From Gammaproteobacteria bacterium (GTDB lineage Bacteria > Pseudomonadota > Gammaproteobacteria > Xanthomonadales > Xanthomonadaceae), in the NCBI GenBank assembly GCA_012515985.1, contig JAAYXJ010000062.1, positions 1 to 32,313 of the forward strand: DNA of 32,313 nt, in the 5' to 3' direction. Position 1 is the first letter of the stretch. Each line of letters opens with the position of its first letter. A program made the translations under genes and the position numbers. Below are positions 1-32,313 of the stretch, in pieces. Below the pieces are notes generated by a model that was not told the origin of the DNA, did no database searches, and saw only the letters and a program-made list of their open reading frames with translations.

Positions 1-638
<638 letters not shown>

Positions 639-745
639 GCGTTCCGGGGGATTGCGGGCGCGGTTTGCGCCGTGGACCAGCCAGTGTAGCCGAGCCGGCA
701 ACGGGTGGCTTGCCCGGTGGCCGATCGTCCAAACTGTGATGCTGC

Positions 746-816
746 TACCATTTCGCTGGTACGGGAATTGCCCCCGTGCATTGACGCGGGCTGGCATGCT
801 GATCGGGGGGGATCAG
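746..816. promoter_or_regulatory. Two small inverted repeats upstream of the diguanylate cyclase gene
   Basis: The 213-bp gap between glnS and the GGDEF gene holds a perfect 5-bp repeat TACCA-tttcgc-TGGTA (746-761) and a perfect 6-bp repeat CTGATC-gggggg-GATCAG (799-816), the latter about 35 nt before the start codon. Either could be an operator or an mRNA hairpin. A TTGACG hexamer lies at 781-786, but no matching -10 was seen. The function is a guess. Confidence 0.3.
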
Positions 817-851
817 GTGATGCGGGATGCGTTCCAGGAAGGAGCAGTGCC

Positions 852-2990
852 ATGCTGAGCCGCGCGCGCGGTCCGGGGGCCGGCGCATGGTGGCAGCTTG
901 GAGGGCTGCTGCTGCTGAGCCTGCTGGTGGCCGGCGCGGTGGCGGGCCTGGGCGGCGCCAGCGCAGGATCAATCCCGCTGCAGATGACCGCCGCTCCGGA
1001 ACCCGGCCCGGCCACGATCCGTTTCGAACTGCCGCCCGCGACCCCCGAGGCTGCCCCGTGGGTGGTGTGGGTGCCGCGGCAGGCAGGCCGGACGATGTGG
1101 ATCGAGGCGCATGGGTGGCGCAGTCCGGAGCTCAGCTTCTACGCCCCCGATCCGGCCGAGGGCCTGCTTCCGGCGGGCTACAGCTTCGAGCTGCCGCGTC
1201 GCTGGGAGGGCCCCATCACCGCCACGCTCCATCCCCGGCTCGCAGCGTCGAGCGCTCCGGCCGTGCGGGTGCTCCCGCTGGACCAGGCTGCGCGCCTGGA
1301 ACGGACTGCGGCGGTGGCGAACACCGCGCTCTACACCGGCCTGCTGATGCTGGCACTGATGTCGCTCTCCCTGTATGCGGCCGCCCGCGACCGCGTCTTC
1401 CTGACCCTGGCCACCTGCACCGGGGTATTGGCGGCGACGCTGGCTGCCCTCAACGGCCATCTGTATACGGTTCCCGGATTGCGGATGCTGGCCCACCTGC
1501 AGTCGGCCGGTCTCTGGGCGCTCGTGTTCGTGCTCCTTGCCACCTGGGTCCGGCTGATCCAGCAATTCGTCGTCGCCGACCAGCCGGGGCTGTGGGTCGA
1601 CCGGGCCGGCGGGGTGCTGTTCTGGGCGTTGCTGGCGGCGGCGGCCGCGTGTCTGGTGGGAGCCGGCCTGGGCGTGCCCGGATGGTTCTGGCACCGGCTG
1701 TCGGGCGTCGCATGGCTGCTGACGGGCGTGGGCAGCCTGGCCGCCCTGGTGGACGCGGGACGGCGGCGGGTGGCGATGGCCTGGTTGATGGCCGCGCTGC
1801 TGCTGGTGATCCTGGCGATCGCCGTGCTGCAGCAGTTCCAGCTCCTGGCGGCGGGGCCGGATCCGCTGCTGATGCGCCTGTTCTACCAGCTCGGGATGGT
1901 CGTGTTCCTGACGGTATCGGCCATGGGGCTGGTGCAGCGCATCAGTGAGTACCGGGAGCAGCGGGACCGGGACCGCCTGGCGCGGGCCGATACCGAGCGC
2001 AGGATGCTGCGCGAGGCGGCGCGGACCGACCTCGTCAACACCTTGCAGTCCAGGCTGCGCCAGGTCGGGCAGGAGGAGGTGGCCTGGACGGGCTTCCGGG
2101 TCATGGCCGACCAGCTCCTGCCGCTGTTGCCGGTGGAGACCCTGGTGGTGGTCGCCGAGGGCCTGCATGGCGGCGAACTGTTGCTCGTCGATCCACCGGC
2201 GATGAAGGACGAGGTGGCCGGTCAGCTGCGCGGACAATACCTGTCCCTGCGTCGCCAGGCGGCCGGCGGGATCGCCATGCAGCAGCCGGTCTCTGCCGCC
2301 CGGGAGCCATGCACCCAGGCAATGGTCCCGCTCAAGATGCGCGCGCCCAGCTGGGGCGCGTTGATCCTGCGCCGTCGTGGCACCCAGGGCTTCGCCCCCG
2401 ACGAAATGGCCCTGGCAAGCGAGTTCTGCCGCATCGCCCAGATGCACGTGGAGCAGGCGGTCGCCGCGATCAAGCTGCGCCAGTCGGCCGAACTCGACGC
2501 CCTCACCGGCAGCCTCAACCGGCGGTCGATCGACCAGTGGCTGACCCGCAGCTTCCTGGAGGCCGATCGCGACGGCCAGCCGCTGTCGGTGCTGTTCGTG
2601 GACCTGGACCGGTTCAAGGCCATCAACGACCGCTACGGGCACGCCTGCGGCGACCACTGCCTTCGCGCAGTGGCCGCGACGCTGTCGGCTTCCCTGGGCG
2701 ATGGCGCGCTGTTCGGGCGCTATGGCGGGGAGGAGTTCCTCGCGATCCTTCCCGGCCATGGCGGCGCCGCGGCACGGCAGGTGGGCGAGGAGCTCAGGGC
2801 CGCCGTGGAGCGCCAGACCCTGGCCTGGGAAGGGCATGTGATCCGGCTCACGGTAAGCGTGGGCGTGGCCACGCGGCGCGACGGCGAGCGCGTCCCCGGG
2901 GCGACCATTGAGCGCGCCGACAAGGCGCTGTATGCCTCCAAGCGCGCAGGGCGCAACTGCGTGCACGTGGCCCCGGCGGTCTTTACCTGA
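852..2990 (+). CDS. 7TM membrane diguanylate cyclase (GGDEF)
   Basis: Predicted to make cyclic di-GMP from GTP at the inner membrane. The start at 852 is chosen because AGGAAGGAG lies just upstream; the ORF-track start at 705 has no ribosome site. Order in the 712-aa product: an N-terminal hydrophobic segment (about 12-38), a periplasmic beta-rich region (about 40-170) resembling 7TMR-DISM extracellular domains, roughly seven membrane helices (about 185-400), a coiled linker, a GAF-like region (about 430-560) and a C-terminal GGDEF domain. The domain opens with LDALTGSLNRRSID, has VDLDRFKAINDRYGH, and the active-site loop is GGEEF at 625-629, so catalysis should be intact. The usual inhibitory RxxD site five residues before GGEEF is absent (GDGA instead), so product feedback through that site is not expected. 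The sensed signal is unknown. The GAF assignment is tentative. Confidence 0.88.
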   Translation: MLSRARGPGAGAWWQLGGLLLLSLLVAGAVAGLGGASAGSIPLQMTAAPEPGPATIRFELPPATPEAAPWVVWVPRQAGRTMWIEAHGWRSPELSFYAPDPAEGLLPAGYSFELPRRWEGPITATLHPRLAASSAPAVRVLPLDQAARLERTAAVANTALYTGLLMLALMSLSLYAAARDRVFLTLATCTGVLAATLAALNGHLYTVPGLRMLAHLQSAGLWALVFVLLATWVRLIQQFVVADQPGLWVDRAGGVLFWALLAAAAACLVGAGLGVPGWFWHRLSGVAWLLTGVGSLAALVDAGRRRVAMAWLMAALLLVILAIAVLQQFQLLAAGPDPLLMRLFYQLGMVVFLTVSAMGLVQRISEYREQRDRDRLARADTERRMLREAARTDLVNTLQSRLRQVGQEEVAWTGFRVMADQLLPLLPVETLVVVAEGLHGGELLLVDPPAMKDEVAGQLRGQYLSLRRQAAGGIAMQQPVSAAREPCTQAMVPLKMRAPSWGALILRRRGTQGFAPDEMALASEFCRIAQMHVEQAVAAIKLRQSAELDALTGSLNRRSIDQWLTRSFLEADRDGQPLSVLFVDLDRFKAINDRYGHACGDHCLRAVAATLSASLGDGALFGRYGGEEFLAILPGHGGAAARQVGEELRAAVERQTLAWEGHVIRLTVSVGVATRRDGERVPGATIERADKALYASKRAGRNCVHVAPAVFT

Positions 2991-3010
2991 GCCGCACACC
3001 GGCGCGCTGA

Positions 3011-3016
3011 TAAGCT
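3011..3016 (+). promoter_or_regulatory. TAAGCT -10-like element upstream of the DMT gene
   Basis: GATAAGCT sits 30 nt before the DMT transporter start and inside an 11-nt loop flanked by GGCGC (3001-3005) and GCGCC (3017-3021). It resembles the other TAnnnT elements in this window. No clear -35 is visible. Confidence 0.35.
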
Positions 3017-3045
3017 GCGCCGTCTGGTCCAGGGTCAGGTTGGAA

Positions 3046-3978
3046 ATGGCGCAGCAGGAAGAAGGGCGCGACGGTCGGGCATGGCTGTGGATGCTGGCCG
3101 GCGCGGCGATCATTGGCAGCAACGGGCTGATGGTGCGCTTTGCCGAAACCCCGGCCACCATTTCCGCCTTCTACCGGATGCTGTTCGCCGGGCTGATGCT
3201 CGCTGCCGTGCTCACAGTGCGGGGCGGGTGGCGCCCGCTGCCGCGCCAGGTCTGGTGGTGGTGCGCGGCCGCGGCAGCCGCATTCGCCGCCGACCTGTGG
3301 CTGTGGCATCGCAGCATCCTGCTGGTGGGCCCCGGTCTGGCGACGCTGCTGGCCAACGCCCAGGTCTTCTTCATGGCGTTGGCCGGGATGGTGCTTTTCG
3401 GTGAGCGGGTGGGGCTGCGTTTCGCATCCGGGATCGCGCTGGCGTTCTTCGGGCTGTACCTGATGCTCGGCGGTGACTGGGACAGCCTGCCTCCGCAGTA
3501 CCGCTGGGGCGTGTGGGCCGGACTGGGTACCGGGCTGTGCTACGCGCTGTACAACCTCTCGCTGCGTCGCGCGCAGGGCGAGGCGCGCGCCGGGGCCGCC
3601 GCCGGCGCGAGGGCGCCGATCGAGCAGGTCCTCGCGGTGATCGCACTGCTTTGCGCCGTGCTGCTGGGAATGGCCGGACTCGCCGAGGGAAGTTCCTTCG
3701 TGATCCCGAGCTGGCAATCCCTGGGCTGGCTGCTGCTCCTGGCAGGCCTGGGGCATTGCCTGAGCTGGGTGCTGATCTCGCGTGCGATGGCGCACCTCAA
3801 GGTGGCGGTGGTTGGCCTGCTGCTCCTGCTGCAGCCGATCGTGGCGTTCCTGCTTGACCTGGTGGTGCTGGAGATCACGGTCGAGCCGCGTGCCTGGGTG
3901 GGCCTGGCGCTGACCCTGGCGGGGATCTTCCTGGCCAGTCTCAGGGGCCGGTCGCGGCTGCCGGGCCCGGCAGCGTGA
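3046..3978 (+). CDS. EamA/DMT-family transporter
   Basis: A 310-aa integral membrane protein, expected to export small metabolites, with about ten hydrophobic helices arranged as two EamA repeats. The first repeat begins WLWMLAGAAIIGSNGLMVRFA and contains the typical FYRMLFAGLML helix; the second begins near GVWAGLGTGLCYALYNLSLRRA and ends with the LLLLQPIVAFLLDLVVL helix and a basic tail. The start at 3046 (MAQQEEGRDG) places a short polar N-terminus before helix 1; the track start at 2908 would run back into the GGDEF gene. It lies 55 nt downstream of the cyclase but has its own -10-like TAAGCT. The substrate cannot be told from sequence. Confidence 0.85.
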   Translation: MAQQEEGRDGRAWLWMLAGAAIIGSNGLMVRFAETPATISAFYRMLFAGLMLAAVLTVRGGWRPLPRQVWWWCAAAAAAFAADLWLWHRSILLVGPGLATLLANAQVFFMALAGMVLFGERVGLRFASGIALAFFGLYLMLGGDWDSLPPQYRWGVWAGLGTGLCYALYNLSLRRAQGEARAGAAAGARAPIEQVLAVIALLCAVLLGMAGLAEGSSFVIPSWQSLGWLLLLAGLGHCLSWVLISRAMAHLKVAVVGLLLLLQPIVAFLLDLVVLEITVEPRAWVGLALTLAGIFLASLRGRSRLPGPAA

Positions 3979-4056
3979 ACGGATCATGCGCGCCCGGCTT
4001 GGAAGAGCGGCGCGCAGGCCACATCATGAAGGCCTTCGAGCCAGAACAGGAAACGC

Positions 4057-4632
<576 letters not shown>

Positions 4633-4650
4633 CCAGGAGGCCGGCGCGGC

Positions 4651-5076
4651 TCAGGAAGCCCGCTCGGGCGCCGGCGGCGGTTCAACCGCAATCACCTTCA
4701 AGTGCAACGGCCTGCCTTCCGGGTTGGCCCAGTCGATGTGCTGGCCCACGGAAAGTCCGATCAGCGCGCTGCCCATCGGCGCCAGCACCGACACGCGGCC
4801 GGTGCCCACGTCGGCCTCGTGCGGGTACACCAGGGTGAGGTGGTAGCGCTTGCCGCTGTCCTCGTCCTCGCACTCCACGCGCGAGTGCATGCCCACCACC
4901 CCGGCGGGCATCTGGTCGACCGGGCGCACCTCGGCGCGCAGCAGCTCGTCCTGCAGCGCCTGTGCCGCGGGCAGGTCACGCCAGCGCGGCGACTCGAGCA
5001 GCGCCTCCAGGCGCGCGGCATCGAGGCTTGAAACGATCAGGGCCGGGGGCGCCTGGCTGGGCCGGCTGTCAGTCAT
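4651..5076 (-). CDS. rnk: Rnk-like / GreA-GreB C-terminal domain regulator
   Basis: A 141-aa protein of the Rnk type (nucleoside diphosphate kinase regulator), which folds like the C-terminal domain of GreA/GreB with a short N-terminal helical arm. The arm is about residues 12-50 (PALIVSSLDAARLEALLES). The FKBP-like domain follows from about 58, with VVGMHSRVECEDEDSGKRY, LVYPHEADVGTGRVSVLAPMGSALIGL and a final IDWANPEGRPLHLKVI block, all strongly Rnk-like. It should be cytoplasmic and bind RNA polymerase or influence nucleotide metabolism; the family's exact role is not settled. The start is the first ATG. It is not a full Gre factor because the long coiled coil is missing. Confidence 0.85.
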   Translation of the reverse strand: MTDSRPSQAPPALIVSSLDAARLEALLESPRWRDLPAAQALQDELLRAEVRPVDQMPAGVVGMHSRVECEDEDSGKRYHLTLVYPHEADVGTGRVSVLAPMGSALIGLSVGQHIDWANPEGRPLHLKVIAVEPPPAPERAS

Positions 5077-5129
5077 GGTCTGCTTCCTGGATGGGCCCGT
5101 CGCGGGGCTGTTGTCTGTCCTGAACGGAA

Positions 5130-5158
5130 AGCGGGCGACGCTTGGCGCGCCGCCCGCT
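5130..5158 (-). terminator. Possible rho-independent terminator of the oxyR operon
   Basis: About 40 nt after the oxyR stop, read on the minus strand, lies a perfect 8-bp GC stem AGCGGGCG / CGCCCGCT with a 13-nt loop, followed by TTTCCGTT. The U-run is short, so termination may be partial. Confidence 0.5.
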
Positions 5159-5197
5159 GTCGGTCCGGTCCTACCGTATCTCCGCCGGCGGCGGTGA

Positions 5198-6151
5198 TCA
5201 AGCGTCCGGACGGGCGCTTGCGCGTGCGTGTGCGCCGGACGGTTCGGGACGGAATTCGAACAGGTCCCCGGGGAGCCCGCGGATCACCGTCGCCAGCCGG
5301 CGCAGGAACCCGTCCAGGGCCGACGTCCGGCGCCAGACCATCGCGATGCGCCGGCTGGGTGGGGAACCGGAGAACTTCAGCAGGCGGATGTCCGGCGAGG
5401 GCGCCACGGGGGGTTTGACCGCCAGCGCCGGCAGCAGGGTCAAGCCGACATTGGCGGCCACCATCTGCCGCAGCGTTTCCAGGCTGGTGGCACGGAACTC
5501 GCCCTTTTCATGGGCGCCGGCCAGGTGGCAGACCTCCAGCGCCTGTTCCCGCAGGCAGTGACCGTCCTCGAGCAGCAGCAGGCGTTCGTCGCCCAGGTCC
5601 TCCATGCGCAGGTCGTCGCGACCGGCCAGCGGGTGGGAGTGCGGCACCGCCATCACGAACTCTTCTTCGAACAGGACTTCGCTGTGCAGCTGTTCCTCTT
5701 CGACGGGCAGCGCCAGGATGGCGGCGTCCAGGCGCCCCTCCCGCAGCCGTGCCATCAGCACGTCGCTTTTTTCCTCCACCAGCAGCAGCTCAAGCTCCGG
5801 GAAGCGGTCGCGGATCGCCGGGACCGCGTGGGGCAGCAGGTAGGGGGCAAGGGTGGGGAACAGCCCCAGCCGCACCGTGCCGGACTCCTGGTCCTGGTCA
5901 CGGCGGGCGGTTTCCTTCAGCTGTTCCACCTCGGATACGATCCGGCGCGCGCGTTCGGTGGCGGCGCGCCCCGCCGGGGTCAGCATCACCTGGCGCGGAT
6001 TGCGCTCCACCAGCGCGACGCCGAGTTCTTCCTCGAGCTTGCGGATCTGGGTGGACAGGGTCGGCTGGCTGACGAAGCAGGCGGCCGCGGCGCGGCCGAA
6101 ATGCCGGTGGTCGGCCAGCGCGACCAGGTAGTACAGGTCGCGCAGGTTCAT
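5198..6151 (-). CDS. oxyR: Hydrogen peroxide sensor OxyR (LysR family)
   Basis: LysR-type transcription activator that senses peroxide by disulfide formation. The 317-aa product begins MNLRDLYYLVALADHRHFG with an HTH at about 18-40 (AAAACFVSQPTLSTQI). The effector domain has LFPTLAPYLLP and the redox block EDGHCLREQALEVC, with Cys199 and Cys208 at the same numbers as the E. coli sensor cysteines. The start at 6151 is chosen by family alignment; the track's 37 extra residues are Arg/Pro-rich and lie over the intergenic region and ahpF end. The gene is 28 nt downstream of ahpF on the same strand, the arrangement known from Xanthomonas, so it is probably co-transcribed with ahpF and may also be fed from the ahpC promoter. 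Confidence 0.96.
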   Translation of the reverse strand: MNLRDLYYLVALADHRHFGRAAAACFVSQPTLSTQIRKLEEELGVALVERNPRQVMLTPAGRAATERARRIVSEVEQLKETARRDQDQESGTVRLGLFPTLAPYLLPHAVPAIRDRFPELELLLVEEKSDVLMARLREGRLDAAILALPVEEEQLHSEVLFEEEFVMAVPHSHPLAGRDDLRMEDLGDERLLLLEDGHCLREQALEVCHLAGAHEKGEFRATSLETLRQMVAANVGLTLLPALAVKPPVAPSPDIRLLKFSGSPPSRRIAMVWRRTSALDGFLRRLATVIRGLPGDLFEFRPEPSGAHARASARPDA

Positions 6152-6179
6152 CGCGGGAACGCCTGGCGCGCCAGCGGTC

Positions 6180-7775
6180 TCACGCCGCGGCCTCCTCCGC
6201 CTGCGTGGCCGCAGCCGGGGCGGAGGTGCGGATGATGTGGTCAAAGGCCGCCAGCGCCGCACGCGAGCCTTCGCCCATCGCGATGACGATCTGCTTGTAC
6301 GGCGTGGTGGTGCAGTCGCCGGCGGCGAACACGCCCGGCACGTTGGTGCGGCCGTGGCTGTCGGTGACGATCTCGCCGCGGTCGGACAGTTCCACCGTGC
6401 CCTTGAGCCATTCGGTGTTGGGCAGCAGGCCGATCTGCACGAAGATGCCCTCCAGCGCGACCTCGTGGCTTTCGCCGGTGGTCCGGTCGGTGTACACCAG
6501 CCCCGTCACGCGCTTGCCGTCGCCCAGTACCTTCGTGGTCTGGGCACTGGTGAGGATGGTCACGTTCGGCAGGCTGCGCAACTTGCGCTGCAGCACTTCG
6601 TCCGCGCGCAGCTTCGCGTCGAACTCGAGCAGGGTCACGTGGGCGACGATGCCGGCGAGGTCGATCGCGGCCTCGACGCCCGAGTTGCCGCCGCCGATCA
6701 CCGCCACGTGCTTGCCCTTGAACAGCGGGCCATCGCAGTGCGGGCAGTAGGCCACGCCCTTGTTGCGGTACTCGTTCTCGCCCGGCACGTTCATCTGCCG
6801 CCAGCGCGCGCCGGTGGACAGGACCACCGTCTTCGCCCGCAGCGAGGCGCCGTTGGCAAGCTGGATCTCATGCAGGCCGTCGTCGCCGGCCGGCACCAGC
6901 GCCTCGGCGCGCTGCAGGTCCATCACGTCCACGTCGTACTCGCGCACGTGCTGCTCAAGTGCCGCCGCCAGCTTCGGACCCTCGGTGTGGGGCACGGAGA
7001 TGAAGTTCTCGATCGACATCGTGTCCAGCACCTGGCCACCGAAGCGCTCGGCGGCAACGCCGGTGCGGATGCCCTTGCGGGCCGAGTAGATCGCCGCGGC
7101 CGCGCCGGCCGGGCCGCCGCCGACCACCAGCACGTCGAACGGATCCTTGGCCGCGATCTGCTTCGCCATGCGCTCCTCGGCGCCGGTGTCGATCTTGGCC
7201 ACGATCTGCTCCAGGCTCATGCGGCCCTGGTCGAACGGCTTGCCGTTGAGGAACACGGTCGGCACCGACATGATCTCGCGCGCCTCGACCTCGTCCTGGA
7301 ACAGGGCGCCGTCGATGGCGACGTGGCGGATGTTGGGATTGAGCACCGCCATCAGGTTCAGCGCCTGGACCACGTCCGGGCAGTTCTGGCAGCTGAGCGA
7401 ATAGTAGGTTTCAAACAGGAACTCGCCCTCCAGGTTGCGCACCTGCTCCAGCGTTTCCCCGGCGGCCTTGGGGGGATGCCCGCCAACCTGCAGCAGCGCC
7501 AGCACCAGCGAGGTGAACTCGTGGCCCATGGGCAGGCCGGCGAAGCGCAGGTGGATGTCCTGGCCCGGGCTGGTCAGCGCGAACGACGGCTTGCGCTCGT
7601 CGTCATCGCGCACCACGTCCACGCTGATCAGCGCGCTGGCCTCCTGCAGGTCGTCCAGCAGCGACAGCATCTGGGCCGACTTCTCGCCGTCATCCACGGA
7701 TGCGGTGATCTGGATGGGGCGCGTGGCGCGTTCCAGGTAGGCCTTGAGCTGGGCTTTGAGATCGGGTTCCAACAT
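6180..7775 (-). CDS. ahpF: Alkyl hydroperoxide reductase subunit F
   Basis: NADH-dependent flavoprotein disulfide reductase that re-reduces AhpC. The 531-aa product has an N-terminal twin thioredoxin-fold domain with the redox centre SCQNCPD (Cys129/Cys132), an FAD-binding motif [12 protein letters not shown] (about 217-228), the second redox centre AYCPHCDGP (Cys344/Cys347) and an NAD-binding motif [12 protein letters not shown] (about 359-370). The C-terminal FAD motif is VFAAGDCT. Length and cysteine positions match E. coli AhpF almost exactly. CAGGAGACC lies about 8 nt before the ATG. It is downstream of ahpC, separated by a 205-bp gap that carries two stable hairpins, so its level is probably set lower than that of ahpC. 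Confidence 0.97.
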
Positions 7776-7842
7776 GCGTGGGTCTCCTGCGGACGAAAAC
7801 GTGGGTTCGCGACGCGCCGCCAGGCGGGCATCGGTTGGGGGA

Positions 7843-7919
7843 GGGAGTGAACCGGAGCCCGCGCGCCGGAATGGCTGGCGGCGGCTGGCTGGCCCGGGAA
7901 CGGGCTCCGGTTCACTCCC
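7843..7919. repeat. 19-bp perfect inverted repeat between ahpC and ahpF
   Basis: GGGAGTGAACCGGAGCCCG (7843-7861) is exactly complementary to 7901-7919, around a 39-nt loop; with one mismatch the pairing extends two more bases on each side (7840-7922). In the ahpC-ahpF transcript this would form a very stable stem-loop. It could be an RNA processing or 3'-end stabilising element that lets ahpC be expressed above ahpF, or a copy of a dispersed palindromic repeat. No second copy was seen in this window. Confidence 0.75.
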
Positions 7920-7956
7920 GCCCCGCGGGGCGGGACGGGAGTGGGGTACTGCGGTT

Positions 7957-7975
7957 GCAGCCCTGGAAGGGCTGC
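7957..7975 (-). terminator. Hairpin directly after the ahpC stop codon
   Basis: Five nucleotides beyond the ahpC stop, on the minus strand, is a perfect 8-bp stem GCAGCCCT / AGGGCTGC with a 3-nt loop. It is not followed by a T-run, so it may be an mRNA-stabilising 3' structure or an attenuator rather than a full terminator. Confidence 0.5.
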
Positions 7976-7980
7976 GTTGC

Positions 7981-8544
7981 TTAGATCTTGCCGACCAGGT
8001 CCAGCGACGGCTTCAGGGTCTTCTCGCCTTCCTTCCACTTGGCCGGGCAGACCTCGTTCGGGTTGGCGGCGACGTACTGGGCGGCCTTCAGCTTGCGCAG
8101 GGTCTCGCTGACGTCGCGGGCGATGGCGTTGTCGTGCACTTCCATCGTCTTGATCACGCCTTCCGGGTTGATGATGAAGGTGCCACGCAGGGCCAGGCCT
8201 TCGTCATCCAGGTGCACGCCGAAGGCGCGGGTCAGCTGGTGGGTCGGGTCGCCGACCAGCGGGAACTGGGCCTTGCCCACCGCGTCGGAGGTCTCGTGCC
8301 ACACCTTGTGGGAGAAGTGGGTGTCGGTGGTGACGATGTACACCTCGGCACCGGCCTTCTTGAACTCCTCGTAGTTCTCGGCGGCGTCCTCGACCTCGGT
8401 GGGGCAGTTGAAGGTGAAGGCGGCCGGCATGAAGATCAGCACGGACCACTGGCCCTTCAGGCTGGCCTCGGTGACTTCAATGAACTCGCCGTTGAGGTAA
8501 GCGGTGGTCTTGAAAGGCTGGACTTCGGTATTGATCAGGGACAT
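7981..8544 (-). CDS. ahpC: Alkyl hydroperoxide reductase subunit C (peroxiredoxin)
   Basis: Typical 2-Cys peroxiredoxin that reduces H2O2, organic hydroperoxides and peroxynitrite, then is recycled by AhpF. The start at 8544 gives [12 protein letters not shown] and exactly 187 aa, the usual AhpC length. The peroxidatic cysteine is Cys47 in [13 protein letters not shown]; the resolving cysteine is Cys166 in [12 protein letters not shown] lies 5-6 nt before the ATG. The track's 42 extra N-terminal residues read into the promoter and 5' UTR and are not real. It is the first gene of the ahpC-ahpF-oxyR cluster, with an OxyR box and promoter just upstream. Confidence 0.98.
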
Positions 8545-8576
8545 GTATTCCTCATGTGATTGGAGAGGGGAAGAAG

Positions 8577-8591
8577 GCCGGCAGTGCCGGC
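8577..8591 (-). promoter_or_regulatory. Small hairpin in the ahpC 5' UTR
   Basis: GCCGGC-act-GCCGGC on the minus strand can fold into a 6-bp stem with a 3-nt loop, about 35 nt before the ahpC ATG, followed by a pyrimidine-rich tract. It may affect mRNA stability or ribosome access. Confidence 0.3.
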
Positions 8592-8601
8592 AGCGGGATG
8601 A

Positions 8602-8630
8602 ATGATAGGGAGGGTGAATCGATGTGTAAA
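8602..8630 (-). promoter_or_regulatory. Predicted OxyR-activated ahpC promoter
   Basis: On the minus strand TTTACA (8630-8625) and TATCAT (8607-8602) are separated by exactly 17 bp. The -35 directly abuts the OxyR box, the geometry expected for a promoter that OxyR activates by touching RNA polymerase. The start of transcription would fall near 8595, giving a leader of about 50 nt. Confidence 0.6.
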
Positions 8631-8667
8631 ATCGATAGATATTATATTTGTAATAGACCCTATCAAT
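8631..8667 (-). promoter_or_regulatory. OxyR binding site upstream of ahpC
   Basis: The minus strand reads ATTG-N7-CTAT-N7-ATAA-N7-CGAT, which fits the OxyR tetramer pattern ATAG-N7-CTAT-N7-ATAG-N7-CTAT at 13 of 16 positions with all spacings exact. The site ends at the base before the predicted -35. Confidence 0.65.
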
Positions 8668-8670
8668 CAA
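8641..8670 (-). promoter_or_regulatory. Second sigma70-like promoter overlapping the OxyR box
   Basis: TTGATT (8670-8665), an 18-bp spacer and a perfect TATAAT (8646-8641) lie on the minus strand inside the OxyR box. If used, OxyR binding would block it; it might serve basal expression, or the TATAAT may be chance in an AT-rich operator. Confidence 0.35.
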
Positions 8671-8755
8671 GCTTTCGCTTCAAGTGGCATTGTCGATCGT
8701 CCCCGTGCGGAGTGCATTGACCCAGGTCAGCTGCCGTGGACTGGCCGCAGACCGA

Positions 8756-8761
8756 TAGACT
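8756..8761 (+). promoter_or_regulatory. TAGACT -10-like element at the prmC start
   Basis: GATAGACT ends 6 nt before the prmC ATG, with no Shine-Dalgarno between, which suggests a leaderless mRNA. It lies in the 11-nt loop of CCGCA (8745-8749) / TGCGG (8761-8765), sharing one base with the second arm. Confidence 0.45.
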
Positions 8762-8767
8762 GCGGCG

Positions 8768-9622
8768 ATGGATCACTCACCAACCGTGGAGGCCGCGCTG
8801 CGGCGCGCGAGGGGCCGCGTGGAGGCCCACGAGGCCGTCCTGCTCATGGCGCATGTGCTGGGGCGCCCGTCAGCCTGGCTCTACGCACATGGCGACGCGA
8901 GCATGGAAGAGGCCGACGCGCACCGGTTCATGAAGTTGGTGGAGCGCCGGGCGGCCGGCGAGCCGGTGGCCTACCTGACCGGCAGGCGCGGCTTCTGGAC
9001 GCTGGATCTCGCCGTTTCGCCCGATACCCTCATCCCGCGCCCGGAGACCGAGCGCCTGGTGGAGCTGGCGCTTGAACGCGTGCCTCCCGAGGCTTCCGCG
9101 CGCGTCCTCGACCTGGGCACGGGCAGTGGCGCGATTGCCCTGGCGCTGGCCCGGGAGCGCCCCCGGGCGCTGGTCACCGCCACCGACCGCAGCAATGCGG
9201 CGCTGGCGGTCGCGCGCCGGAACGCGGCGGACCACGCCATCAACAACGTGGCCTTCCTGCCGGGCGACTGGTACCAACCGGTGGCCGGCGGGCGGTTCGA
9301 CCTGGTCGTCTCCAATCCGCCCTACATCGCCGGGGGCGATGCGCACCTGGCGCGCGGGGACCTGCGCTTCGAGCCTGCCGCGGCCCTGGCCTCGGGTGCC
9401 GACGGCCTCGATGCGCTGCGGGTGATCAGCGCCGGCGCGCCGCGGCACCTGCATCCGGGCGGCTGGCTGCTGGTCGAGCACGGCATGGACCAGGGGAGCG
9501 CGGTGCGCGCCCTGTTCCTGGGGGCCGGGCTGGAGAACGTCGGGACCGCCCGCGACCTGGAAGGCCGCGAGCGGGTGACCTTCGGGCAGGCGGCCGGGGA
9601 GCCCGTCGCCCGGAGCGGCTGA
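8768..9622 (+). CDS. prmC: Release factor glutamine methyltransferase PrmC
   Basis: N5-glutamine methyltransferase (HemK family) that methylates the GGQ motif of RF1/RF2 using S-adenosylmethionine. The 284-aa product has an N-terminal helical bundle (1-75, with [20 protein letters not shown]), the linker hairpin [29 protein letters not shown], the SAM motif [16 protein letters not shown] and the substrate-binding NPPY at 183-186, the same position as in E. coli. The track ATG is kept because it directly follows a -10-like TAGACT. Its stop codon overlaps the -10-like element of the next gene. Unlike in E. coli it is not next to prfA. It is divergent from ahpC. Confidence 0.95.
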
Positions 9623-9628
9623 TAAACT
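9623..9628 (+). promoter_or_regulatory. TAAACT -10-like element before the iminopeptidase gene
   Basis: GATAAACTGC overlaps the prmC stop codon and lies 32 nt before the pip start. It matches the other TAnnnT elements; no good -35 is seen. Confidence 0.35.
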
Positions 9629-9660
9629 GCCCGGTTTGCAGACCGAGCCCGGGAGGGCCC

Positions 9661-10605
9661 ATGCGCACCCTGTATCCGGAGATCGAGCCCTACGACAGCG
9701 GGATGTTGCCGGTGGACGGGCGCCACACCCTCTACTACGAGCAGTGCGGCAACCCGAAGGGCAAGCCGGTGGTGGTTCTGCACGGCGGGCCCGGTGGCGG
9801 CAGCAGCCCCAAGATGCGCCGGTTCCACGACCCGGCCAGGTACCGGATCGTGCTGTTCGACCAGCGTGGGGCCGGCCGCTCGATCCCGCATGCCGATCTC
9901 ACCGACAACACCACGTGGCACCTGGTGGAGGACATCGAGACCCTGCGTGGGCACCTTGGCATCGATCGCTGGCAGGTGTTCGGCGGCTCCTGGGGGTCGA
10001 CCCTCGCCCTTGCCTACGCGCAGACCCATCCGCGCGCGGTCACGGCGCTGCTGCTGCGCGGCATCTTCACCCTGCGCCGTTGGGAGGTGGAATGGTTCTA
10101 CCAGCAGGGTGCCTCGCGGCTGTTCCCGGAAGCCTGGGAGCAGTACGAAGCCGCGATCCCGGAGGACGAGCGCCACGACTTCCTCGCGGCCTACCACCGG
10201 CGCCTGACCAGCGACGACGAAGCGACACGCCTGGCGGCCGCGCGCGCGTGGAGCGTGTGGGAAGCGGCGACCTCGTTCCTGCACGTTGACGAGGACTTCG
10301 TGCGCGGCCACGAGGATCCGCATTTCGCGCTGGCGTTTGCCCGCATCGAGAACCATTACTTCAGCAACCGCGGCTTCTTCGAGGTCGATGGCCAGCTGTT
10401 GCGCGATGTCTACCGGATGATCGACATCCCGGGGGTCATCGTCCACGGCCGCTACGACGTGGTCTGCCCGGTGGCCAACGCCTGGGACCTGCACAAGGCC
10501 TGGCCGAAGTCGGAGCTGGTGATCACCCCGGCCTCCGGCCACTCCGCGTTCGAGCCCGGGAACGTCGACGCGCTGGTGCAGGCCACCGACCGCTACGCGG
10601 TCTAG
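9661..10605 (+). CDS. pip: Proline iminopeptidase (alpha/beta hydrolase, S33)
   Basis: Cytoplasmic peptidase that removes N-terminal proline from peptides. The 314-aa product opens with YPEIEPYDSGMLPVDGRHTLYYEQCG, characteristic of the bacterial Pip family. The oxyanion motif HGGPGGG begins at His41, followed by FDQRGAGRS. The nucleophile elbow GGSWGS has Ser110; Asp266 in GRYDVVCP and His294 in SGHSAFEPG complete the likely triad. The ATG follows GGGAGGGCCC. It ends in a CTAG shared with the stop of the convergent NUDIX gene. Confidence 0.95.
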   Translation: MRTLYPEIEPYDSGMLPVDGRHTLYYEQCGNPKGKPVVVLHGGPGGGSSPKMRRFHDPARYRIVLFDQRGAGRSIPHADLTDNTTWHLVEDIETLRGHLGIDRWQVFGGSWGSTLALAYAQTHPRAVTALLLRGIFTLRRWEVEWFYQQGASRLFPEAWEQYEAAIPEDERHDFLAAYHRRLTSDDEATRLAAARAWSVWEAATSFLHVDEDFVRGHEDPHFALAFARIENHYFSNRGFFEVDGQLLRDVYRMIDIPGVIVHGRYDVVCPVANAWDLHKAWPKSELVITPASGHSAFEPGNVDALVQATDRYAV

Positions 10606-11168
10606 GCCTCGCCACTCCCCGGGGCGGGCGACCCGTCCGGGTCACGGTCGATCATCCACAGGCCCGCCCAGAGCTTGAGGTCCAGTTCGTAGCCCTCGGC
10701 ATGCTTTTGCATCAGCCACGCCGGGACCTGGGCGCGCGGCACGGCGTGGACCACGATGTTTTCCCCGCCCACGCCGCCGCCCGGGCCGACCTTGCGCAGA
10801 TCGCGCGCGCGCACCATCACGATGCGCTCGTTGCTCATGCCGGCCGTCGTCGGGCCCGCCAGCAACACGTCCACGCGGCCCGGCTCCCAGCCGGTCTCCT
10901 CGACCAGTTCGCGGCGCGCGGCGGCCTCGATGGTGTCACGGTCGTCCTCGTCCCCCACCAGCCCGGCCGGCATCTCGATCGCCGCGGCGCCCAGGGCTTC
11001 GCGATGCTGCTCGACGAAGAGGACCTCGCCGGCCGGCGTCACGGCCACCACCAGGACGGCCAGGCCCGCGCTGCTGTGGGTGCGCTCGCACCATTCCCAG
11101 CGTCCGCGCCGCACCAGGCGCAGCCACTTGCCCTCGTACAGCAGCTCGGGTTCGTGGTGCTTGCTCAC
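10602..11168 (-). CDS. NUDIX hydrolase (ADP-ribose pyrophosphatase-like)
   Basis: A 188-aa hydrolase of nucleoside diphosphate linkages, probably ADP-ribose or a related nucleotide. The Nudix box reads G-x5-D-x7-RELVEETGW (from GDEDDRD), so the metal-binding REUxEE part is intact while the first conserved Glu is Asp. The segment VLFVEQHREALGAAAIEMPAGLVGDE, with E-M-P-A-G before the box, is typical of ADP-ribose pyrophosphatases. The GTG start at 11168 is chosen because GGAGGT lies 7 nt upstream and because it forms a GTGA overlap with the stop of the exonuclease gene. Last gene of a three-gene operon. The substrate is inferred. Confidence 0.85.
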   Translation of the reverse strand: MSKHHEPELLYEGKWLRLVRRGRWEWCERTHSSAGLAVLVVAVTPAGEVLFVEQHREALGAAAIEMPAGLVGDEDDRDTIEAAARRELVEETGWEPGRVDVLLAGPTTAGMSNERIVMVRARDLRKVGPGGGVGGENIVVHAVPRAQVPAWLMQKHAEGYELDLKLWAGLWMIDRDPDGSPAPGSGEA

Positions 11169-12100
11169 GCCAACACCTCCGTGCCGGCGGCCGCGAATGG
11201 CAGACCTGAGGCTTCGTGCAGCCGCCGGCGGGTCATCGGCCCGAAGCCCAGCGCCCAGCACAGTTCCGGCAGCGCCCCCGCATCCGCCTGGCCGCGGGCG
11301 AAAGGAGCCTTGGTCCCGGTGAGCGGCGCGTCGCAGGCGACGGTGGCGAGCCTGCGGTACAGCAGCGCCTGTTCCCGGTGCTCGCGCAGGCGGGCGGCGA
11401 TCCCGGTGGCGCCGCGCAGGCGCAGGAACGGCACTTCGTCGACTCGCCCGAGCAGTGCGTCAAGGCTGCCGAAGTGGGCCAGCAGCGCGGCCGCGGTGCG
11501 TGCGCCCACCCCGGGCACGCCGGGGATGTTGTCGCTGGCGTCCCCGCACAGGGCAAGGAAATCAGGGACCTGTTCGGGGTACACGCCGTGGCGCGCATGG
11601 ACGCCATCGGGTCCCCAGCGCAGCCCGCGCGCGAAATCCCACTGCTCGTCGCCCGGACCCAGCAGCTGCGAGAGGTCCTTGTCGGCGGAAACAATCACCC
11701 CGCGATGGCCCACGGCCCGCCCCTGCGCCAGCGCAGTGCCGATGAGGTCGTCGGCCTCGTAGCGAGGGTGGGTGAGCACCGGCAGGCCAAGCACCATGCA
11801 CAGGGTTCGGCAGTAGGCGAACTGCCGCTTGAGCGTATCGGGCGCCGGCGGGCGGTTGGCCTTGTAAGCCGGGAACAGGGCGGTGCGGAAGCAGTTGTCG
11901 TGGGCCTCGTCGAAGGCCACGACCACATGCCGCGGGCGCTCGTCCTCGAGCACATCCAGCAGGAACCGGGCGAAGCCGTGGACGGCGTTGGTCGGCCAGC
12001 CGTCGGCGTCATGGGACTCGTCCGGCATGGAGTGCCATGCGCGGAACACGTACAGGCTGGCGTCCAGCAGGTACAGGGGTGGACGCGCGGCGGGGCTCAC
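11165..12100 (-). CDS. 5'-3' exonuclease / flap endonuclease-like (ExoIX type)
   Basis: A 311-aa stand-alone relative of the N-terminal 5'-3' exonuclease domain of DNA polymerase I. Metal-binding motifs are visible in order: YLLDASLYVFRAWHSMP near the N-terminus, VVVAFDE (about 59-65), the arch-region FRTALFPAYKANRPP, RYEADDLIGTAL, VSADKDLSQLL and the helix-hairpin-helix ALCGDASDNIPGVPGVGARTA. The C-terminus is longer than in E. coli Xni (251 aa). It starts with GTG inside a GTGA overlap with the nitroreductase stop and ends in another GTGA overlap with the NUDIX gene, so the three are probably translationally coupled. It could process flaps or degrade damaged ends; that role is inferred. Confidence 0.87.
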   Translation of the reverse strand: MSPAARPPLYLLDASLYVFRAWHSMPDESHDADGWPTNAVHGFARFLLDVLEDERPRHVVVAFDEAHDNCFRTALFPAYKANRPPAPDTLKRQFAYCRTLCMVLGLPVLTHPRYEADDLIGTALAQGRAVGHRGVIVSADKDLSQLLGPGDEQWDFARGLRWGPDGVHARHGVYPEQVPDFLALCGDASDNIPGVPGVGARTAAALLAHFGSLDALLGRVDEVPFLRLRGATGIAARLREHREQALLYRRLATVACDAPLTGTKAPFARGQADAGALPELCWALGFGPMTRRRLHEASGLPFAAAGTEVLA

Positions 12101-12687
12101 GGCCGCCAGTCGCGGAGCAGGTCGCGCGGATCCGGCCGCTCACGCTCGGGGGCTTCCGCGGTCGGGGTGCCGATGTGGATGAACCCGGCGATCCGCTCGT
12201 GCTCCGACAGGCCCAGGCGCGCAAGGACGTCGTCGTCATACGCCGGCCACCCGGTCAGCCACTGCGCGCCAAAACCTTCCGCCTGGGCGGCGACGAGCAG
12301 CGAAAAACACACGCAGCCGGCACTCAGCAGGCGCTCCTGGGCCGGGATCTTGTGGTCTTCAGGGTCCAGCACCGCGACGACCGCAACCACCAGGGGCGCG
12401 CGCGAGAACCGCTGCCGGTCCTTCTCCAGCACCGCCGGCGGCGTGTCGGGGTCGCGCTTGCGGGCGATCTGCTCAAGCTCCTCGCCCAGCCGATGGCGGG
12501 CTTCACCTTCGATGGTGATGAACCGGAACGGCACCCGCCGGCCATGGTCGGGCACGCGCACGGCGGCCTCGAGCATGCGCAGCAGGGTCGGTCGGTCCGG
12601 GCCGGGGGCCTCGAGCAACCGGGCGGGGGTGGAGCGGCGGGCGGCAAGCGGCGCTGGACCGTTGCCTTCATTTGGGACGGGGCTCAC
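12097..12687 (-). CDS. Nitroreductase-family flavoprotein (YdjA-like)
   Basis: A 196-aa FMN-dependent oxidoreductase. Family features are the N-terminal RRSTPARLLEAPGPDRPTLLRMLEAAVRVPDHGRRVPFRFITIEG block, with the RRS phosphate-binding segment, and the AAQAEGFGAQWLTGWPAYDDDVLARLGLSEHERIAGFIHIGT block, which reads like the YdjA/small nitroreductase group. The GTG start at 12687 is supported by GAGG 8 nt upstream; the track's 87 extra residues overlap the divergent DUF1631 gene. First gene of the operon with the exonuclease and NUDIX genes. The physiological substrate is unknown. Confidence 0.85.
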   Translation of the reverse strand: MSPVPNEGNGPAPLAARRSTPARLLEAPGPDRPTLLRMLEAAVRVPDHGRRVPFRFITIEGEARHRLGEELEQIARKRDPDTPPAVLEKDRQRFSRAPLVVAVVAVLDPEDHKIPAQERLLSAGCVCFSLLVAAQAEGFGAQWLTGWPAYDDDVLARLGLSEHERIAGFIHIGTPTAEAPERERPDPRDLLRDWRP

Positions 12688-12713
12688 AGACGTAACCTCG
12701 TTCAATTCAGGAT

Positions 12714-12742
12714 GGTATACCGTACGGCACGCAACCCGTGCC
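12714..12742. promoter_or_regulatory. Palindromic divergent promoter region (nitroreductase / DUF1631)
   Basis: The 76-bp gap holds GGTATACC (12714-12721), a palindrome that offers a TATACC -10-like hexamer on both strands, and a perfect 6-bp inverted repeat GGCACG-caacc-CGTGCC (12726-12742). The arrangement suits a shared divergent promoter or operator. Confidence 0.35.
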
Positions 12743-12763
12743 TTTCCCCCGATTGTGGCCCGA

Positions 12764-15142
12764 ATGGCGTCCAGAGACGACATCGCAGACATCCCGCGTC
12801 CCCGCGCGGTTCCATCCGGCAGCCGGGATGCGGAACGGATCCTCGAGCGCCTCAAGCGCGAAGCCGTGACCGAGCTCGTCGGCGTGCTCTCCGGCTTCTG
12901 GAGCGCGATCGAGGAGCAGGTGCGGCTCGCGGCGCTGGCCGGCCACAACTTCAGCGCGGCCCAGGAAGACCGCGTGGCCGTGCTCGCACTCAGCCACCGC
13001 GCGCTGGAGCTGGCGACCCGCTACCGCGAGGCGGTGGAGGCGGCGTTCGAATACTGGCGCCAGCCCGCCTCGCAGCCAGAACGGCCCCACGACCTGGAGC
13101 TGATGTCCGAGGGGGAACTGGAAACCCACCTGGCCGGGCAGCAGATCATCGAGCTGCTCGAGCACCAGTTCCTGCACCCGCTGGCGCAGCTGGACGAGCG
13201 GCTGGAGGCCCTGGCCGCCAGCATTGGCATCCAAGGCAACCCGCTCAACCCGCTGCGGCCGGAGGTGGCGGTGTCCGCGTTCGTCGACCTGTTCGACGCG
13301 GACGACCTCACGCCGGGCCTGCGGACGATGGTCTTCCAGCAGTTCGACAAGCGCCTTCCCAAGGTGCTGGGCGAGGTGTATTCCAAGGCCAACGCCACCC
13401 TGGCCGAAGCCGAGTATGGCGGCCAGGGGCAGGCCTATCGTGCGCGGTCCCGGCGCTCCGCCGAGCGGGCGTCACCGCGCACCGGGGAAGAACGCGCGCA
13501 ATGGGTTCCCGACGGCGGCCTGGTCGAGCCGATTGCGCCGGTAGGCGGAGCGGGCGCCGGGGGCGGGGCGACTGCGGGAGGGGAACGCGAGGGCGCCGGC
13601 GGTGGCGGCGGCGGATACGCTGCGGCGGGCGACAACGCAGGGCAGCCGCTGCGCTATCGCGACATCGTGCGCGAACACCTGCGCGCATGGCGCGCCCGCG
13701 GCGGCCTGCACCCGGTCCCGGCGGATGAGGGCCCCAGCGTGGCCGATGAGGCCAGCGCGCTGGCCGATGCCGCGGCCGAAGCCGCCGGCGACGTCCTCGA
13801 GACGCAGGACATGCTCAACGTGGCCTCGATGCTGCAGGGAGCGGACCCGACGCCCTATGCGCGGGTGCTGGCAGGCGAGGACAGGCGGGCCCTGGCCGAC
13901 GTGATCCGGGCGGAGATCCTGGGCGGCGTGGAGCAGCTGGGCTTTGACCCGGAAACCACCCGCTTCGCCGCCGACGAGCAGGACGCCATCGATCTGGTCG
14001 GCATCCTGTTCCAGTCGCTGTACGACGCCAACGACCTGCTGCAGCGCGCAAGTTCGATGTACGGGCGCCTGGTGCTGCCTTACGTCAAAGTGGCGCTCAC
14101 CGACGATTCGATGTTCAACCGCCGCAGCCATCCGGCGCGCCGCCTGCTGGATGCACTGACCGAGGCGTGCGATGGCAACAGCGGGCAGACACCGCAGGAC
14201 CGTGAGACGCTCGAACGGGCCGAGCACGCGGTCGACCGGGTGGTGGAGGAGTACCAGGACGACCAGGCCATCTTCGAACTTGCCGCCAGTGAGCTGCGTG
14301 ACCAGCTCGACCAGCAGCGGAGGCGCACGGAGGTGGCCGAGCGGCGTGTGGCCGAGGCCATCCACGGACGCGAACGGCTGCAGGCCGCGCGGCGCAACGC
14401 CGAGAGCCTGGTGGCCTCGCGGCTGGCCGGCCGGCCCCTGACCCAGCCCATCGCCCAGTTCATCGACGAACACTGGCGCCACTACCTGACCCAGACGTGG
14501 CTGCGCGACGGGCCGGAATCGGAGCGTCATCGCCGTGCGATCGGGCTGGGCGACGCCATGGTCCAGGTGGATGCGGACGCGGCGCAGGTCCGCGGCTCCG
14601 CGGTCGCCGCGCAGCTGCTCGCGCTGCAGGCGCCGCTGGGCGAGTGCTACACCAGCTGCGGGCTGGATGCCGAAGGCGCGCGCGACTCGCTGGCACGGAT
14701 CATCTCCGCGCTGGCGATGCCCGACACCCCGCGCTCCACTTACGAGCCCCGTGCCGACGCGCAGGACGAGGCCGGTGACGACGAAACCGGGGTACCGCTG
14801 CGCCTGGCTGGCGGCCTCGACAGCCTCGAGCACGATCCTGCCGTCGCGGCGCGCATGCGCAGGCTGAAGGTCGGCCAGGGCTTGCGGTTGATTGATCGCC
14901 ACGGCCGCGAGTCGGCCGCGCGGATCGCCTGGATCAGCCCACTGACCTCCCGGTTCCTCATCGTCAACCGCCGCGGGGTGCGCCAGATGGTAGTGTCCCC
15001 CGAGGAGCTGGCGGTCCTGGTGGCCAATGGACGCGCGCAGGTCCGCTCGGTCGAATCGCCGTTCGATGAGGCCATGAAGCAGCTCTGGCAGCGTCTGCAG
15101 CAGGCGCCTTCTCCCACCAGGCGGGCGGCCAATTCGGGCTGA
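12764..15142 (+). CDS. DUF1631 family protein, copy 1
   Basis: A 792-aa, mostly helical, probably cytoplasmic protein of unknown function, recognised as DUF1631 (sometimes mislabelled thymidine phosphorylase). The N-terminal third includes LMSEGELETHLAGQQIIELLEHQ and LRPEVAVSAFVDLF. A Gly-rich linker (about 262-290) follows, then DAIDLVGILFQSLYDANDLL, EHWRHYLTQTWLRDGPES, and a C-terminal beta-rich segment with ARIAWISPLTSRFLIVNRRGV. The start at 12764 avoids overlap with the divergent nitroreductase; no strong Shine-Dalgarno was found, and a GTG at 12755 is an alternative. The next gene is a diverged paralog. A link of the C-terminal barrel-like segment to PilZ-type folds is only a suspicion. 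Confidence 0.8.
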   Translation: MASRDDIADIPRPRAVPSGSRDAERILERLKREAVTELVGVLSGFWSAIEEQVRLAALAGHNFSAAQEDRVAVLALSHRALELATRYREAVEAAFEYWRQPASQPERPHDLELMSEGELETHLAGQQIIELLEHQFLHPLAQLDERLEALAASIGIQGNPLNPLRPEVAVSAFVDLFDADDLTPGLRTMVFQQFDKRLPKVLGEVYSKANATLAEAEYGGQGQAYRARSRRSAERASPRTGEERAQWVPDGGLVEPIAPVGGAGAGGGATAGGEREGAGGGGGGYAAAGDNAGQPLRYRDIVREHLRAWRARGGLHPVPADEGPSVADEASALADAAAEAAGDVLETQDMLNVASMLQGADPTPYARVLAGEDRRALADVIRAEILGGVEQLGFDPETTRFAADEQDAIDLVGILFQSLYDANDLLQRASSMYGRLVLPYVKVALTDDSMFNRRSHPARRLLDALTEACDGNSGQTPQDRETLERAEHAVDRVVEEYQDDQAIFELAASELRDQLDQQRRRTEVAERRVAEAIHGRERLQAARRNAESLVASRLAGRPLTQPIAQFIDEHWRHYLTQTWLRDGPESERHRRAIGLGDAMVQVDADAAQVRGSAVAAQLLALQAPLGECYTSCGLDAEGARDSLARIISALAMPDTPRSTYEPRADAQDEAGDDETGVPLRLAGGLDSLEHDPAVAARMRRLKVGQGLRLIDRHGRESAARIAWISPLTSRFLIVNRRGVRQMVVSPEELAVLVANGRAQVRSVESPFDEAMKQLWQRLQQAPSPTRRAANSG

Positions 15143-15176
15143 CCCCCAATTCATCCCTGGCGCCGGTGCAGTGGCG

Positions 15177-15182
15177 TAAACT
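15177..15182 (+). promoter_or_regulatory. TAAACT -10-like element before the second DUF1631 gene
   Basis: TAAACTGC lies about 64 nt before the start, flanked by GCAGT (15168-15172) and ACTGC (15180-15184), the second arm overlapping the hexamer. Suggests the second DUF1631 gene has its own promoter. Confidence 0.3.
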
Positions 15183-15245
15183 GCGAGGCGTGTCACAGGT
15201 TGGTCGGGCCGGGTGCGCGGCAGCTGGACGCTGCAGGGGGGAAGC

Positions 15246-17387
15246 GTGGTGCAGTCCAGGGTGGGCCAGGAAGAGCGGCGCGGCGGCGATGCCCGGGCGC
15301 AGCTCATGGCGTCGATCGGTCATGGCATGCTCGGTTTCCTGCAGCCGCTGCTGCTGGGCAGCGTCGCCGCAGAACGCGACCGGCTCGCCCGCGCCGGGGA
15401 GGATGCAGCCGCGGCGCAGGCGCAGGTGGTGGAAGACCTCGCCAACCTCAACATCATCATCAACGGCATAACCGCCTACGAACGGCGCTGGCGCAGTCGC
15501 CTTGACCGCATCCTGCAAGCCTGGCCACGACCTCCCGCAGGTCCGCAGGCCAGTTTCAGCCTGGTTTCCGACGATGAGCTGCAGGGCCAGCTGGTGGGAC
15601 AGCCGGTGATCGACGCGCTCGAACGGCGCCACGCCGACATCCTCGACACCCTGGAGAAACGGCTGTGGACCCTGGCCGCGCAGCTGGGTGCGGAACAGGC
15701 TCCGGAGAATCCGTTCTCGCCCAGGCACCTCGTGGACGGGCTGCTGGAAACCCTCACCCCGGCCGACTGCGGCCCGGCGTTGCGGGCGACGCTGCTGCGC
15801 CGCTTCGAGCAACTTGGGGCGGTCCGGCTGGGGGAAGCCTACGACTGGTGCAACCGGCAGCTCGCCGAGGCCGGGATCGGGCTGGCGAGCACCGCCGACT
15901 ATGCAACCCTGGCTGCCACCACCATCGCGGCCCAGCGGCCGGCGCCGCCGCCGGCCAGGCTGCAGGTGTGGGGGCCGGACAACGCGGTGGCGCCGGTGCG
16001 CTCGAGCTGGCGCGGGGTGGAAGAGGGCACGCGCGCTGCAGGCGCGGTGCGCGGCGCCATGCTGCGGCACGCTGCCCGCGCGCGGCGAGCCCGGTCCGGT
16101 CCGCGCCCGGCCGGCGCGCGTGAGCTCCGGGATGAGGAATTCCTGGCGGCCGTGTCGCTCCTCCAGGTGGATCCCGCGCCGCTGCCTGGCGCCGGTGCCG
16201 GCTCCGCCGCCGCCGCCGCCCGCCAGGCGCTGCTTGGAGCCGCCGCGAGCCTGGGGATCGACAGCGCCTCCGCGACGCCATCGGCGGAACAGGAAGACGC
16301 GATCGACGTCGTCGGCGGACTGTTCGATGCGCTGGTGGCAGGTCATCTCCTGCAGCCTGGCGCGCGGGATTCGCTCGCCGCGTTGCTGCTTCCGTACCTT
16401 CGCCTGGCGTTGCTGGAGCCGCGCATGTTCGAGCCGGCCCAGCCGCCGGCGATGCAGCTCCTGGCGCGCCTGGTCCAGCTTTGGGACGGCAACGGCCGGG
16501 CCAGCGAACACGAAACGCGGCTGCATGAACTGGCCGATGCGACCGCGCGCGAAATCGTCGCCGATTTCCACGGCGATGCCGGTGCGTTCGCAAACGCCCT
16601 GGTGCGGCTTGAAGACGCATTGGCCCCGCTGTCCCGACGCGCCGATCTTGCGGCGCGCCGGGCATGGCAGGCGATCGAGGGCGGGGAACGGCTGGACGCT
16701 GCACGCGCGGCCGCCGCCCGGGAACTGGCCGTGCGGCTGGAAGGGCGCGAGCTGCTGCCGGCGGTGACCGCCTTCCTCACCGGCCATTGGCAACAGTCGC
16801 TGGTGCAGGCGTGGCTGCGCGCCGGGCCCGGATCGCCGCGCTTCGCGGAGGCCGCCGCGCTCGGCGACGCCGTGGTGCGCCTGGACGCCGCCGCGCGCGC
16901 AGGGGCGGGTGGGACGGTCGCGTCGACACTGATCGGCCTGCAGCCCCGGTTGCAGGCGTGCTGCCAGGCGAATGGGGTGGACGGGACGGCTGCGGACGCG
17001 GAGATCGCTCGGCTCGTGGCCGATCTGGCCCAGCCCGATGCCCCGCGCCATCCGTATGTGCCCGCCGGGACGCCCGGTGCGCCCGCTGTGAATGGCGGCG
17101 GCGCCGGCGGAATCGCAGGGGAACTGGAACCCGGGCGCCGGCTGGTCCAGAACCCGTCCGGCGGGCCTCCCCGGGCACTCACGCTGGCCTGGCGCAGTCC
17201 GCTCACCGGTGCCCTGCTGCTGGTCAACGCCCAGGGTTCCCGCGAACTCCTGCTGCGTCCCCCGGAACTGGCGGCCATGCTCGCCGATGGACGGCTCGTG
17301 CTGCGCCCGCCCGGGGACCCGGTCGAGGCGGCGCTGCAGGGCCTGGAGCGCGCCTGGGCTGCGCCCGGTCCCGGTGGATCAGGCTAG
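15246..17387 (+). CDS. DUF1631 family protein, copy 2 (diverged paralog)
   Basis: About 713 aa, function unknown. Collinear similarity to copy 1 is visible by eye: LQGQLVGQPVIDALERR against LETHLAGQQIIELLEHQ; DAIDVVGGLFDALVAG against DAIDLVGILFQSLYDA; GHWQQSLVQAWLRAGPGS against EHWRHYLTQTWLRDGPES; LAWRSPLTGALLLVNAQG against IAWISPLTSRFLIVNRRG. It is richer in Ala and Arg and lacks the long Gly linker. The GTG at 15246 is preferred because AGGGGGGAAGC precedes it; GTG 15213 and ATG 15306 are in frame and possible. The stop TAG overlaps a TAGGAT element before pntAA. Same strand as copy 1 with about 100 bp between. Confidence 0.75.
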   Translation: MVQSRVGQEERRGGDARAQLMASIGHGMLGFLQPLLLGSVAAERDRLARAGEDAAAAQAQVVEDLANLNIIINGITAYERRWRSRLDRILQAWPRPPAGPQASFSLVSDDELQGQLVGQPVIDALERRHADILDTLEKRLWTLAAQLGAEQAPENPFSPRHLVDGLLETLTPADCGPALRATLLRRFEQLGAVRLGEAYDWCNRQLAEAGIGLASTADYATLAATTIAAQRPAPPPARLQVWGPDNAVAPVRSSWRGVEEGTRAAGAVRGAMLRHAARARRARSGPRPAGARELRDEEFLAAVSLLQVDPAPLPGAGAGSAAAAARQALLGAAASLGIDSASATPSAEQEDAIDVVGGLFDALVAGHLLQPGARDSLAALLLPYLRLALLEPRMFEPAQPPAMQLLARLVQLWDGNGRASEHETRLHELADATAREIVADFHGDAGAFANALVRLEDALAPLSRRADLAARRAWQAIEGGERLDAARAAAARELAVRLEGRELLPAVTAFLTGHWQQSLVQAWLRAGPGSPRFAEAAALGDAVVRLDAAARAGAGGTVASTLIGLQPRLQACCQANGVDGTAADAEIARLVADLAQPDAPRHPYVPAGTPGAPAVNGGGAGGIAGELEPGRRLVQNPSGGPPRALTLAWRSPLTGALLLVNAQGSRELLLRPPELAAMLADGRLVLRPPGDPVEAALQGLERAWAAPGPGGSG

Positions 17388-17390
17388 GAT
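17385..17390 (+). promoter_or_regulatory. TAGGAT -10-like element before pntAA
   Basis: GCTAGGATGGCG overlaps the stop of the second DUF1631 gene, 27 nt before the pntAA ATG. It matches the TAnnnT pattern seen at other starts. Confidence 0.3.
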
Positions 17391-17417
17391 GGCGGGCACG
17401 GGACTTCGGAGAGCGGG

Positions 17418-18521
17418 ATGGGCCTGACGATCGGTGTCGCGCGCGAGTCCGCGCAAGGGGAGCGGCGGGTTGCCGTCACCCCGGAAACCTGCCGGAAACT
17501 GGTGGCTGCAGGGGCGAGTGTCCGGATCGAACGCGGCAGCGGCGCGGGTTCGCACTTTCCGGACCCGGCCTATGCGGATGCCGGCGCCGAGGTGGTGGAC
17601 ACCGCCGCCTCCGCGCTTGGGGATGCAGACCTCGTGCTGTGCGTGCAATCACCCGCTGCCGACGCCATTGCCACGCTCAGGCCCGGCGCGGTGCTGGTGG
17701 GCATCCTGCAGCCGCAGGCCGATCCGGCGCGGGAGGCAGCGCTTTCCGCGCGCGGGATCGTGGCGTTTCCACTCGAGCGCCTGCCGCGCACGACCCGTGC
17801 CCAGGCCATGGACGTGCTCAGCTCCCAGGCCGGCATGGCCGGCTACAAGGCGATGCTGGCGGCGGCGTGGCTGGCGCCAGGGTTCTTCCCGATGCTCACC
17901 ACCGCCGCCGGGACGATCCGGCCCTCGAAGGTGCTGGTGATCGGCGCCGGCGTGGCCGGGCTGCAGGCAATCGCCACAGCCAGGCGGCTTGGCGCGCAGG
18001 TGGAGGGTTTCGACGTGCGCCCGGAGACCCGCGAGCAGATTGAATCACTGGGCGGACGCTTCCTGGACCTGGGCGTGAGCGCCGTCGGCGAGGGCGGCTA
18101 TGCGCGCCAGCTGACCGACGAAGAGCGCGCGGAACAGCAGCGCAGGCTCGGCGAGCATCTGCGGAGCATCGATGTGATCGTGTGCACTGCGGCCGTGCCC
18201 GGGCGGCCGGCCCCGAAGATCGTCACCACCGCCATGGTGGAAGGCATGAAGCCGGGCAGCGTGGTGGTGGACCTTGCGGCGGAGACCGGGGGCAACTGCG
18301 AGCTCACGCGCCCCGGGGAGACCGTGGAGCACGCCGGGGTCACCGTCACCGGCCCCCTGGGACTGGCCAGCCAGGGTGCGCGGCACGCCAGCGAGATGTA
18401 TGCGCGAAACCTGCTCAACTTCACCATGCTGCTCATCGTCGACGGCGCGCTCGCCCTGGACTGGGAAGACGAGCTGCTGGCGAAAACGGTGTGGCCGGAG
18501 CGGGAGGGCGCGCCGGCCTAG
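17418..18521 (+). CDS. pntAA: NAD(P) transhydrogenase subunit alpha part 1 (NAD-binding domain I)
   Basis: Soluble NAD(H)-binding component of the proton-pumping transhydrogenase, which uses the proton gradient to make NADPH from NADH. The 367-aa product starts GVARESAQGERRVAVTPETC, the AlaDH/PNT N-terminal signature; the catalytic-domain Rossmann motif is VIGAGVAGLQAIATARRLGAQV (about 174-195), and EGMKPGSVVVDLAAETGGNCELT is the conserved block near the NAD site. It ends after this domain, so the membrane part is a separate gene (pntAB), as in other split PntA systems. GGAG lies about 10 nt before the ATG. Unusually, an inverted three-gene operon separates it from pntAB-pntB. Confidence 0.95.
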   Translation: MGLTIGVARESAQGERRVAVTPETCRKLVAAGASVRIERGSGAGSHFPDPAYADAGAEVVDTAASALGDADLVLCVQSPAADAIATLRPGAVLVGILQPQADPAREAALSARGIVAFPLERLPRTTRAQAMDVLSSQAGMAGYKAMLAAAWLAPGFFPMLTTAAGTIRPSKVLVIGAGVAGLQAIATARRLGAQVEGFDVRPETREQIESLGGRFLDLGVSAVGEGGYARQLTDEERAEQQRRLGEHLRSIDVIVCTAAVPGRPAPKIVTTAMVEGMKPGSVVVDLAAETGGNCELTRPGETVEHAGVTVTGPLGLASQGARHASEMYARNLLNFTMLLIVDGALALDWEDELLAKTVWPEREGAPA

Positions 18522-18530
18522 CCTGCCGGC
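18512..18530. terminator. Hairpin over the pntAA stop codon
   Basis: GCCGGC-ctagcct-GCCGGC forms a 6-bp stem around the CTAG that contains the pntAA stop, between two convergent transcription units. No T-run follows, so it is a weak candidate for a bidirectional terminator. Confidence 0.3.
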
Positions 18531-18535
18531 ACGCC

Positions 18536-18952
18536 TCATTCGGCGGGCCTGTGCCGCTCCAGCCAGGCGCGCCGCTCTTCGGCACTCATGGTCTTCCAGC
18601 GGGCCCGCAGGGCCTCGCGTTCGGCGGCGGGCATCCCGCGCATGTGCTGGAAAAGCGCCCGGGCCTCCTCGCGCCGCTCGGGGCTCATGTCGTGCCAGCG
18701 CTTCATGCCGTGGCGCGCGCTGCGGCGCTCCTCGGGCGTCATCTGCTGCCAGCGTTCGGCGTGGCGCAGCATGTGCGCCCGCCGCTCGGGGGAATTGTTC
18801 CAGCGGTCGCGGACGGTGGACACGAGGGCTTCGCGCTGTTCCGGCGCCAGCTGATCCCATTCGGGGAGCTGCTGGCGCTGCTGCGCGAGCGCCGGGCCCG
18901 CCAGCATGCCGGCGGCCAGGGTCGCGGCCAGGAGGGAAATCGCGGCTTTCAT
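18536..18952 (-). CDS. DUF3106 secreted protein with W..SPEER repeats
   Basis: A 138-aa exported protein: signal peptide MKAAISLLAATLAAGMLAGPALA (about 1-23), then a highly charged helical region built of about five short repeats of the form W-x2-(M/L)-(S/T)-P-E-x-R (for example WQQMTPEERRSAR, WHDMSPERREEAR, WKTMSAEERRAW). This is the DUF3106 pattern. It follows the anti-sigma-like gene with only 3 nt between them, so it belongs to the sigma-factor operon. A periplasmic sensor or chaperone role is possible, but no function is established. Confidence 0.8.
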   Translation of the reverse strand: MKAAISLLAATLAAGMLAGPALAQQRQQLPEWDQLAPEQREALVSTVRDRWNNSPERRAHMLRHAERWQQMTPEERRSARHGMKRWHDMSPERREEARALFQHMRGMPAAEREALRARWKTMSAEERRAWLERHRPAE

Positions 18953-18955
18953 GGG

Positions 18956-19327
18956 TTACTCCATCGCTACGGGCTGGGCGTCGGAGGCCAGCCACACGAA
19001 CAGGTCGGGGTCTTCGTCAAAGACCATCATCGGATCTTCCCAGGGCTCCGGCGTGGACAGGCCGTCGGCAGCGCCCGCGAGCCCCGGTGCCGGGCCACTG
19101 GATCCTTCCGGGTCAACCAGCGTGTACATGCCAACGGCGAAGGCGAACACCGCGGCGCAGGCCGCGGCCAGCGCCCAGCCGAACGCCGGCGGTCGACCCG
19201 GGCTGCGGCGGCCCGCGGTGCGCGGCTGCAGCTGCGCCAGCGTCCGTGGCGGGACGCGTTCGACCGCGCGGGCGTGGATTGCGCGGGCGACCAGGTCAAT
19301 GGGGTGGTTCTCGCTCTCGCGGCTCAT
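18956..19327 (-). CDS. Single-pass anti-sigma-like membrane protein
   Basis: A 123-aa protein with a 48-residue basic cytoplasmic N-terminus (VERVPPRTLAQLQPR), one membrane helix at about 49-70 (WALAAACAAVFAFAVGMYTLV) and an acidic periplasmic tail. Its ATG overlaps the sigma factor stop as ATGA, the arrangement of sigma/anti-sigma pairs. It lacks the zinc-binding HxxxCxxC motif of ZAS anti-sigma factors, and its sequence is not diagnostic; DUF3619-type proteins occupy the same slot in other proteobacteria. The role is inferred from position and topology. Confidence 0.65.
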   Translation of the reverse strand: MSRESENHPIDLVARAIHARAVERVPPRTLAQLQPRTAGRRSPGRPPAFGWALAAACAAVFAFAVGMYTLVDPEGSSGPAPGLAGAADGLSTPEPWEDPMMVFDEDPDLFVWLASDAQPVAME

Positions 19328-19869
19328 CGGAATTCCTCCAGTTGCTTTTGCAACGCGCTGCGCGCGCGCGACAGGTGCGTCTTGACCGATCCCTCGCTGC
19401 AGACCATCACCTTCGCGGTCGTGGCCACATCAAGCCCTTCCAGCACGCGCAGCGTGAACGCCTCGCGCTGGCGCCGCGGCAGCCCGCGCAGCGCGCCGGC
19501 CAGGCGGGCCCAGGCCTCCCGCCCATCGTGGGCTGCGGACGGGTCGGGGCTGGCATCCGCCCAGTCCAGATCCTCGAACCCGCGCTCGTCCGCGCTGGTC
19601 ATCCAGCCCAGCCGGAAAGTCCGGCGACGCTGCAGGTCGATGATCCGGCTGCGCAGGATGGTCCAGAACAGCGCGGTCCACTCGTGCGGGGGGCGCCCGG
19701 CATAGCCCAGCATCCGGGTCATGGCGTCCTGCACGGCATCCAGCGCATCGTCGCGGTTGCGCAGGCCGGTTTCCGCGAACCGGAACGCGCGTCCGCGCAC
19801 CGCGGCCAGGAAATCCTCGAGCGTCTGCGGCTGGTCATCCGCGGCGGCAGGAGGGCGGGCATCGTCCAT
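19324..19869 (-). CDS. ECF-like RNA polymerase sigma factor
   Basis: A 181-aa sigma70-family factor with regions 2 and 4 only. Region 2 (about 18-85) has AFRFAETGLRNRDDALDAVQDAMTRML and WTILRSRIIDLQRRR; region 4 (about 125-175) has LRGLPRRQREAFTLRVLEGLDVATTAKVM and CSEGSVKTHLSRARSALQKQL. The start at 19869 (MDDARPPAAAD) is by domain position; no strong Shine-Dalgarno is visible. It leads the operon sigma / anti-sigma-like / DUF3106, inserted in reverse between pntAA and pntAB. A TTGACA hexamer at 19989-19984 on the minus strand is the only promoter-like element upstream. The regulon is unknown. Confidence 0.88.
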   Translation of the reverse strand: MDDARPPAAADDQPQTLEDFLAAVRGRAFRFAETGLRNRDDALDAVQDAMTRMLGYAGRPPHEWTALFWTILRSRIIDLQRRRTFRLGWMTSADERGFEDLDWADASPDPSAAHDGREAWARLAGALRGLPRRQREAFTLRVLEGLDVATTAKVMVCSEGSVKTHLSRARSALQKQLEEFR

Positions 19870-20000
19870 CGGCACGAGCTTAACGCGGGCGCCCGGGCTG
19901 CCGGGGCCGCGCACTTGCCGCGCAACAGGGTGTTTCCTGGCCAGGCTGCCATCCACGGGGCTTGCTTTCCATCGGGCCTGTCATGTCAACGCGCGTGCGT

Positions 20001-20021
20001 GCCAGCGGTTGACGCGCTGGC
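20001..20021. promoter_or_regulatory. Inverted repeat between the sigma-factor operon and pntAB
   Basis: GCCAGCG-gttgacg-CGCTGGC is a perfect 7-bp inverted repeat in the divergent gap. GTCAAC (19985-19990) and GTTGAC (20008-20013) form a second inverted pair nearby. Possible operator for either side. Confidence 0.35.
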
Positions 20022-20039
20022 GCCGGGTTCAGGTCCGGT

Positions 20040-20045
20040 TATGAT
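20040..20045 (+). promoter_or_regulatory. TATGAT -10-like element before pntAB
   Basis: TATGAT ends 34 nt before the pntAB ATG. Because pntAB-pntB is cut off from pntAA by an antisense operon, it needs its own promoter, and this is the best candidate. No convincing -35. Confidence 0.4.
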
Positions 20046-20079
20046 GCCGGCAACGCCGACCGGCCGGGAGCGGGGACTG

Positions 20080-20385
20080 ATGGACGGATTCGCCGCGCTG
20101 TACATCTTCATGCTGGCTGCCATCGCCGGCCACGTGATCATCTCGCGGGTGCCGGTGATCCTGCACACCCCGCTGATGTCGGGTTCCAATTTCATCCACG
20201 GGGCGGTGCTGATCGGCGCCATGATCGTGCTCGGGCACGCCGACACCCCCCTGGAGAAGGTCATCGGGTTCATCGCCGTGGCGATGGGTGCGGCCAATGC
20301 CGCGGGCGGCTACGTGGTGACGGAGCGCATGCTGGAGATGTTCAAGCCCAGCAGCAGGCGCGACGGCGGGGAAGACGCGACATGA
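20080..20385 (+). CDS. pntAB: NAD(P) transhydrogenase subunit alpha part 2 (membrane)
   Basis: A 101-aa membrane subunit corresponding to the C-terminal helices of a full-length PntA, part of the proton channel of the transhydrogenase. Three hydrophobic helices are seen: FAALYIFMLAAIAGHVIISRV, SNFIHGAVLIGAMIVLGHA and VIGFIAVAMGAANAAGGYVVT. TPLMSGSNFIHG and the final GGYVVTERML are diagnostic of this subunit. GGGAGCGGGGACTG precedes the ATG; an in-frame ATG at 20041 is less likely. The stop overlaps the pntB start as ATGA. Confidence 0.94.
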   Translation: MDGFAALYIFMLAAIAGHVIISRVPVILHTPLMSGSNFIHGAVLIGAMIVLGHADTPLEKVIGFIAVAMGAANAAGGYVVTERMLEMFKPSSRRDGGEDAT

Positions 20386-21779
20386 GCCCGGCCGGATCCG
20401 GGATCTCCGCATGGCTGGTGGATGCCAGCTACCTCGTCGCGGCCGCCCTGTTCCTGCTGGGATTGCAGCGCATGGCCTCGCCCCGCACTGCGCGCAGCGG
20501 CATCCAGTGGGCGGGCGTGGGCATGCTGCTGGCCACGGTGGTGACGTTCTTCCAGCCGGGCCTGGGGAACATCGCCCTGATCCTGCTCGCGATCGCGGTG
20601 GGCGGCGCGCTGGCCTGGTATTCGGGCCGCAAGGTGCCGATCACCGACATGCCGCAGATGGTGGCGATGTACAACGGCCTGGGCGGCGGCTCGGCGGCGG
20701 CGATCGGCGCGGTGGAGCTGCTGCGCTGGTCGGCGGGCGACCCCGCGCCGGGCACGACCGGGCAGGTGCTCGCGGTGCTGGGGGCGCTGATCGGCGCGGT
20801 GGCGCTGTCCGGCTCGCTGATTGCCTGGGCCAAGCTCGACGGGCGCATGGACAAGCGCTACGCGTTCCCGGGCATGCAGGTTTTCAACTTCCTGGTGTTC
20901 GCCGCCGCCATCGTGCTCGGCGGCGTGGTGCTCTGGACCCTGGGCGTGCCGTGGATCATCGCGTTCTTCCTGGTGGCGCTGGCGCTGGGCGTGCTGATGA
21001 CGCTGCCGATCGGCGGCGCCGACATGCCGGTGGTGATTTCGCTGTACAACGCGCTGACCGGCCTGGCCGTGTCGTTCGAGGGATATGTGCTGGGGAACGA
21101 GGCGCTGATCATCGCCGGCATGATGGTGGGTGCGGCCGGCATCCTGCTGACGCGCCTGATGGCCAAGGCCATGAACCGCTCGATCAAGTCGGTGCTGTTC
21201 TCCAGCTTCGGCGGCGGGGGCCAAGCGCAGGAAATCGCCGGCAGCCAGAAGCCGATCGAGGCCGCGGACGTGGCGGCGATGATGGCGTATGCCGAGCGGG
21301 TGGTGATCGTCCCCGGCTACGGCATGGCGGTGGCCCAGGCCCAGCACAAGATCTGGGAGCTGAGCCAGCGGCTGATCGAGCGCGGGGTGAAGGTGAAGTT
21401 CGCCATCCATCCCGTCGCTGGGCGCATGCCGGGGCACATGAACGTGCTGCTGGCCGAGGCCGGGGTGCCCTACGACCTCATCGTGGACATGGAAGACATC
21501 AACCCGGAGTTCAAGAACACCGATGTGTCCCTGGTGATCGGGGCCAACGATGTGGTCAACCCGGTGGCCAAGACCGATCCTTCAAGCCCCATCTACGGCA
21601 TGCCGATCCTGGACGTGGTGGATTCGAAGAACACCATCGTGATCAAGCGCGGCAAGGGCACCGGCTTTGCCGGGATCGAGAATGCGCTGTTCTACGCCGA
21701 CAACACACGCATGCTGTACGGGGATGGCGCGGAGATGGCCAATGCGCTGGTGAGCGAGCTCAAGGCGCTCGACGGCTGA
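20382..21779 (+). CDS. pntB: NAD(P) transhydrogenase subunit beta
   Basis: A 465-aa subunit with membrane helices (about 1-265) and the NADP(H)-binding domain III (about 285-465). Membrane features include VPITDMPQMVAMYNGLGGGSAA and PIGGADMPVVISLYNALTGLA. Domain III carries VVIVPGYGMAVAQAQH, KFAIHPVAGRMPGHMNVLLAEA, VSLVIGANDVVNP and a terminal KRGKGTGFAGIENALFY block. The start is fixed by the ATGA overlap with pntAB. Length and motifs are normal for the family. Confidence 0.97.
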   Translation: MSPAGSGISAWLVDASYLVAAALFLLGLQRMASPRTARSGIQWAGVGMLLATVVTFFQPGLGNIALILLAIAVGGALAWYSGRKVPITDMPQMVAMYNGLGGGSAAAIGAVELLRWSAGDPAPGTTGQVLAVLGALIGAVALSGSLIAWAKLDGRMDKRYAFPGMQVFNFLVFAAAIVLGGVVLWTLGVPWIIAFFLVALALGVLMTLPIGGADMPVVISLYNALTGLAVSFEGYVLGNEALIIAGMMVGAAGILLTRLMAKAMNRSIKSVLFSSFGGGGQAQEIAGSQKPIEAADVAAMMAYAERVVIVPGYGMAVAQAQHKIWELSQRLIERGVKVKFAIHPVAGRMPGHMNVLLAEAGVPYDLIVDMEDINPEFKNTDVSLVIGANDVVNPVAKTDPSSPIYGMPILDVVDSKNTIVIKRGKGTGFAGIENALFYADNTRMLYGDGAEMANALVSELKALDG

Positions 21780-21797
21780 GCCGGCGCCGGGGGCGGC

Positions 21798-22211
21798 TCA
21801 GCGCGAGAGCACCGCGGCGATGACCGCGCCGGCCACAAGCCAGGCGGCGTCCGCGGCGCCGTGGGTGGTCTGCACCAGCGTCCAGGCATGGTAGGAGCCC
21901 ATCCGGGTGGCCGCCTCCCACGGGGTCAGGCCGAGCATCCGCCCCAGCAGGCCCGATACCACCAGCCACAGTGACAGGGCGATGCACGCCGCGGTGGCCA
22001 GGGTGCCCCACAGCGAGCGCCACGGTCCCGCGCGCACCTGGGCCAGCCGCAGCAGCAGGGCTGCATCCAGCGCCGCGACCACGGCCATCCAGCTGCAGAC
22101 CCGGCCGGTGGCCATCGACACCAGCACCCACAGGGCCGCGCACCCCGCGATGCCCAGCATCAGCAGAAGCACGGCGACCCAGGGCCGGGGCGGTGGGTTG
22201 ATCGGGGTCAT
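21798..22211 (-). CDS. Small four-helix membrane protein, unknown
   Basis: A 137-aa hypothetical inner-membrane protein with about four hydrophobic segments (VAVLLLMLGIAGCAALWVLVS, a short MAVVAALDAALLLRL, TLATAACIALSLWLVVSGLLG and AAWLVAGAVIAAVLSR). The start at 22211 (MTPINPPPRPW) is preferred because the upstream codons contain no hydrophobic content and run into the sufT promoter. No family was recognised. It is convergent with pntB and divergent from sufT. Confidence 0.6.
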   Translation of the reverse strand: MTPINPPPRPWVAVLLLMLGIAGCAALWVLVSMATGRVCSWMAVVAALDAALLLRLAQVRAGPWRSLWGTLATAACIALSLWLVVSGLLGRMLGLTPWEAATRMGSYHAWTLVQTTHGAADAAWLVAGAVIAAVLSR

Positions 22212-22263
22212 GGAAAGCGGGATTGCCGGGGCGCGACAGGATACCTTCACCGGGGCAGGGCGA

Positions 22264-22269
22264 TACAAT
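22264..22269 (+). promoter_or_regulatory. TACAAT -10-like element at the sufT start
   Basis: GATACAAT ends 7 nt before the sufT ATG chosen here and there is no Shine-Dalgarno between them, so transcription would begin at or next to the start codon (leaderless). Confidence 0.45.
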
Positions 22270-22276
22270 GGGCGCC

Positions 22277-22828
22277 ATGTACTCCCGAACCAGCGAACCC
22301 GTGCGCTTCGAGCGCGACTGCCCTGCCGTGCTGGTGCCCCAGGGGGACCACGTGACCCTGCCCGTGGGCAGCGCCGGCTACATCACCCAGGCCCTTGGCG
22401 GCAGCTACACGGTGTTCGTGGAAGGCAACCTGTTCCGCATCGCCGGCAAGGACGCGGACGCGATCGGCAAGGAGATCCCCCCGCCCATCGAGCTGCCCGA
22501 GGGCGCCGACGAGGCGGCGGTTGAAAAGCTGGTGTGGGCGCAGCTGCGCACCTGCTTCGACCCTGAAATCCCCATCAACGTCGTCGACCTGGGGCTCGTG
22601 TACGAGGTGGAGGTGGAGCCGGTGGCGGACGGCCAGCGCAAGGTCTCGGTGAAGATGACCTTGACGGCGCCCGGCTGCGGCATGGGCGAGATCCTGGTGG
22701 ATGACGCGCGGAGCCGGATCGAGATGATCCCCACCGTTTCCGAAGCGGATGTGGAGCTGGTTTTCGATCCGCCCTGGAACGCCAGCATGATGTCCGAGGC
22801 GGCGCGCCTGGAAACCGGGATGTTCTAG
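22277..22828 (+). CDS. sufT: SufT-like iron-sulfur cluster assembly protein
   Basis: A 183-aa protein of the SufT type, with an N-terminal beta region (VLVPQGDHVTLPVGSAGYITQALGG) and a C-terminal MIP18/DUF59 domain from about 75. The domain shows LRTCFDPEIPINVVDLGLVYEV, the reactive LTAPGCGMGE cysteine loop and DVELVFDPPWN. SufT helps mature Fe-S proteins in bacteria. Here it is not next to other suf genes. The ATG at 22277 (MYSRTSEP) is chosen over 22268 because of the -10-like TACAAT that ends in the latter. Its stop lies in a CTAG shared with the convergent regulator gene. Confidence 0.9.
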   Translation: MYSRTSEPVRFERDCPAVLVPQGDHVTLPVGSAGYITQALGGSYTVFVEGNLFRIAGKDADAIGKEIPPPIELPEGADEAAVEKLVWAQLRTCFDPEIPINVVDLGLVYEVEVEPVADGQRKVSVKMTLTAPGCGMGEILVDDARSRIEMIPTVSEADVELVFDPPWNASMMSEAARLETGMF

Positions 22829-25680
22829 CGTCGTACGAGCGCCCGGGTTCCGGCTGGCCCCTCTTCCGCATCCGCCGCCGGCAGCGCAGCTGCCAGCCAC
22901 GCCAGGCTTGCGCCGGCCAGGCCGGTGCGCGCGGCCGGGGCCGGGGCCGGGTCCGGGCAGCCCGGCAACCGGGCCTCGCCGGGTACCAGGCTGTGCACTT
23001 CGAGGATGGCCAGGACGTCGCCGGACCGGTGGGACTGCGCGTCCAGCCGCGACAGCAGTCCAATGGCCTCTTCGCGGTCACCTGCTGCCAAGGAAAGGAC
23101 CGCCGCGACCTGGTCCAGGCGCCGTGCAAGCGGGATGGCTCCCGCGGGTGCAAGGCCGCGGGCCGCGGCCAGGTGGCGGGCGCCCAGTTCCCGGTTCCCT
23201 TCCGCAACCAGCGTTTCCGCCAGGCCCGTTTCGGCAAGCGCCAGCAGCCCGCGGAGCCCGGCCGCCTGCGCGGCGTCGCGGGCATCGGCATACAGCCGCC
23301 GGGCCGCGGGATGCAGTCCGGCGTGGTTGTGCAGGTCTGCCAGCCCCAGCACGAGCCACAGGCGATCCGGCCCGCGCAGGCCGGCCGCTTCCAGCTCCCC
23401 CCGTGTCCGGGCCAGTCGCTCACGGGCAGCGCGCGGCCGGCCGGAAATGTGCAGGAGTCGTCCCTCCAGCAGGCCGGCATGCAGCCGCGGCAGGGGGTGT
23501 TCGGCTTCCGCGCATCGCGACAGCGCCATCCGCGCGCCCGCAAGGTCGCCCAGCTGCAGCAGCAGATCGGCGCGGGCGCAGGCAAGGCGCGCCCGCGCCA
23601 GGGCGGGCAGCCGTGACGAAGCAGCATGGGAGTGGTTCCCGTCCGCACCCGCCGCGTCGAGTTTCGCCAGCGCCTTCCGGGCGAAGCCGCCCTGCTGCAG
23701 CAGGTATGCCTCGAAGATCGCCAGGCGCGCCCGGTTTTCTCCCTGCAACGACGCGGCGCGCAGCGCTTCCACTCGCACGCGCGCGCCATGCAGGTCCCCG
23801 CGCAGGATGTCTTCGTTGATCAGGTCGAGCCCGATCCGGTAACGCCAGTAGGGATTGCCGGCCTCGTTGGCGAGCGCCGCCGCCTGGTCAAGGCGCTCAC
23901 GAAAGGATTCGTGGCGACCCGCCTGGTAGAGGCGCCCGGCTACCTCGTACAGCAATGCGATTTCCGCATCGCGGTTGCCGTCCCGGCGTGCCTCCTGCAG
24001 CAGCACCTCCAGCTCCTGGCCGTGGGCGACCTCTTCCGAATGCACCAGACGCGCCCGGAACTGTGCAGCACGCGCCTGCGCGGGGCGGCCGGCGAGTTCG
24101 AACTGGCGCGCGGCCTGTTCCAGCATCACCACGGCGGCGTCCTCGCGCCCGCGCATGAGTTCGGCCCGCGCGACCATCAGCAGCGCCTGACCCCGCTCGG
24201 CCTCCCGGCCCGGACCCACTGCCTGGGCCATGCGCGCGGCGTCCCGGGCGCTGGCGCGGGCGCGCTCGGCGTCGCCCAGCAGCAGCCAGCCGCCGGCCAC
24301 CAGCAACTGGTGTTCCATGCGCAGATCGACGGGCTGCCGCTGCCAGGCGGGGGTTTCGAGCAGCTCCAGCGCCGGCCCGGGGTCGCCCGCCCGGATGAGC
24401 TGCCGCGCATGTTCGAGCACGAAGCGGTGCCGCTGCGGGTGGAGGCGCGCCAGCTCGCCCCAGGCCTGCGCGGCCTGGGCCGCCTTGTGCGGATCCAGCG
24501 CCAGCTCCCGCGCCTCCATGAGCGCGGCGGCGTCGTCGGGGAGCGGAACGAGCAGGCGGCGCGCCAACGCCATCTGTTCGCGGGCGGCCGGGCCCAGGCC
24601 GAGCCGCGCCTGGGCCTGGGCCAGGTCGAACCGGACCAGGCCGGACCCCGGAGCGCGCTGCATCACTTCCCGGGCAGCCTCGGCCATGCCGTGCCAGTCG
24701 CGCGCTTCCCGCGCCTCTTGCACCCTGGCGTAGGCCCTGGCGCCGCCAGCATCGAGTTCAAGCGCAGGCCAGCGGCTGGATCGCCGCGCCGGCAGCAGTT
24801 CCCCGAGCAGCAGCTGGGAGAGCTCGTCCACCAGCGCCGGGACCTGCGCCGGCCGCGCCCGCCGTTTCACCTGGAGCGGCTCCCGGCCGGAGGCGCTGGC
24901 CAGCTGCGCTCCCACGACGAGCTCCCCGCTTCCGTCGGCGGCGGGACCGGAGGAAAGCAGGAGCACCGCCCCGGCGCCGGTTCCGTCGGTGGCGGCCAGG
25001 CCCGGCTCGCCCACCAGGACCACTTCCGGAAGCTGCGCGAACTTCCAGCCAAGCCATGCATGCAGCAGTTTGGCTGGCCAGCCGTGCTCACCGGGGCCCT
25101 GGCCCACCTCGACCAAAGTCACGGCGATGGTTTCCCGCGGCGCCGCCGTGTCGCGGCCGTTCCACGCCGCGCTGGCGAGCACAAGCAGGCATGCGGCGAT
25201 TGCAGCGGCGATTGCGGCCGGCGCGGCCCGGATCGGCCGGGGCCGGAGCCGGGAGGCGGGCCGGCCGGCGAGTGGACGGTTTCCGGCCTGCGCCGGCTCC
25301 TGGGGGTCCGCCACGGGGCTGGCCGCTTCCACCGGTCCCGGTGGTTCAAAGACGTAGCCGCTGCCCGGCACCGTCCGGATCCAATGCCTGCGCTCGGGGC
25401 CCAGGGCCTTGCGCAGCATCCATACGCTTTGCGAAAGGTTGGCGTCCTCGACCACGACCCCGCGCCACACCTGGTCGAACAGGGAAGCGCGGGTGTGCAG
25501 GGCATGCGGACGGGCCAGGAACAGCAGCAGCAGATCGAACATGCGGTTGGGCAGTTCGGTGGCGCCGTCAGGCCTTTGCACCCGCCGGTAGCGCAGGTCG
25601 ATCACGAGGTCACCCAGCCGCAGCATTTTGGCGTCCTCGGGCCAGGCGCGGCGGCCCGGCCCGCATGATCCAGCTGTCAC
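22825..25680 (-). CDS. Membrane wHTH transcription regulator with periplasmic TPR region
   Basis: A 951-aa CadC/ToxR-like one-component regulator. An OmpR/PhoB-type winged helix lies at about 19-113 (LGDLVIDLRYRRVQR, LPNRMFDLLLLFLARPHALHTRASLFDQVW, HWIRTVPGSGYVFEPPG). A Pro-rich linker and one membrane helix (about 152-172, IAAAIAACLLVLASAAW) follow, then a long Ala/Leu/Arg-rich helical part of degenerate TPR repeats in the periplasm. The GTG at 25680 is chosen because AGGAGG sits 6 nt before it; the track start at 25902 adds 74 low-complexity residues. It is divergent from the secreted S8 protease, so it may control that gene; this is inference from position. The stop overlaps that of sufT. 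Confidence 0.88.
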   Translation of the reverse strand: MTAGSCGPGRRAWPEDAKMLRLGDLVIDLRYRRVQRPDGATELPNRMFDLLLLFLARPHALHTRASLFDQVWRGVVVEDANLSQSVWMLRKALGPERRHWIRTVPGSGYVFEPPGPVEAASPVADPQEPAQAGNRPLAGRPASRLRPRPIRAAPAAIAAAIAACLLVLASAAWNGRDTAAPRETIAVTLVEVGQGPGEHGWPAKLLHAWLGWKFAQLPEVVLVGEPGLAATDGTGAGAVLLLSSGPAADGSGELVVGAQLASASGREPLQVKRRARPAQVPALVDELSQLLLGELLPARRSSRWPALELDAGGARAYARVQEAREARDWHGMAEAAREVMQRAPGSGLVRFDLAQAQARLGLGPAAREQMALARRLLVPLPDDAAALMEARELALDPHKAAQAAQAWGELARLHPQRHRFVLEHARQLIRAGDPGPALELLETPAWQRQPVDLRMEHQLLVAGGWLLLGDAERARASARDAARMAQAVGPGREAERGQALLMVARAELMRGREDAAVVMLEQAARQFELAGRPAQARAAQFRARLVHSEEVAHGQELEVLLQEARRDGNRDAEIALLYEVAGRLYQAGRHESFRERLDQAAALANEAGNPYWRYRIGLDLINEDILRGDLHGARVRVEALRAASLQGENRARLAIFEAYLLQQGGFARKALAKLDAAGADGNHSHAASSRLPALARARLACARADLLLQLGDLAGARMALSRCAEAEHPLPRLHAGLLEGRLLHISGRPRAARERLARTRGELEAAGLRGPDRLWLVLGLADLHNHAGLHPAARRLYADARDAAQAAGLRGLLALAETGLAETLVAEGNRELGARHLAAARGLAPAGAIPLARRLDQVAAVLSLAAGDREEAIGLLSRLDAQSHRSGDVLAILEVHSLVPGEARLPGCPDPAPAPAARTGLAGASLAWLAAALPAADAEEGPAGTRALVRR

Positions 25681-26075
25681 CTCGATCCTCCTCTCGCGAC
25701 CCAGCCTGCCGCGCGAACGCCCGGCAGGGCCAGGCGCGACCGCCAATTGATATCGCATCCGCGGGCCGCACGGTTCAAATCCCCGCCACCCACGCCGCGG
25801 AAGCGGTAGCAGTTCACAGTTTCGTGCCGATTTGAGAGTTTTTTGATGTTCCGGGGCAGGTCCAAGGGCGTTTCTGGCGGCAGCGTCAAGCGCGGCCGGC
25901 AAGGAAGGCAGGCCAGCGCGCCTGTCGCCAGCACCTGGCGATGGCGCTGCTGTTCACGTGCACCTGGCAGTGCCGCCACCACGGAAGCAGGGGGATTCCG
26001 CGGCCGGCCTGCCGCAGCTGAACGCGCCCGCGGGCCATTCCCGCGGCCATTCCCCTTGTGTTGGAGGCTTCACAG
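25681..26075. other. 395-bp divergent intergenic region, regulator / protease
   Basis: No gene is supported here. It holds an A/T patch near 25830-25850 (TTTGAGAGTTTTTTGATG), a 6-bp hairpin CGCCAG-cac-CTGGCG at 25926-25940, and a tandem repeat just before the protease. No confident sigma70 promoter was found on either strand. Confidence 0.6.
26027..26051 (+). repeat. Tandem direct repeat upstream of the S8 protease
   Basis: CCCGCGGGCCATT (26027-26039) is followed directly by CCCGCGGCCATT (26040-26051), 24 nt before the protease start. OmpR-type winged helices bind tandem direct repeats, so this could be the target of the divergent regulator; it may also act in the mRNA leader. Confidence 0.4.
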
Positions 26076-27962
26076 ATGAAGGATGCTCCCCGGGTCCACC
26101 CCAAGGTCCAGGCCCTTGCCGCAGCGACCATGCTTTCCCTCTCGATGTCCGCCGCGTTCGCCGCGGACGACCTTTCCAACCTGCTCCTGGCCGAAAAGCC
26201 GGTCAAGGGCCAGTACATCGTGGTGCTGAAGGAAGAGACCGCAGCCCTGGCCAGCGAGACGGCGGCGCGGTCCGGCGCCCCAAGGGTCGCTGATGTGGCC
26301 GGCTCGCTCGCGCGCTCGCACCGGCTCGATGTGGTGCATTCCTATCAAAACGTGCTGCGCGGCTTCGTGGCCCGGGCCGACGACCGGGCGCTGGCGCGCC
26401 TGCTCAGGGATCCGCGCGTGGAGTTCGTCGAGGAGGACGGGATCGTCAGCATCTCCGCCACGCAGAACAATGCGACCTGGGGCCTGGACCGGATCGACCA
26501 GCGCAACCGCCCGCTCAACGGCACCTATGTCTACGACACAAGCGCGCCCAGCGTGCACGCGTATGTGATCGACACCGGCATCCGTGCTTCCCACAACGAC
26601 TTCGGAGGGCGGGTTGGCAGCGGCTACAGCGCGATCAGCGACGGCCGCGGCAGCGACGATTGCAACGGCCACGGCACCCACGTCGCCGGCACCGTGGGGG
26701 GCGCAACCTGGGGCGCGGCCAAGCAGGTGCGGCTGTACCCGGTCCGGGTGCTCGGGTGCGACGGCTCGGGAACCAACTCCGGCGTGATCGCGGGCATGGA
26801 CTGGGTGGCCAGCAACCACAGCAAGCCGGCTGTGGCGAACATGAGCCTGGGTGGCGGCGCGTCCACCGCGACCGACCAGGCCGTGACCCGCATGCGCAAT
26901 GCCGGCGTCACCGTGGTGGTCGCGGCGGGAAATGACAACGGCAACGCATGCAACTACTCGCCCGCGCGGTCAAGTTCGGCCATCACCGTGGGCTCCACCA
27001 CCAGCAGCGACGCGCGATCGTCGTTCTCCAACTACGGCAGCTGCGTGAACATCTTCGCCCCGGGCTCCTCGATCACTTCCGCCTGGCACACCAGCAACAC
27101 GGCCACCAACACCATCAGCGGCACCTCCATGGCCGCGCCGCACGTGGCGGGCGTCGCCGCGCTGTACCTGGCGGAGAACCCGGGGGCCAGTCCGTCCCAG
27201 GTGGAGAACGCGCTCTATGCCAACGCCACCACCGGCGTCGTCGGCAACCCCGTGGGTTCGCCCAACCGTCTGCTGTATTCCCGGTTCGACGGCGGCGGTG
27301 GCGGCGACCCGGATCCCGGCCCGGGCCCGGGCGAGCTCGGCAACGGGGTGCCGGTCACGGGGATCTCGGGTGCCAGCGGCAGTGCCCAGTACTGGACGAT
27401 CACGGTGCCGGAGGGAGCAACGAGCCTGGGGATAACCATTTCCGGCGGCAGCGGCGACGCCGATCTGTACGTGCGGCGCGGCGCGCAGCCGACCACGTCA
27501 ACCTACGACTGCCGCCCGTACCGCACCGGCAACAACGAAAGCTGCAACTTCTCCTCCCCGCAGGCGGGCGTGTACCACATCATGGTGCGCGGTTACTCGT
27601 CGTTCTCCGGGGTGACCCTCACCGGTACCTACCAGGCTGGTGGCGGCGGCGGAAGCCAGCTCCAGAACGGCGTGCCGGTGACCGGGCTGTCGGGAGCGGC
27701 GGCCAGCGAACGCAGGTACACGTTCAACGTGCCCACCGGCGCGCGCAACCTGGTGATCCGCACCAGCGGCGGCAGCGGCGACGCGGACCTGTACGTGCGC
27801 CGGGGTTCGCCCCCCACCACGTCCGCCTACGACTGCCGGCCGTACCGTGCCGGCAACAATGAAACCTGCACGGCCTCCGCGCCGCAGGGTGGCACCTATC
27901 ACGTGATGGTGCGGGGTTATTCCTCGTACTCCGGCGTGACCCTCAGCGCGAGCCACGACTGA
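26076..27962 (+). CDS. Secreted subtilisin-like serine protease (S8, proteinase K type) with two PPC domains
   Basis: A 628-aa extracellular protease. Order: signal peptide to about Ala29 (MSAAFA|ADD), I9-type propeptide about 38-125 ([20 protein letters not shown]), mature catalytic domain from about 130, and two C-terminal PPC domains (422-519, 530-628). The triad is Asp166 ([10 protein letters not shown]), His199 (NGHGTHVAG) and Ser351 ([12 protein letters not shown]); Asn286 in AAGND is the oxyanion residue. The SHNDFGGRV and [11 protein letters not shown] blocks place it in the proteinase K/aqualysin group. PPC domains are usually removed during or after secretion. TTGGAGG lies 8-9 nt before the ATG. 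A GC hairpin follows the stop. It is flanked by a membrane regulator and a free propeptide-like gene. Confidence 0.96.
27339..27959 (+). repeat. Duplicated PPC domain within the S8 protease gene
   Basis: Residues 422-519 and 530-628 are two copies of the same domain with very close blocks: [29 protein letters not shown] and MVRGYSS-SGVTL. The DNA is also similar over these blocks. Joined by a Gly-rich linker (GGGGGSQ). Indicates a tandem domain duplication. Confidence 0.85.
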
Positions 27963-27977
27963 GCGGCACGTTCCGCG

Positions 27978-28007
27978 GCGGCACCCCGCTAGACTGCGGG
28001 GTGCCGC
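27978..28007 (+). terminator. Strong hairpin after the S8 protease, with a -10-like hexamer in its loop
   Basis: GCGGCACCCCGC-tagact-GCGGGGTGCCGC is a perfect 12-bp stem with a 6-nt loop, beginning 16 nt after the protease stop. There is no T-run. The loop sequence TAGACT is the same -10-like hexamer seen before prmC and could serve the downstream 111-aa gene. Confidence 0.6.
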
Positions 28008-28025
28008 AATGGGACCGCCCCGCGC

Positions 28026-28361
28026 ATGGACACCATCGAGCTCCCCGGGGATGGCCCCTGGCAGCGCTTCATCATCAAATTCCGCGACGGCACCGCGCCG
28101 CGCGCCGACCCGCGCCATGCCCAGGCACGGCTGGACCGTGCCGCGGCGGGGGCAGCGGAGAGCGGGGTGCCCGGCCTGCGGCTGGCCTGGCTGCGCAGGC
28201 TCGGCATCGGCGCCGATGTCTTCGCGGCCGACCGCCCGCTCGGGCACGACGCGGCACGCTGGCTGATGCGTACCCTGGCCCAGGACCACGAGGTGGAATT
28301 CGTGGAAGTGGACGCCGTGATGCGGGCCTTCGGCCCGGGAGAGGACGCGGCGCGGCCCTGA
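28026..28361 (+). CDS. Stand-alone S8 protease propeptide-like protein (I9-like)
   Basis: A 111-aa protein with no signal peptide or catalytic domain. Its sequence resembles the propeptide of another class of Xanthomonadaceae S8 proteases: an opening strand RFIIKFRDG (14-22), a Leu/Arg-rich middle ending LRRLGIGADVFAADRPL (about 56-72) and a closing EVEFVEVDAVM (89-99), the pattern R-F-I-V-K-(Y/F)-(R/K)-(D/E)-G ... V-E-(Y/F)-V-E-x-D. The resemblance is from memory of the family. It follows the S8 protease, whose own propeptide is of a different I9 type. After the stop only the asparaginase-domain gene follows, so there is no hidden catalytic domain. It may be a cytoplasmic protease inhibitor or chaperone, or a remnant of a lost protease gene. 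No Shine-Dalgarno was seen; the start is the first in-frame ATG. Confidence 0.7.
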   Translation: MDTIELPGDGPWQRFIIKFRDGTAPRADPRHAQARLDRAAAGAAESGVPGLRLAWLRRLGIGADVFAADRPLGHDAARWLMRTLAQDHEVEFVEVDAVMRAFGPGEDAARP

Positions 28362-28370
28362 ACGGGTGGA

Positions 28371-28856
28371 TCAGCCCGCCGCCTCGAAGCGGTTGGCCTC
28401 CACGTTCTTGCGCACCTTGCGCGGATCCCAGATGCGTCCGTTCATGGCGATCCAGGTGCCCGGCGGCAGGCACTGCACGGCGCCCACCGCGGTGCCGATG
28501 TTGAACTCGGCATCCGAACCGCGGAACCGCGCTGGGTTGAGCGCGCCGGTGAGCACGATGGTGCGGTCCAGCCCGTCCAGGGCGCGGGCGGTCTCGACCA
28601 TCGAATCGGTGCCGTGGGTGATGAGCACGTGTCGGGTGGGCTGGGCGACGACGGTGGCGCGGATGAGGGCCCGGTCGTCATCGGTCAGGTGCAGCGAATC
28701 CTTGCGCAGGATGGGGATGACGCGGAACCGGAAGGCCACCCCGAGTTCCTCGAGGATCCGCCCGATCTGCGGTTCGCCGACCTGGAAGTCGGACTTGTCG
28801 TCGAAATACACCTTGTCGATGGTGCCGCCGGTGGTGACGATCAGCAGCTCTTCCAT
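28371..28856 (-). CDS. Asparaginase N-terminal-domain protein
   Basis: A 161-aa protein equal to the N-terminal domain of L-asparaginase. Catalytic motifs are present: TTGGTIDKVY with Thr12, and ITHGTDSMVETA with Thr83 and Asp84, followed by IVLTGALNPARFRGSDAEFNIGTAVGAVQ. The C-terminal domain, which completes the active site across subunits in full-length (about 330 aa) enzymes, is absent. Similar short asparaginase-domain proteins occur in other proteobacteria, so this is probably an intact gene rather than a truncation; activity is uncertain. The start at 28856 (MEELLIVTTGG) has GGAAAGA upstream. The stop is 9 nt from that of the convergent propeptide-like gene. Confidence 0.85.
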   Translation of the reverse strand: MEELLIVTTGGTIDKVYFDDKSDFQVGEPQIGRILEELGVAFRFRVIPILRKDSLHLTDDDRALIRATVVAQPTRHVLITHGTDSMVETARALDGLDRTIVLTGALNPARFRGSDAEFNIGTAVGAVQCLPPGTWIAMNGRIWDPRKVRKNVEANRFEAAG

Positions 28857-28953
28857 TCGGTCTTTCCAGCCATCTTCGCGGGCGCACATTCTAGCCGCTG
28901 CCAGGCCCGGAGCGGCCGCGCGCGCAGGGCCCGGGGCACCCGGCGCGGGCCGG

Positions 28954-29301
28954 TCAGGGGGCTTTGCCCCGGCCGCCGAAGCGGGCGACCAGGCCCGGCC
29001 AGCTGGCAAGGAAGATGATCACGATCGCGAGCACGACCTCGACCAGCGCGAACGCCCGCACCGCCGGATCACTCCATGCGTCCATGACCCCGTGGCTGAA
29101 CCACAGCAGCCCCAGCACGCCGGACCAGAAACCGGCCAGCCGGCTGCCCCGCAGCACGCCGATGGCCAGCAGCAGCGGCGGCGCGATGAACACCAGCAGC
29201 GCCGTCCACAGGTGGCCGCGACCGAGGAACCAGGCCGAGAACAGCACCGCCAGCGCCAGCAGGGCGCCGGCGTGGACGAACCGCAGGGTGCGCGGACTCA
29301 C
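28954..29301 (-). CDS. DUF2069 membrane protein
   Basis: A 115-aa inner-membrane protein of DUF2069, with four helices (FVHAGALLALAVLFSAWF, ALLVFIAPPLLLAIGVL, GFWSGVLGLLWFSHGVMDAW, AFALVEVVLAIVIIFLASW) and the family's FSHGVMDAWSDP segment. The GTG start at 29301 overlaps the wrbA-like stop as GTGA, so it is translated with that gene. Function unknown. The ORF track hides it inside a longer frame. Confidence 0.8.
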   Translation of the reverse strand: MSPRTLRFVHAGALLALAVLFSAWFLGRGHLWTALLVFIAPPLLLAIGVLRGSRLAGFWSGVLGLLWFSHGVMDAWSDPAVRAFALVEVVLAIVIIFLASWPGLVARFGGRGKAP

Positions 29302-29891
29302 GACGCCAGCCTCGCCGCCAGCAGCGCCACCCGCCGTCCCAGTGCCCGGGCCAGCTGCGCCTCCTCGGCCGTCGGCTGGGGATCGTCGTCGGTGCCGGCC
29401 ACGTGGCTGGCGCCGTAAGGGGTGCCGCCGCTGCGGGTGGTGCTCAGCGCAGGTTCGGTGAACGGGATGCCAACCAGCACGCAGCCGTGGTGCAGCAGCG
29501 GAACCATCATCGACAGCAGGGTCGATTCCTGGCCGCCGTGCATGGTGGTGGTGGAAGTGAAAACGCCGGCGGGCTTGCCCACCAGGGTGCCGCTGGCCCA
29601 CTGTGCGCCCAGCCCGTCGAGACAGTGCTTGAGCGGCGCCGCCATGTTGCCGAAGCGCGTGGGGCTGCCCAGGAGCAGGCCGTCGCATTCGTCGAAGTCG
29701 GCCCCCTCGACGAACGGCGCGCCGTCCTCCGGCACGGGCGGCGCGGCAGTGCGGGTGACCGGCGCGACGGGCGGCACGGTCCGCAGCCGCGCCCGGGCGC
29801 CGTCGACTTCCCCGACGCCGCGGGCGATCTGGCGCGCCAGCCGCGCCACCGACCCGTTGCGGCTGTAATAGAGCACCAGGATTTCGGCCAT
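29298..29891 (-). CDS. wrbA: NAD(P)H:quinone oxidoreductase, WrbA family
   Basis: A 197-aa flavodoxin-fold FMN protein that reduces quinones by two electrons, limiting radical formation. It starts MAEILVLYYSRNGSVARLARQIA with the FMN phosphate-binding loop YYSRNGS. Other WrbA blocks are GLLLGSPTRFGNMAAPLKHCLD, FTSTTTMHGGQESTLLSMMVPLLHHG and GTPYGASHVAG. GGAGG lies 6 nt before the ATG. It leads a two-gene unit with DUF2069 and is divergent from yihY. Confidence 0.9.
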   Translation of the reverse strand: MAEILVLYYSRNGSVARLARQIARGVGEVDGARARLRTVPPVAPVTRTAAPPVPEDGAPFVEGADFDECDGLLLGSPTRFGNMAAPLKHCLDGLGAQWASGTLVGKPAGVFTSTTTMHGGQESTLLSMMVPLLHHGCVLVGIPFTEPALSTTRSGGTPYGASHVAGTDDDPQPTAEEAQLARALGRRVALLAARLAS

Positions 29892-29972
29892 CGATCGCCT
29901 CCAAGGGAAGCGGTCAAGGATAGAGCAAGCCGCCGACCGCGGGCCGTGCCGCTGGCGCCGTCGCGATTCGGG

Positions 29973-29978
29973 TAACCT
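29973..29978 (+). promoter_or_regulatory. TAACCT -10-like element at the yihY start
   Basis: TAACCT ends 7 nt before the ATG with no Shine-Dalgarno between, again predicting a leaderless transcript. No clear -35. Confidence 0.35.
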
Positions 29979-29985
29979 CGCGCGG

Positions 29986-31260
29986 ATGGAGTCGCTGGCC
30001 ACCCTGCGCCGCTGGAAGGAACACCTTGCCGATCGCGCCCGGGCGCGATCCTTCGCCCGCTTCCTTGGCCGCCGCTTCATGGACGACCGGCTGTTCGAAG
30101 CAGCTGGCGCGCTGTCCTTCACCACCCTGCTGGCGCTGGTGCCGCTCTCGATCGTGGTGTTCGGGGTGCTCTCGGCCTTCCCGGTGTTCGAGCAGTGGAG
30201 CGACATGTTGCGTGGCTTCATCTTCACCAATTTCGTGCCCAGCGCCGCGCAGGCGGTGGAGACGTACCTGCTGCAGTTCTCCCTCAATTCCGGCCAACTC
30301 ACCGCCGTGGGCGTGATCACGCTGGTGGTGACGGTACTGATCACGCTGCAGGGCGTGGAGGCGACTTTCAACCGCATCTGGCGCGTGCGCTCGGCCAGGC
30401 CCCAGGTGTGGCGGTTCCTGGTGTACTGGACGGTACTGACCCTGGGAGCGCTGGTGGCCAGCGCCTCGATCGCCGTGGTGACGAGCGTGTTCGCGATGGA
30501 CGTGTTTCGCACGGTCACCGGCGCCTGGCTGCAGCGCAACCTGGTGGGCGCTGCGCCGTTCGTGATCGAACTGGTGGCGATCGCCGCGATCTACAGGGTG
30601 GTGCCGCACCGCACGGTGAAATGGCGGCACGCGTTCGCCGGCGCATTCCTGGCGGCGGTGCTGCTGGAACTGCTCAAGCGCTTGATCGCGATGTACCTGG
30701 GCAGCTTCGATGCCTACCAGCGCATCTATGGCCAGGTAGCGTTCTTCCCGATCCTGTTGCTGTGGATCTACGCGGCGTGGGTGTCCGTGCTGCTGGGGGC
30801 CTCGTTCGCGGCCTCGGTGTCGGCGTTCCGGTACCAGCCGGCCGCGATGCGGTTGCCGGAGGGCTACGAGATGTTCGGCCTGCTGCGCCTGCTCGGCCGC
30901 TTTGCACAGGCGCGGCGCGAGGGCCGGGGGCTGCACAGCGAGGACATCGAGCGGCTCGAGCCTTGCCTGACCGATGCGCTCGTGCAGCAGATGCTGGGCC
31001 AGCTGGGTGCCATCAAGCTGGTCACCCGCGCGGAAAGCGGAGAATGGCTGCTCTCGCGCGATCTCGACGGGCTGACCCTGGCCGAACTCTACGAAGCCTG
31101 CAATTTGCGGGTGCCCATCAACGAGGCGCACCTGCCGTGCCGGGATGATGCGCTCGGCGTCGCCGCCGCAGCCGCGCTGGACGACCTGCGCATTCCCCTG
31201 CGCGACCGGCTGAAGCGGCGCGTGGGCAGCCTGTATGAACCGATGGAGGAGGGCGCATGA
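29986..31260 (+). CDS. YihY/BrkB family inner-membrane protein
   Basis: A 424-aa integral membrane protein of the YihY (virulence factor BrkB) family, formerly annotated as RNase BN, a name now considered wrong for this family. Six hydrophobic helices lie in the first 270 residues, with AAGALSFTTLLALVPLSIVVFGVLSAFPVF, LQGVEATFNRIWRVR and the late YGQVAFFPILLLWIYAAWVSVLLGASFAA. The soluble C-terminal region (about 285-424) contains LGQLGAIKLVTRAESGEWLLSRDLDGLTLAELYEACN, which looks like a small winged-helix module. The stop overlaps the next start as ATGA. Function unknown. Confidence 0.88.
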   Translation: MESLATLRRWKEHLADRARARSFARFLGRRFMDDRLFEAAGALSFTTLLALVPLSIVVFGVLSAFPVFEQWSDMLRGFIFTNFVPSAAQAVETYLLQFSLNSGQLTAVGVITLVVTVLITLQGVEATFNRIWRVRSARPQVWRFLVYWTVLTLGALVASASIAVVTSVFAMDVFRTVTGAWLQRNLVGAAPFVIELVAIAAIYRVVPHRTVKWRHAFAGAFLAAVLLELLKRLIAMYLGSFDAYQRIYGQVAFFPILLLWIYAAWVSVLLGASFAASVSAFRYQPAAMRLPEGYEMFGLLRLLGRFAQARREGRGLHSEDIERLEPCLTDALVQQMLGQLGAIKLVTRAESGEWLLSRDLDGLTLAELYEACNLRVPINEAHLPCRDDALGVAAAAALDDLRIPLRDRLKRRVGSLYEPMEEGA

Positions 31261-31835
31261 TTTACCGATGGCTGTTGGCGGCGCTGGTGGGCGCGACGGT
31301 GCTGGCGGGGTGCCAGCGCGGCGAGCCGTCCGAAGCGGGCGCCGGGACATCAAGCGGATCGCGGGAGCCGGCGGCCGGCACCGATGCGGCCGGCGACGGG
31401 CCCGCCCTGCAGGTCACGACCATCGACGATGACCGCTGGGACCTTGCGGACCACCGCGGCCAGTGGGTGGTCGTCAATTACTGGGCCACCTGGTGCGCCC
31501 CGTGCCGCGAGGAAATGCCGGAACTGTCCGCGCTGGCGAGCATGCGCCCGCACATCGAAGTGATCGGCCTGGCCTACGAGGACATCGCGCCGGAGGCGAT
31601 ACGGGCGTTCCTGGAGGAATTCCCCGTCACCTACCCGATCGCGATCATCGGGATGCTCGATCCGCCGGCGGATTTCGACATCCCCCGCGGGCTGCCGATG
31701 ACCTGGCTGATCGGACCCGATGGACGGGTGGCCCGCCGTTTCCTTGGCCCGGTGACGGCGCTGGAGATCGAAACGGCGGTAGCGGAGGCCGGCGGGCCGC
31801 CGGTTCCCGCCACGCCGGCGGGAGATCCTTCGTGA
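31257..31835 (+). CDS. TlpA-like thioredoxin-fold lipoprotein
   Basis: A 192-aa exported redox protein. It has a lipoprotein signal with lipobox VLAGC (Cys19), a Gly/Ser/Ala-rich linker to about 50, and a TlpA/ResA-like domain with VVVNYWATWCAPCREEMPEL (Cys80/Cys83) and the cis-Pro segment RGLPMTWLIGPDG. It is probably membrane-anchored in the periplasm and reduces disulfides there. Translation is coupled to yihY (ATGA) and to the acylphosphatase (GTGA). Confidence 0.88.
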   Translation: MIYRWLLAALVGATVLAGCQRGEPSEAGAGTSSGSREPAAGTDAAGDGPALQVTTIDDDRWDLADHRGQWVVVNYWATWCAPCREEMPELSALASMRPHIEVIGLAYEDIAPEAIRAFLEEFPVTYPIAIIGMLDPPADFDIPRGLPMTWLIGPDGRVARRFLGPVTALEIETAVAEAGGPPVPATPAGDPS

Positions 31836-32101
31836 CGGCGGCGCGGTTCCTGGTGTCCGGGCGGGTGCAGGGGGTGTTCTTCCGCGCTTCCACCAGGACC
31901 AGGGCTCGGGAGCTTGGGCTGCGTGGGCATGCGCTCAACCTGCCCGATGGGCGGGTGGAGGTCCTGGCCGCCGGGCTGCCGGATGCGCTGGAGGCGCTGG
32001 CGGAGTGGCTGCGGCAGGGCCCGCCTGGCGCCCGGGTCGAGGCCGTGGAACGGACGCCGGCGGCGCCAGGCGACGTGGGGGAAGGTTTCCACGTCGGCTG
32101 A
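31832..32101 (+). CDS. acyP: Acylphosphatase
   Basis: An 89-aa cytoplasmic enzyme that hydrolyses acyl phosphates. It has the family signature SGRVQGVFFRAST with catalytic Arg18 and LRGHALNLPDGRVEVLAAG with catalytic Asn36. The GTG start at 31832 gives MTAARFLVSG and forms a GTGA overlap with the TlpA-like stop; the track's longer reading frame is a shadow upstream of this point. Length is normal for the family. Confidence 0.92.
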   Translation: MTAARFLVSGRVQGVFFRASTRTRARELGLRGHALNLPDGRVEVLAAGLPDALEALAEWLRQGPPGARVEAVERTPAAPGDVGEGFHVG

Positions 32102-32143
32102 GCGGCGCCCGGTGACGGCATGGGCGGCCGGAGGCTGCGTGCC

Positions 32144-32313
<170 letters not shown>

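Follow-up and report, generated by a model that had tools for sequence, protein, structure and literature searches.

The DUF1631 locus and its closest relatives

A close counterpart of the locus analyzed here is the NCBIfam family PacR (NF058594), whose 1200-bit cut-off is passed in several sister genera by the DUF1631 gene lying in the slot between a nitroreductase gene and pntA. In the open-licence literature, searches for PacR returned only matches that look unrelated, and searches for the family gave almost nothing on DUF1631, three papers that each mention it once, and none on its Pfam accession, PF07793. An earlier note on this DNA had spoken of a family with no known function. That wording needs a qualification, since the gene that sister genera carry in this position has a named model, even though the searches brought up no text describing PacR.

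The window, that is, the whole stretch of 32,313 nucleotides analyzed, comes from a Luteimonas genome and carries two consecutive DUF1631 genes on the same strand, A and B (Table 1). The Pfam scan gave 366.7 bits for A (profile positions 5-741) and 264.4 bits, split into two stretches, for B, both above the PF07793 gathering score of 33.7 bits. As in the Pfam family, each protein covers nearly all 741 profile positions; B departs from it in lacking the near-invariant arginine of the HPAR motif and in having a C-terminal end that matches the profile weakly. The B ORF is also open from a GTG at 15213, which would give 724 aa. A BLASTP comparison of A with B yielded 147 bits (E = 5e-41), with 35% identity over residues 392-784 of A, about the last 395 amino acids. 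The two N-terminal halves are tied through the DUF1631 profile and not by pairwise BLASTP. The earlier note had proposed two adjacent, diverged DUF1631 paralogs that share several collinear blocks over their full length, including a common WxSPLT...VN..G segment at the end. The scores bear this out, and the segment falls inside the BLASTP alignment. Sequence searches returned no solved structure for either protein.

Table 1. Features of the A/B locus and the related gene C. Positions refer to the window unless another contig is named.
Feature	Position	Strand	Basis
Gene A, slow-evolving DUF1631 protein, 792 aa	12764..15142	+	ATG 12764, stop 15142
A residues 19-215, helical N-terminal domain	12818..13408	+	AlphaFold2 model
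A residues 221-294, disordered Gly/Ala-rich linker, pLDDT < 50	13424..13645	+	AlphaFold2 model
A residues 298-651, helical core	13655..14716	+	AlphaFold2 model, fold search
A HPAR motif (H456-R459), near-invariant across DUF1631	14129..14140	+	Alignment
A residues 692-779, putative C-terminal SH3/Tudor-like barrel	14837..15100	+	AlphaFold2 model, Foldseek
Gene B, fast-evolving DUF1631 paralog	15306..17387	+	First ATG 15306, stop 17387
B counterpart of HPAR (PPAM, arginine lost)	16443..16454	+	Alignment
B counterpart of the putative C-terminal barrel	17124..17357	+	By alignment
Divergent nitroreductase-like ORF, conserved upstream neighbour of the slot	12097..12948	-	Predicted from sequence
pntA-like transhydrogenase subunit, conserved downstream neighbour	17418..18521	+	Predicted from sequence
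Gene C and surroundings: third DUF1631 gene, followed directly by a PilZ gene, and a GGDEF protein about 5 kb off	Contig C44 of the window's genome (G000): 8014-10574 and 3205-3678

The order nitroreductase-A-pntA is fixed across the Lysobacteraceae, and Luteimonas is the only genus in which B was seen to separate A from pntA. The open 5' end of the nitroreductase-like ORF overlaps A, its true start probably being near 12690, and 30 bp separate the B stop from the pntA-like ORF. The location characteristic of the PacR genera is also that of A and B, and PacR further resembles them in its long similarity to A and in often occurring as a tandem pair. However, A and B score only 384.3 and 188.8 bits with the PacR model, under its cut-off, and PacR forms a separate clade on the tree with a tandem duplication of its own. 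In the PacR genera the fast copy lies upstream, whereas in Luteimonas the fast copy, B, lies downstream. Tandem DUF1631 pairs recur in Luteimonas, in the PacR genera and at three other loci (L053, L183 and L232). At L183 the adjacent DUF1631 proteins are long, and GGDEF and EAL domains were detected in the one that was scanned; L183 and L232, the latter with adjacent DUF1631 genes, both lie elsewhere in the class. Scanning the A-B region for promoters and terminators was uninformative.

Duplication history and loss of B

A tree of 106 DUF1631 proteins, in which Luteimonas is represented by 33 A and 20 B sequences, placed all Luteimonas A proteins in one clade and all B proteins in another, the two being sisters with full support; the trees were quick searches run without bootstraps. 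When A-type genes of the sister genera were added, B remained in the A lineage and the exact point of duplication was weakly resolved. Since A and B form sister clades, the duplication is older than crown Luteimonas; B may have originated on the stem of the genus or a little before it. The phylogeny thus speaks against a placement of A and B in unrelated families, the outcome that the earlier note had named as its refutation.

B is kept in 20 of the 33 Luteimonas genomes that have A and is absent from the other 13, counts that do not represent independent events. B is lost repeatedly while A stays, and A therefore works alone. The description of the pair as long-maintained holds as far as its origin before the genus crown and its retention in these genomes are concerned, but it needs qualifying, since B was lost many times. 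Pairwise dN/dS values were 0.08-0.15 for A and, in six pairs, 0.11-0.29 for B, which indicates that B evolves faster than A and yet is under purifying selection. In itself the A/B pair is unremarkable, an old tandem duplicate with one conserved and one fast copy.

Some loci depart from the common arrangement. In Luteimonas padinae (L117, the same locus as L051, 8001-10136) B is split over two reading frames. In four Luteimonas loci (L062, L063, L065 and L066) the pntAB block is inverted relative to A, which stays with the nitroreductase gene, and B is gone. A B-like DUF1631 gene at L122 (5920-7983) lies downstream and not upstream of pntA; its branch is very long and its placement unsure.

Loss of the HPAR arginine in B

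The near-invariance of HPAR was derived in this analysis and is not part of Pfam's definition of DUF1631. A, C and the majority of the other members, most PilZ-GGDEF-EAL fusions among them, keep the arginine of the motif, which is replaced by methionine or leucine in 19 of 19 intact B copies. Most of the other positions conserved in the family are kept in B, among them the C-terminal W-S-P...G. Since the other tandem duplicates examined (L053 and L191) retain the arginine, the change is specific to B. The divergence between the copies proposed in the earlier note is supported by the faster rate of B and its loss of this residue.

Predicted structure and the C-terminal barrel

An AlphaFold2 model of A, built from 40 aligned A and B sequences, had a mean pLDDT of 82.7; the fold of B would be the same by homology to A. 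Searched as a whole against the PDB, the A model gave nothing that reached an E-value of 0.001, and the helical core was without a significant match. In that model the C-terminal part forms a five-stranded barrel with its strands between residues 706 and 760; taken alone, this part had a pLDDT of 86. Foldseek assigned this part to Tudor/SH3-like folds with a probability of 1.0, a best E-value of 2e-3 and a TM-score of about 0.6 of a 57-residue target. The segment is alike in fold to the Tudor/SH3-like domains of PHF1, PHF19 and PHF20L1, a likeness that is structural only and has weak E-values. The C-terminus of A is thus probably a small SH3/Tudor-like barrel, and because these matches are weak they do not point to one class of ligand.

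The earlier note had suggested testing this segment for a ligand-binding barrel, with PilZ-type barrels as the comparison. A small beta barrel is indeed present in the A model, but it is not PilZ-like: hhalign against PilZ gave a probability of 0.34%, no Pfam PilZ match was obtained, and PilZ was absent among the 50 best PDB matches of the C-terminal model.

DUF1631 and PilZ in relatives

DUF1631 was present in 75 of 229 genomes sampled from the class, about one third. Gene C, on another contig of the window's genome (74% complete), belongs to the same family as A and B but, in contrast to them, has a PilZ gene directly downstream; after this pair comes a pepQ-like gene, and a GGDEF protein is encoded about 5 kb off. 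In the C-type clade the PilZ domain begins 0-113 nt past the DUF1631 stop in 29 of 29 tree rows, and the C-linked PilZ has RxxxR in all cases and NxSxxG in most. Among 42 genomes searched, this PilZ was found in 23 of 23 with a C-type DUF1631 gene and in 0 of 19 without, one of the latter (G230) having been checked for DUF1631 with the B protein alone. The unit is present twice at L053. A structure search for the C-linked PilZ returned none at an E-value of 0.01.

The association is also found within single proteins. Many genomes of the class encode proteins of 1200-1450 aa in which DUF1631 is combined with GGDEF and EAL. An N-terminal PilZ domain scored above the Pfam cut-off in 10 of 11 full-length DUF1631-GGDEF-EAL proteins of two scanned sets; in three more in the order (L071-L073) it fell just below. 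PilZ-DUF1631-GGDEF-EAL fusions are common in Gammaproteobacteria. As in A and B, their DUF1631 region has a recognisable C-terminal segment, with an HPAR-like motif in most; unlike A and B, which stand alone, it is joined to domains for c-di-GMP sensing, synthesis and hydrolysis. The fusion PilZ domains, mostly with RxxxR and DxCxxG, are missed by the stand-alone PilZ profile. This difference suggests that the DUF1631-PilZ association arose more than once. Nothing usable on the C-linked PilZ or on the fusions was found in the open-licence literature.

Concerning A and B themselves, both fall outside the PilZ-linked clade on the 106-protein tree. Only two PilZ genes occur in the window's genome, and both lie away from the A/B contig. 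In relatives, no PilZ near A was detected by the stand-alone profile, one that divergent PilZ domains would escape. A role of A and B in c-di-GMP signalling is for these reasons carried over from other DUF1631 subfamilies and would hold by analogy. B appeared restricted to genomes with C and its PilZ gene (20/20 versus 8/15; Fisher p about 0.001), a figure that we discounted as evidence because the genomes share ancestry and C was lost independently only a few times among them.

Proposed role of A and B

Tandem duplication of the slot gene gave rise to A and B. Our preferred reading, to which we give a probability of about 0.45, is that DUF1631 proteins are helical c-di-GMP adaptors, and that A is the conserved adaptor and B a diverged modulator. 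From their genomic associations, DUF1631 proteins would most likely be helical adaptors in c-di-GMP output. They would link the c-di-GMP sensing of a PilZ domain, which is either fused to them or encoded by the adjacent gene, to a partner further down the pathway, and the small C-terminal barrel might serve as a docking module. For A the input would come from a c-di-GMP component that is not linked to it, and B would be a modified copy modulating A, most simply through hetero-association or competition for the same partner. A wider claim, that DUF1631 proteins are widespread, undescribed PilZ-partner adaptors and that B, deprived of the HPAR arginine, regulates A with no dedicated PilZ gene, is put forward only tentatively and is somewhat doubtful.

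Most likely, B is a modified copy that acts on A or together with it, the main alternative being a slowly decaying duplicate. In the latter case only A would be functional, and B would be a relaxed copy in the course of being lost, retained through chance or a weak benefit of dosage and having no separate role. Its absence from 13 genomes, the split frame in L. padinae and its faster rate would all agree with such decay. On the other hand, relaxation would hardly leave dN/dS at 0.11-0.29, most family-conserved positions in place and one and the same arginine exchanged for methionine or leucine in every intact copy, and the tree puts the duplication before the genus crown; we regard decay as rather unlikely. 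A and B might instead act as a heterodimer, which would be the functional unit in genomes that have both. The several origins of tandem DUF1631 pairs would be expected of a complex assembled from unequal copies, but most other genera, like those 13 Luteimonas genomes, have A without B, so any A-B dependence would be one-sided; we regard this reading as unlikely.

The neighbourhood suggests another function altogether, in which the slot gene, together with the nitroreductase and the PntAB transhydrogenase, would serve redox or NADPH metabolism and not c-di-GMP signalling. The conserved order across many genera of the family and the short distance from B to pntA favour it. However, A remains by the nitroreductase gene in the four Luteimonas genomes where pntAB is inverted, DUF1631 genes in other families of bacteria have other neighbours (purE/purK and quinolinate phosphoribosyltransferase at L075, PilZ and pepQ at C-type loci), and the Pfam scan of A and B showed no redox domain; this function appears improbable.

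Under the adaptor reading, the constant DUF1631-PilZ pair, its all-or-none co-occurrence and the fusions would give an uncharacterised family a testable role in c-di-GMP (PilZ) signalling, since other members are tied to it. They raise the question of whether DUF1631 binds PilZ and how c-di-GMP affects that binding; A and B offer a natural contrast, HPAR arginine present versus absent, within one genome.

Other DUF1631 and GGDEF proteins were observed in the course of the analysis. The window that holds A and B also encodes, at 705-2990 on the forward strand, a 761 aa ORF with a GGDEF domain at 2487-2957 (142.6 bits). Genome G480 carries several DUF1631 copies (L172, L174 and L175) of about 480-500 aa that consist of the C-terminal two thirds of the family alone.
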